51,783 nt of DNA from Bacteriovoracaceae bacterium (GCA_023137315.1 JAGLPP010000014.1:1-51783); one strand, 5' to 3'. Positions 1 to 51,783 are shown, counted from the stretch's first letter. The notes: generated from the letters alone by a model not told the origin. Translations and numbers: made by a program.

Positions 1-1
1 C

Positions 2-220
2 GGTGTTGACCGTGAAAACAAGATCATCAAACTAAGCATGGGTGATGTTGCCGTTCCAATCCATTATAAAACAGAGAGTTTTGAAGACGGCCATTTCCAT
101 GGAATCACCTGGACATTTACTGTTCACGGAGAAGAGCACAATGTCTATCTTGATGGAGAATGCTGCCTGGGTTCAATGATTTTTTATTCCGTTTTCTTTT
201 ACGGTTTAACTACAATCTAG
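2..220 (+). CDS. 3' end of an unrecognised protein (partial)
   Basis: The frame is open from the first base of the window, so this is the C-terminal 72 residues of a gene that starts upstream. I do not recognise the family. The end is rich in aromatic and hydrophobic residues (SMIFYSVFFYGLTTI) after a stretch with several His and two adjacent Cys (GECCLG). An internal ATG at 38 has no ribosome binding site and is not a likely start. A strong hairpin terminator follows the stop within 10 bases, which supports this being a real gene end. Confidence 0.6.
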   Translation, partial: GVDRENKIIKLSMGDVAVPIHYKTESFEDGHFHGITWTFTVHGEEHNVYLDGECCLGSMIFYSVFFYGLTTI

Positions 221-227
221 ATATAAA

Positions 228-267
228 AAAAGGTGAAGCTTGAGACCCCTCTTAAGCTTCACCTTTT
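228..267. terminator. bidirectional intrinsic terminator
   Basis: A perfect 14-bp stem, AAAAGGTGAAGCTT (228-241) pairing with AAGCTTCACCTTTT (254-267), encloses a 12-base loop. A/T tracts lie on both sides. It sits between two convergent genes (stop at 220 on plus, stop at 294 on minus), so it can end transcription from both directions. Confidence 0.9.
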
Positions 268-293
268 ATTTTCAGACCAATAGTCAGGCACGA

Positions 294-3200
294 CTATTCT
301 TTTGTTTCGCTTTCTTTTACTTTGTTTTCCTCGACGGCTTTATCAATCTTTTCCATTGTCCAATCAAATTTCTCATATCTTCTCCGATTTTCAGGTACTG
401 AATAGATTTTATAATAGCTGGTGGGAATGTTTTTATAAATAGGCAGAAGTGATTCAAGCGGAGCTTCTTCTGTTGCAACAGGTGCCCAGACTTCCCTATT
501 ATTAAATTCATAATACTGCTCAGCATAGAGCAACGAGATAAAGGTGGTAAAGGTATGCTTACCGCGTAAGGCAACATCAAACCATCTGTTTTTAATACTT
601 GGTGTATCTATTGCGTGTCCAACATTAAAATGCTGTGTAATATAATAAAAATTTTCACGAACTTCCGTTGGCTCATCGATATCCTCGCCAGTACAAATAA
701 ACAATCCCTTGGTTAATAGATTAGCCTTGTCATCTGGAATAAGTTCTTCGTTCCATCCAATCTGACCTCTTTCAACATACATTACAGTTTCATCGTTGGC
801 GTTCATTCTGAACCCCAGAGGATTAATCTTGATGGAAACACATTTCTCATATTTCTTAAAACCCAGGGTAAATTCATTCCTTTGAACAACAAGATTAATT
901 GACGTATTGGACCCGGAACTCAGACCATTATTCACCTGCTTGCTTCTTGAAAATGTTTTCGTGAAACCTGCGCCAACATTAAAAGGTATAGGAAGCTTCT
1001 TTATTCCTGGAAACTTGTCCGTTCCAGCAGTAACACCGTAATGAAAATTCTTGCTTACTGAATGACTTTCACCATACCCCATGTTTACCGCGTTGCTTAC
1101 GGCCATATTAATTGAAAGTCCGCGATTGTGATAAAAGTCACCAAACTCCTTGACCCTCCACTTTCTTTCCACGGCAAAAATATTCCATGGTGATTCCACC
1201 TGTTTGCGACACAGCTCCATCATTTTGTAATTTGCCAGAGGATCAAATTTTCTATTGTCCTCAATAGCTCCAAGCCATCTATCATCAACAAAAGAAAAAG
1301 GTTTCTTGATAAACGACTCCTGGCCATCGCTTACAGTGTTTCGAAGTAAATTATTAAACCAGAAATTACAAAACACGTTTGCCATTTTTTTGGTCATTAC
1401 GCCGTTTTCAATAAGATCTATAATCTCATCCTTGTTGAAATTTTCCTTAGGCTCGACTTCAAGTTTTCCCCTCATATCCTGAATTATATCCAGCACATTA
1501 AAGTATGGATCGTTTCGTTCTTTTATAAAACCGGCAAACCCTTTTTCCTCACTCATGTGCCAGTACGGATTAGCAAGATTGAAAAGAAACTTATCGGCTT
1601 GTTCTTCATCGTTCATTACAATATGCTTAAGATTGTTTTGCTTGAGATAATGTTTGAGTTTTGATGATTCATCAACAATTTTCTTTTTCATTTCGACGAT
1701 AAGCTTTGCACGTTTAATCATTGTGGTTGTATCAGTATCAAACGGAGGTGGGGCGTAACCAATTCTTTCAATTTTGGTTCTTTCATCAATGTACTTAAAT
1801 GGAACCAGATCATACAAACCATCATTTTTATCTTTATTAATTGAGGAGTCATCATGAACACATTTTTCAACCATGCGTCCCTTCTTATCTTTAACCGGAC
1901 CGCAGTTAAAAAGCTGTACCAGTTTATCCTGCACCTTTGGATCATCAAGCGAATAGATGTTTTCCAGTATAAGACCTTTGCCTCCTGCATTCTTGTTTGA
2001 ATTTATACGAAGGACCCTGCTTCTTGGGTCTGATTTAGCAACAGGATAAATCTTCCCGTTTTCCCCGTGAATCTTTTCAATAATTTTTGGATCCTCCTGT
2101 TCCGCCGTGACCTCATCTTCTGAAACAATATTTACATTTTTCAAAAAATCCTCAGCAACGTCCTGACTAATTATGCTTCTGCCACCACCTTTCATGATTT
2201 TTTCAGCATTAACCTGGCTCATTGAATTTAGTCTTGTTTGTTCACTGGCCTCAAGAAAAGATGATCCTCCCGTTTCATTCAAAACAAGTATCGGCCCCAA
2301 ATATGTTTTTGACTTCAAACCACTGTCCCATGCAACAAGATTATCATTCCAAAGTTCAGGATGTCCTCTAAGTTCCGGGTCTTTTGGCACAATATGGCCC
2401 CTTGAATTGACAATCACCCTGTCTTCGTAAACTGGAAAGATATCAACCATGAGTATGTTCCTTGAACCCATAAGTCTGATGTCATCTATCTCAAAGGTAA
2501 CCTGCGTCTGGATTCTGCCCTGAAAAACACTGACCAGCTTTTCCACATGAGAAATATACTCACCCATGTGATGTGGATCCTCATTGTAATTTCGAATAAG
2601 GACAAGCTTCATAAGATACTTTCCGGGATAAAGCGGATAAATAGGACGAACCCTTGTAAGTGAATGATATGCCTTAAAGAATGGGTCAATCCTTATAATC
2701 ATATGCTTCTTTAAAATCAAATTAAGATTTTCATCGATCCTGTAATCAAATCCAAGATTTCTGTAACCAAAACCTGGAACCCAGATTTCAGAAGACGGCT
2801 TGCTGTCAAGATTCTGATCCTTTGTAAGTTCCGAATTATAGTGGGCGTCCTGTCCAAAGGTAAAACCAAAATCCCATGGATTAATTGCAACTTTCAGGGC
2901 CTCATGAATATCAAGCTCCTCGTTTTCAACAATTAAATCTTCAATAATATAATGCTCCTTATCGTAAACCTTGAATCGAATTTTATCCGTCCACTTCATA
3001 CAACCACCGTCTTTGGAGGTTTCAACTATTGTCTTGCGTTTTCCGTCAGCATCTTTTTCAATCTTGTGAATTGTAAAATCATATCCCTCAACCGTTTTTT
3101 TCGTAAAAACATTTTTCACACATGCCTTTACGTTAAAAATGACCTCCTGTTCTGGCAGGGCCTTCACCGAATAGCTTTGAAACTTGATCTGCAATTCCTG

Positions 3201-4445
3201 AAAAACGTATTTATTACACTGCCATCCCGACGGAAACTTAAATGGAACCACATCCTCCTTGCGCCCGTCTTTTCGAAGTTTGTCCATTTTCTTTTTATGT
3301 TTTTTATATCCGGCAAAAGCGGTTCTTACAAAAATCGCCTTGGTATCAACATAATTATGAAGATCAAAGCTCAAGGCCTTTGATTTAAATTTTTTATCAT
3401 TATCCATCACAATTTTTTTGAGTTTCCCCGGATGATTTCCAACCAGACTGTCAAACTGGCCATACTGAAAAATCCCATGAAAAGATTTTAAATCCACTGA
3501 TAAACTTTTTTTGCTGTTTTGTGGTTCAATGATAAGACCAAGTTCAATGTCTCCCCTCGTTGGCACAAGCGGTATATATATATGAGTGTTAACTTTTAGT
3601 CCGTCAATTCCAATCTTCTCACTTTTTGCCTTGTCATTAATGGTCAAGACATTCCTTTCTTCAAGACCACCCTTTAACTGTTTTTTATTAATCAAGTATG
3701 GTGTTACATTAAAGGTTCCTCTCTTCAAATCATATATCTGCCACTGCCCGTAAACATCCTTTACCTTGAGTTTCAATTTCAGATGAAGCTCCATATCACT
3801 AAGATAACCATGTTCCGTAAGTCTTCCTTCGGAAACATTTGCATAATCGAGTTTCTCAACCCATAAAACCGCTTCCCTGACACTATCACCCTTTAGTGCC
3901 ATTTTTGTATCCTCAAGAGAAACAAGTCCAGGAACATTTTTTGTCAGTTTAAGATCATAAACGGCTTTTTCATCCTCTCCCCTTCTCCAGGGATTAACGG
4001 CAAATTCCACCACATCAACACCACGCTGAACTCCATCCGAACGGATGGTCCTTTTTTGTGTAACATATTGTGACTGAGCAAGAAAATTAAATTCAATCTC
4101 CTCAGTCCATACAAAACAACCATTTTCATCAGTTGTCGTGTGAATTGTTTCATTTCCACCATCTATAAAAAACGAATGCTTTATAACATCATTACGACTG
4201 GCCAGATCCTTGATACAAACTTTGAAATCATAAATCCTTGCCTTTGGAATACCATAATCCTCGTCATAAGAGGTTTGTTTGGATAATCCGGAAAAGGATC
4301 TCACATAAAACGAGCCCTGCTCGTTAACTCCCGGTCTCTCCATTGGCGGATCAACACTACATCCTGCCATGAACAGCAATGCAAGGAATCCAAACATTAT
4401 TCCAAGAAAATTAAATTTGGGTCTCAAGTTGTTAGAAGCGTACAT
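294..4445 (-). CDS. very large lipoprotein of unknown function with an internal domain duplication
   Basis: About 1,383 residues. A signal peptide ends in a lipobox (LLFMAGC, Cys near residue 29), so the protein should be lipid-anchored. I do not recognise a known family. Two similar Ig-like segments are visible: residues ~70-154 and ~436-525 share the pattern V/ACxKxx..., a C(F/M)xWT(E/D)xIxF core and an A(V/I)NPW end. A later region near residues 1190-1260 is rich in Gly/Ser and Asn with alternating hydrophobic residues, resembling beta-strand sequence. The ATG at 4445 is preferred over TTG at 4448 because GGAG lies 7 bases before it. The gene overlaps the 3' end of the upstream barrel gene by 14 bases, so the two are probably co-translated and may work as an outer-membrane pair. 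Function is unknown. Confidence 0.85.
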   Translation of the reverse strand: MYASNNLRPKFNFLGIMFGFLALLFMAGCSVDPPMERPGVNEQGSFYVRSFSGLSKQTSYDEDYGIPKARIYDFKVCIKDLASRNDVIKHSFFIDGGNETIHTTTDENGCFVWTEEIEFNFLAQSQYVTQKRTIRSDGVQRGVDVVEFAVNPWRRGEDEKAVYDLKLTKNVPGLVSLEDTKMALKGDSVREAVLWVEKLDYANVSEGRLTEHGYLSDMELHLKLKLKVKDVYGQWQIYDLKRGTFNVTPYLINKKQLKGGLEERNVLTINDKAKSEKIGIDGLKVNTHIYIPLVPTRGDIELGLIIEPQNSKKSLSVDLKSFHGIFQYGQFDSLVGNHPGKLKKIVMDNDKKFKSKALSFDLHNYVDTKAIFVRTAFAGYKKHKKKMDKLRKDGRKEDVVPFKFPSGWQCNKYVFQELQIKFQSYSVKALPEQEVIFNVKACVKNVFTKKTVEGYDFTIHKIEKDADGKRKTIVETSKDGGCMKWTDKIRFKVYDKEHYIIEDLIVENEELDIHEALKVAINPWDFGFTFGQDAHYNSELTKDQNLDSKPSSEIWVPGFGYRNLGFDYRIDENLNLILKKHMIIRIDPFFKAYHSLTRVRPIYPLYPGKYLMKLVLIRNYNEDPHHMGEYISHVEKLVSVFQGRIQTQVTFEIDDIRLMGSRNILMVDIFPVYEDRVIVNSRGHIVPKDPELRGHPELWNDNLVAWDSGLKSKTYLGPILVLNETGGSSFLEASEQTRLNSMSQVNAEKIMKGGGRSIISQDVAEDFLKNVNIVSEDEVTAEQEDPKIIEKIHGENGKIYPVAKSDPRSRVLRINSNKNAGGKGLILENIYSLDDPKVQDKLVQLFNCGPVKDKKGRMVEKCVHDDSSINKDKNDGLYDLVPFKYIDERTKIERIGYAPPPFDTDTTTMIKRAKLIVEMKKKIVDESSKLKHYLKQNNLKHIVMNDEEQADKFLFNLANPYWHMSEEKGFAGFIKERNDPYFNVLDIIQDMRGKLEVEPKENFNKDEIIDLIENGVMTKKMANVFCNFWFNNLLRNTVSDGQESFIKKPFSFVDDRWLGAIEDNRKFDPLANYKMMELCRKQVESPWNIFAVERKWRVKEFGDFYHNRGLSINMAVSNAVNMGYGESHSVSKNFHYGVTAGTDKFPGIKKLPIPFNVGAGFTKTFSRSKQVNNGLSSGSNTSINLVVQRNEFTLGFKKYEKCVSIKINPLGFRMNANDETVMYVERGQIGWNEELIPDDKANLLTKGLFICTGEDIDEPTEVRENFYYITQHFNVGHAIDTPSIKNRWFDVALRGKHTFTTFISLLYAEQYYEFNNREVWAPVATEEAPLESLLPIYKNIPTSYYKIYSVPENRRRYEKFDWTMEKIDKAVEENKVKESETKE

Positions 4446-5613
4446 CAAGGGTCTCCAATGTTAATTTTATCGTTCTTCTATGTGCCTGAAATGGGTCTCT
4501 ATATATCAAATGACTGTCAATATACTTTCCATTTAATTTGAAATTCCATCTGTTAAAAACGACTCCTATACCGTATGCATAACCATGCCTGTTTGAATTT
4601 CCGTACTCAGATGAATTGTAATAAGCAGGAGAGGCATCTGGTTCATTTCGAAACAATGAAATACGTGGTCTCAGATCAATTTCATACATTGTGGAAATTT
4701 TCAATTCCACTGAAAGCTCATGTCCGGCATTCAGACCTTCCGGTGCCTTGTTGTTTTTCAACAATCTCGCACCAAGATTGATATCCAGAATATCGTCATA
4801 TAATGGAATGGTGGTTTTCGCGCCGGCCGAAATTCCATCAAACTTGTAATCAAAGTCATAGTTATTGGTTACGGTATTACCAAGAGTATTACTCTTTTTG
4901 GCCACTGTTGAAGGAAGATTTTCAAATGTAAAATGAGTGAGCCACAGTTCTCCATTAAGCCTCTTTCCAGGACGAAAACCAAATCTCAGTGTCTGTGCAT
5001 AAAACACAGGAGTCTTTTCCAGTTCCCGCGCCTGCGAATTCATTGTATATGAAGTTGGAATTGCACCTTCAGCTTCAACATTTGATGTAAAATCCTTGTG
5101 CTTGATAAAATAAATACGTCCGTAAATTCCTGGAAAGGTCGTATTCTTTATCAACAGTTGGTTGTCTATTCTACGTTGATTTAAAATACCGGCACTCATA
5201 TCCACAAATTCAAAAGGCGTCCAGAATACGGAAGCTTCATTAACACCAATACTATTGCCTGATTCAAATTCACCATAGAGGGATTGTGCCTGGCCGGAAT
5301 TAAGGCCTACGAAAGGTTCAAGATTGATCGCAAATGCCGGATGAAGGCCATAATTAATTTTTGCACTTCCAAAAATTCCTGAAATATTTTGTTTATTGAT
5401 TTCATCAGAAACGTATCCACTTCCAAGACCGAATTTCCACTCGCCTGAAAAATTGCTTTTTGCCCCTTTCCTCTTTCTTATTTCACGCTTGGAAGTTTTA
5501 TTGTATTTTTTGTCTGTTCCTTTTATAGTTTTTGCAAATACATCTGAACCTGTCATTAGACAGAGAAACATTAAAAGGATGGCAATGTTTCTAAAATGTA
5601 TCCAAAAAAACAT
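4432..5613 (-). CDS. outer-membrane beta-barrel protein
   Basis: 393 residues with an N-terminal signal peptide (cleavage likely after SDVFA, residue 27), a Lys/Arg-rich linker, then alternating-hydrophobicity strands with many Gly and aromatic residues. The last residues TLETLDVRF end in Phe, the usual recognition signal for the BAM machinery. Length and strand pattern fit a porin-like barrel, but I cannot name a substrate. The start ATG has GGAGGA 3-4 bases upstream. The gene is the first of a two-gene operon with the large lipoprotein, whose start lies inside its 3' end, so a structural or export partnership is plausible. Confidence 0.85.
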   Translation of the reverse strand: MFFWIHFRNIAILLMFLCLMTGSDVFAKTIKGTDKKYNKTSKREIRKRKGAKSNFSGEWKFGLGSGYVSDEINKQNISGIFGSAKINYGLHPAFAINLEPFVGLNSGQAQSLYGEFESGNSIGVNEASVFWTPFEFVDMSAGILNQRRIDNQLLIKNTTFPGIYGRIYFIKHKDFTSNVEAEGAIPTSYTMNSQARELEKTPVFYAQTLRFGFRPGKRLNGELWLTHFTFENLPSTVAKKSNTLGNTVTNNYDFDYKFDGISAGAKTTIPLYDDILDINLGARLLKNNKAPEGLNAGHELSVELKISTMYEIDLRPRISLFRNEPDASPAYYNSSEYGNSNRHGYAYGIGVVFNRWNFKLNGKYIDSHLIYRDPFQAHRRTIKLTLETLDVRF

Positions 5614-5775
5614 AAATCCTCCAACTCAAAAAAATTCATTTACTCACGGTATGCTCTTGAACAAGTGTCAAAACTTTTTACAATCCACCATGCTCACAAA
5701 CCATGCTAACCATGAAAAATTCCGTTTTTTCCAATCAGTTTAGTGATTATTAATGCGAATGTTGTGCCAGAATAA

Positions 5776-6165
5776 TCAGAATAAAGACAAGGACTTAAAG
5801 TACTGATGAATAAGACGAATGTTCTCATCGGTAACGTTTAAAAACTCAATTCCCATAAATGGACATCTGGATGCTGCCGAAGAGACGTGTTTGATAATGG
5901 CCTTTACCTTGAAGCATCTTTCAGCAAAAAGATGAACAACAAGAAGGACCTCCTGATTATGTGTGAATTTTGAAAAATCCGTTGGAACAATGATACCAAG
6001 TCCGCTGATACTGATATTCCCGATGATAAAATTGAATTTTGAGGATTTGATAATTATATCAACATTTGCCGTGTATGTCTGATTGACACTAACTGGCAAT
6101 CTGGAATGTCTTCTCCTCTCTGCCATTTTTTTATCTAAATTCTCAATGCCGAGATCATTAGTCAT
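5776..6165 (-). CDS. PilZ-domain protein (c-di-GMP effector)
   Basis: 129 residues, essentially a single PilZ domain. The two c-di-GMP-binding elements are both visible: an RxxxR motif near the N-terminus (RRRHSR) and NxSxxG (NISISGLG). The rest shows the alternating strands of the PilZ barrel and a C-terminal helix. The ATG at 6165 was chosen because AGGAG lies 5 bases upstream; a longer frame from a TTG at 6237 has no such site. Family knowledge says such proteins bind cyclic di-GMP and change the activity of partners such as motility or export machines. The partner is not visible. An HD-GYP protein in the same window (30828) could degrade the signal. Confidence 0.9.
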   Translation of the reverse strand: MTNDLGIENLDKKMAERRRHSRLPVSVNQTYTANVDIIIKSSKFNFIIGNISISGLGIIVPTDFSKFTHNQEVLLVVHLFAERCFKVKAIIKHVSSAASRCPFMGIEFLNVTDENIRLIHQYFKSLSLF

Positions 6166-6280
6166 ACCGACTCCTAAAATATCGGGTCTACCCAGTATTT
6201 TACCATTATTAGTTAAAAATATCCTCAAAAAGAACAACTATTCTATAGAAAAATGCATAATTTCATGGTGTTGCCATTTT

Positions 6281-7120
6281 TCAATGGCCAACAAACTCAA
6301 ATTTCGCTCCACTAAAGGCAGGTAAACACTTATTTGGAAAGGATTCCTTTAATTTCATAGTGGGGCCCATTCCAGTACAATGCCCTGGAGCAATTATTTC
6401 CAGATCAAGCTTCTTAAAATAATTAATAATCTTCCCGATTTTCACCTCATCAGCATCAAAAAGATGCATCCCCCCCACAACGGCACGAACAGGCTCATTG
6501 AATTTACTCCTGGCATATTCAACGATATTCATTACTCCACGGTGGGCGCAGCCGAGCAAAATAACAAGTCCTTTACTTGTCCTGAATACAAGGGAATTGT
6601 CATCCATAAAGGTATCCTGCACAAATCCATTTTGCGTTTTTATCTGAAATTCGGCCGGAATATCGAAATCTTCAAATGGAACCTCTCCTGTCATAAACAT
6701 ACCGTCATGAATCTCGAAAATTCCCTCGTGCAACTTTAAATCAACACCCAGGTTCTCTTCCAATTCCCTTCTTTGTATCTTCATTCCTGAAAACTTTTTT
6801 CCATTTTTATGGACTGAATATTTATTCGAAAAAATTTCCGGATGGCCATATATTTTTTGGCATCCACTTTCTTCCAACACATGTTTTATACCATCGGCAT
6901 GATCATAGTGGCCGTGAGAAAGAATAATCCCTTCAAGCCCTCCGAGACCGACCCCAAGTTCTTTCGCATTACTCAAAAGAACATCACCTGTTCGACCGGT
7001 ATCAAACAAAAACTCCTTGTTTTTCCAACTAATATGCACGGCCCACCCCCACTCGGCAAGCTGCGTTTTTCCTGCGTAATTATCCACCAAAATATTCAAA
7101 ACAAGTTCATGGGAATTCAT
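6281..7120 (-). CDS. MBL-fold metallo-hydrolase (COG1237-like)
   Basis: 279 residues with the metallo-beta-lactamase signature HGHYDHADG (metal ligands His, His, Asp, His), a later GCAHRG His and a C-terminal APGHCTG His. The layout matches the family annotated as 7,8-dihydropterin-6-yl-methyl-aminobenzene-phosphate synthase-like (COG1237), whose members mostly lack proven substrates in bacteria. AGGAG lies 5 bases before the ATG. The gene follows the LysR regulator by 35 bases on the same strand, so they are probably co-transcribed. No signal peptide is seen, so a cytoplasmic location is expected. Confidence 0.88.
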   Translation of the reverse strand: MNSHELVLNILVDNYAGKTQLAEWGWAVHISWKNKEFLFDTGRTGDVLLSNAKELGVGLGGLEGIILSHGHYDHADGIKHVLEESGCQKIYGHPEIFSNKYSVHKNGKKFSGMKIQRRELEENLGVDLKLHEGIFEIHDGMFMTGEVPFEDFDIPAEFQIKTQNGFVQDTFMDDNSLVFRTSKGLVILLGCAHRGVMNIVEYARSKFNEPVRAVVGGMHLFDADEVKIGKIINYFKKLDLEIIAPGHCTGMGPTMKLKESFPNKCLPAFSGAKFEFVGH

Positions 7121-7155
7121 GCCAACTCCTTAATTAAAAAAAATCATAAACCAGT

Positions 7156-7947
7156 TTATATTGCCTTGTAAAATTCCTTGAGCATTTTAGGTGGAAGTTC
7201 ATAGTTCAGTGTCGTTAAATACACAGCTCTTTTTTTCATTTTTTGTATATCCTGAACCACAAGTTTCTTGTTTCCTGAAATGGCATGGGAGGGAACAGCA
7301 GCAATCCCCATTCCCAATTCCACCAATTGAATAATGGCCAGGATGGAATTGACGGTAATAATGTTATCGCTTTTTTTCTTCTGATAATTAAAAAGAGGAT
7401 CGGTTTTTCCATGAACAATCCATCTGTAATCACTGATCCTTGAAACATCCGCCCCAGACTTGCTTATTAGAACATATTGTTCATCAAAAAGTTTTCTTGA
7501 TGTCAGAATTCCTGTCTCGATTTTTTCTCCTGAAATCAGGACATCAATACGGGATTCCTCAAGCATGGTTTTCAAATTCGCAGTGGAATCGACAATGATG
7601 TCAAAATGATATTTAAAATCACTGAAATGGGATGCTAAAAATCCTGTAAGCCAGCTATGGAGTACTCCTTGAATGATTCCAATTCCAAGATGATTTTTTT
7701 CCTCTTTTCTAAACTCCTGTGACACATAGTGGTGAAAAATACCGGCCCTTTGCAAAAGCTCCTTTCCCCTATCAGTCAACTTTACCTGTTGTGGCGACCT
7801 AATAACCAGCTGTTCACCCACCGACTCTTCAAGCTTCCGTATTTGGCGGGAAATTGCCGCCTGCGTCAACCCCATCTCCTCACCGGCACGGGTAAAATTC
7901 AAATGCTTCCCAACCATGATAAAGGCCTTCAGATATCCATATTCCAT
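7156..7947 (-). CDS. LysR-family transcriptional regulator
   Basis: 263 residues. The N-terminal helix-turn-helix is typical of the family (FTRAGEEMGLTQAAISRQI, then the LV.R wing), followed by a substrate-binding domain. The domain is somewhat short compared with the usual ~290-300 residues. The ATG at 7947 has GGAGGA 4 bases upstream and gives the standard LysR N-terminus; a longer frame from 8004 would add a non-homologous extension. It is the first gene of a likely pair with the MBL-fold hydrolase and is divergent from the small secreted protein at 8061. Either neighbour could be its target. The 56-base divergent spacer is the obvious place for its operator. Confidence 0.9.
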   Translation of the reverse strand: MEYGYLKAFIMVGKHLNFTRAGEEMGLTQAAISRQIRKLEESVGEQLVIRSPQQVKLTDRGKELLQRAGIFHHYVSQEFRKEEKNHLGIGIIQGVLHSWLTGFLASHFSDFKYHFDIIVDSTANLKTMLEESRIDVLISGEKIETGILTSRKLFDEQYVLISKSGADVSRISDYRWIVHGKTDPLFNYQKKKSDNIITVNSILAIIQLVELGMGIAAVPSHAISGNKKLVVQDIQKMKKRAVYLTTLNYELPPKMLKEFYKAI

Positions 7948-8060
7948 AAATTCCTCCCCATCTTCATCATAACATATTTTTATCATGTTGATGCAATTTT
8001 TCAATTTCCCTTATCCTGCTCAACTAATTAGTATGCCTCAAATCTAAAAAAGGAGTTGGT

Positions 8061-8468
8061 ATGAAAAAATTAACAATCACACTTATTGCATGTCTCTTTA
8101 CAATCTCTGCACTGGCTAGCCTGGAATATGGGGATTACCTTAAAGCTGGAGATGAATTTTATTCCGAAATTAACGGTGACGGATATGAAGATGGTTTTGT
8201 TGCAGAGGTTTCCCTCATAGAAAAATCAAACTCAAACCCTGAACTAATTATCTTAATTCCTGAAACTGATAACTATGCCGACTGTAATAAGGCCGGTATC
8301 GTACTAAAAGAAAAAAGATCATTGGGTTCCTCATGGAACAAATTTACATACAGGGTTTATATTGAAACTTCAGTGGAAGGCGACAGTGGCGGATGCCTTG
8401 TTCATATAAAGGACGCTGAAAAACAAACTCTTAAAATTGTCAACTACAACTACACAACCGGTTACTAG
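8061..8468 (+). CDS. small secreted protein, unknown
   Basis: 135 residues with a clear Sec signal peptide (MKKLTITLIACLFTISALA) and a mature domain of about 115 residues containing two Cys (ADC and GGC) that could form a disulfide. No family recognised. AGGAG precedes the ATG at good spacing. It is divergent from the LysR gene, which may control it, and convergent with the DJ-1 gene. A short CTAGAG/CTCTAG inverted repeat lies across its stop codon. Confidence 0.75.
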   Translation: MKKLTITLIACLFTISALASLEYGDYLKAGDEFYSEINGDGYEDGFVAEVSLIEKSNSNPELIILIPETDNYADCNKAGIVLKEKRSLGSSWNKFTYRVYIETSVEGDSGGCLVHIKDAEKQTLKIVNYNYTTGY

Positions 8469-8477
8469 AGGTAATCT

Positions 8478-9023
8478 CTAGCCCATAAGAAGAGAACTGT
8501 TCAGCTCATTATATTTTTCTTCGCCGCAAAGTTTTTTAACAATTTCCAATGCAAATATCATGGCCGTCGCAGGACCCTGCGAGGTCATGATATTACCATC
8601 CACAACAACTTTTTGATCATTCGTATGACCTTTGCTTTTAATATTTCCTTCGATGCCCGGATAACAGGTAAACTTGTTTTTCAGAACTCCGGCAGTATCC
8701 AGTGCCATCGGTGCCGCACAGATAGCACCAATCAACTTGTTTTTAGCGTCCATTTCCTTAATTAACTTTTGAATCCTGCCATCCTTCATCAGTGCATGTG
8801 TTCCACCAAGCCCACCGGGAAGAAGGATCATGTCAATCTTGTCGGAGCTGACATCATCAACACTCATATCTGTTTCCATTTTTATATTATGGCCGCCTTC
8901 AATAATCTTTCCACTCACTCCGATCGTAATAACATTAACATCCGCCCTTCTTAAAACATCAATAAGACTGACTGCTTCAATTTCTTCAAAGCCATTGGCC
9001 AGTGGTATGCATACGGTTTTCAT
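8478..9023 (-). CDS. DJ-1/PfpI (ThiJ) family protein
   Basis: 181 residues covering one complete DJ-1/PfpI domain. The glutamate of the active site (NGFEEIEA) and the nucleophile-elbow cysteine (GAICAAP) are both present, as is the GGLGG segment. Members act as glyoxalase/deglycase-type or stress-protective enzymes; YajL is the closest type by overall pattern, but the exact reaction cannot be read from sequence. The start at 9023 has GGAGA before it; a frame extending to 9035 adds only four residues. It is divergent from the radical SAM gene at 9074. Confidence 0.9.
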   Translation of the reverse strand: MKTVCIPLANGFEEIEAVSLIDVLRRADVNVITIGVSGKIIEGGHNIKMETDMSVDDVSSDKIDMILLPGGLGGTHALMKDGRIQKLIKEMDAKNKLIGAICAAPMALDTAGVLKNKFTCYPGIEGNIKSKGHTNDQKVVVDGNIMTSQGPATAMIFALEIVKKLCGEEKYNELNSSLLMG

Positions 9024-9073
9024 TTTTCTCTCCAAGTTGTGTTATGCTAATGTAGAATCCAGGTTAATAATAT

Positions 9074-10048
9074 ATGAGGTTATCAGCTTATTCCACAATT
9101 TTCACCCAGCTTGCCAGGTTCTCCCTGTTTCACACTCCTTCGCCGTCATTCATAACCTGGTCATTATCAAATAAATGTAACCTGAAATGTTCCTACTGCG
9201 CAATTGCCAACGAGCTGCGCCCTTGTGAAGAGCTTTCAAGATCCGATCTTCTAAAATTACAGGACTTTTGGATTAATCTTGGAACCAGATTTATATCCAT
9301 AACCGGTGGAGAACCTTTACTGAGCGATAATATCGATGTCTTTATTGATAACGCCAGTAAAAAAGGTGTTCTCCTAAGCATAAATACAAACGGTATTTTT
9401 GCCAGCGATTACATTGATCTCCTTAAAAAATGCAATGAAGTCAATATCAGTCTTGATGGCCCAAAGAATTTAAACTCTTTTCGCAACCTGGATTATGAAT
9501 ATGAAAATATTTTAAAATCGATTATGGCGCTTAGGGATGTGGTAAAACTCAAAATAAGTGTCACCATAAACAAGGAAAATTCAAAACATCTGGAAGAAAT
9601 TGTAAAATGGGGAATGGAATTAAAAACCCCCCTTCGTTTTCAACCTGTTTATGAATTTGAAGGCTGTACCAACAGCAAATCCTATTTATTGTCGGACAAC
9701 GAAACTCTTGCCGCAATCAATGATTTGATACGTTTAAAATCACAAAAAAAATACAGAAAGTATATTGCAAACTCAATATCCGATTTTTATTTTTGGAAGG
9801 AACAATTTTCAAACAAAATAGTACCGAATTGTCATGGAGGACTTTTATTCTTAAGAGTGGAACCTGATGGATCATTAAAGATTTGCGGTCGACAGGATGC
9901 TACTATTCCTTTTAATAATGTTTTCAAATATTCCTGGAAGGAAATAAGCGAAAAACTTGCATCGGGAAAAAAAGAGTGCCGGATATGTACGGCATCATCA
10001 GTGGCAAGACTAAACAGATGCGTAAAAATATTCAGGTGCGGTATATGA
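9074..10048 (+). CDS. radical SAM protein with SPASM-like C-terminus
   Basis: 324 residues. The [4Fe-4S]/SAM motif CNLKCSYC sits near residue 35, followed by the SAM-binding ITGGEPLL motif. The C-terminal part carries more Cys (NCHGG, KICGRQD, ECRICTASS, LNRC), consistent with auxiliary cluster binding as in SPASM or Twitch proteins. Such enzymes modify peptides or small metabolites; the substrate is unknown. The start is uncertain because the upstream AGG is weak. Its stop overlaps the next start (ATGA), so it is translationally coupled to the DegT aminotransferase. It heads the 9-18 kb island. Confidence 0.88.
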   Translation: MRLSAYSTIFTQLARFSLFHTPSPSFITWSLSNKCNLKCSYCAIANELRPCEELSRSDLLKLQDFWINLGTRFISITGGEPLLSDNIDVFIDNASKKGVLLSINTNGIFASDYIDLLKKCNEVNISLDGPKNLNSFRNLDYEYENILKSIMALRDVVKLKISVTINKENSKHLEEIVKWGMELKTPLRFQPVYEFEGCTNSKSYLLSDNETLAAINDLIRLKSQKKYRKYIANSISDFYFWKEQFSNKIVPNCHGGLLFLRVEPDGSLKICGRQDATIPFNNVFKYSWKEISEKLASGKKECRICTASSVARLNRCVKIFRCGI

Positions 10049-11247
10049 TTGTACGAAGAAGGAATATAATCCACAAGGGCGCACTTTACGGCTATATTTC
10101 AAAATGGATATCCAATTCCCTGATTGACGGCGAATATATAGACAAATTTGAAAAGGCCTTCGCCGGTTTTGCAAACATCAGCGAAGGAGTTGCAACCTCC
10201 TGCGGAATACATGCGCTTTCCATTATTCTGGAATTTTTTATAAAAGACAGGAAAAATGATGAAATATATGTTCCTGCGTATACCGCCAAAGTAATCAAGG
10301 ATTTTCTCGATTTGAATAATTATCGCTACAAGTTGATTGATATTGATCCAGAACGCGGAACAATGGATGCCCGGGATTTTGAACAAAAAATCACGTCAAA
10401 CGGCCGAATTGCGCTTATAACACACCTTTTTGGAAATGTTTGTTCACATGAAGTAATAAACCTTGCAAAGAAAAACGGATTAATAGTCGTTGAAGATTGT
10501 GCTCATGCACATGGGGCCTCAGTCGGAACACTTGGTGATGCCGCTTTTTACAGTTTTGACCATTGTAAATTAATAAACACATTCACCGGTGGGATTCTGC
10601 TTTCTGAAAACATGGAATTAATCAAATTTGCAAAAATGGATCTGGCCGGCAGAAGTAAACCGGGAAAAATAAAGCTTCTTATCAAGATTTTTTCAGGACT
10701 TCTGGAAAATCTTATCTTTGGAAAATATTTACTACCTTTTTCATTCTGGATACTACGGCATGAAAAATATTTGCGTAAACTTAAATCCAGTATTAATTTT
10801 ATAAGACGTGATAACTTGAAAACCTTTCACAGGTTTACCAACTTTCAGGCCTGCATTGGGTTAAAACAGCTTGAAAAGCTTGATCGTACCAATACGTCAA
10901 GATACTCAAAATATAAAAGATTACTGAACCATTTCAATGAAAATGTAAAATTTTTAAAAAAGACAAATGGCGACGTTATTTATTACATGATAGTTTTATC
11001 CAAGCATGCGCCAAATCTTAAAAAAGACCTGGCAGACCGTGGTATCGACAGTGGTATTGGAGAATCCATTATGTATCCGCTGGCAAAAAAATCACTGAAA
11101 CAATATCCAGGAACACTTCTGGCGATAAATAACTATGTTCAAATTCCAATACACTCAAAAGTTAAAGACAGTGATATCGAAATCATTGCACAGATCATTA
11201 ATTCATCTTCCGGCCAGATACCAGATAAAAAAGGAAAAGTCGTTTGA
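10045..11247 (+). CDS. DegT/DnrJ/EryC1/StrS-type PLP aminotransferase
   Basis: About 400 residues. The fold signature is visible: TSCGIHALSIIL (phosphate-binding region), VVEDCAHAHG (the Asp that holds the PLP pyridine nitrogen), and SFDHCKLINTFTGG, whose Lys is the expected PLP Schiff-base residue. The family transaminates keto-sugars or cyclitols. The ATG at 10045 overlaps the previous stop as ATGA, which is a better start than the upstream frame from 9976. The next gene starts inside its end (TTGA). In this context it may supply an amino group to a sugar or polyol that the radical SAM enzymes modify; that is inference. Confidence 0.9.
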   Translation: MIVRRRNIIHKGALYGYISKWISNSLIDGEYIDKFEKAFAGFANISEGVATSCGIHALSIILEFFIKDRKNDEIYVPAYTAKVIKDFLDLNNYRYKLIDIDPERGTMDARDFEQKITSNGRIALITHLFGNVCSHEVINLAKKNGLIVVEDCAHAHGASVGTLGDAAFYSFDHCKLINTFTGGILLSENMELIKFAKMDLAGRSKPGKIKLLIKIFSGLLENLIFGKYLLPFSFWILRHEKYLRKLKSSINFIRRDNLKTFHRFTNFQACIGLKQLEKLDRTNTSRYSKYKRLLNHFNENVKFLKKTNGDVIYYMIVLSKHAPNLKKDLADRGIDSGIGESIMYPLAKKSLKQYPGTLLAINNYVQIPIHSKVKDSDIEIIAQIINSSSGQIPDKKGKVV

Positions 11248-12695
11248 AAATTGCATTAATCTATCCTCCATTCCGTCATAAGATGTTCAATGAAAATCTG
11301 GCCCTTGTTGATCATGAGTTCGGACGGTTCCCATACATCAGTTATGGATATCTGGCATGTGAGGCAAAACGCTTAAACCATCACGTAAAGCTCTTTGATG
11401 CTGCCGCAACAAAAAAAAGTTATGATGAGACGTTGAATGAATTGAAAAAATACGGCCCGGATTTTCTGGCCTTTGCAGCACATGCAGCACAAAGCTTTCA
11501 TGATATGACCAGTTGGGCATATCTACTAAAAAAAGACCTCGGTCTACCTTCCCTGGTCGGTGGATACGAGGCAAAAAGATATCCAATGGAGATCATGGCC
11601 CACGATTGTTTTGATTTTCTCTGTGCTGATGATATCAGTCCTTTTTTTGAAAAATTTCTCCGGGTTTTTGAAGATAATGGAGATTATAATTCAGTACCAA
11701 ATCTTTATTACAGAACTGACGGCCGGATAAACCACACCTTCAATCAAAAATCCATTTCATTCAGGGAGCATCCAATCCCTGACCGTTCAATATTTGATAA
11801 TTCTCTTTATTATTCGCATGTATCACAAAGAAAGAACTTTACCATCGGCTTCAGTTCAATCGGCTGTCCGTACAATTGCTCCTATTGCTGCATGCATGAC
11901 TCCGGTTTTGTACCAAGATCGGCCGAGCAGACAGCAGATGAAATGGAAGAATGTATTAAAAAACACAATATTCATGAAATAGACTGGTTTGATCCCATAA
12001 TGTTATTTTCCAAAAACAGAATATATAAACTGTGTAGCATCATAAAAGAGAGAAAATTGGACATCATCTGGTCTTCCCGCACCCGGGTGGAAACATTAAT
12101 GATGGCACCTGGCGACCCGCGCCCCGATGAAAAATTTCTTGATGCCCTGGAAGAGGGAAAATGCAAAAGACTGTTTATAGGAATAGAGTCAGGAAGCAAC
12201 ACTGTTCTTGAAAACGTAAATAAAGTTATTGAATTGGACAAAATAAGACCTGTGTTGGAGGCTGCAAACAAAAGAGGTATCAGAATACTGGGTTTTTTCA
12301 TGCTTGGAAATCCGGGGGAAACCATGGATACGATAAGGCAAACAATTAAATTTTCCAAACAGCTTCCACTTGATTATGCCCAGTTCAGTATGACCATCAT
12401 GAAACCGCATACTGAACTGGCACAAAAATATATGACCGATATTGGTAAAGAGGATTATTGGAGAAATTACATACTTGGCAAGGAAAAGGAAAAAGCGCTA
12501 CCGATGCCGTGGACAAAATTAACAAGAGCTGAAATTGAGAAAATCACTTTGCTGGCATATCTGGAATTCTATTTAAGGCCGCGATATATACTGAAAGCAA
12601 TATTAAAAATCCGTTCATTAAGAGAAATCATCCGCTACAGCAAGGTTCTGTTAAAATTCATCAACAGTTATCTTCTATCGAAGATTAAAAAATAA
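11244..12695 (+). CDS. B12-binding-like radical SAM protein
   Basis: 483 residues. An N-terminal Rossmann-like region (MKIALIYPPF start, LVGGYEAKRYP) fits a cobalamin-binding domain, although the classical DxHxxG motif is not evident. The radical SAM motif is GCPYNCSYC, followed by the typical ESGS and GFFMLGNPGE segments. Enzymes of this class do methylations, ring formations or other hard carbon chemistry; the substrate is unknown. It starts with TTG, overlapping the upstream stop, with an AGGA-type site (AAGGAAAAG) before it. Its 3' end overlaps the convergent next gene by 21 bases. Confidence 0.88.
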   Translation: MKIALIYPPFRHKMFNENLALVDHEFGRFPYISYGYLACEAKRLNHHVKLFDAAATKKSYDETLNELKKYGPDFLAFAAHAAQSFHDMTSWAYLLKKDLGLPSLVGGYEAKRYPMEIMAHDCFDFLCADDISPFFEKFLRVFEDNGDYNSVPNLYYRTDGRINHTFNQKSISFREHPIPDRSIFDNSLYYSHVSQRKNFTIGFSSIGCPYNCSYCCMHDSGFVPRSAEQTADEMEECIKKHNIHEIDWFDPIMLFSKNRIYKLCSIIKERKLDIIWSSRTRVETLMMAPGDPRPDEKFLDALEEGKCKRLFIGIESGSNTVLENVNKVIELDKIRPVLEAANKRGIRILGFFMLGNPGETMDTIRQTIKFSKQLPLDYAQFSMTIMKPHTELAQKYMTDIGKEDYWRNYILGKEKEKALPMPWTKLTRAEIEKITLLAYLEFYLRPRYILKAILKIRSLREIIRYSKVLLKFINSYLLSKIKK

Positions 12696-14084
12696 TATCC
12701 TGATGGTAAATCTGATTCCATCCATTAAAAATCGTTTTGCAGCTCCCGGATTGAAGAACAAATCATTCACCATTGAACTGGTCAGAGAAAGCAGGGTGGA
12801 GGGACTTAATAACCAATTCAAATAAAATTTTCTAAAATACTTCTTCAATTCGACTGTGCTTACTTTTGAAAAATTATACTCAAAACAATTATAATGATGG
12901 ATTGATTCCTTATAGTCCTGCTTGATTTTTTCAAAGACTTGTGACCCCGGATAAGGAGTGAAATAGGCCAGCTGAATAAGATCAGGCCTTAAATTTTTTA
13001 ATAACTTTATGGTTTTCTCAATATCCTCACGCTCCTCCCCTGGGGAACCAAGCAGGAAAAAGCCAACCGTCTTTATTCCAATTTTTTTACAAAAATCGAA
13101 GATTTCCATTGCGTGAGGCAGGTCGTTGTTTTTGTTCAGCATGGACAGAATCCGTGGAGAGCCCGACTCTATTCCAAATCCAATACTGCAACATCCGGCC
13201 GATTTCATTTCCATCAACAAATCCTTGTCAACATTGTTGATATTAGTTTGTACAATCCATTTGATCTTCAGATTCCTCCTTTTAAGTTCCAGGCAAAGCT
13301 CTTTCACCTTGCTTTTATCAATGGTGAAGGAATCATCCCTGAACTGAACAATTGTGACACCTTTTTGAGCCATTTTTTCCATCTCATCAACAGTTCTTTT
13401 TGCAGAATGATATCTCATTCTGTCACCACGTGAATTTCTAAGCGTCGGAGAACAAAAAATACACTTGTACGGACATCCCCGTGAATGCATTAAAAAACCA
13501 AATCTTTTTTTTGTTCCAAATGGGACAGGATAATATGTGAAATATCCTGCCGACAGAAACGGATCGGTATAGGGATTTGGCAGCTCATCAAGATTATCAA
13601 CAAGTTGTTCCTCGTTATGGATTATTTTCCCGTCTATTTTCCAGGTAATATTCGGGATGTTTGAAAAATTATAATTGCCGTCATTTTTAATTGCCTGCAA
13701 TAACAGGCCAAAAGACAGCTCCGGCTCACCGCTGATTGCTGCCAATAATGGTATATCTTCTGAAAAAAGCTTTTCTGCATAACATGAAAAAATATGTCCC
13801 ATTCCTATAATATTTTTTTTTGTATTTTTAAATAATTTAATAAAGGTTTCAAAACTTGGTGATTTTGCCTTGACGACAATAAGATCAAAATCATCCCTGC
13901 TGATCATTTTTTTTAAATCATCAAATGTGAATCTAAAGGCCTCCAGATCGATAAATTCAAAGTGACATTTGAGGTTTAAAGCCGTTCGCATCATTATGGA
14001 AATATCAATAGGCATCATTACATTTTCAGGGTGATGGAAATGGATGTCATAATATGAAGCAAGTCGTATAAATAAAATTTTCAT
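12675..14084 (-). CDS. B12-binding-like radical SAM protein
   Basis: 469 residues with the same architecture as the gene at 11244: an N-terminal Rossmann-like region, a GCPYKCIFC radical SAM motif, GFGIESGSPRIL, and GFFLLGSPGEERED. The two are divergent paralogues rather than copies. Its ATG overlaps the upstream stop by one base (TAATG), so it is coupled to the third such enzyme at 14084-15247 and to the SDR before that. The C-terminal ~60 residues are basic and hydrophobic (region LLSPSTLLSLTSSMV), possibly membrane-associated. Substrate unknown. Confidence 0.88.
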   Translation of the reverse strand: MKILFIRLASYYDIHFHHPENVMMPIDISIMMRTALNLKCHFEFIDLEAFRFTFDDLKKMISRDDFDLIVVKAKSPSFETFIKLFKNTKKNIIGMGHIFSCYAEKLFSEDIPLLAAISGEPELSFGLLLQAIKNDGNYNFSNIPNITWKIDGKIIHNEEQLVDNLDELPNPYTDPFLSAGYFTYYPVPFGTKKRFGFLMHSRGCPYKCIFCSPTLRNSRGDRMRYHSAKRTVDEMEKMAQKGVTIVQFRDDSFTIDKSKVKELCLELKRRNLKIKWIVQTNINNVDKDLLMEMKSAGCCSIGFGIESGSPRILSMLNKNNDLPHAMEIFDFCKKIGIKTVGFFLLGSPGEEREDIEKTIKLLKNLRPDLIQLAYFTPYPGSQVFEKIKQDYKESIHHYNCFEYNFSKVSTVELKKYFRKFYLNWLLSPSTLLSLTSSMVNDLFFNPGAAKRFLMDGIRFTIRILFFNLR

Positions 14085-15247
14085 TATATAATGTCTCTCA
14101 TGAATTTGCAGAACACCTTTTTAATAAAATTCCTGTAATTTTTGACCATTATTACAATATTTATAAAATTATGAGGCAAGGTATAAAAAAACAGATAAGA
14201 AAATATCTGCAAACTCCTTGTTTTCCAACTGACACCGTATACCCCGTAATGACACATGTCCGGATTAACCAACAATGACACGATAAAAGTTTTTAAATCC
14301 TTTATGATATTACTTTGAGGTAATCCATATATTAAATACAAGGTTACGATCACCCTGTTCCTCTTACAATGTATTATCACATCCCTGATATGCGAAGTGG
14401 TATAGCCACCACGTCCAATTTCATCCAAAACTCCCCTGTCAAAGTGTTCTACTCCCAGGGTGATATGGAAACAGCCGGATTGTTTCATCACTTCAATGAG
14501 TTTTTTGTCAATATTGCCTGGATACAAACCATTAAGACATTGCCAGGATATGAGCAGGGAATTGTCCATAAACGTCTTGCATAATTGCATCAGATGTTTC
14601 GTATCATTATTTATCAAGTCATCTTCAAAAACAAAATTATCAACTCCCTGGCCTTGAGCAAGCCTGATATCCCTTACAATATCATCCATGCAACGACTGA
14701 AATATTCTTTTTTTTCAAGACAATATGAACAATCAAAGCTGCAACCAATTGAAGTCAGCATGGATACATGGATTGCTGATGCAAAGAGTGTTTTGTTGTA
14801 ACGTCCAAATTCAATAATGGACCAATTTGGAGCATGGTCATATATGCAGTATTCGGACTCATGGCCTTTAATGAACGACAGTCCCCAGTCCTTAAAAAAA
14901 ATTGAACATACAACCTTTATATCTGGTATTTTTGTTTCAATGGCAATTGTGGATCTCAGAGATAACAGGTATTTGGTTTTTCCAGGAAAAATCACTGACA
15001 ATAATTTAAAATTATTTTCAAGTATTTCAAGATCACTGTTGCATAATGCCCTTGCCGGTTCAATCACTATAAAGATCAAATCAGACGCATCTTTGGACTC
15101 CATCAATACTCTGACATCCTGATCAAAGTTCAAATCCAAAAACCGACTTTTCAAATTATGTGAACGTAAAAATCCATCCAGATAGCAGGATATAAAAGGA
15201 ACGGTAACCTCCGCTTTGATTGCAGGCCTAACGATCAAACAAGTCAA
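14084..15247 (-). CDS. radical SAM protein (B12-binding type, shorter)
   Basis: 387 residues. The radical SAM motif is GCSFDCSYC, with LGVEHFDRGVLDEIGRG and LYLIYGLPQSN further on, typical of the class. The N-terminal region is shorter than in its neighbours. The TTG start at 15247 is well supported by AGGAAGGA 5 bases upstream, and it overlaps the upstream SDR by 20 bases. Gene order SDR, this gene, then the 469-residue paralogue forms one minus-strand operon. Substrate unknown. Confidence 0.82.
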   Translation of the reverse strand: MTCLIVRPAIKAEVTVPFISCYLDGFLRSHNLKSRFLDLNFDQDVRVLMESKDASDLIFIVIEPARALCNSDLEILENNFKLLSVIFPGKTKYLLSLRSTIAIETKIPDIKVVCSIFFKDWGLSFIKGHESEYCIYDHAPNWSIIEFGRYNKTLFASAIHVSMLTSIGCSFDCSYCLEKKEYFSRCMDDIVRDIRLAQGQGVDNFVFEDDLINNDTKHLMQLCKTFMDNSLLISWQCLNGLYPGNIDKKLIEVMKQSGCFHITLGVEHFDRGVLDEIGRGGYTTSHIRDVIIHCKRNRVIVTLYLIYGLPQSNIIKDLKTFIVSLLVNPDMCHYGVYGVSWKTRSLQIFSYLFFYTLPHNFINIVIMVKNYRNFIKKVFCKFMRDII

Positions 15248-16004
15248 ATGATTCCTTCCTGTTTAAAAACCGTGTTAAACAATCTCCAACTCTCCATCCG
15301 ACCAGATTAAAGACAATATATTGCAACTTTGATCTTACTCCAATAAAAACATATCGCCTTTTCCTGGAAATTGCCCTGATGCATTTTCCAGCAACATAAT
15401 CCAATGGTAAAAGTCTTGGATGTCTCGATAAATCCATATTGCCTTTATGCAAAAAAGGACTTTTAAAGGCACACACCACTGCAAGCGTGACTGATATCCC
15501 CTTTTGCCTTAACTCTTTTCGGATTGATCTCCAAAAATAATTGAGAGAGGACTTGCTAAGACCATACGATATCTGGAAATATGATGGTTTTAATGATGCC
15601 GTTGATGAGATAACCAATATCTGCGAATCTTTTTTTAAGAATGTTTCCAATTCCGAAATCATTATTAGCTGGGAAATTAAATTTGTATTTATGACATCAA
15701 GATGAACCTTGAGATTTGAAAAAAATCTTCCACAATGATTCAGACCGGCATTAAAAACCACAAGATCAAGCTTATCGGTTATCCCTTCAATTTCCGATTT
15801 TAATCCATGAAGCTCCTGCGTATTTTTTAAATCCAGACAAATGGGGATAAAATTTGAATTAAATTTTTTTTGCAGTCGAACAGGCCAATCTTGAGACTGG
15901 TCAATTCCAATCACGATATAATCTTCGTTAATCAATCGCTCGGAAAGTGCAGCTCCCAACCCCGAAGCCGCTCCAGTAACAAGAGCATAGTTGTTCAGTT
16001 TCAT
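15228..16004 (-). CDS. short-chain dehydrogenase/reductase (SDR)
   Basis: 258 residues. The nucleotide-binding TGAASGLG motif, the NAG motif (VFNAG) and the active-site SST plus YGLSK (Tyr-x-x-x-Lys) are all present, so it should be an active NAD(P)-dependent oxidoreductase. The C-terminal ~40 residues are basic and hydrophobic and may bind membrane. AAGGTGG precedes the ATG. It is the first gene of the minus-strand operon with two radical SAM enzymes and is divergent from the membrane-protein pair at 16092. Confidence 0.9.
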   Translation of the reverse strand: MKLNNYALVTGAASGLGAALSERLINEDYIVIGIDQSQDWPVRLQKKFNSNFIPICLDLKNTQELHGLKSEIEGITDKLDLVVFNAGLNHCGRFFSNLKVHLDVINTNLISQLIMISELETFLKKDSQILVISSTASLKPSYFQISYGLSKSSLNYFWRSIRKELRQKGISVTLAVVCAFKSPFLHKGNMDLSRHPRLLPLDYVAGKCIRAISRKRRYVFIGVRSKLQYIVFNLVGWRVGDCLTRFLNRKESFDLFDR

Positions 16005-16091
16005 TTAGAACCACCTTTCGATGCACTATATCGACTTATAATCATAAATTAATGTATTCTAAAAGTCTGCATTTATATATATACTTTAAAA

Positions 16092-17396
16092 GTGCCTATA
16101 CGACATATTCTTTCCCTATTCATCATGGTATTTTTTACATTTTTTTTAATGTGGGTTGGCAAGGCATCTCTTTTTGAGACTGGATCATTAAATCTGTATA
16201 TGATCCTCACCACGGCCAAACCATTTTTTTTTCCGGGTAAATTTTTAATCTCCATCATTCAATATCCGGTCATCCTGGCCTCTTTTCTCACTACAAATTT
16301 AATCATCTTGTCTTATCTCTACGGCTTCTTTTATTGTTTTTCACCTTTTCTGTTCTTTTTTCTTATATATAAAAACGTAAAACACCCCTATCTTTTTTTC
16401 ATCCTTGCCACAGGCATTTTGTTTTCCATTTCATTTTCAAGAATTACATCGGAAAAAACACTGGCCCTTTGTCTTTTCTGGTATTTTTTATCCTACGAAT
16501 ATAAAAAAGACAGAAATCCATATATTGGTTGGGTTTTGGCCACGATTAGCGCAATATTTCATCCGATATCAGGGCCCATGCTTGGCCTCTGGGGAATAAT
16601 AGAACTTATCCTGTCCAGGCCAAAAACACTTTTAAAAAAGATATTATACTGTCTTTCGCCGGCCTTGATTTCATTCATCTATTCATTTTTACCGTCCTCT
16701 ATCAAGTGGCATAATATTTTAAATGTGACGATTTTCTTCGATGATTTGAAGGATGGATACCTGCCTGTCATCACAGGAACCATACTCGCCACATTATTTT
16801 TTATACTTGCTTGGTTTTTACTGAATCCGCAAAAATATCATAAATACATCAAATATATTTTAATTCTCATGGTTTTAACCGTCGCTTCAGCCATGGAAAT
16901 GATATGGGAGTTTAAATATTTCATTCCGCTATTTTTCCTACCCTTGTGTTTTGTTTTTATATATGTAAAAAAAACCTCCATCCCTACAGTTCCAACACGG
17001 TTTTATCGTAATTTACCATTATTGGGTTTGAGCTTTCTATTCATTATTTTCCTGTTAATCGGCCGGGAACGAATCAGTTGGAGCAGGGTTAATGATATTC
17101 TGGAGAAAAGAAATACAAAGTGTATCGATCATTACGAACTAAAACAAATATACGTTTCCAAATATGGTCACGATCTGCCCTACGAGGATTTTCTACAAAC
17201 CAGATTGATTTTTGAAGATGGAAACAACATGATCAAACGAATGGTTTATATCGGTGAAATGAAATGTCCATATATACTGGAGCAGGGAAATCTGAAATTG
17301 TTATTGGAACGAACAAAACAGGAAGTTCCGCCTATTTACAAGTTCAAATATAATACCAATTTTTTTAATTTTGATGAATTCTTTGAATATGAATAA
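16092..17396 (+). CDS. polytopic membrane protein, GT-C-like (function unknown)
   Basis: 434 residues with about nine to eleven predicted membrane spans and a soluble C-terminal tail of ~90 residues. The overall form (first span, then a loop, then many spans and a terminal domain) resembles GT-C glycosyltransferases or polymer-modifying membrane proteins, but no catalytic motif can be assigned. The GTG at 16092 has no Shine-Dalgarno; a -10-like TATACT sits 6 bases before it, so a leaderless mRNA is possible. An alternative ATG is at 16125. The next gene starts within its 3' end. Confidence 0.7.
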   Translation: MPIRHILSLFIMVFFTFFLMWVGKASLFETGSLNLYMILTTAKPFFFPGKFLISIIQYPVILASFLTTNLIILSYLYGFFYCFSPFLFFFLIYKNVKHPYLFFILATGILFSISFSRITSEKTLALCLFWYFLSYEYKKDRNPYIGWVLATISAIFHPISGPMLGLWGIIELILSRPKTLLKKILYCLSPALISFIYSFLPSSIKWHNILNVTIFFDDLKDGYLPVITGTILATLFFILAWFLLNPQKYHKYIKYILILMVLTVASAMEMIWEFKYFIPLFFLPLCFVFIYVKKTSIPTVPTRFYRNLPLLGLSFLFIIFLLIGRERISWSRVNDILEKRNTKCIDHYELKQIYVSKYGHDLPYEDFLQTRLIFEDGNNMIKRMVYIGEMKCPYILEQGNLKLLLERTKQEVPPIYKFKYNTNFFNFDEFFEYE

Positions 17397-18315
17397 CAGC
17401 ATTACAAAAAAAGATACATTATTGATAGTAGTCGGCATAATCGTCACCATCCTGATTTTTTATATTCTTCTTCAATATGTGGATTTACAACAAATGCTTC
17501 AGCTTTTCAGCAAAACCGAAAAATGGTTTATTCTTCCGGCACTATTAATTTCACTTACAGCAAAGTTTTTTCTGGCCCCCTTTAAATGGTTTCGTTTACT
17601 AAAATTTTATCATCAAACAATATCATTCAAGGAGACCTTTTTAATTTGGGCGGCAATGACTCCAATGCGTGCAATATTCCCATTAAAATCAGGGGCCCTT
17701 TTGCATGCGGTTTATTTAAACAGACATCACGAAGTCGACTGGTCAAAGGGTGTTAGTTCCGTTGTATTTGATAAATTTTATAATTTACTGGCATTACTCT
17801 CACTTGTTCCTTTGGCAGTAATCTTTTTACAAATCCCGTTAAGCATTAAAATCCCAACGATAATATTATTTCTTTTATTTCTCATACTTTTGTTTTTCGG
17901 CATCGGTATCAGAGGTGCATGGTCGAAACTGGTCCCGACTTTGCCGACAATTTCCTTCTCACAAAAGCTGGAATTATTCATCATGGCATTGATATTTCAA
18001 CTGTCCGACGTACTCGTTTTTTTTCTGGTGTTTAAATCGCTGAATTCCACGCCACCATTTGGCATGATGTTATTGTATATCCCTCTGGCCGGCATAATAT
18101 CAAATATCCCGATAACAATCATGGGAATCGGAAGCCGGGAGGCCCTGCTGCTTGTTTTATTCAAATCACTTTACTCTCCTGAAACATTACTTGGTGCCGG
18201 AATAATTTTTTCCTTCGTCAGCTACTTCATAACGGCCCTGGCCGGCCTTCCATTCATGTTACCTTTTATAAAAACGTGGTTTCAGAAAAAGAGAGATATT
18301 AATTTTTTAAAATAG
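17374..18315 (+). CDS. flippase-like membrane protein (LPG_synthase_TM / UPF0104 family)
   Basis: 313 residues, about eight membrane spans. The pattern of the lysylphosphatidylglycerol-synthetase transmembrane family (also AglD/YbhN-like) is seen: R-P-L-K-S-G region (RAIFPLKSGALLHA), and the conserved GIGSREALLL segment near residue 255. These proteins are thought to move or act on lipid-linked molecules. The start is uncertain: ATG 17374 and ATG 17389 both lack a good ribosome binding site, but both overlap the upstream gene, so coupling is likely. The 3' end overlaps the convergent DUF523 gene by 34 bases. Confidence 0.82.
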   Translation: MNSLNMNNSITKKDTLLIVVGIIVTILIFYILLQYVDLQQMLQLFSKTEKWFILPALLISLTAKFFLAPFKWFRLLKFYHQTISFKETFLIWAAMTPMRAIFPLKSGALLHAVYLNRHHEVDWSKGVSSVVFDKFYNLLALLSLVPLAVIFLQIPLSIKIPTIILFLLFLILLFFGIGIRGAWSKLVPTLPTISFSQKLELFIMALIFQLSDVLVFFLVFKSLNSTPPFGMMLLYIPLAGIISNIPITIMGIGSREALLLVLFKSLYSPETLLGAGIIFSFVSYFITALAGLPFMLPFIKTWFQKKRDINFLK

Positions 18316-18983
18316 TGTGAATAGAGTTTTTCAGGATCAGCAGCACTTCCTTCTGACAGTAAAATATTCATCTCTTTTAGCTTCACAGCATTGTTGGAAA
18401 GAATCAATATTTCATGATCACGATGAAACGTAACAAGCTTGTTATATGTTTTTTTCCCATTCATCATTTTTCGATAGTGCTTCATCACATAAACACTATC
18501 AATAAATTTTTCCCTGATCGCAGGATTTTCAAGCTGTCTTTCATCCACGACCGGTATAAAAGAAAAATTCTCCACAAATGCCCTGGCAAAAAGACCCTTT
18601 CCATTCCTGCGAACTTTTCCGTTTTTTCCAAAAAGCTCCACTTCTTTCAAACCACAGCTTGGGGACTTTGTTTTAAAGATATATCCGTCAAGATTTTCTT
18701 TCTTCAATTTTTTAATTTTAAATCCGACCCATTTATTCAGCTTTGCAGTCAAATCCATTCCACTGTCTATCACAATTAATCTTGTATTATCGGGGGTTCC
18801 CTCAAGACGCATCGGCCCGCGCGGAATACTCATGCCACACTCATGTTCCGGACAAGCGGGGATCAATTCAGCAATTTTCCCAAGTACATTTACAATCCAG
18901 GGATTGAATTTATGCCCGCCATCATAGCGTACCTCCTCTCCCAAAAGACATGTACTCACTCCTATGCTGATTTTTTCGTTCAA
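18282..18983 (-). CDS. DUF523 protein with shortened DUF1722 (YbgA-like) tail
   Basis: 233 residues. The DUF523 part is clear: GVSTCLLGEEVRYDGGHK, the PEHECGM segment and SPSCG, giving conserved Cys that may bind an iron-sulfur cluster. After residue ~165 a DUF1722 domain begins (FIDSVYVMKHYRKMM, then LVTFHRDHEILIL), but it stops after about 65 residues, whereas the usual domain runs to about 115-120. The last codons lie in the antisense of the convergent gene. Start is TTG with GGTGA upstream. Function of the family is not well established. Confidence 0.85.
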   Translation of the reverse strand: MNEKISIGVSTCLLGEEVRYDGGHKFNPWIVNVLGKIAELIPACPEHECGMSIPRGPMRLEGTPDNTRLIVIDSGMDLTAKLNKWVGFKIKKLKKENLDGYIFKTKSPSCGLKEVELFGKNGKVRRNGKGLFARAFVENFSFIPVVDERQLENPAIREKFIDSVYVMKHYRKMMNGKKTYNKLVTFHRDHEILILSNNAVKLKEMNILLSEGSAADPEKLYSHYFKKLISLFF

Positions 18984-19050
18984 CTTTCACCATCCGAATT
19001 AATGTGCCAAAAGATGGCAATATATGTAAAATAACACGAAAGGAGGCATC

Positions 19051-20763
19051 ATGGAAGATGCAGGTATTCACTGGTTCAAGCTTATAATGGGTTTATTTGG
19101 AGGCCTGGCGCTGTTTCTCTACGGCATGGATCTAATGAGCAGTGGCATGAAAAAATTCGCCGGAAACAAAATGCGTTCCTTTCTGGCAACCGTCACAAAC
19201 AATAGACTTATGGGACTACTGTCCGGCACATTTGTCACCATGATTATTCAATCATCGAGCGCAACAACCGTAATGCTTGTCAGTTTCGTCCAAGCAGGAC
19301 TAATGAGCGTTCCTCAAACCATGGGCGTGATTCTTGGCGCAGATATCGGAACAACAATCACGGCCCAGCTTGTTGCCTTCAAACTGACGGATTACGCCCT
19401 TCTTGCGATTGCCTCCGGATTTGCCATCAGTTTTTTTTCAAAACAGGAAAAATACAAGCACCTATCCCAGGCCATTTTAGGATTTGGTGTACTGTTTTTC
19501 GGAATGAAAATCATGGGTGACTCCATGATTCCCATCAGAACCTACGAACCATTTATCAACTCAATAGCTCATCTTCAAACTCCAATTCTCGGCATCCTCG
19601 CCGGTGCGCTCTTTACGGCAGTTATTCAATCATCAAGCGCCTTTACCGGTATTATCATCGTTCTGGCCCAGCAAAATATTATCAACCTTGAAGCGGGAAT
19701 TCCTTTGGTAATGGGTGCCAATATCGGTACATGCATTACAGCAGGAATTGCCTGTGTAGGAACAACCCGCGAGGCCAAGCGGGTCGCTCTCAGCCACACA
19801 CTTTTCAAAATTTTTGGTGTTCTTCTAATATTCCCCTTCATAGCACAGTTTACGGAACTCATAAGGTATTTCAGCCACTCTCTTGATGCCTCAGTGGCAA
19901 GACAGATCGCACATGCCCATACCATTTTCAATGTCTCCATGGCATTCGTTGCCCTGCCTTTCGTCAATCTTTTCGCCAAACTGGTTCTTAAAATTCTTCC
20001 TGAATCTACGAAAAAAATCAGAGAAGAGGAAGAAGACCGGGAGCTATTACCGTCAATCAGAAACCTTGATAAAAGCCTGATCTCTGTTCCTTCCCTCGCA
20101 ATTCAACTGGCAAGGGCGGAAATTTTCCAGATGGTCAAACTCATGGAAAAAATGGTCAATTACGTCATCATTCCATTTATGAAAGAGAAAATTCCAAAAG
20201 ACGAAAAATATCCACAAATCTCACTCATCCAAGGCCTGAAAATTCGCGAGGAAAAGATCGATTTTTTAGAGGAAAAAATCGGCAATTATCTGTTAAAGAT
20301 TAGTCAGCAAAATGTCACTGACGAAGAATCAAACGAAGTTATAGGATTAATTTCAATCATGAACGATATTGAGAGTATCGCGGATATCATTGATAAAAAC
20401 ATAATTCCGCTGATCCCCAAAAAAAGGTCTCTCGAAAATGATTTTTCCTTCGAAGGCAGGGAGGAGATCTCCATGTTTCACATAAAAATCTGCAAACAAA
20501 TCAGCCGTATAAAATTTGCATTTCAGGATCAGGACCCTAAAAAGGGCCTGAAGGCAATGAATAAAATGGAGGAATATCTCGATCTGGAATCCCAATACCG
20601 GATGAAACATCTGCAAAGGTTGGGACAACTAAAAAAAGAAACAGTAAAAACCCACGAAATCCATATGGAACTCATGGACATGATGAAACAAATAAATGTG
20701 TACTCCGGTAACATTGGAAAAATGATCAATCAGATTGCTGTCAAAACAACGTTGGACAAGTAG
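19051..20763 (+). CDS. Na/Pi-cotransporter II-related protein with PhoU-like domain
   Basis: 570 residues. The N-terminal ~320 residues hold the two inverted PNaS repeats, each with the signature QSSSA (IIQSSSATTVML near residue 65 and VIQSSSAFTGII near residue 195) and matching GA(D/N)IGT motifs. The C-terminal ~230 residues are helical and PhoU-like. Homologues move phosphate with sodium, although members fused to PhoU-like domains have also been assigned regulatory roles. AGGAGG lies well placed before the ATG. It is convergent with the small gene at 20768, with a 4-base gap. Confidence 0.92.
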   Translation: MEDAGIHWFKLIMGLFGGLALFLYGMDLMSSGMKKFAGNKMRSFLATVTNNRLMGLLSGTFVTMIIQSSSATTVMLVSFVQAGLMSVPQTMGVILGADIGTTITAQLVAFKLTDYALLAIASGFAISFFSKQEKYKHLSQAILGFGVLFFGMKIMGDSMIPIRTYEPFINSIAHLQTPILGILAGALFTAVIQSSSAFTGIIIVLAQQNIINLEAGIPLVMGANIGTCITAGIACVGTTREAKRVALSHTLFKIFGVLLIFPFIAQFTELIRYFSHSLDASVARQIAHAHTIFNVSMAFVALPFVNLFAKLVLKILPESTKKIREEEEDRELLPSIRNLDKSLISVPSLAIQLARAEIFQMVKLMEKMVNYVIIPFMKEKIPKDEKYPQISLIQGLKIREEKIDFLEEKIGNYLLKISQQNVTDEESNEVIGLISIMNDIESIADIIDKNIIPLIPKKRSLENDFSFEGREEISMFHIKICKQISRIKFAFQDQDPKKGLKAMNKMEEYLDLESQYRMKHLQRLGQLKKETVKTHEIHMELMDMMKQINVYSGNIGKMINQIAVKTTLDK

Positions 20764-20767
20764 CCCG

Positions 20768-21070
20768 CTAATCGTAAAACTTCACCTGTCTCAAGTGAAA
20801 CAACTGATAACAATTTTTGCCAACTCTTTTAATAGTAAGATTATATCTAAAAATTATCTGGTTAATACGGGCAATATGATTACGCAACGTCTTCTCAGTC
20901 TTTGGTATACTGAAATAGTCATGAATATCCTGTAAAAACACACGTCCGTTGTGCTTCTTAAAGACAAACAAAATATCAAGATCCGTATTGGAAATAGCTC
21001 TCGCATGTAACAGAATGGATAACATGTCATTTCCATCAGGAAAAGAGATTGACCCTTTCATGGTTTCCAT
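20768..21070 (-). CDS. small winged-helix-like protein, possible regulator
   Basis: 100 residues. The pattern FVFKKHNGRVFLQDIHDYF, followed by KTLRNHIARINQIIF and RVGKNCYQL, resembles the winged-helix DNA-binding output of OmpR-type regulators but without a receiver domain. The evidence is pattern-level only. A good AGGAG lies 5 bases before the ATG. A free-standing winged-helix protein of this size could bind DNA as a dimer. Target unknown. Confidence 0.6.
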   Translation of the reverse strand: METMKGSISFPDGNDMLSILLHARAISNTDLDILFVFKKHNGRVFLQDIHDYFSIPKTEKTLRNHIARINQIIFRYNLTIKRVGKNCYQLFHLRQVKFYD

Positions 21071-21222
21071 AAAAACTCCTTTTAAAAGAAGGATTATTCC
21101 TGATTATACCATGACAACCAACTGAAATCACCAACGGGTTCCCGTCTCTTTTTTTTCAATATACTTAGATGTGCCCAAAAAATATGGAGCGTATCCTCTA
21201 AATTATAGATAACACACGTTGT

Positions 21223-21933
21223 TCAGCGACGAATAAAAAACCTGACTCCCAAAACACCAATCTCAAAAAGCAGGACAAGTGGTAACCATAATCCCAACAT
21301 GGTCAAAATATCAGGTGGAGTGAAAAAAGCTGAAAGAATCGCAAGTGCAACATAGATATGGGTTCTGATACCACTGAGTTTTTGTGGGGTAACTATTTTC
21401 AAAAGTCCAAGAATGAAAATAATATTGGGAAATTGAAAAACCATTCCCAGAAAGACAAGAATCTTTATTGAAAGACCGAGATAGTCCTTCATGCTCATCA
21501 TTGGCCCGACATCACCTACTCCAAATCCTACAAGCATTTTAAAAGTGATCGGAAAAACCACGAAATAACCAAAACACACTCCAAAGCAAAACAAAAGAAA
21601 ACCCGCCAGGATAAACGGCCTTATCACTTTTAATTCACGTGGAAGAAGTCCGGGACGTATAAAACCCCAAATCTCAAAGAACCAAAAAGGTGAGGAAAGA
21701 ATGACGGCCGACCAAAGAGCGACCTGGAAATATGATAGTACCTTGTCAAAAATACCAAGATAAACTATTTGACCATTATCCTTAAGGACAACTCTTAAAG
21801 GGGCAAGAAGAATTTCCGATAGCTGCGCCCCAAAGGTGTAACAAAGAACGAAGGATATAAACAGGATTATGGCAATTCGAATGAGTGTTTTTCTAAGATC
21901 GGTCAGATGTTTGGACAAGGACATTTTTTCCAT
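21223..21933 (-). CDS. tatC: Sec-independent protein translocase TatC
   Basis: 236 residues with six membrane spans. Family-typical features are visible: the N-terminal HLTDLRKTLIR, the FWFFEIWGFIRPGLLPRELK segment, and the FTPPDILTMLGLWLPLVLLFE stretch in the last two helices. It forms the receptor of the twin-arginine pathway for folded proteins. TatA/TatB are not in the window. It sits 7 bases after the E3-like reductase in the same operon, an unusual neighbour. A 50-codon gene at 38539 carries a Tat signal and is a possible client. Confidence 0.93.
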   Translation of the reverse strand: MEKMSLSKHLTDLRKTLIRIAIILFISFVLCYTFGAQLSEILLAPLRVVLKDNGQIVYLGIFDKVLSYFQVALWSAVILSSPFWFFEIWGFIRPGLLPRELKVIRPFILAGFLLFCFGVCFGYFVVFPITFKMLVGFGVGDVGPMMSMKDYLGLSIKILVFLGMVFQFPNIIFILGLLKIVTPQKLSGIRTHIYVALAILSAFFTPPDILTMLGLWLPLVLLFEIGVLGVRFFIRR

Positions 21934-21940
21934 AAGAAAT

Positions 21941-22627
21941 CTATTCCCAGTCGTCGGTTATTACATATTCCCCGTTTACTCCGTTTTGAATCAGAAAGTT
22001 TTTGAAGTCTTTTATCATGGCAGGAGGCCCTGAAATAAAGTAGCTGCAATCCTTTCCATGCTCATTAAATATTTTTTCAATGTCGAGTATTCCAGATTTC
22101 TCCTGGTTTATAATATTAATTTTAAAATCAGGATTATGTAATATGGCCTTGTTCAGTTCATCATCATATAAATTATGGCAATCTTTTCGAATACCGAAAT
22201 AAAGTCTGGCATTCTTGTATTCGTTAAACTCCTTATCAGTAAACAACGAAAGAAATGGTGTTATTCCCGTGCCCCCGGCAATAAATACCGGACACTCTTT
22301 TTTAAAATTTCCAGTAAATATGCTCCCATAAGGAAGTTTTAACCAGACTTCCTTTCCGACATAAAGTTCTCCTGCCATCCTCTCCGTATAATTTCCCTTG
22401 ATTGCAAAAGTGATCGTAACTTCCATTTCACCCGGGTGATTTTGCATGGAAAAGCATCTTGATTCCGGCCACGGCATGCCTGGATCGTATTCATCAAGTG
22501 CCAGATGTAAAAATTGTCCAGGTTTGAATTTGAATTTTTTTTCTGCCTCAAATTTTACAACAAACACATCCTTGATCGGTTCATTAATTTGCGTGACTTT
22601 TGATTTGTATTTTTTAACCAGGGCCAT
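21941..22627 (-). CDS. FAD/NAD(P)H ferredoxin-reductase-type protein (E3-like, without ferredoxin domain)
   Basis: 228 residues of pure FNR fold. The FAD-binding RCFSM motif, the NAD-binding GGTGITPF motif and SGPPAM near the C-terminus are present. Family knowledge: CDP-6-deoxy-glucoseen reductase (E3, DdhD/AscD) carries an N-terminal plant-type [2Fe-2S] ferredoxin domain, giving about 330 residues. Here the protein starts directly in the FAD domain, so that cluster is absent. Its ATG overlaps the stop of the E1 gene (TAATG), which strongly suggests it is the electron donor to E1. A role in other electron transfer cannot be excluded. Confidence 0.88.
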   Translation of the reverse strand: MALVKKYKSKVTQINEPIKDVFVVKFEAEKKFKFKPGQFLHLALDEYDPGMPWPESRCFSMQNHPGEMEVTITFAIKGNYTERMAGELYVGKEVWLKLPYGSIFTGNFKKECPVFIAGGTGITPFLSLFTDKEFNEYKNARLYFGIRKDCHNLYDDELNKAILHNPDFKINIINQEKSGILDIEKIFNEHGKDCSYFISGPPAMIKDFKNFLIQNGVNGEYVITDDWE

Positions 22628-23925
22628 TAGTACCTCTTCATAAAATCGGAGAAAACTTCCTCGGTATAATCCAACATTTCAGTTGTCATTCCAGGATAAG
22701 TTCCAAGAAAAAAAGTGTTATTCATGACAAAATCAGTTATGGAAAGTTCATCGACCATGCGATGAGGTTTACCAATAAATGCCGGTTGCCTGACCATATT
22801 ACCGGCAAATATATTTCTTGTTTCAATACGCCGGTCTGTAAGATGTGTCACAATATCATTTCGTGAAAAAGGTGCATCCTCCCTGATTGAAAGAATATAG
22901 GTAAACCATGCTGGATCGGAGTTTTCAGTGGCCTTTGGAAGAATCAAATAATTGTCGTATTTTTTCAACATTTCCTGATAACGTGCAAAATTCTTTTTTC
23001 TTTTTTCACAAAAGCTTTCCAGCTTGTCCATTTGAGCTGCGCCTATTGCGGCCTGCATATCCGTCATTTTGAGGTTGTAACCAATTTCACTGTAAACATA
23101 CTTGTGATCATATCCTTTTGGTAGCGTTCCAAATTGCTGCGTAAATCTTTTTCCACAGGTGTTGTTTTCACCGCTGTTACAATAGCAGTCACGTCCCCAA
23201 TCCCTGAAAGCGCGAATGAGCTGGCCGAGCTGTTCATTATTTGTAACGACCGCCCCACCTTCTCCTGTTGTTATATGATGGGCCGGATAAAAGGATATTG
23301 TCGAAATATCACCGAAGGTTCCGGTATATTTGCCGTCATATTTGCTACCAAAGGCATCACAATTATCCTCAATAAGCCAAAGATTGTTTTTTTCGGCAAT
23401 TTCCTTCACAGCTGAAACATTCCATGGATTGCCAAGCGTATGGGCCAGAAAGATGGCCTTTGTTTTTGATGAAACCGCCTTTTTCAGGTTTTCCACGTTT
23501 ATGTTATATGTTGGTAATTCCACATCAACAAAAACAGGAATACAGTTATTCTGAAGAATCGGAGTAACCGTTGCCGGAAAGCCGGCCGCAACGGTAATTA
23601 CTTCATCACCTGGTTTTAACCTTCTATCACCAAGCTTGTCTGAAGTTAAAGCTGACAAGGCAAGAAGATTCGACGAAGAACCGGAATTTGTAAGATATAC
23701 GTTATCGACATCCAGAAAGTCGGATATTTTTTCGGCAAACTCTTCCGAAAAACGTCCTTCAGTAAGCCAGAAATCAAGCGACGCATTTATCAGATTTAAA
23801 ACTTCTTCATGATCAAAAACCCTCCCGGCATATCTGACAAAATCTTTTGCCGGATCAAACTTTTTGGGTTTTAGATTGTTCTCAGCATATTTTTTAACCA
23901 GTTTCAATATTTCTTTTCTGTCCAT
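22627..23925 (-). CDS. rfbH: CDP-4-dehydro-6-deoxyglucose 3-dehydrase-like (RfbH/E1)
   Basis: 432 residues of the DegT fold. Two features mark it as an E1-type dehydrase: the usual PLP-binding Lys is replaced by His in SFYPAHHITTGEGG, and a [2Fe-2S] Cys cluster appears in CYCNSGENNTC. It should use PMP and an iron-sulfur cluster to remove the C3 hydroxyl of a 4-keto-6-deoxy sugar nucleotide, a step toward 3,6-dideoxyhexoses of surface polysaccharide. The other pathway genes (ddhA, ddhB) are not in the window. The E3-like reductase follows with a one-base overlap. Confidence 0.9.
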   Translation of the reverse strand: MDRKEILKLVKKYAENNLKPKKFDPAKDFVRYAGRVFDHEEVLNLINASLDFWLTEGRFSEEFAEKISDFLDVDNVYLTNSGSSSNLLALSALTSDKLGDRRLKPGDEVITVAAGFPATVTPILQNNCIPVFVDVELPTYNINVENLKKAVSSKTKAIFLAHTLGNPWNVSAVKEIAEKNNLWLIEDNCDAFGSKYDGKYTGTFGDISTISFYPAHHITTGEGGAVVTNNEQLGQLIRAFRDWGRDCYCNSGENNTCGKRFTQQFGTLPKGYDHKYVYSEIGYNLKMTDMQAAIGAAQMDKLESFCEKRKKNFARYQEMLKKYDNYLILPKATENSDPAWFTYILSIREDAPFSRNDIVTHLTDRRIETRNIFAGNMVRQPAFIGKPHRMVDELSITDFVMNNTFFLGTYPGMTTEMLDYTEEVFSDFMKRY

Positions 23926-24100
23926 TATCCGTCCCTTGTATTAATATTCTTCTTCGATCAGGTATTTTTACCATTATGAACGGGAATTAAAAAGCCTGAA
24001 CAGTGGCATTTTTTTATTGTGCACAACGTTTTTTGGATGTTTTCAAGCTTTGGATTATAATGGGAACAAGAAACAGAAGATATTAGTGAAGGAGAAAACG

Positions 24101-24685
24101 ATGAACGATCAGAACTTTCTAAAGGCTTTACGCGATATTCCGGTTTTTGATAACGAGTTTTTGAAAAAAAGAAAGGTCTTTCTTTGGGGAGAAGTCTCCG
24201 ACAAGTCTGCCCAGAACGTTGTGGATCGTTTGTTTTATCTTGAAAGTATTACTCCTGGAAAGGAAATTGATTTTTATATCAACAGCCCGGGAGGCGTTGT
24301 AACTTCCGGTATGGTAATCTACGATACGATGAAAATGATATCGTCACCCGTCAATACCATTTGCATAGGACTTGCCGCTTCCATGGGATCAATTCTTCTG
24401 TCAGGCGGCCAAAAAAACAATAGATTTATTTTCCCACATGGAAAAGTAATGATTCATCAGCCAGCAATTGGAGGAATGATACAGGGACCTGCCAGCGACA
24501 TTCAGATCACGGCAGATGAAATTGACAAGACAAAAAAACTCGGTGCCCAAATCCTGTCGGAAAATTGCAATCAGGAGTTTGATAAGGTTATGGACGATTT
24601 TGACCGTGACCACTGGATGAATGCCGTGGAATCTGTCGAGTACGGTATTGTCGACAAGATCATTGAAAAAATTGATCTAAAGTAG
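24101..24685 (+). CDS. clpP: ATP-dependent Clp protease proteolytic subunit
   Basis: 194 residues. The catalytic triad is visible: Ser in AASMGS, His in IHQPAIGG, and Asp in the DRDHWM segment; the standard VEYGIVD end is present. It forms a tetradecameric protease with ClpX/ClpA-type unfoldases. Length is standard. The ATG at 24101 has AAGGAG upstream; the frame extending back to 24017 is not needed. No clpX lies next to it, unlike the common arrangement. A second ClpP may exist elsewhere. Confidence 0.92.
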   Translation: MNDQNFLKALRDIPVFDNEFLKKRKVFLWGEVSDKSAQNVVDRLFYLESITPGKEIDFYINSPGGVVTSGMVIYDTMKMISSPVNTICIGLAASMGSILLSGGQKNNRFIFPHGKVMIHQPAIGGMIQGPASDIQITADEIDKTKKLGAQILSENCNQEFDKVMDDFDRDHWMNAVESVEYGIVDKIIEKIDLK

Positions 24686-24697
24686 TTTAAAGTCGCG

Positions 24698-25174
24698 CTA
24701 GAATTTTTCCTTGAAGGCCATGAAACTGCTTTCAAGGATATCAATTTCAGCTTCCTCTCCACATTTATGGCATTTAATGAATTCATCTAATTCAGGTATC
24801 GGGTCAACTCTTCTTTTTCTTTCAATAAGAAATTCCGTCTGATTACCACAACTTTCACAAAAATATGGAACAAAAAAGGTTTTTATAAAAGAACGAAGTG
24901 GAAGAAATCCTTCAATCATGTTTACCTGGTTTATAATTTCCACGCTGCAATTGGTGCAAATAACCCTTGATTTTCTGGGAACTTTTTTCATGAAATTAAT
25001 CCACTCACGAATTCCTCCTGAATTAATTCCAATCACATGTTTAAAGTCCACGTGAATAATCGTTCTCTGCGTAAGATCAATTCCATCAAAGGAAACATCC
25101 TCGGCGATCTTTCCATAAATGGTCAACCGGTGAATCTTCTCAAACAGCTTTTCAGAAACCTTGAACATTGCCAC
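24698..25174 (-). CDS. STAS-like protein with C-terminal zinc ribbon (putative anti-sigma antagonist)
   Basis: About 158 residues. The N-terminal half reads like a STAS domain: strand IIHVDFKHV then GINSGGIREWINF, where the Ser in INSGG lies where RsbV/SpoIIAA proteins are phosphorylated. The C-terminal ~60 residues contain CESC and CHKC pairs, a zinc ribbon that ordinary antagonists lack. A CTNC motif lies between. Start choice is between three nearby codons; GTG 25174 has the best spacing to GGAG (5 bases). The longer GTG 25180 frame overlaps the stop of the ATPase gene as GTGA, so they are coupled. Partner switching with the upstream kinase-like protein is inferred. Confidence 0.7.
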   Translation of the reverse strand: MAMFKVSEKLFEKIHRLTIYGKIAEDVSFDGIDLTQRTIIHVDFKHVIGINSGGIREWINFMKKVPRKSRVICTNCSVEIINQVNMIEGFLPLRSFIKTFFVPYFCESCGNQTEFLIERKRRVDPIPELDEFIKCHKCGEEAEIDILESSFMAFKEKF

Positions 25175-25176
25175 AC

Positions 25177-26037
25177 TCACTCTCCAGATACCATAATATG
25201 AAGACTCTTGGGATGGTTTGCAATTTTTCTTAGCGAAAGCCTATAAGGAATAACGCAAAAAACCATGGCACAATTATGTCTTATAACATTAATACCAAAA
25301 GTAACACATTTGTCCCAAATCATTCTTGAACCAATTCCACCTCCCCTGGTTTCATCATCTCTTAGAACCTGTTTGTCACCGCGTTTGTAGGTCTGACAGA
25401 TTCCGGAAATAATATTTTGCGGGACCAAGGTTCCATATGGATCAATACACTCCAAAAAGATATACTCGTCATTGGCAGCAACCCCGACAATACCGCAGCG
25501 GTCACCGCTATAGACAATTTCACTGTTATCGCGCTGACGAACATTATCCCATTCTGGCTCCACCCCAAGCGGGGCACTATAGATGGCATTGGTCATGAAC
25601 TCATCGATAATAAGAGGGACTGCCGAGGTCGTAACCTGGTTACGTGGAAGCGCTTCCAGACATTGTTCAATAGACTGTTCTATTTTTCCAACATCGTCCC
25701 TGCAGCGAAACTGAAACCTGTGCACATCATCAATTTTATATCGCTCAAATTGCTCACCCTTGAGATTTTCAATTATTCCGTCAAGCTTGAAATTACTCCT
25801 CTTTGAAAGCATATTGCAGCTTATCTGCAGCTCATCCGTGTAGGTATCCGCTTTATATTGAATATAGTGGGAAAACGGATGGGACATGGCATATTCTATA
25901 AGCTCAAATGGCGTATCAAAGTCCGCCTTGATTATACACTTCTCCGGTTTGGCAGACTCCGGCATATCGTCTTCCGGTGCCAATAAAATGATATCGCCAG
26001 GCAAGGCCTTGGAAATCAACTTGTTAATACCGGTCAT
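25177..26037 (-). CDS. GHKL-type ATPase, RsbW/SpoIIE-module-like
   Basis: About 286 residues. The N-terminal ~130 residues are unrecognised. The C-terminal half has the GHKL features: N box in IIDEFMTNAIYSAP, a G1-like ECIDPYG, and GGGIGSRMIWDKC. A dimerisation/phospho-acceptor domain of a sensor kinase is missing, so it fits an anti-sigma-factor-type protein kinase. Starts are ambiguous: TTG 26046 has AGAGG 6 bases away, while ATG 26037 has GGGAG only 2 bases away. It is followed by the STAS-like gene with an overlap. With the SpoIIE-type phosphatase at 28911 it completes a partner-switching set; that is inference from context. Confidence 0.78.
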   Translation of the reverse strand: MTGINKLISKALPGDIILLAPEDDMPESAKPEKCIIKADFDTPFELIEYAMSHPFSHYIQYKADTYTDELQISCNMLSKRSNFKLDGIIENLKGEQFERYKIDDVHRFQFRCRDDVGKIEQSIEQCLEALPRNQVTTSAVPLIIDEFMTNAIYSAPLGVEPEWDNVRQRDNSEIVYSGDRCGIVGVAANDEYIFLECIDPYGTLVPQNIISGICQTYKRGDKQVLRDDETRGGGIGSRMIWDKCVTFGINVIRHNCAMVFCVIPYRLSLRKIANHPKSLHIMVSGE

Positions 26038-26082
26038 ATCTCCCAAAAGCAACCTCTAAACGTATTGGTATATATCAAATAA

Positions 26083-28683
26083 TCATAGGAACTTTTGCAA
26101 ACCAAGCATCAATCCTGCGTTTTCGTCCTTTATCGTATCATTATCATCCTTGTATTTCTCCGTGGAGACAATTCCACCAAGAAAGACGGACCATCCTCTT
26201 TTAAATGGCAGATGTGCTTCATATTTTCCCTGTACTTTCATTAGAGGACCAACCACACAATCAATTTCAAAATAATTGAGAGTGTACCACAACTGACCAA
26301 GCAGAAGCCTTGCCCCCAAAGATGGACCGTAGGTCAGATAAGTTCCATTCTCCACAATCCTTTTGGATTGAACATCCTCAATAACGATTTTTGAACTCCT
26401 TTTAACAGTTATTCCTGCTCTGACACCCAAAAGAAAATTTCCAAACTTAAACTGTCTTGCAGCAAAAGGGTTGACCATCATGGAGGAATATCCTGAAAAA
26501 TTGCTGCTGCTGACATATTCAAAGGCCCCTCCCCAGGAGTAGGTCTTGTTAAACCTTGTCTGAAAATCCACAAAGGCAATACTTGACACGGTAACTCCCT
26601 TAACCCGAAGACTGTTCGCGCCGGAAATATCGTGAAGATGGCCTGCCTGGCCCAAATGTGCCCTGACATACCTGGCATACATTTTTGGACTTATCCTTAT
26701 CTTTCGAATCCCTTTTTGTTTTCTCTGTGAAGACATGCTTGCAACATACCTGGCCCTTTTTCTTCTCACGCCTTCGTATTTTTTTTGTTTTGGCTTTTTG
26801 ACAATCTTCTTTTTTAAAACAATTGGTTTTGGAGCAATAAGATTCAACGTTCCCGTATCGCTGGTTGTGTAAACCGATTTTGAATACCAGGTTTTTACAT
26901 TCCATGAATATTTTCCAGTCTTCGAAAAAAAGTTTTTTGGAACAGTTATACTGTTATTTTTTGTTTTTTCCACCAATCGACTTTTCTGTCCATCCTTTGT
27001 ACCCCGAACGGTAACCTCATATTCATGCGCTCTTTGGGCATTTTCCCAACTTAAAAATACATCCTCTATTGCGTCCATTTTGATATTTTGATTCATGGAC
27101 TTCAATTTTACAGGAGTCACTTCAAAACCTTCGATCACAATGGTTCCAACAGATGAAAATGAACCACGATGACCGGCCTGGTTGATTGTTGCCACACGAT
27201 AGTAATACTCGCCAGGTTTGTTATGTGACCAGTTAAACACTGATGTCTGTGTGGTGGTTTCAACAACTTGATTTTTGGCAGCAGGATCGGAATATATCCG
27301 AACAACATACCCCTTTGCTCCCTGCACTTTTGGCCATGATATTTCCAATCCATCAGCGGCTGGATCTTCTGTCGCCCAGGCAATTGGTATAAGAAAACCG
27401 ATAATTCTGTCACCCAAACTGGATGTTTTAACCGGAACCTCCTGTCGGATCATCATTTCAATTTCCGGTGGCGGCAATTCGTCCGGTAATCCTTTAACCT
27501 TGAAAAATGATGGCCTCATGGATGCCGGACTTTTTTCTGCCGGTACACGTCCATCCTTTATTTCGGATAAAACTCTCCAGAAAAAATCACCTCCAAAATT
27601 GATTTTCAACTTGAGATTTTGTTTTTTGACATTTTTTTCAAATACCAGTATCCCCCTTGTTCCATTCCAGCGCCGCAGTTCAAACCGGTAAGACTCAGCC
27701 TTTATGCTATTCGGAGGAAATTTCCACTGAAAATTAACAAGATTGTCCTTATCAAGTGAAACTTTTTGTCCAGGTTTTGGATACACGGGAATGACTGGAT
27801 TACGGGAAAGCTTAGGCACAGGCTTGACGTTGAAATAATACATTGGAGATTTTACCCTGGCACCATCTCGAATTCCGGTAATTCGCCAAAAATACGTTCC
27901 ACTTCCGAGTTCCTCAAGAGCGTAGGATGTCTCTTCACTCATTGAATTCACTATTCTGTTCCTCGTCGCCGGCCTTCCTTTAAAAACTTCAACAGAAAAC
28001 GTATCAAACCTTTTCCTTCCCTCCCATTTGAGAGTTACATGATCCAAATTCAGCCTTGCGCGAAGTTCCGGTAATTGCAATTCAGGTGCGGCTACCGTGA
28101 TTTTACTTATGATCTTCTTCTTTTTAGTGTCGAGTTCAAGCCTCTCACCCTTTTTCAACTTTACTGGTGCTTTTTTCAATGTTCCTGAGGAAATTATTTC
28201 CAAACCACCCTTGATGATGGAAAGGCCGCTTATATTCTTTCTCCCCTCCAGTTGAATAATGGCACCTTTGTTCGATTTTACTTTCAGTTTTCCAAGCTGC
28301 CACGCCTTCGCCCTAGCCGGAAGATTTATCGTGGCGATACCGCTAAGAACATCCGTACCACCGTCAATAAAATTTTTATCGAATTTTATAAGACAATCAG
28401 GCATCATGCTGATTTTTATTCCCTGTTCAGTAACAATTCTAACAGTGGAGTCACTGTGGGTGTATACCATATCACCGAGGTACACTTGTCCGTTTACAGC
28501 GGCTTCGCCCCACGTCAAATCCTCATCATGTTTTTGTTTGACGACGTTGGAGATGTGAAGAACATGACCTGCCACTTTCCATTTTCCATCAGACTCTGTG
28601 GCGTCAGTCCACAATGTCTTGTAGAGGCTGAACAAAATCGCCATGGACGCTACAAAAATTATTAAGTTGTCAGTTTTATTCAT
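26083..28683 (-). CDS. FecR-domain protein with fibronectin-like domains and a C-terminal beta-barrel
   Basis: 866 residues. One N-terminal membrane span (residues ~7-24), then a FecR-like domain (~55-150: GQVYLGDMVYTHSDSTVRIV and VKSNKGAIIQLEG). Four Ig/FnIII-like segments follow, each ending in a W/Y-rich strand (YFWRIT, FFWRVL, YYYRVA, YSWNVK). A very basic linker (KKKIVKKPKQKK) precedes a ~175-residue barrel-like end with alternating strands, ending in KFL. FecR domains normally sense envelope signals and relay them to regulators, so this may be the sensor for the partner-switching module. No strong ribosome binding site is seen at 28683. A decayed copy of its 5' end lies at 28817-28848. 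Confidence 0.82.
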   Translation of the reverse strand: MNKTDNLIIFVASMAILFSLYKTLWTDATESDGKWKVAGHVLHISNVVKQKHDEDLTWGEAAVNGQVYLGDMVYTHSDSTVRIVTEQGIKISMMPDCLIKFDKNFIDGGTDVLSGIATINLPARAKAWQLGKLKVKSNKGAIIQLEGRKNISGLSIIKGGLEIISSGTLKKAPVKLKKGERLELDTKKKKIISKITVAAPELQLPELRARLNLDHVTLKWEGRKRFDTFSVEVFKGRPATRNRIVNSMSEETSYALEELGSGTYFWRITGIRDGARVKSPMYYFNVKPVPKLSRNPVIPVYPKPGQKVSLDKDNLVNFQWKFPPNSIKAESYRFELRRWNGTRGILVFEKNVKKQNLKLKINFGGDFFWRVLSEIKDGRVPAEKSPASMRPSFFKVKGLPDELPPPEIEMMIRQEVPVKTSSLGDRIIGFLIPIAWATEDPAADGLEISWPKVQGAKGYVVRIYSDPAAKNQVVETTTQTSVFNWSHNKPGEYYYRVATINQAGHRGSFSSVGTIVIEGFEVTPVKLKSMNQNIKMDAIEDVFLSWENAQRAHEYEVTVRGTKDGQKSRLVEKTKNNSITVPKNFFSKTGKYSWNVKTWYSKSVYTTSDTGTLNLIAPKPIVLKKKIVKKPKQKKYEGVRRKRARYVASMSSQRKQKGIRKIRISPKMYARYVRAHLGQAGHLHDISGANSLRVKGVTVSSIAFVDFQTRFNKTYSWGGAFEYVSSSNFSGYSSMMVNPFAARQFKFGNFLLGVRAGITVKRSSKIVIEDVQSKRIVENGTYLTYGPSLGARLLLGQLWYTLNYFEIDCVVGPLMKVQGKYEAHLPFKRGWSVFLGGIVSTEKYKDDNDTIKDENAGLMLGLQKFL

Positions 28684-28757
28684 TCAAAAAATCTACTTTT
28701 ATTAATATAGTATCCCACTTGATTAATAGTACTGGAATCACATATCGAATTATATCG

Positions 28758-28848
28758 GAGCAAAACATACCCACTGACAAGATTAAAATTCCTGAGTGTT
28801 TTGATCAAAAAATGTCGCAAAAATTATTAAATTACCGGTTTTATTCAT
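28758..28848. pseudogene. fossil of a duplicated divergent gene pair
   Basis: Bases 28817-28848 repeat the first codons of the FecR gene on the minus strand (ATG at 28848, reading MNKTGNLIIF compared with MNKTDNLIIF), then reach a stop at 28783. Just left, 28758-28806 resembles the 5' part of the phosphatase gene on plus: GATTAAAATTCCTGAGTG and GATCAAAGCTCCTGAGTG match at 14 of 18 bases, and GAGCAAAACATAC resembles GAGCAAGACACAC. The two intergenic parts also align loosely. This fits an old tandem duplication of the divergent pair, mostly deleted. Confidence 0.6.
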
Positions 28849-28910
28849 AATGGAATTAGTCTAAAATAGCGTAGTAATTCACTTACTAATAATATCAGGA
28901 CTACCGTCAG

Positions 28911-30818
28911 ATGACACTTGAGCAAGACACACCTGCCACAAACGAAGATCAAATTCAAGCTGAACTACAAACACGTAAAATATACTTTTCCACCAGATCA
29001 AAGCTCCTGAGTGTTTTTATCCTGCTTTTGACTGCTGCCCTTGCAGCTAATATGTATATCTCGCGAGACATGTTCGTAAAAGATAAAAGTGCCTACATTT
29101 TTGAAAACAGTATCAACAAGGTTGAAACACTCGGCGAGGGATTTCGCTTTATTGTACAAAACTCAATCAATCTTTCAGCACCAATGGGAGCACTGGCCCT
29201 CGCTCCTGAGACACAGGAACCGGAATCGACAACAGGTGCACAAAAAAACGATTTTGATATTTTTCATCTGAACGACAATCTGTTGCTTTACTCCATTCAC
29301 ACCAAAGATCAAAATAAACCTCTCAAGATTCTTTTGAATGATCGTCTTATCGACGAATACGGAAAAAAATATTCATTCTCCCATGATGAAATAAAAAGCC
29401 GGACACTTGCCTTTTTGCAGACACAAGAATCATCCGGTGAGGTTGTTTCCGTACAGGGTTTATGGGATACGCTTGGTGCCCCACTGATGTTGCTTCAAAT
29501 CCGTGATGAAAAAAACAGCATGACTTATTCAAGTATAATCGGAATGGAAAATCTGACACGCCTCTTTTTAAAAGAAAAAAGATTTGAAAATTACATGGTT
29601 GGTACAGATCGAAAAATCCACATAGGCAAAGATGCCGGAAAAACAATGAAGAGTTCTTTCCTGAAACAAATAATGAAATCCAAAACCGACAAGGGAACCT
29701 TGAAGATTTCCGAAAGCAGTGGAGAGGAATTCCTTGTTGCCTACAGCAAAATGAACACATTCAGCGTCATTATTATCTCAAAAATCTCGGTTACAAAAGC
29801 CTTCAAGGCAATGAACACCATGATTTACCGTTGGATTTATTTTGGCACTTTCATTCTTGCGGTCGCCACAATTTTAATCATTCTAATGTCCTTGTCCATT
29901 ACAGGCCCCATCCGCAGTCTGCTGGCGGGAACACACGAAATTTCCAAGAGAAACTTTAATCATCGCATCCAGGTTAAAACACACGACGAACTTGGGGTAT
30001 TGGCCGATTCATTCAACTATATGAGCGACCAGATAGCCATTTACATAAATGAAATGGTTCACAAGGCCCGTATGGAAAACGAACTTCAAACAGCACAAAC
30101 TGTCCAACAAACACTCTTCCCCGCCAAGAGTAAAAAATTCCCTGAACTCGAAATCTCAGGTTACTATGAACCCGTCTCCGAATGTAATGGAGATTGGTGG
30201 TACTACTTTAAAAAGAAAAATAAATACTATTTCATCATCTCAGATGCCACCGGTCACGGAGTTCCTGCGGCCCTCATGACGTCAGCTGCAAGATCAAGTG
30301 TCTCTGTTCTACAAATCATGCCCGAACTGTCTCTTCCACAAATGGCAAAAATCATCAATAAGGCAATTTGCCAAATTTCAAAAGGCAAGCTGTTTATGAC
30401 CTTTTTCCTGGCATCGTATGACCCAAAAGATCACACAATGGAATATGTTAATGCCAGTCATAATTCACCGATGCTTTTCAATCTCTCGGAGGGAATAGAC
30501 GCCTCAAAGGCGGTTTTTCTGGATCAGGGAAGCGATCCACGCATGGGAGAGGATAAAAAACGTGAATTCAAAAGCTACAAGCAAAAAATTACAAGTGACC
30601 ATATCCTGTTTTTCTACACTGATGGTCTGGCCGAGATTGAAAATGAAAACAAGACCCAGCTTGGCGAACGACGGATTATCAAATTTTTGAAAAAAGCGCA
30701 TGATGAGGGTGCCGATATCCATGGACTCACCTCCTCGCTTATTAAATCGGCCAAGGAATATTTGGGAGATAAAACCGCAGAGGATGATGTGACCTATTTT
30801 TTCGTCCAATTTAACTAG
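28911..30818 (+). CDS. membrane-bound SpoIIE/PP2C-type serine phosphatase with HAMP domain
   Basis: 635 residues. Membrane spans near 31-50 and 304-328 enclose a large periplasmic sensor region. A HAMP domain (TGPIRSLLAGTHEI...) leads into a helix and then a PP2C/SpoIIE domain at ~400-635 with metal-binding Asp in CNGDWW, SDATGHGVPAALMT and FYTDGLAE, and DDVT at the end. Standard family members read GGD in the first motif; here it is NGD. Known role: dephosphorylate a STAS antagonist to release a sigma factor or other target. The likely substrate is the STAS-like protein at 24698. The upstream AGGAC is a weak ribosome binding site. Confidence 0.9.
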   Translation: MTLEQDTPATNEDQIQAELQTRKIYFSTRSKLLSVFILLLTAALAANMYISRDMFVKDKSAYIFENSINKVETLGEGFRFIVQNSINLSAPMGALALAPETQEPESTTGAQKNDFDIFHLNDNLLLYSIHTKDQNKPLKILLNDRLIDEYGKKYSFSHDEIKSRTLAFLQTQESSGEVVSVQGLWDTLGAPLMLLQIRDEKNSMTYSSIIGMENLTRLFLKEKRFENYMVGTDRKIHIGKDAGKTMKSSFLKQIMKSKTDKGTLKISESSGEEFLVAYSKMNTFSVIIISKISVTKAFKAMNTMIYRWIYFGTFILAVATILIILMSLSITGPIRSLLAGTHEISKRNFNHRIQVKTHDELGVLADSFNYMSDQIAIYINEMVHKARMENELQTAQTVQQTLFPAKSKKFPELEISGYYEPVSECNGDWWYYFKKKNKYYFIISDATGHGVPAALMTSAARSSVSVLQIMPELSLPQMAKIINKAICQISKGKLFMTFFLASYDPKDHTMEYVNASHNSPMLFNLSEGIDASKAVFLDQGSDPRMGEDKKREFKSYKQKITSDHILFFYTDGLAEIENENKTQLGERRIIKFLKKAHDEGADIHGLTSSLIKSAKEYLGDKTAEDDVTYFFVQFN

Positions 30819-30827
30819 AAGATCAAT

Positions 30828-31847
30828 ATGACTTTCAAAATTTTAATTTTAAATAAAGACAATAATTTTCACGAATTGATAAAAAAGTGGGATAAAGAAA
30901 TATTCTATGACGAAAACTTCACATTTTTTTATGCCAACTCTGAAAAAGCTGCCATGGAATTTCTTGAGCAACACCCCGATGTCGATCTTGTACTTGGCGA
31001 TGTAAATGAAAAAGACCGGTATTACTCACAATTTTTGAATAAATGTCAGTTAAGCAATCCCTTTCATCGATATATTTTAATTTCAGATAATGAAAAAAAG
31101 GAAAAGATACAAGCCGCACTGAATGAAGGAGTATACGAACACTTAAAAAAACCACTTAAGAATAAATCGTTTATCAATACAATTCACAGATCCAAAAAAC
31201 ATTTGGATAAAATCAAGGAACACAACAAACCAGAGTCAATACGTTACGGTAAATTAAAAAAAACAATGAGACAAACAGTGCAGGCCATTGCTCATATTTG
31301 TGAGCTGAAAGACCCATATACAGCAGGCCACCAAAAAAGAGTCGCCTATATTGCCAGAGCTATTGCAGAACATCTTAATCTCGATGAATTCCATATCGAT
31401 GAAATTTATACGGCAGGACTTTTACATGATGTTGGAAAAGTCACCATCCCCTCCGAAATACTTTCAAAACCAGGAGATCTTTCCACTCAGGAAATGGCCC
31501 TCGTGCAACAGCATACGATTGCAGGATTTGATATTTTAAAAAATATTGACTTTCCCTGGAACGTTAAAAATCTCGTTGTAATGCATCATGAAAGACTTGA
31601 CGGATCCGGATATCCAAATAAATATTCCATGAATGAGATACCTCTTGGGGCAAGAATAATTTCTGTTGCCGATGTTTTTGAAGCAGTTACTTCCTTCAGA
31701 CCATATCGACCTGCGCTTGGCCTGAACAAGGGAATTGAGGTTCTGAAAGAGGAAGCTCAAAATAAAAGGTTGGATCAAATTATAGTATCAGCATGTATAG
31801 ACCTGATAAGCAAGGAATTCTTGGAGGACCTTGACAACATAGAATAA
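30828..31847 (+). CDS. HD-GYP response regulator (putative c-di-GMP phosphodiesterase)
   Basis: 339 residues. N-terminal receiver-like domain (~1-125) with acidic residues in LVLGDVNEKD, a Ser in ILISD and Lys in LKKPL, then a linker and an HD-GYP domain: LLHDVGK for the HD, and HHERLDGSGYP for the GYP motif. Both are intact, so hydrolysis of cyclic di-GMP is plausible. It starts 9 bases after the phosphatase stop, so the two are likely co-transcribed, linking partner switching with c-di-GMP signalling. The PilZ protein at 5776 could be one effector. Confidence 0.92.
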   Translation: MTFKILILNKDNNFHELIKKWDKEIFYDENFTFFYANSEKAAMEFLEQHPDVDLVLGDVNEKDRYYSQFLNKCQLSNPFHRYILISDNEKKEKIQAALNEGVYEHLKKPLKNKSFINTIHRSKKHLDKIKEHNKPESIRYGKLKKTMRQTVQAIAHICELKDPYTAGHQKRVAYIARAIAEHLNLDEFHIDEIYTAGLLHDVGKVTIPSEILSKPGDLSTQEMALVQQHTIAGFDILKNIDFPWNVKNLVVMHHERLDGSGYPNKYSMNEIPLGARIISVADVFEAVTSFRPYRPALGLNKGIEVLKEEAQNKRLDQIIVSACIDLISKEFLEDLDNIE

Positions 31848-31883
31848 GGCATCCCTGACTGTTTTTCCACTCCTCTGGTTGTT

Positions 31884-33242
31884 TTACCTGCCCATTATTT
31901 CTATTTTAGGCTTTTTAACTGACTTCTTGAGACGTGGAAGTTTAAATGTAACCAATATACTCGCCAACTGTTTTGTCCTGTTTGAAAGTTCTTCAGCAGC
32001 AGAAGCAGATTCCTCAGCACTCGACGTATTTCTTTGTGTAACCTTGTCAATCTCTCCAAGAGAAAGAACCACTTGGGAAACCCCCTGGGACTGTTCATTT
32101 GATGCTGTAGCAATCTCTCCAACAAGATCGGTCGTCTTTGTTGAATTTTTCATAATTTCACCGAGCGACTCTGCAGTGCTGTCGGTTATATCCATTCCAA
32201 GTTTAACTTTTTTCTTCGAATCCTCAATCATGTCTGTTGTTTCTTTTGCCGCTTTCGCACTTCTTTCAGCAAGATTCTTAACCTCTTCTGCAACGACCGC
32301 AAACCCTTTTCCGTACTTCCCCGCTCTCGCCGCTTCCACCGCAGCATTCAACGCAAGAAGATTTGTCTGAAAGGCAATCTCATCAATAACCTTTATAATC
32401 TTCGAAATATCTTCACTTGATTCACTTATTCCAGTCATCGCCTTGACCATCTCCTCCATCTGCTCGTTTCCGATTTTTGAACTCTTTTGCATTTCGTCAC
32501 TCAAAATTTGTGCCTGTGACGCGTTCTCTGCGTTTCGCTTGATTTTGTCACCAATCTCATTCATTGAACTGGTTATCTCTTCCAAAGCAGATGCCTGTTC
32601 AGTTGCTCCCTGGGAAAGAGATTGACTTGCACTCGCAACTTGTCGACTATCGACATTCACCTCTTCAACAACATCGTTTACCTGATTCAATGTTTCTGCT
32701 AATTTTTTCACGGCAGAGTTGATATCATTACCCAGTTCCTTCATCGTTCCGCTATAATCCCCTTTTACCATCCCATTGAGATTTTTTTCAGACATTTTCT
32801 TTACAACATCAATAATCTCCTCCAAAGGACGAATAATTTCATGACACAATTTGTCCATAACTCTTGCCAGATCACCAAGTTCATCCTTTCTTTTAAGTGC
32901 AATCTGCGACACTGGAATGGAAAAATCACCACCCGCAATAAAATCAAGATGTGCAACGGCCCGCGATAACGGAAAATCCACTTGTGCCCCCAGTTTTCTG
33001 GAAACAAACCACGAAATTAAAAAGCCACATGCAAGCAACAGGATGGATGGCAAAAGCAAACTTATAAAAATCATTCCCACATCTATCAAGTCAACATTGA
33101 CTCCATTTTTGGCAAGGAGAGAGACGATTGAACTTCTGAGAACGATAGCAGTAACAAGTATCACAATTAGAGAGTAACCTACAAAGAAAAAACCAAGAAC
33201 AGCTCGTAACCTTGACTTTATCTTCAAATCCTCAATACCCAC
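31884..33242 (-). CDS. methyl-accepting chemotaxis protein without a large periplasmic domain
   Basis: 452 residues. Two membrane spans (~13-38 and ~55-78) are separated by a very short loop (~17 residues), so it cannot bind a ligand outside the membrane in the usual way. A HAMP domain follows, then the signalling domain with the conserved hairpin tip [17 protein letters not shown]. It may sense the energy state or membrane, or an intracellular partner. The GTG start has AGGGGGGAAC upstream. It is convergent with the HD-GYP gene. A candidate -35/-10 (TTGCCA, 16 bases, TACTAT) lies at 33293-33320. Confidence 0.92.
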
Positions 33243-33292
33243 GTTCCCCCCTATTCGTTCATCATAAATACAATTTGATATACTTTAATTAG

Positions 33293-33320
33293 ATAGTACC
33301 ATTTTACATGGATATGGCAA
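33293..33320 (-). promoter_or_regulatory. candidate sigma-70 promoter for the chemoreceptor
   Basis: On the minus strand TTGCCA (33320-33315) and TACTAT (33298-33293) are separated by 16 bases, about 50 bases before the GTG start. The region is A+T-rich, so chance matches are possible. Confidence 0.3.
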
Positions 33321-33333
33321 AACAACAAACAAG

Positions 33334-33618
33334 TTAAAAAGTCTCAATATAAAATAGGGCATCCCTGTTTGAAAGTTTTCCCTCTTTTATTTTCCGTTTC
33401 AGAATATCCATCCTGACTTTTCTCATATAGGTTGGCACAGGGGTGGTTACCTTGGAATCCGGATCAACTGTTATTGTACTTTGTTTTTTTACTTCAAATT
33501 CAAATACTTTGGACAACTCCATGCCTGTCTGAATAATGATCAAGACAATAATAACCAAAAGCGCGGCCCTGAAAAACCGGTCGCGTTCTACAATTTTTTC
33601 TTCAAACACCGGTTGCAT
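33334..33618 (-). CDS. small single-span membrane protein, unknown
   Basis: 94 residues. A cytoplasmic N-terminus (acidic/basic), one membrane span near residues 17-33 (ALLVIIVLIIIQ) and a ~60-residue extracytoplasmic tail, Lys-rich, with TPVPTYMRKVRMD. No Cys and no recognised family. Its start overlaps the 3' end of the 1,149-residue redox protein by 31 bases, making it the last gene of the AmmeMemoRadiSam operon. It may be a small accessory subunit. The ribosome binding site is weak. Confidence 0.7.
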   Translation of the reverse strand: MQPVFEEKIVERDRFFRAALLVIIVLIIIQTGMELSKVFEFEVKKQSTITVDPDSKVTTPVPTYMRKVRMDILKRKIKEGKLSNRDALFYIETF

Positions 33619-36600
33619 TCCAAACAGTCCGTTTCCAAATTATTTTCAACTTTATAGGGACAAAACTTATATTTTTTACGCGGAAAAATCCACGACAATG
33701 GTTTAAAAAATGAAACAATCGCCAGGAAGGCACCAGTTGGACACAAATAGCGGCACCAAAAACGTGGAACAATAAATGACATCAAAAGTACGGCCATTGC
33801 AATATAAAGAGAAAGTCCGCCGGATCCAAAGCTGAAAATATGTGTCAATGGATCGAAGGAAAAAAGTTCACGAGATCCGGTAAGCGCAAAAGCGATCATG
33901 ACAGCAAAGAAAATTGCAAATTTTATTACACGCGCACGCTTGTGTAATTGCTTTTCTTCAACCGGTCTTGCCAATCCAAATTTTTCCAAAAATTCCTGAA
34001 GTGCTCCAAATGGACACAAATTACCGCAAAAGAAATTACCAAACAAAAATACAAGGAATGGGATCAGCCATACAAATAAAAATACAGGACTGCTCAGGGA
34101 AAAATTCATTCCTGAAAGAATTGCAATCTGGTCTGTGGAAAACTGCAGGTTATATATAACACCGCCAACGATTAAATTAACCCCAAGCCAGACAAGCCTT
34201 GGCACAGGACTGGTTATTTTCATGAGAACGACGGCAATACAAATCGCAAAAACAAACCAGGAATATTTTAAATAATCGATCGGAGGAGCAACAGATATAA
34301 TTTTTCTTTTTTGAGAAAAACTTTTAAATGAATACATCATTGTATTTTTTATGGCCTGTGATGTAACAGTGGCACCTGTTACCGCATCAACCATGCCAAT
34401 ATTTTGAATTTTTTTTCCAGCAAGTTTTTTAAACCATGAAAGGGTCTTTTTAAAATACCATGGGGTTTCCTGGTGATCCTTTACAAAATATGATTCCAAA
34501 ACATCTCTTTCGGAAATTTTCATTATAATGCTAATGGGGCCGCCATAACCCGGAACCTGTGGAGCATAATCGTTTGAAGAAATAACAAATGATTTTTCCC
34601 CGTTTTTTTCGTTGTGAACAACAAAAAAATCATCTTTTTGAACCAGATGTTGGGAAGGTTTGACTCCAAGTTGCCTGAGGTCCTCCTGTGTAATAGTGGA
34701 CAGGTCTGATTTTTCCTTTTCAAGCAAAAAACTGCGTACAAAAACGACCATAAATAAAATCCAGCAAAAAAGAAAACCTGTTCCAAGAAGCGATGATTTT
34801 CCAGACAGGCCCTTTTTTGGAAGAAATTTTAAAAGATTGGCAAATAACAAAAATACATAAATCGAAATAATAATAATGAAAGTGCCCTTTGTACCTATTA
34901 TCGGAATAAAAAACAATCCACCGAGAATTGAACCAAAGAGTGCCCCCAAATGATCCCATTTTTCCAGAAGGTTACCGGTTTGTGAGGTATCAAGCCCGGA
35001 AGAATTCATTAAAACTTCACATAATGGAAATACAAAACCGGTAATGGCCCCCAGGACAAAACACAGATTGGAATATTTAAGAAGTAAATTCGATGAATAA
35101 AATTGAATTAAAAGTGAAGCCATAACGAAAACAACAAATACGAAGACACAACCTCCAGTAGTTATACGAAACAACCCCTCATGACCGCTCTGTATATATC
35201 TCGAAAGAATTGCCCCACCGAGAAGTCCAATCATGAACAATGAAGTGAATAAACCGATATAATGAAAACCTGTACCATAATTGATTTGAAAATTTGTCAG
35301 GATAGTCAGAAAACCAAGCATGCTGCACAATCCTGCCCCGAAAACAATCAGTTTTGCCCTGAATCTTGTAAATTTTATGGCATCCGCGGATTTTTTTGAA
35401 TAGAAAGCGATGAATATCAATCCAATAAACAATGGAAACAAAACAGAATATAAATTCAAAAACCTGAATTTGTTCAGAAATTTTGTAAGAGGTGAATTAC
35501 TGTATTTCCCCAAAAGCAGCATGGAAAAAAAATGGCCCCTGGGTTTTTCCCTTGTGTTTATCAGATTTTTTGTTTTCCCGGGAAATTTCTCCCATGTGGA
35601 TGCTGTGAAGTCCATTCTGCTCTTCTCGAACATGGAATGAAAGGTTTTTGGCAATAAAATTTTTTCGTGATATGGAAGTCTTTTAAATCTTGTTTCCATC
35701 GTTGAAGCCGCAGTTGCAAGCCCCTTCCAATCTGAACTTATAATCCATGAATTGTCCCCTGGCTTTATGACATGATACTTAAAGACCGCCTCCAGTGTTT
35801 TGTAAATGGATGCACCCATTCTTGCCAATTCCTGTCCGGCATAATTGGAAGGCCCAGGGGCCGTTGTAAGAATAAACCCACGTTTTGTCAGATGAAATTT
35901 TATATCCTCAAAAAATTCTTTTGTGTAAAATCCATTATCACTTCCAGTAAGAGGAGGCCCTGCGAGATTCAAGACAGCATCAAATCCAACATCATTTTTC
36001 TTCAGATAACCCCAAAAATTATTCCTTATAATTGTAATTTTCGGAGATTTTTCCTTGAAAATTTTTTTAAAAACAAGATCATGATAATTAGTGTCCGAGG
36101 AATAAAGAAATATACTTTTTATTCCAGTCGTTTGTGCAATGTATTTAGCCAGGGACGCATTGGTTCCGATAACAAGAATATTTTCAATTTTGGGGTTTTG
36201 TCCAAAAATGGTTGCAGTGAGTTTTGAATGCATTTCTTTTTCAGGCCAGGTTTCCGCGATCCGGCCGTTTTGCACCACTATTTTTTGATTTCCGGACCCC
36301 TCTAGTACAAGATATTCGGCCATCGGAGTGGTTTTTCCGGTTATAAGCCTTGAGCCTGGAAGAATAAGATTTTTTTTGTAGGCATAAAAATCCCCCACAT
36401 TGATTGTAAAAAAAGCGACAATGATAAGAATCTCAAAGACAACAGAAAGAACAATTGAAAAGATTTTCGACCTTTTTATGCCACAGATCCCTACTGCCAG
36501 TACAAGCATATATGCGAATATAAGAAATATATGAAAGACATGAAGTTCCAGATATAAAAGCAGGGTGAAAATAATTCCTCCTGCAAAGGCACCCAATCCC

Positions 36601-37037
36601 TCCATTATGTATACCCACGCAACCGGTTTTTCAACATTCTGTTTTTTTATCATTTCCGAAATAAGTGGAAAGAAAAGTCCTGTTAAAAAACTCACTGGCG
36701 AATTGATTATAAAGGTTATGAGAGTGAGCTTGCCAAAGGGGAAAAGTTCCCAAGCCGAAATGCCGGCAAGTTTTCTGATATTCAGAATAAGTCCCCATTC
36801 AATGACAAGAAAGGGAATATAGAGCAGAAGAAAGGAAAAACTTTTCGGAGTTTCAATTTTTATAAATTTTCTTGAGGATGCGCCAATGGCTATCCATAAA
36901 GGCCATGATACAAAAAATGCTGAAATCCCCATCTCATTGCCATTAAATGCAACAAGATATTCCCGAAATAGAAGCGTCTGGCCCGATATGGAAAAATATC
37001 CATAAAGGAAAAGAACGATATTAATGGCAATATTCAC
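33588..37037 (-). CDS. multidomain membrane redox protein: spermidine-synthase-like + FMN-binding + 4Fe-4S (NosR/NapH-like)
   Basis: 1,149 residues. Order: membrane spans (~1-225); a degenerate spermidine-synthase-like Rossmann region (~230-470) in which the GGGDGG-type motif reads VIGTNASLAKY and the catalytic Asp pair is not seen; more spans (~520-750); an FMN-binding domain (~770-905) with the covalent-flavin motif DAVTGATVTS; and a C-terminal membrane part with CGNLCPFGA, CRYLCPTGA and a final CLECNRC, as in NosR/NapH. It should move electrons across the membrane. The GTG start overlaps the Memo/AMMECR1 stop as GTGA. Substrate unknown; the fusion in this locus is unusual. Confidence 0.88.
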   Translation of the reverse strand: MNIAINIVLFLYGYFSISGQTLLFREYLVAFNGNEMGISAFFVSWPLWIAIGASSRKFIKIETPKSFSFLLLYIPFLVIEWGLILNIRKLAGISAWELFPFGKLTLITFIINSPVSFLTGLFFPLISEMIKKQNVEKPVAWVYIMEGLGAFAGGIIFTLLLYLELHVFHIFLIFAYMLVLAVGICGIKRSKIFSIVLSVVFEILIIVAFFTINVGDFYAYKKNLILPGSRLITGKTTPMAEYLVLEGSGNQKIVVQNGRIAETWPEKEMHSKLTATIFGQNPKIENILVIGTNASLAKYIAQTTGIKSIFLYSSDTNYHDLVFKKIFKEKSPKITIIRNNFWGYLKKNDVGFDAVLNLAGPPLTGSDNGFYTKEFFEDIKFHLTKRGFILTTAPGPSNYAGQELARMGASIYKTLEAVFKYHVIKPGDNSWIISSDWKGLATAASTMETRFKRLPYHEKILLPKTFHSMFEKSRMDFTASTWEKFPGKTKNLINTREKPRGHFFSMLLLGKYSNSPLTKFLNKFRFLNLYSVLFPLFIGLIFIAFYSKKSADAIKFTRFRAKLIVFGAGLCSMLGFLTILTNFQINYGTGFHYIGLFTSLFMIGLLGGAILSRYIQSGHEGLFRITTGGCVFVFVVFVMASLLIQFYSSNLLLKYSNLCFVLGAITGFVFPLCEVLMNSSGLDTSQTGNLLEKWDHLGALFGSILGGLFFIPIIGTKGTFIIIISIYVFLLFANLLKFLPKKGLSGKSSLLGTGFLFCWILFMVVFVRSFLLEKEKSDLSTITQEDLRQLGVKPSQHLVQKDDFFVVHNEKNGEKSFVISSNDYAPQVPGYGGPISIIMKISERDVLESYFVKDHQETPWYFKKTLSWFKKLAGKKIQNIGMVDAVTGATVTSQAIKNTMMYSFKSFSQKRKIISVAPPIDYLKYSWFVFAICIAVVLMKITSPVPRLVWLGVNLIVGGVIYNLQFSTDQIAILSGMNFSLSSPVFLFVWLIPFLVFLFGNFFCGNLCPFGALQEFLEKFGLARPVEEKQLHKRARVIKFAIFFAVMIAFALTGSRELFSFDPLTHIFSFGSGGLSLYIAMAVLLMSFIVPRFWCRYLCPTGAFLAIVSFFKPLSWIFPRKKYKFCPYKVENNLETDCLECNRCLKKKL

Positions 37038-38551
37038 TTGATGGTTTTCCCCTCACCAAAGACTATGGCCTCGAAAACTTCAAACTTCGCGCCCTTTTTC
37101 CAATCGTTAACACCAAGACCGGCCTTCATTGAAAGATGACTGAGGGTTGTGGCCAGATCCCATCCTTGCTCGGGAGCGACCTGTGGAAGAAATACTGAAG
37201 CCCTTCCGTTTTTGCTCAGGAGTATTCCATGTTTTCCAACAACAATATCATTATATGAATCCACCTGTTTTGGTGGCGTGAGAATGGATATCTCTATATC
37301 AATATCATCGAGTTCGTCCGGTTTCACAGGGGCAAATCGTGAGTCATGGACAGCGGCTGAGATTGTCCTTTCCTTTACGACACTCAAAACCGATCTTGAA
37401 GGCATGATCTCCCCTATGCATCCCCTGAGCTGTCCTTTTTTATGAAGGGTGACAAATCCGCCTGCGATTTCATTCATGGAATCTGTTACAGTGATTTTTG
37501 CATCCGATTCCCCGACTTTCTTTCCTTCCCTTACAAATTTTTCCAAAACTGTTCGTGAAAGCTTTAAAAGATCCTTTTTTTCCTGTTCGCTAAAACTCAT
37601 TTTTTTTTCCTTTTCCCAGGCACCGGAAAAACCGAACGAAAGATAGCTTACGGAATTTGAATAGTCGCCAGTCATTTCACCGGAAGTACTGTATTTTAAA
37701 AGAGAGGTTTTTGTATTATTTGGCAAAATGGATAGAAGAAGAAAAATCGGCATGGCACCACAGATGGTGTCACCTGTCGTTTTCACATGTGCTAAAAAGG
37801 CATCTGCATTATTTTTTAATATTGAATTAGCTGACTCCATGTTTAGTTTTTCAAGGTTGGCCTTTACGTTTTCGGTGAATGGAAGATAACCGAAATTTCC
37901 GCCATAATGCGTAAAATCGGAGCTTACGACAATGAGAGTATCATCTGTTATCAATTGCTTTACGAAATTTGCAACTTCCACAAGCGATTTCTTATCAAAC
38001 TGTCCCATGATTATTGGAAGAATTTCAAAATCCCCCAGGACTTCCTTGATAAATGGGACTTCATTGTCCGTACTGTGCTCCTTTAGAAAAGGTGCATTGT
38101 TTTTAACGAAATATGGTGATTCTGCCAGCTTGTTTAAAAGTTTCAAATCAATTGGTATCGGACCAAAAACAGTTTTGTAAGCCTCGGCATCAGGAATGGC
38201 CATTTTATTATGAAGAGAATAATAATGGGAAGGCCCTATCACGATAACCCTTTTATATTTGTTTCCCTTGATTGAAGCAAAAGCGTAAGCAGCATTTTGC
38301 CCCGAATAGGCATAGCCTGCATGCGGGCAAATGAGGGCAATGACATCCTCGTTTTGTTTCACTCCAGTCTTTTTAATATAGTCTTGAATGTCTCCGGAAA
38401 GTTTTTTGTAATTTCCAGGATACCACATACCAACCTGTTCGACTCCAATCATTTTGCCCCCCCCCGTTTGGGATTTTTTGGATACATTTGCACGACATGC
38501 AGAAAACAAAAGCAGAAGAATGGCAATTGTAAAAAAATTTATCCGATCCAT
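37034..38551 (-). CDS. lipoprotein fusion of Memo (AmmeMemoRadiSam protein B) and AMMECR1 (protein A)
   Basis: 505 residues. The N-terminus carries a signal peptide with lipobox LLFSAC (Cys near residue 19), so the protein should be lipid-anchored outside the cytoplasmic membrane. Residues ~35-310 are a Memo domain (CPHAGYAYSG, GPSHYYS, EHSTDNEVPF, SSDFTHYG); the His and Cys expected to bind metal are present. Residues ~325-505 are an AMMECR1 domain with the conserved LRGCIGEI. These are usually separate, without signal peptides. The start ATG lies within the last codons of the 50-codon Tat gene. Function of the family is not established. Confidence 0.92.
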   Translation of the reverse strand: MDRINFFTIAILLLLFSACRANVSKKSQTGGGKMIGVEQVGMWYPGNYKKLSGDIQDYIKKTGVKQNEDVIALICPHAGYAYSGQNAAYAFASIKGNKYKRVIVIGPSHYYSLHNKMAIPDAEAYKTVFGPIPIDLKLLNKLAESPYFVKNNAPFLKEHSTDNEVPFIKEVLGDFEILPIIMGQFDKKSLVEVANFVKQLITDDTLIVVSSDFTHYGGNFGYLPFTENVKANLEKLNMESANSILKNNADAFLAHVKTTGDTICGAMPIFLLLSILPNNTKTSLLKYSTSGEMTGDYSNSVSYLSFGFSGAWEKEKKMSFSEQEKKDLLKLSRTVLEKFVREGKKVGESDAKITVTDSMNEIAGGFVTLHKKGQLRGCIGEIMPSRSVLSVVKERTISAAVHDSRFAPVKPDELDDIDIEISILTPPKQVDSYNDIVVGKHGILLSKNGRASVFLPQVAPEQGWDLATTLSHLSMKAGLGVNDWKKGAKFEVFEAIVFGEGKTIK

Positions 38552-38691
38552 TTGTGCTCTTTGTAAACATCCTTGATATAAAATGGTTTTATCCTTCTAT
38601 ATCCCTTGATTTTTTTTGCCAATACTCTTACAGGCATCAAAAAAATTGCACCTGTGGCAAAAATTCCCTTTATAAATTTTCTGCGATTCAT
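38539..38691 (-). CDS. Tat-signal micro-protein (50 residues) in the AmmeMemoRadiSam operon
   Basis: Reading 38691 to 38539 gives 50 residues. The N-terminus MNRRKFIKG carries a twin-arginine motif (consensus S/T-RR-x-F-L-K), then a hydrophobic stretch IFATGAIFLMPV, and a VLA cleavage site at residues 23-25. The mature peptide would be 25 residues, with 9 Lys/Arg and five aromatic residues (Y, F, Y, Y, W), no Cys. Its ATG overlaps the radical SAM stop by 4 bases (ATGA) and its stop overlaps the Memo/AMMECR1 start by 13 bases, so it is tightly coupled. It could be the substrate of the radical SAM enzyme, a cofactor carrier, or a remnant of a larger Tat protein. Confidence 0.7.
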   Translation of the reverse strand: MNRRKFIKGIFATGAIFLMPVRVLAKKIKGYRRIKPFYIKDVYKEHKWIG

Positions 38692-39671
38692 ATTCCCCAT
38701 ATTCCCTCAATCTTATAATCGCAATCCGGATGTCGTCCAGTCTCATCCAACAAATTTTTAATGACCTTATAACCGACTCGTTTAATCACCGTTTTTTTGC
38801 ATTTCGGACAAAAAGTGGTTTCACCGTCAGTTGTATGAATATTTCCAATATAGACATAATGAAGACCTTCCGCCATGGCGATATCACGAGCACGCATCAG
38901 GGTATCAGACGGAGTTGGTGGAAGATTTCTCATCTTGAATTGTGGAGAAAAGCGGGAAAAATGAAGTGGGGTTGATGCCCCCATGTTTTGCTTGATCCAT
39001 TTGGCGAGACTTCTCAGTTCGGTTTCCGTATCGTTCAAGGTGGGAATAACCAAATTTGTAACTTCGGTATGTACTCCCATTTTTTTAAATGTAATCAGAT
39101 TATCCAAAACAGGTTTCAACGTTGCCTTGCATACAGTCCGATAAAATTTATCGGACATTGACTTTAAATCAACATTGGCGGCATCGGAAACCCTTAACAG
39201 TTTTTCCAACGGTTTTTTGTTCAGATAGGCAGCTGTAACAAGTACGTTTTTAATATTATTTTTTCTGGCAAGCTTTGAGCTTTGAAGTGTATATTCGTAA
39301 TAAACCGATGGTTCGGTATAGGTATAGGCGATGGAAATACTTTTTGTCTTTATGGCAGAGGCAATCAGATCTTCGGGAGGTAACCTATACGCATCAATAT
39401 CCTCGGGATTGGCCTGCGAAATTTCCCAATTTTGACAGTTAAGACAATGAAGATTACATCCAGCAGTCGCAATGGACAGAATTTTACTTCCAGGAATAAA
39501 GTGAAAAAGTGGTTTTTTTTCAACAGGGTCCACATGAACCGCCACCGGATGCCCGAAAGTCACGGCCTTGAGTTTCCCATCCACATTGATGCGTATCCGA
39601 CAATCACCACTTTCGCCAGGGGCAATCCTGCATTCTTTTGGACAGAGTTTACATTGCAAAGTCGGCTTCAT
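38688..39671 (-). CDS. amrS: AmmeMemoRadiSam system radical SAM enzyme
   Basis: 327 residues, full length for the family. The N-terminal Cys-rich CKLCPKECRIAPG...GDCRIR segment, the radical SAM motif GCNLHCLNCQNWEISQ and a C-terminal zinc-ribbon-like CPKC...CDY segment are all present. It is the first gene of the operon. The AmmeMemoRadiSam trio co-occurs across many prokaryotes but has no accepted reaction; I use the name only for family membership. The ATG lacks a Shine-Dalgarno. GTTACA, 17 bases, TACTAT ends 6 bases before it, so a leaderless transcript is possible. Confidence 0.9.
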   Translation of the reverse strand: MKPTLQCKLCPKECRIAPGESGDCRIRINVDGKLKAVTFGHPVAVHVDPVEKKPLFHFIPGSKILSIATAGCNLHCLNCQNWEISQANPEDIDAYRLPPEDLIASAIKTKSISIAYTYTEPSVYYEYTLQSSKLARKNNIKNVLVTAAYLNKKPLEKLLRVSDAANVDLKSMSDKFYRTVCKATLKPVLDNLITFKKMGVHTEVTNLVIPTLNDTETELRSLAKWIKQNMGASTPLHFSRFSPQFKMRNLPPTPSDTLMRARDIAMAEGLHYVYIGNIHTTDGETTFCPKCKKTVIKRVGYKVIKNLLDETGRHPDCDYKIEGIWGI

Positions 39672-39823
39672 TTTAAAATAGTAACAGGTTCAATAACCAG
39701 TGTAACGCAAGAATATCAACGCCCCGCTTTCAAAGACAAAATCCAACCCGGTCTTTTTTTTAGTGCTGTTTTCCATTCCACTATTTGATATAATGGCGAG
39801 AAATATTAACAAGGGAGTTAAAA
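39672..39823. promoter_or_regulatory. divergent promoter region
   Basis: This 152-base gap separates the AmmeMemoRadiSam operon (minus) from the Cache gene (plus). On plus, TATAAT at 39789-39794 has a poor -35 (CTGTTT) 17 bases upstream and a GGGAG ribosome binding site downstream. On minus, a TACTAT lies 6 bases before the radical SAM ATG. The region also holds a run of T at 39752-39761. Confidence 0.45.
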
Positions 39824-40354
39824 ATGAAGTTAATCTCGTTTTTTCTAATGATCACAGCACTATTTATTATCATGCAACCTTCGACATTTGCCGCCAAAAA
39901 GTGTGACGCAAAAATAGCCGAAGAGTATGTTAACAAAGCTTGTGCAATCGTAAATGCAAATCCAGACCCCAAGGTTTTCATTCCAAAAGTGGAAGCATTA
40001 ACCTTCTGTGACGGTAACTATGTCTGGGTTCAAACCAGAAAAAAGGACACTTATCAGATTGTCGCCCACAGAGTCAGTCCGGCACTAAAAAAGAAAAAAG
40101 AATGGCTACCAAAAGTTATGAGCAAATTAAAACTCTTTGAACTGCTTAATGACGCCGGACTCGATTCTTCCGGCAAGAAGTGGGTTGCGTATAAATGGAA
40201 GAGTAAGGATGATCTTTTAAATGCCACCAAAAAGTTGTCATTACTGAAAAAATGTAACAATGATTGGGCCGCAGGTTCCGGAATCTGGCTTAAAAACTGC
40301 GCAGGTTGTCCGAAGATTGATTACGGTAAAAAATATATCGTGGAAAAAAAGTAG
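39824..40354 (+). CDS. stand-alone periplasmic Cache-domain protein
   Basis: 176 residues with a signal peptide ending near FAA (residue 23). The mature part looks like a single Cache domain (sCache): a helix, then AIVNANPDPKVF, FCDGNYVWVQTRK and QIVAHRVSP. It contains five Cys in the mature chain, some likely disulfide-bonded. GGGAG lies before the ATG. It is followed after 27 bases by a chemoreceptor with its own Cache region, so it may deliver a ligand to that receptor. The family assignment is moderate. Confidence 0.7.
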   Translation: MKLISFFLMITALFIIMQPSTFAAKKCDAKIAEEYVNKACAIVNANPDPKVFIPKVEALTFCDGNYVWVQTRKKDTYQIVAHRVSPALKKKKEWLPKVMSKLKLFELLNDAGLDSSGKKWVAYKWKSKDDLLNATKKLSLLKKCNNDWAAGSGIWLKNCAGCPKIDYGKKYIVEKK

Positions 40355-40381
40355 GTCAATACATAAAAACCGGGAACCAAT

Positions 40382-42556
40382 ATGTCCGATTTGAATATTT
40401 TTAGCAAGCTAAGTCTTAAAAACAAGTTATTCTTTCTGGTGGCGGCGGTATCGCTTGTATGTATAACGCTAATATCGTCAATCTCGTATTACAAATCAAA
40501 GCAGGCACTTTTGGATATATCCATCAATCAATTGATTTCAACACGTGAGATAACCAAAAAGAGAATTGTTGAAAATTTTAGCAGTATTAATATTCTCGGG
40601 CACAGGGTTGCAACCAACCTGTTTCTCGAATCCATGTATATTGGTTCAAGCAAGGTTTTTTTATCAGCTAATTTAAAGGTGGGGAAAGATGAAGAAGCTT
40701 TCACCGCACCTTATGAAGGTCTGATCAGTAAATACGGTAAAAACATCAAGGGTATTGCCTCCGATTTTAACTTTGAAAATATTTTTCTGGTTAATAGTCA
40801 GGGGCAAATCCTTATGAGTACCGAAACCAGGGAAAATAACAACTTTTTGGGAAAAAATTTAAAGAATGGAGTTTATAAAAACACACTTCTTGCAAACTGC
40901 TTTAATCAGACAATTGAATCAACTGAAACAAAAATCTTTTTTAGCGGATATGAATATAATGATGATCTTCAAAAAACAGTGGCCTTTGTGTGCAGAAAGC
41001 ATTTTGCATCAATGAATTACGACGAGGAGTTCATCGATAAAGGTGCCATTCTGGGTATAACGATAGCACAGATAGATATTGACCGTATAAACGGAATTAC
41101 AACCGAAAGAAGCGGCATGGGGGAAACCGGACAGTCCTATCTTGCCGGCCCTGATTATAAGCTGAGATCTGATTTTTTTCTGGAAAAAAATAAATTTAAT
41201 GTAAATTACTTTTTCAAGGATAATCAACAGATTTCATCGGACAGTTTAAAAAGAGCACTGGCCGGGGAAACAGGAGAACTCTTTATAACCGATCCCACAG
41301 GCAACAATGTATTGAGTGCATACACTTCCATAAACGTACTCGGAAAAAAATGGGCCATCATTTGTGAAAAGAGAATGTCCGAAATTCTGGAACCGGTTAA
41401 TGACATGTTGGTAATTATAACGGTGGTGTCAGTCGTGGTTCTTATTGGCTCAATAGTTGTCTCCATATTTGTAGGATACACATTCACCAGACCAATTGTG
41501 GAAGTTCTCAACGAGAGCGAAAAATTAACAAAGGCCACACAAAACGGTGAACTTCATATTCGCGGAGATGATAAAAAGATAAATTGGGAATTTCGACCGA
41601 TTATAACCGGTTTCAACAGTATTCTGGATGAAGTGGTAAAGCCAATCAATGAAGCCACCTCTGTCATCACAAAAATGTCCAATGGAGATTTTCGCAACAA
41701 GATGTTGGGCGAATATAAAGGGGAAAATGCCACACTAAAAATTTCATTGAACAATACACTGGATGCAATTAACAAGGCTTTGAACCAGGTATCAATTGAC
41801 TCTCAAAAAACCAAACATGATTCAAAAATATTGGCCGATATTAGTGGAACAATTTCAAATAGTATTACGCGATTGGCAAGTTCCCTACAGGAGATTTCAA
41901 GTGCAATGAATGAGATCGGAGGCCAGACCAAGAAAAATGCTGAAGACTCAAATGAGGCAAAGGAACTTAGTGCGCAGACCTTGAATTGTGCTGAAGATGG
42001 AAATCGCTATATGGGGGAAGTTGTTTTGGCCATGCAGGATATTAATAAATCCGGAGAGAGCATATCCAAGATTATCAAGGTTATCGATGAAATTGCCTTT
42101 CAAACAAATCTGCTGGCCTTGAATGCAGCAGTCGAGGCAGCCAGGGCCGGGAAACATGGTAAAGGTTTTGCGGTGGTCGCTGACGAGGTCAGAAATCTGG
42201 CCGAAAGAAGTGCTACTGCAGCCAAGCAAACCACGGACATTATTCAGGACTCAATTAAAAAAACCGAGCATGGAACAACTATTGTCGAAAGTACTTCGAA
42301 GGCCTTGGTAGAAATTAATCAAAAGGTGACCCAGGTTGCGGAATTTACATGTAATATCAACGATTCTTCCGTCAAGCAAAATGCAAGTATATCCCAGGTG
42401 GTCGCAACCTTGTCAGAAGTTGATGAGAACAGCCAGAATGACACTGCAACCATGGAAGAACTGGCATCGACTTCAAGAGAGTTATCCGATCAGGCAAGAA
42501 ATCTGGCAACAGTTGTTTCACAGTTCAAGCTGTTGAAGTTAGATCAAAAATCATAA
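40382..42556 (+). CDS. methyl-accepting chemotaxis protein with double-Cache-like sensor
   Basis: 724 residues. First membrane span ~17-37, a large periplasmic region to ~335 with Cache-type elements ([49 protein letters not shown]), a second span ~340-365, a HAMP domain, and the cytoplasmic signalling coiled coil with the conserved [17 protein letters not shown] tip. Signal input is probably a small metabolite. The upstream Cache protein is likely in the same transcript. It has the same tip as the short chemoreceptor at 31884, so both should work through the same CheA/CheW. Confidence 0.93.
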
Positions 42557-42681
42557 TCTGATCTGCACAAATATGATACAGCTCCGTACATTCATATAAA
42601 ATTTACACCATTAACACATTCACATCAAATTAAACTGATCATTATGGTAAAAGAAGCCACACTTATGAGTTGGAGACTATC

Positions 42682-43101
42682 ATGAAAAAATCGATTGTAT
42701 GTTTTGTTTTATTTTTATCTTTTGCCGCTCATGCTTCAAACTTCCTCACAGAAGGAACTTTAGATGGAAAAATGGGCATGTTTTTTAAGAAAAAGTGTTC
42801 TATGGATATTGAACTTGTTGAAAAGACAAGCCAAATGTTAGGAAAATACAAGGAATATGAAATTACAGCACGAACGAAGAATGAAAATATCGAATTCCTG
42901 GCATCTCTATCTTCTGCGGAAATTGCCATTGAGAGTGGTGAGTTGGGAACAGCAAATGGAAGTGATACAAGTGGAACTATTCTAACAGTTGAGCTTGATC
43001 CCGAAGGCACCCCACTTTCTTACAAAGTTGTTGAACACCTTACTTTGTTCGGATTCAGCAGAAATAAAACAATTATTAATTGCAAAAATTTACAAAATTA
43101 G
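42682..43101 (+). CDS. small secreted protein (paralogue of the next gene)
   Basis: 139 residues with a signal peptide (cleavage after AAHA). The mature part begins with KKKCSMDIEL and ends in IINCKNLQN, so a single disulfide between the two Cys is likely. The ATG at 42682 has TTGGAG upstream; a frame from 42670 is not needed. It and the following gene share length, Cys placement, strand pattern and nearly the same ribosome binding site, so they look like paralogues. No family recognised. Confidence 0.78.
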   Translation: MKKSIVCFVLFLSFAAHASNFLTEGTLDGKMGMFFKKKCSMDIELVEKTSQMLGKYKEYEITARTKNENIEFLASLSSAEIAIESGELGTANGSDTSGTILTVELDPEGTPLSYKVVEHLTLFGFSRNKTIINCKNLQN

Positions 43102-43139
43102 TCGGTGACTATTAACGACTAAAAAAATTGGAGATTATT

Positions 43140-43529
43140 ATGAAAAAATTATCGTTAGCTTTATTAATTCTTTTGGTTTCAATGAGTTCTTTTGCTGCAG
43201 AAACGTTTTCTCACATGACAATGAGAACAAGCTTGGCCACGGCAGACACTTCCTTGTGCGAACTTGATCTGGGAGAGGGTGAATTAATAAGCAAAGACCC
43301 TGTTATCGTTTCTTACACATATACTTTAACTGTTGGTGACAAGTCTGAATCCATTTCCTTTGATCAAGACAGACAGCTATTTGTTCACTCAACATACGAA
43401 AGTACCTTTGAAATGCTCGTAAATGAAGATGGATCAAATCTAAGTGGAGAACCAAAGGATTTCATGGTTACATTTGATGAAAATGGAACACTTATAGGGG
43501 CAATGATTGGAGATGTTATCTGTAAATAA
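43140..43529 (+). CDS. small secreted protein (paralogue of the preceding gene)
   Basis: 129 residues with a signal peptide ending at SSFA. The mature part has SLCELDLGEG at the start and GDVICK at the end, again placing one Cys at each end, as in the previous gene. TTGGAG precedes the ATG at 43140. Gap to the previous stop is 38 bases. A strong terminator follows, so these two form one transcript. No family recognised. Confidence 0.78.
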   Translation: MKKLSLALLILLVSMSSFAAETFSHMTMRTSLATADTSLCELDLGEGELISKDPVIVSYTYTLTVGDKSESISFDQDRQLFVHSTYESTFEMLVNEDGSNLSGEPKDFMVTFDENGTLIGAMIGDVICK

Positions 43530-43565
43530 ATCAACTACGTAAAAAAAACAATATTCCGTATATTT

Positions 43566-43619
43566 GTGGATAATTGGAAGAAATCATGACACTGAAACTC
43601 CAATTATCCACTTTTTTTT
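43566..43619 (+). terminator. intrinsic terminator after the secreted-protein pair
   Basis: A 13-bp stem, GTGGATAATTGGA (43566-43578) and TCCAATTATCCAC (43599-43611), has a 20-base loop and is followed by a run of eight T. Good rho-independent terminator. Confidence 0.9.
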
Positions 43620-43638
43620 CTGCACAACATGACTAAAT

Positions 43639-44595
43639 ATGCATTTCTACACAAAAAAACTAATGGCCACCAGCTTTCTCCCATGGAAGGAGATTGATCA
43701 AAACCATCGAGACCTTTTTTTAAAAAAACTCTCTGGTTCACATGATTATGATCTTCTTATCAATGATCATGATATCGAGGATGGTAATACATACCAGTGG
43801 CTGGGTAGTATTTTTCACATAAAAAAGACCTCCGGCAGAGAAAAAAGCTATGATCTTTCTTTTCCAAAGATAACCATCACAGAAGATCAAATTGAAGCTA
43901 TCGTTATCCCGGAAGACTTTTGGTATAAATGGCGTTTTATGCGCTTTGATTCCTACGAATACAAAACGTATGGAAAACCAGGAAAAATCATAATATCCCC
44001 GGGATTTATTGTTGAATTTTCACATGGCGTACGAAAAAGCCTCTATAAACTGGAAAAAGGATTCAGGCGCATCATGCAAAAAAGAAAAGTTATTCAAAAA
44101 AAGTTCGACAAACAAAAAAAAATCAACATGGAACACGCAAAACCGGGGACACATGATCTAATTCTAATTCTTGATCATCTAAAGCCAGACTTCAACATTG
44201 GCAAGATTTTTCGAACCTCTGAAATCTTCAGCATCCGTGAAATCCATGTTATTGGAACCAGCTTTTTTGATCCAACAACCGCAATGGGCGGCCTTAAAAG
44301 AGTAAAGGCCCGTTTTTTCGAAAATTTCGATGATTCCTATAATAAATTAAAAGATGAAGAGTACAACATCTATTGCCTTGATTCTAAAACCGACAACCAC
44401 CTTCACGAGGTAAAATTACAACAAAAAACGGCCTTCATACTTGGCCATGAGGAATTCGGCCCACAATTTGAGCGAAAAAATTATCCAGAAATCAAGAATA
44501 TAAAAATCAAGCAATTTGGAGTCACCGAAAGCCTCAACGTTTCCGTTGCCGCATCAATTGCCACTTATGAATATATAAGACAGGTATATTTATAG
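43639..44595 (+). CDS. SpoU/TrmH-family RNA methyltransferase
   Basis: 318 residues. A ~170-residue N-terminal extension of unknown fold is followed by the SpoU catalytic domain with all three motifs: NIGKIFRTSEIF (motif 1), FILGHEEFG (motif 2) and ESLNVSVAASIATYEY (motif 3, knot). It should transfer a methyl group from SAM to a 2'-O-ribose in tRNA or rRNA; which RNA is unknown. The start at 43639 has no clear ribosome binding site. It is convergent with the next small gene with a 1-base gap. Confidence 0.85.
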   Translation: MHFYTKKLMATSFLPWKEIDQNHRDLFLKKLSGSHDYDLLINDHDIEDGNTYQWLGSIFHIKKTSGREKSYDLSFPKITITEDQIEAIVIPEDFWYKWRFMRFDSYEYKTYGKPGKIIISPGFIVEFSHGVRKSLYKLEKGFRRIMQKRKVIQKKFDKQKKINMEHAKPGTHDLILILDHLKPDFNIGKIFRTSEIFSIREIHVIGTSFFDPTTAMGGLKRVKARFFENFDDSYNKLKDEEYNIYCLDSKTDNHLHEVKLQQKTAFILGHEEFGPQFERKNYPEIKNIKIKQFGVTESLNVSVAASIATYEYIRQVYL

Positions 44596-44596
44596 A

Positions 44597-44815
44597 TCAG
44601 GCCCGTGCCGTCCCTGGTTCTTCGGACTTTTCTTCCTCATTTTCCTTGGAGGTCTTTTTCGTTTTTTTGGGTTTGGAATTAGCCAAACCTGCTTCAAGAA
44701 GAATCCGTTCTTTTTCAGGGCCATTTATCCAACTGCGACTCATGCTACGAACTCCATAGCGGCCTGAGCGCTTCTTGACTATCATGTATTTATCCGTTTT
44801 TTTAATAACTTCCAT
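44597..44815 (-). CDS. small basic protein, unknown
   Basis: 72 residues. The first ~45 residues look folded (EVIKKTDKYMIVKKRSGRYG, RSMSRSWINGPEKERILLEAG) and the last ~25 are a charged Lys/Glu tail, perhaps disordered. No signal peptide or family seen. A perfect GGAGG lies 8 bases before the ATG, so it is probably expressed. The basic composition would fit nucleic-acid or ribosome contact, but this is a guess. Confidence 0.65.
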   Translation of the reverse strand: MEVIKKTDKYMIVKKRSGRYGVRSMSRSWINGPEKERILLEAGLANSKPKKTKKTSKENEEEKSEEPGTARA

Positions 44816-44895
44816 TTTTTAAACCTCCAACAGATGGACTCTATTATTTTAGCCAGATTAACGGAGTTAATCAATACGCAAGTCCCCCACTGTTC

Positions 44896-44928
44896 AAAAA
44901 AAAGGCCGCTCTTTGTATCGAGCGGCCT
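44896..44928 (-). terminator. intrinsic terminator of the 44972 barrel gene
   Basis: AGGCCGCTC (44903-44911) pairs with GAGCGGCCT (44920-44928) around an 8-base loop. On the minus strand it is followed by a T run (44896-44903 as A on plus). It lies 44 bases after the stop of the minus-strand gene. Confidence 0.88.
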
Positions 44929-44971
44929 AAAACCAAAAAACTTTTTATTAACAAACAAATTACGGAGCGTG

Positions 44972-46012
44972 CTATTCCCTATCAATCAGTTTTTCTTTTG
45001 CATAATCATAGTATTCATTAAAATCAAGGGCCTTGGAAACACCTACAATGTAGTAACTTCGATCAGATTCTTCATTAATTCTCATTTGAGTGAACCAGCT
45101 AAGACCCAATTCACTGCTAAGCGGTCCACTTGCCCTTACCATTACAGTACTTCCAGGTTGTGTCCAAAACGAAGTGGCAGAACGCGTGTTATCAAACTCC
45201 TCAGACATATACTGATAGGATACATTAACCTTGATACCTGATTTATCGCCAGTCAAAACTTCAACGATATCAGCTTCAACTCCCCCAAGGGCCTTAAAAC
45301 CATCTTCATCATCCTTAATCACTTCACCAAGAAATTTAACCATTCTATCAGAAGCAATGGCCACATCATAAGTGACAGCACCCTTTAAAAAGCTGGTGTC
45401 ATCATGCTGTTCGACTGCCGCTTCAACACAAACATTTTCAAAAAATTTCCTTGAAACCTTGACTTCAAGATAATTAAAATCAAAATCCCTTCGAAATGCA
45501 TCAGCTTCCTCAATATCTGAAACAGAACCGGCCGAAACTATAACGTCACCATGCTGGGTTTTTAATTTTAAACGTCCACCGTCAATCCAACCGGTTCCGG
45601 AAAGACCAGCAGACTGAAAAAGTCCGTTTTCAATTGGAATGGCACCAATCTGAAGAGTGTGATCCTCCATCCTCTGTTGAATATATACATTTCTCACATT
45701 AAGTGTCGGATCAAATTCGTCGTTTGGACTATCCATATCCTCGAATGTATCCCAGTTTCCAGCAAAAGTTTCGCCGCTTCTTGCGATACCGATAACCTGA
45801 AAAGAGCCGTCGACATCAAGAACCATCTTCAAAGTCAGATGCGACTGAAGATTAGTACCATCAGTTTTTGGAAGATGCAGTGCTCTTGTGGAAACTTTGC
45901 CAGTCATATTAAAACTGACATCAACATCCTCATTCTCAGTTCCCAAAACGGCCGTTGTAAGCATTGGAACTGCACATAAACCAATAATCATTGCTTTTCT
46001 GAACTTATTCAC
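44972..46012 (-). CDS. outer-membrane or envelope protein, barrel-like
   Basis: 346 residues from the GTG at 46012, which has AGGAGG at good spacing. A signal peptide of about 24 residues (ending near TTAVLG) is followed by alternating strands with many charged and aromatic residues, like a small porin; a late strand reads SYYIVGVSKALDF. The end, EKLIDRE, is not a classical barrel signal, so the last strand may be followed by a short tail. A longer frame to 46075 is not supported. No substrate can be assigned. Divergent from the response regulator at 46272, which may control it. Confidence 0.78.
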   Translation of the reverse strand: MNKFRKAMIIGLCAVPMLTTAVLGTENEDVDVSFNMTGKVSTRALHLPKTDGTNLQSHLTLKMVLDVDGSFQVIGIARSGETFAGNWDTFEDMDSPNDEFDPTLNVRNVYIQQRMEDHTLQIGAIPIENGLFQSAGLSGTGWIDGGRLKLKTQHGDVIVSAGSVSDIEEADAFRRDFDFNYLEVKVSRKFFENVCVEAAVEQHDDTSFLKGAVTYDVAIASDRMVKFLGEVIKDDEDGFKALGGVEADIVEVLTGDKSGIKVNVSYQYMSEEFDNTRSATSFWTQPGSTVMVRASGPLSSELGLSWFTQMRINEESDRSYYIVGVSKALDFNEYYDYAKEKLIDRE

Positions 46013-46271
46013 GTTTTTCCTCCTGTCTTTAACTCTGTAATGTACTTCGATGGAAAATCTCCAGCACATTAACACAACGCAGGAGAATTACACTCATATT
46101 CTGACATTATGCGAAAAACTACATGCTTAAATTTTTTTTATTTACTCTGGCAATGATTTTCAGACAAAAACACTTCTGTCGTGTTAACAATTTTATTGTT
46201 TTTTCCACATCTCAAACTATTGGAATAATCATCAAAACATTATAAAATTTTTTCCTACCAAGGGAACAAAT
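46013..46271. promoter_or_regulatory. divergent intergenic region
   Basis: Between the barrel gene and the response regulator. It is A+T-rich with long T and A runs. A short hairpin, AACAAT (46186-46191) with ATTGTT (46195-46200), sits in it. AAGGGAAC precedes the regulator's ATG. It should hold promoters for both genes; no clear -35/-10 pair can be picked with confidence. Confidence 0.4.
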
Positions 46272-46946
46272 ATGACAAATTCAAATCTGCTTGTTATCGA
46301 AGACGAAATTTCCATTCTTTATTTTTTTGCAGAAGAGGCAAGGGAAGTTTTTTCCAATGTTTACATGGCCTCGAACATTTCAATGGCGAAAGAAATTTTA
46401 TCATCCCACAAAATACACGCAATTTTAACCGACAACCATCTTCCTGACGGAGAGGCAATTGATCTTCTTGAAAAATTAAGCTCAAACAAAACATATATCC
46501 CCTCAGTTGTTATAACCGCATTTGCAAACAAAAATCTTCTAATCAGGGCCGTCAACACACACATTGTACAATTTCTTGAAAAACCTTCCGGTATAAAAAC
46601 ATTAAAAGAATCATTAATTAATCTTAAAAAATATACCTCCCAATATCACAAGCATACAAAATTGGTTGAAAACTACACCTTGTCGAAACAGACATCCTTT
46701 AACCTGAAAAACGCCTACGGCATATCCAACCGGGAACTGGAAATAATTTCCAATGCACTTCACCCCTTGGAAAACAGCTCTATTGCATCAGAACTGGGTA
46801 TAGCACGCGGAACTGTCCGTAGACACCTGGAAAATATTTTTAAAAAACTTGAGATAACTTCACGTACAGAACTTCGTGATTTTGTAAAAAATTTAAACAG
46901 AACAACACCGCAAAATTCACCTTTTCAATGCCCGCAGGTGATCTAA
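46272..46946 (+). CDS. LuxR/FixJ-type response regulator
   Basis: 224 residues. Receiver domain with EDE near the N-terminus, the phospho-acceptor Asp in AILTDNHLPDG, a Thr in VVITAFA and Lys in FLEKPSG. The C-terminal helix-turn-helix (ISNRELEIISNAL, SSIASELGIARGTVRRHLENIFKKL) is of the LuxR/NarL type. No sensor kinase lies next to it, so its partner is elsewhere. It may regulate the divergent barrel gene. Convergent with the J-domain gene with a 1-base gap. Confidence 0.9.
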   Translation: MTNSNLLVIEDEISILYFFAEEAREVFSNVYMASNISMAKEILSSHKIHAILTDNHLPDGEAIDLLEKLSSNKTYIPSVVITAFANKNLLIRAVNTHIVQFLEKPSGIKTLKESLINLKKYTSQYHKHTKLVENYTLSKQTSFNLKNAYGISNRELEIISNALHPLENSSIASELGIARGTVRRHLENIFKKLEITSRTELRDFVKNLNRTTPQNSPFQCPQVI

Positions 46947-46947
46947 A

Positions 46948-48171
46948 TCAGGCAGCCTTTTTGGTCTTCATAATTTTTTCATAGGCATTTTTAATTCTGA
47001 TAAACTCTTCATGTGCCATCTTTTTATCGTTGGCATCGGATATGCGATCAGGATGCTTTTCCATGGCCAGCCCCTTATATCGCTTCTTGATTCTTCTAAT
47101 CGAACAATTGATATCACAACCAAGAATCTCGTAGGCATCATCCAACTGCACTCCACCTATATTGATTCCACCTTTTTTTTGTTCACGCTCTTTTTGCTGC
47201 TGTTTTTTTGACTGTTCTTTTTGCCTTTGCCTGGCCTTTTCGTATTTTTGCTTCCTGTTTTCCTCATCCCTTCTTCGTCTTTCTTCATCTCTTTTTCGTC
47301 TTTCTTCATGAATTTTATTAAGATGTTCATTTCCAAGTTTATTTATTTTGCGAAGGATAGCTATCACTTCATCTATCACTTCCTGCGGCCCCCTGAACGT
47401 AAAATTTGGTTTTCTAATAATGCTCATAATGGCCGTATGCTTTTTAATTTCCCCAATCTTCGCAAGTCTTGATAAATCCTCATTTGCCCGAAAAACGATC
47501 TCGTCCAAAAGAAATTTCTGACTGGCACCACTTTTCAAAAGAACCAGAAACTCCACTGCCTTATAAATCCGTTTCCCACTCACTCCCCTCATTCTCTCAA
47601 TCATCCTTGTTACGGTGGAACTTCCCCTGATGGCATCTTCAATAAAAAGATCAACTAACACATATGATTTGATAATCCTTCCAATTTCCTGAAATGGGAG
47701 TATCTCCAGTTTCGCTTCCGACACAAGAAAAACTTCAAGATTTAAAAGTTTTTTGGCATCCGAAAGAATAAATTGTGCTGAAACATTACAACCTGTCACC
47801 TTTTCAAGAGCATCTCCAATCGCCCTTAAATATTTCAAACTCCCTTCATTCACAGATTGTAAAAATCTATAACTTTTTAAAATCTTCTGATTATCAGGCC
47901 TCCTGGCCAGACTTTCTTCGAGAATCTTCAGCGTCTTGCATTTACCTGCAGCACCACTATCATTTTTACGCTTGTCGCGATTTATTTCATACCACCTGTC
48001 AAACAATCCAAATTCCATGAGCTTTTGTCGAACAAGCCTGTTAAATCCCTTGTTCCAGCTATCCTCGCTTCTTTGCCCGTTACGACGTCCTGTTTTATGT
48101 AAAACAACATATGCAATAAACATTGCAATAAAAAAAGAGACCGGAATTATAAAAAAAAGTCCTGTCGACAT
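46948..48171 (-). CDS. membrane-anchored J-domain (DnaJ-like) protein
   Basis: About 407 residues. N-terminal membrane span (~5-26), then a helical middle region of ~270 residues without a known family. A highly charged stretch follows (residues ~295-335, many R/K/E/Q, likely a helix), and then a C-terminal J domain (~345-400) with the diagnostic HPD motif (EKHPDRISD). The J domain should stimulate an Hsp70/DnaK at the membrane. The ATG at 48171 has GGAGGA upstream. It is not DnaJ itself; it lacks the zinc-finger and substrate domains. Confidence 0.9.
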   Translation of the reverse strand: MSTGLFFIIPVSFFIAMFIAYVVLHKTGRRNGQRSEDSWNKGFNRLVRQKLMEFGLFDRWYEINRDKRKNDSGAAGKCKTLKILEESLARRPDNQKILKSYRFLQSVNEGSLKYLRAIGDALEKVTGCNVSAQFILSDAKKLLNLEVFLVSEAKLEILPFQEIGRIIKSYVLVDLFIEDAIRGSSTVTRMIERMRGVSGKRIYKAVEFLVLLKSGASQKFLLDEIVFRANEDLSRLAKIGEIKKHTAIMSIIRKPNFTFRGPQEVIDEVIAILRKINKLGNEHLNKIHEERRKRDEERRRRDEENRKQKYEKARQRQKEQSKKQQQKEREQKKGGINIGGVQLDDAYEILGCDINCSIRRIKKRYKGLAMEKHPDRISDANDKKMAHEEFIRIKNAYEKIMKTKKAA

Positions 48172-48270
48172 CAATTCCTCCAAAAGACATCAATCCAGTA
48201 TATTTTTCGGCAAAAAAACACATTCACATTAAAAAAATTAAATTGATAAATTTTGTCTGCTATTTTTATC

Positions 48271-48299
48271 TTGTTTACGCTTGAGCATGAAGTTAATAT
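48271..48299 (+). promoter_or_regulatory. candidate sigma-70 promoter for the MFS gene
   Basis: TTGTTT (48271-48276) and TAATAT (48294-48299) are 17 bases apart, about 25 bases before the ATG. An AGGT site lies between. The match to the sigma-70 consensus is fair. Confidence 0.45.
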
Positions 48300-48323
48300 A
48301 ACCACCCTGTAACAGGTACAATT

Positions 48324-49481
48324 ATGACTAAAAAACACATCCTATGGCAGTTTATTCTCCTATCCTATCTGGGACTTTTTTCCTTTGGCTTGATTGATAA
48401 TTCCCGCGGACCTGTATATCCTGAAATCCTCCAGGGTTTCAATGTACTTCCATCAAAGGGTTCCTGGATTTTTTCATTAAGTTCACTGGCCGGACTTGTC
48501 ACAACACTTTCTGGAAATCTTTGGCTTCGATCCTTCAGCACAATATATTCACTTCGAATATTTCTCCTGTTTCAGGCAATGGGGGCCTTCGGTATCGGTT
48601 TTTCCGCAATATATGGATTCAGCTTTCCCTTGCTGCTTCTGGCATCTTTTATCCTCGGTCTCTCCTCGGGAGGAATTGGAATCTGCACCAACATCATGAT
48701 TTCCCAGAGTGTTCCCAAACGGCTCCGAAGAAAGACCTATGCCGGTCTTCACGCCATGTATGGAATAGCATCACTTTTTGCCCCCATCTTTCTTTCCATT
48801 ACGTCCAGATCGGACATTGATTGGAAACATCACTTTTACCTTGTGGCATTCATCCCACTATGCATATTCATTTTAAGTTTCTTTCTTAATATAAAAAAAG
48901 ATAAACATTGCCTGAAAGTCATCACCCAAAAAATCAAATTTACCAACGTATATAAAATCTGCCTGATCTTCTCCCTCTATGTTGCGAGCGAAATCATTGT
49001 CTCCAGCAGACTTGTCTACTATCTCGAAGAAACATATAAGTGGGACAAAACATCTGCGTCTCTCTACCTGAGCATATTTTTCTTTCTCCTTTTATTTGGG
49101 AGACTGTCCTTCTCAATGATTTCCTTTCCAGGCAAAAGCTATAACTGGCTCAAAGCATCACTGATAATTTCCCTGGTACTTTTCGTTGTTGGACTTTTCA
49201 TCCACCCCATCGCGCTGGCGGTACTGGGACTTTCCCAATCTTTTTTCTTTCCATGCGCAATGGACTGGCTCTATGAAAAACATGGAAAACTTGCTGACTC
49301 CATCATGCCATTGGTAATGACAATCATGGCAATAACACTGATCTGTATGCATTGGGCCGTGGGACTAATCGCCTCGTTCTCAAATATTCATCACGCCATG
49401 TTTCTGGGGCCTGTATTTGCCGTTATCTCGCTCTGTCTTCTTTTCACGGAAAGGCCGCACCTTCCCGACAAAAAACTCTGA
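48324..49481 (+). CDS. MFS-type transporter
   Basis: 385 residues with about eleven to twelve membrane spans and a central cytoplasmic loop (~residues 190-215). The segment RLRRKTYAGLHAMYG fits the loop and helix 4-5 region of major facilitator proteins. Substrate unknown. An AGGTACAATT element precedes the ATG. It is followed by a small membrane protein 45 bases later. Confidence 0.82.
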   Translation: MTKKHILWQFILLSYLGLFSFGLIDNSRGPVYPEILQGFNVLPSKGSWIFSLSSLAGLVTTLSGNLWLRSFSTIYSLRIFLLFQAMGAFGIGFSAIYGFSFPLLLLASFILGLSSGGIGICTNIMISQSVPKRLRRKTYAGLHAMYGIASLFAPIFLSITSRSDIDWKHHFYLVAFIPLCIFILSFFLNIKKDKHCLKVITQKIKFTNVYKICLIFSLYVASEIIVSSRLVYYLEETYKWDKTSASLYLSIFFFLLLFGRLSFSMISFPGKSYNWLKASLIISLVLFVVGLFIHPIALAVLGLSQSFFFPCAMDWLYEKHGKLADSIMPLVMTIMAITLICMHWAVGLIASFSNIHHAMFLGPVFAVISLCLLFTERPHLPDKKL

Positions 49482-49526
49482 TTTTCCTTTTACAAACCGA
49501 AAAAAAATTTTTAATCTTTCGTACAT

Positions 49527-49733
49527 ATGTTTTTTTCAAAAAAAGAATTTACATTACTTTTAATCATTCTGTGGGCCATAATGCTTCTGCTTTTCTGGGC
49601 CGGTTTTCTGGCAAAAAATATTTTCGCAGAAAATTATAACTTCGTTTATCTTATTATTATTCCACTACTTCTAATCTCTGCAATTTCCATCACTTCCTTG
49701 AATGCCTACCTTTTAAAAAAGTACAAAAAATAG
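49527..49733 (+). CDS. small two-span membrane protein, unknown
   Basis: 68 residues with two predicted spans (~8-28 and ~38-60) and a Lys-rich end (LLKKYKK). No ribosome binding site is obvious, so expression may depend on the upstream MFS transcript. No family recognised. It may be a helper of the transporter or an independent small protein. Confidence 0.55.
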   Translation: MFFSKKEFTLLLIILWAIMLLLFWAGFLAKNIFAENYNFVYLIIIPLLLISAISITSLNAYLLKKYKK

Positions 49734-49971
49734 AGACTTCTCACCGCCCATGATTGTTGGCGCTTCAACTGGTATCTATTGATTTTTTGTTTATGGATGA
49801 AAAACCGGAAAGAAATTTTTTTTTCGCTAACATAGCAATTTCATTATAGTCAGAATCGGGATCAAGATGGTTTATTAAGATAACCTCCTGATTTTACGAA
49901 TAACCAGCAAAAAATCAATCCTAGTCTAGGGTGTAAACTACTAATAGGTAAAAGAAAGATAAGGGGTCGTT

Positions 49972-50055
49972 ATGATAAAACCTGTTTTATCGAACACTGT
50001 TAATACAACACGGCAAAACCTGTCTATCTACCGCGACTCAATAAAAAGCAGTTAA
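49972..50055 (+). CDS. possible 27-residue peptide ORF
   Basis: ATG at 49972 with AAGGGG 5 bases upstream, then 27 codons (MIKPVLSNTVNTTRQNLSIY and seven more) to TAA. The good ribosome binding site is its only support. It could be chance, a leader peptide, or the stump of a larger gene. Confidence 0.3.
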   Translation: MIKPVLSNTVNTTRQNLSIYRDSIKSS

Positions 50056-50080
50056 ATATAATTTAGCGTTATACCGATAA
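50053..50080 (+). promoter_or_regulatory. candidate sigma-28 (FliA-type) promoter
   Basis: TAAA (50053-50056) and ACCGATAA (50073-50080) are 16 bases apart. The FliA consensus is TAAA, 15 bases, GCCGATAA, so the -10 matches 7 of 8 with one extra spacer base. The Ig-repeat lipoprotein starts about 53 bases after it. Confidence 0.45.
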
Positions 50081-50132
50081 GATATGACAGGAATATGCAG
50101 GCAAGTACGTAATTTCAACGAGGAAAGTTTTT

Positions 50133-51783
50133 GTGCATATGTGTGTTTTTTTAAAGAAAAATTTTTTATTCTTTATTTTATTAATATTAAATTTATTTTT
50201 AGTGACCAGTTGTTTAAAAAAACCACTTGAAATAACAAATCCCGCTTTATTGACCAATCCTCCAATCGAAATTATTTTCGTTAATTCTCCAAACGAAATT
50301 ATTTTGGTCGATCCGGCGAGTTCTCCGGGAAACGATACGACATTAGAGGTTCAAATAACAGGAGTTGATTCCGGCAATACGATAGGTCTATATTCCGATA
50401 TAAATTGCACAGCAACAGAAATACAAAATGGAGTTGCATCCAGTGCGACAATAAATTTAACAACACCTGTGTTGTCCGAAGGCAGTTATACGTTCTACGC
50501 AAAATCGACAGATCCAAAGGGCAATCAATCAGATTGTTCCGTGGCAAATGTGACCTACGAACTTGATCTAACAGCACCGGATGCTCCGGGTGGATTGAAT
50601 TTAATTGATCCGGCGAGTTCACCAGGAAACGATATAACACTGGAAGTTCAAGTAACCGGAGTTGTGTTTGGCGATACTGTGGAATTGTATTCCGATGGTA
50701 CTTGCTCAACGCTTGTTCAAAGTGGTGAGGCATTCGGTGTAGCTGTTAATTTAACGACACCAGTGTTGTCTGAGGGCAGTCATACATTTTACGCAAAATC
50801 GACAGATCCGGTTGGAAATACATCGCTATGTTCTTTAGCCTATGTGTCTTATGAGCTTGATCTGACGGACCCACCTGTTCCGAGTGGATTAAGTCTGTTT
50901 GATCCAACAAGTTCACCGGCCAATGATACGACTCCAGAAATACAAATAACCGGAGTTGTTTCAGGAAATACGATAAGCCTGTATTCCGACGTAAATTGTA
51001 CAGCAACAATGCAAAGTGGAGTTGCATCTGGAGCAACAATTAACCTGACAACTTCTGAATTAGTTGATGGTGATTATACATTTTATGCAAAAGCAGTGGA
51101 GCCTTCTGGAAATTCATCCACCTGTTCAAGTGCCAACGTAATGTATACGTTAAATACAACATTACCATCCGCTCCAAGTGGATTGAGTCTGGTTGATCCG
51201 GCAAGTTCGCCAGGAAACGATACAACGCTGGAAGTTCAGATAACCGGAGTGGTATCAGGCAATACGATAGACATGTATTCGGATATAAATTGTACAGCTA
51301 CAGTGCAAAGTGGAGTTGCATCCAGTGCGACAATAAATTTAACAACACCTGTGTTGACTGAAGGCAGCTATACGTTCTACGCAAAATCAACAGATCCTGC
51401 GAGTAATTCATCAGCTTGTTCAGCTGCAAGTGTGTTTTATGAGCTTGATCTAACAGACCCTCCTGTTCCAAGTGGATTGAGCCTGGTCGATCCTGCAAGT
51501 TCACCGGGAAACGATACAACTCCGGAAATTCAAATCAGCGGAGTTGAGTCAGGCGACACGATAAGCCTGTATTCCAACATAAGTTGTACCGCAACAGTGC
51601 AAAGTGGAGTTGCATCCGGTACGACAATAAATTTAATAACACCTGTGCTGGCCGAAAACAGCTATACGTTCTACGCAAAATCAACAGATCCGGCGAGTAA
51701 TCAATCAAGTTGTTCTGCGGTGAGTGTGTTTTATGAGCTTGATTTGACGGGGCCGGCTGCTCCGAGCGGATTAAGTTTAATTG
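50133..51783 (+). CDS. large lipoprotein of tandem Ig-like repeats (5' part)
   Basis: The plus-strand frame from 50133 stays open to the window end (550 codons and one base). A GTG at 50133 has AGGAAAG 5 bases upstream; ATG 50139 is an alternative. Signal peptide ending in lipobox LVTSC (Cys near residue 28), then a short linker and five full copies of a 98-99 residue Ig-like unit, with a sixth starting at the last base. Each unit runs from DPASSPGND to PSGLSL and contains two Cys that could pair. Such surface proteins often act in adhesion or prey/host contact; function here is inferred only. Minus-strand frames across it are shadows. Confidence 0.85.
   Translation, partial: MHMCVFLKKNFLFFILLILNLFLVTSCLKKPLEITNPALLTNPPIEIIFVNSPNEIILVDPASSPGNDTTLEVQITGVDSGNTIGLYSDINCTATEIQNGVASSATINLTTPVLSEGSYTFYAKSTDPKGNQSDCSVANVTYELDLTAPDAPGGLNLIDPASSPGNDITLEVQVTGVVFGDTVELYSDGTCSTLVQSGEAFGVAVNLTTPVLSEGSHTFYAKSTDPVGNTSLCSLAYVSYELDLTDPPVPSGLSLFDPTSSPANDTTPEIQITGVVSGNTISLYSDVNCTATMQSGVASGATINLTTSELVDGDYTFYAKAVEPSGNSSTCSSANVMYTLNTTLPSAPSGLSLVDPASSPGNDTTLEVQITGVVSGNTIDMYSDINCTATVQSGVASSATINLTTPVLTEGSYTFYAKSTDPASNSSACSAASVFYELDLTDPPVPSGLSLVDPASSPGNDTTPEIQISGVESGDTISLYSNISCTATVQSGVASGTTINLITPVLAENSYTFYAKSTDPASNQSSCSAVSVFYELDLTGPAAPSGLSLI
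50310..51782 (+). repeat. five tandem 294/297-bp repeats
   Basis: Repeat units start at the GAT codon at 50310, 50607, 50901, 51195 and 51489; the next begins at 51783. Unit length is 297 for the first and 294 for the rest, always a multiple of three. Some blocks are near-identical between copies, for example GTGCAAAGTGGAGTTGCATC in copies 4 and 5. This favours recombination and copy-number change without frameshift. Confidence 0.9.

Follow-up and report, generated by a model that had tools for sequence, protein, structure and literature searches.

An AmmeMemoRadiSam gene set with predicted extracytoplasmic function and a putative detached Tat signal in a microprotein

Introduction

Do five overlapping genes around a radical SAM enzyme in a Bacteriovoracaceae bacterium form one system, and on which side of the membrane would the enzyme work? 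Because their chemistry depends on SAM, on Fe-S assembly, and on strong reductants, radical SAM enzymes are regarded as cytoplasmic. Memo, AMMECR1, and a radical SAM enzyme are a named association in the families TIGR04335-04337 (AmmeMemoRadiSam), for which Burroughs 2019, cited in PMC7159879, is reportedly the key Memo-AMMECR1 survey. The human homologues of Memo and AMMECR1 are disease-linked, and their function is not agreed upon.

We analyzed a stretch of 51,783 nucleotides (GCA_023137315.1 JAGLPP010000014.1:1-51783), called the window below. An earlier note made from the sequence alone had read the genes as one envelope pathway with a lipid-anchored Memo/AMMECR1 protein, an electron path across the membrane, cytoplasmic radical chemistry, and a peptide as substrate or carrier.

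Results

Organization of the gene run

An ORF check of the window identified five overlapping ORFs on the minus strand between 33334 and 39671. The features are as follows.

38688..39671, minus strand: radical SAM enzyme (AmmeMemoRadiSam rS family); TIGR04337 match of 373 bits, CNLHCLNC cluster motif, alignment
38539..38691 (alternative start 38700), minus strand: Tat microprotein, MNRRKFIKGIFATGAIFLMP...KEHKWIG*; RRKFIK and hydrophobic stretch, ATGA overlap
37034..38551, minus strand: fused Memo and AMMECR1 lipoprotein; LLLFSAC lipobox, domain matches, MEMO1 metal ligands H49, H81, and C244
33588..37037, minus strand: multidomain membrane redox protein, 1149 aa; domain matches, topology
35454..36398, minus strand: its spermidine-synthase-like domain (aa 214-528), predicted extracytoplasmic; PRK03612 and thermospermine synthase matches, topology, 45 homologues
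34341..34550, minus strand: its FMN_bind domain (aa 830-899), predicted extracytoplasmic; flavinylation motif DAVTGATVTS, topology, ApbE in the genome
33672..34100, minus strand: its NapH/NosR-like Fe-S membrane domain (aa 980-1122); domain matches
33334..33618, minus strand: small single-TM protein (gene 5); counterpart of the fused C-terminal extension of the redox protein of relatives
33337..33375, minus strand: C-terminal tail of the small single-TM protein, LSNRDALFYIETF; likeness to the N-terminal segment of fused and cytosolic radical SAM enzymes, PSSM permutation p = 0.025
21280..21912, minus strand, elsewhere in the window: TatC; Tat translocase in the host

All ORFs and junctions were found as the earlier note had described them: ATGA between the enzyme and microprotein genes, a 13-nt overlap between microprotein and Memo, GTGA between Memo and the redox protein, and a 31-nt overlap between the redox and small proteins. 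The microprotein comprises 50-53 aa, depending on the start chosen (38691 or 38700). The microprotein of relatives starts at an ATG that overlaps the stop codon of the enzyme gene; thus, 38691 (50 aa, MNRRKFIKG...) is the likelier start in the window. In the subclade of the window, the enzyme and microprotein genes mostly overlap by 4 or 10 nt, which suggests translational coupling. In promoter and terminator scans, the matches scored no better than shuffled sequence.

A methyl-accepting chemotaxis protein gene (31884-33242) comes after the run at a distance of about 90 bp and has the same orientation. On the other side, a divergent gene (39824-40354, plus strand) with a weak Cache-domain match below the cut-off adjoins a chemotaxis-receptor-like gene (40382-42556).

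Protein families and recurrence of the set

The enzyme matched TIGR04337 with 373 bits against a cut-off of 220, and the same gene run contained matches to TIGR04336 (Memo, 206 bits against 26) and TIGR04335 (AMMECR1, 156 against 99). Its CNLHCLNC sequence is the CX3CX2C motif of the radical SAM superfamily, and the accompanying partial TIM barrel was taken from the fold of a relative in which signal and enzyme are fused. The Memo domain conserves H49, H81, and C244, the iron/copper ligands of MEMO1 (PMC11081632). In the redox protein, FMN_bind and Fer4_5 both exceeded their cut-offs, and a membrane spermidine-synthase region of the PRK03612 type was recognized; no family matched the microprotein or the small TM protein in the domain search. 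Compared with AmmeMemoRadiSam as known from these three families, Memo and AMMECR1 are here fused and lipid-anchored, the export signal of the enzyme is predicted to act in trans, and two membrane partners are added.

A genome scan yielded 80 loci from many phyla, the best 80 of more than 590 matches, leaning to the exported branch. That the genes should stay together in relatives had been set beforehand as a test of the proposal, and they do so: the set recurs in Verrucomicrobia, Hydrogenedentota, Planctomycetes, and Lentisphaerota, often in the order of the window (enzyme, microprotein, Memo-AMMECR1, redox protein). The same order in other phyla indicates that the gene set is not due to chance. 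Among the window's own kin, the redox protein is patchy (8/59 genomes). Another 14 whole genomes were checked, the majority selected for having these genes apart: 13 encode a Memo or AMMECR1 protein, and all 14 encode a homologue of the redox or spermidine-synthase-like type.

The enzyme N-terminus and the Tat microprotein

Intact exported enzymes carry a signal, then an L-x-x-E-A-x-F-Y segment, then a C-x-L-C-P-x-x-C motif. In the alignment, the window enzyme begins abruptly at MKPTLQCKLCP and has no EAxFY segment, unlike the fused and cytosolic enzymes related to it, and 35 relatives likewise start directly at the C-x-L-C-P-x-x-C motif. The enzyme itself bears an N-terminal Tat signal in 25 and a Sec-type signal in 17 of 94 relatives. 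The genome of the window also encodes two cytosolic-type paralogues of the enzyme; the cytosolic paralogues checked, these two included, differ in being without such partners and have intact N-termini as a rule.

Members with a Sec-type instead of a Tat signal include L081, L082, L083, L084, L090, L092, L113, L115, L123, and L125 (Omnitrophota, Endomicrobia); in these, Fe-S clusters would have to be inserted outside the cytoplasm, or the signal would have to serve as an N-terminal membrane anchor. Two Tat-fused enzymes of Chloroflexi (L102:3108-4475 and L110:6930-8234) have an extra CxxCH...CHxPHTG insert between signal and core, possibly a haem or metal site. CxxCH motifs were rejected as evidence of export, as they lie mostly in the C-terminal Cys pairs of the enzymes and are present in cytosolic forms too. 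No multihaem cytochrome partner was found within 5 kb of any locus.

A small Tat-signal protein was encoded just downstream of 34/34 testable enzymes with a missing N-terminus and beside 0/56 enzymes with an intact one. Thirty-two of these microproteins were found by script or reading, and two, with KR instead of RR, by reading. Two loci at contig ends, one masked short enzyme, and one cytosolic paralogue were left out, and a match at L126 was counted as false, being without Tat character. A Fisher test of the association gave 1e-25, uncorrected for relatedness; the enzyme-core tree needs at least three changes of state, so the independent events behind it are few. Under midpoint rooting, the cytosolic forms branch at the base of this tree with the fused exported forms inside them, and the split forms appear among the latter as two main groups plus L076.

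The window microprotein, MNRRKFIKGIFATGAIFLMP, has the twin-arginine pattern RRxFxK with a hydrophobic stretch, and TatC is encoded in the window. Its C-terminal WxG is common to 18 relatives, and this class has a conserved tail, YPGxVxPLxxxxVxxPGKWxG. We searched for the EAxFY segment using a PSSM built from 46 intact enzymes, with each sequence compared against its own shuffled copies. Microproteins of the LAG type carry an EAxFY-type segment at the C-terminus (p < 0.05 in 11/13, combined 4e-19; for example, GLREALFYHSDDGLAG), whereas 0/19 of the WxG type, the class of the window, resembled the enzyme segment. Redox-protein tails, or the small TM protein in their place, also carry it (p < 0.05 in 11/16, combined 5e-17); examples are SNKEALFYKKLED in L068 and SNRDALFYIETF in the window (p = 0.025). 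Control C-termini showed no such segment in the same test.

AlphaFold folded the EAxFY segment of a fused relative (L105) within the enzyme with a pLDDT of 97, and a disordered linker separated the segment from the Tat helix. In a tethered read-through model of the L120 enzyme with its LAG-type microprotein, the microprotein was not confidently placed (pLDDT of about 55-60, with no alignment for that part); microproteins were left out of the alignment for structure jobs because MAFFT misaligned them as separate rows.

What is a single polypeptide in relatives (signal, segment, core) thus appears to be shared out among three genes here. We concluded that the microprotein is the predicted detached Tat signal, or escort, of the enzyme; for the WxG type, this putative role is deduced from its position, from the coupling, and from the analogous LAG microproteins.

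The microprotein could instead be the substrate of the enzyme: a ribosomal peptide modified in the cytoplasm at its C-terminal WxG or LAG (for example, glycyl-type) and exported by Tat to the Memo-AMMECR1 lipoprotein. The solved fold closest to the model of the fused relative is the pyruvate formate-lyase activating enzyme (3cb8, E 3e-15) with its peptide substrate bound, and the closest family scores besides TIGR04337 are glycyl-radical activases. The C-terminal Gly of the microprotein is conserved in 32/34, and the tail conserved in the WxG class also fits a substrate. However, enzymes of sister clades bear the Tat or Sec signal themselves and have no microprotein beside them, its presence matches the loss of the enzyme N-terminus exactly, and LAG-type microproteins hold a structural segment of the enzyme itself, which also recurs in the tails of the membrane partner that are predicted to lie outside. 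On these grounds we regard the substrate reading as unlikely, and cytoplasmic radical chemistry with a peptide substrate or carrier, as the earlier note had it, has become less likely. Among the listed neighbour genes of the loci, none was a glycyl radical enzyme. The fold does make a protein or peptide plausible as the target of the enzyme, which differs from the pyruvate formate-lyase activating enzyme in an extra four-Cys N-terminal motif and a C-terminal Cys-pair region.

Membrane partners and the signal-bearing Memo-AMMECR1 protein

The mean layout of the membrane protein over 45 homologues is seven TM segments, the spermidine-synthase-like domain, eight TM segments, FMN_bind, and the NapH-like part. 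The clear alternation of positive charge over the short loops predicts an inner N-terminus and places the two globular domains on the outer side. Three positive residues precede the TM segment of the small protein, which would place its EAxFY-type tail outside. FMN_bind with its flavinylation motif, the PF12801 membrane domain, and ApbE in the genome characterize the protein as a NapH-like flavinylated system.

The SAM-fold motifs of the spermidine-synthase-like domain (GGG and VELDP) are kept in most relatives, and the window domain is degenerate at SAM-binding positions, including the GxG motif. The catalytic Asp of spermidine synthase sits in the D-x-x-D-P region, and this position is mostly occupied by Asn or another residue in the family and by Asn in the window. 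A plain spermidine synthase (polyamine aminopropyltransferase) was rejected, as the match reached 79 bits against an equivalog cut-off of 472 and the catalytic Asp is absent in the window. A membrane spermidine-synthase-like gene was found near 43/78 exported and 0/14 cytosolic enzymes (p = 6e-5). In the relative G024, the redox module and a methyl-accepting chemotaxis receptor form one 1994-aa protein (L015:6473-12457, plus strand), and genes resembling ResB/CcsA of cytochrome c biogenesis follow.

An ordinary AmmeMemoRadiSam set might merely lie beside an unrelated flavinylated NapH-like respiratory module. Such FMN modules pair with many oxidoreductases (PMC8238504), and the genes are on different contigs in some relatives. 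This reading is very improbable to us, given the order shared across phyla, the co-occurrence in genomes where the genes lie apart, the EAxFY motif common to both parts, and the FMN module near 18/36 split enzymes but 1/56 others.

The Memo/AMMECR1 protein of the window bears a signal, and in genomes with a split enzyme where the Memo/AMMECR1 genes lie elsewhere, the best Memo/AMMECR1 proteins have N-terminal signal-like sequences. The cytosolic-type paralogues at L143 and L144 are without such a sequence. At L142 (G065:C32:69628-71501), Memo and AMMECR1 are separate neighbouring genes, each with a signal-like N-terminus.

In another reading, the microprotein and the fused signals would serve to anchor the enzyme in the membrane, keeping it on the cytoplasmic side beside the redox protein, and only Memo-AMMECR1 would be exported. 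Hydrophobic stretches could serve as anchors, and in the cytoplasm the problem of SAM and Fe-S supply would be avoided. Nevertheless, fused and split forms alike show the twin-arginine consensus RRxFLK, and topology prediction places the FMN domain, the spermidine-synthase-like domain, and the EAxFY tail outside. Together with the signal peptides on Memo and AMMECR1 in the split genomes examined, this makes the anchor reading quite improbable.

Discussion

We consider it fairly probable that the five genes constitute an extracytoplasmic AmmeMemoRadiSam system whose export signal is a separate microprotein, with export being predicted. The proposals of one envelope pathway, a lipid-anchored Memo/AMMECR1 protein, and an electron path across the membrane gained support.

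In this system, the radical SAM enzyme would fold and take up its Fe-S clusters in the cytoplasm, and would leave as a folded protein via Tat with the signal on the separate microprotein (hitchhiker export). Outside, it may dock on the membrane by the EAxFY-type tail of gene 5, which in relatives is the tail of the redox protein. Electrons to reduce the cluster of the enzyme would pass outward through the NapH-like Fe-S/FMN module. The extracytoplasmic spermidine-synthase-like domain might bind or hand over SAM or its products, which is the most speculative step. The exported enzyme would then work with the lipid-anchored, metal-binding Memo-AMMECR1 protein. We infer export of the enzyme, docking in trans, and the supply of electrons and SAM; electrons probably come from the FMN/NapH part, and a role of the spermidine-synthase-like domain in handling SAM is possible. 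The scheme is consistent with the TatC and ApbE genes of the host. Points that weigh against it are the Sec-type signals of some relatives, with the problem of Fe-S insertion outside that they pose, the dissimilarity of WxG microproteins to the enzyme N-terminus, the low-confidence L120 model, and the degenerate SAM-binding positions of the window domain.

Parts of this scheme have known counterparts. Other Tat substrates, such as hydrogenases and formate dehydrogenases, are established cases of hitchhiker export, in which an untagged Fe-S protein adjoins a partner with the Tat signal (PMC10924467). Here, in contrast, the partner is a microprotein of 50-80 aa that extends hardly beyond the signal and, in one subclade, contains a piece of the enzyme. 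NapH-like flavinylated electron transfer similarly combines an outside FMN_bind domain (predicted here), a NapH-like Fe-S membrane domain, and ApbE in the genome (PMC8238504), but in our case the module forms one protein with a spermidine-synthase-like part of 15 TM segments, and it is paired with a radical SAM enzyme. The main text of that survey does not mention a radical SAM enzyme as a NapH/FMN partner (PMC8238504).

The view that no system of this composition had been described held in that a search of open-access literature yielded no match, while the Memo-AMMECR1-radical SAM association itself was known. The exported variant is without an earlier description in the open-access literature searched, although priority is not certain. 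Neither an exported radical SAM enzyme nor a periplasmic SAM pool turned up in that literature, which also weighs against the scheme, and to our knowledge none is known.

A broader proposal extends extracytoplasmic radical SAM chemistry to many bacterial phyla: the enzyme would be exported, in some lineages with its split-off Tat signal as an escorting microprotein, would receive low-potential electrons from a flavinylated NapH-like module and SAM from a membrane spermidine-synthase-like protein, and would act with exported Memo and AMMECR1. We regard this proposal as finely balanced, leaning slightly to the doubtful side. If it is true, SAM and strongly reducing electrons would have to be delivered across the membrane in the exported branch, and candidates for both tasks are found among the genes of the set. 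A Tat signal with a microprotein gene of its own would be missed by signal-peptide surveys of long proteins. The set would also provide a bacterial setting with defined partners in which the function of Memo and AMMECR1 may be found.
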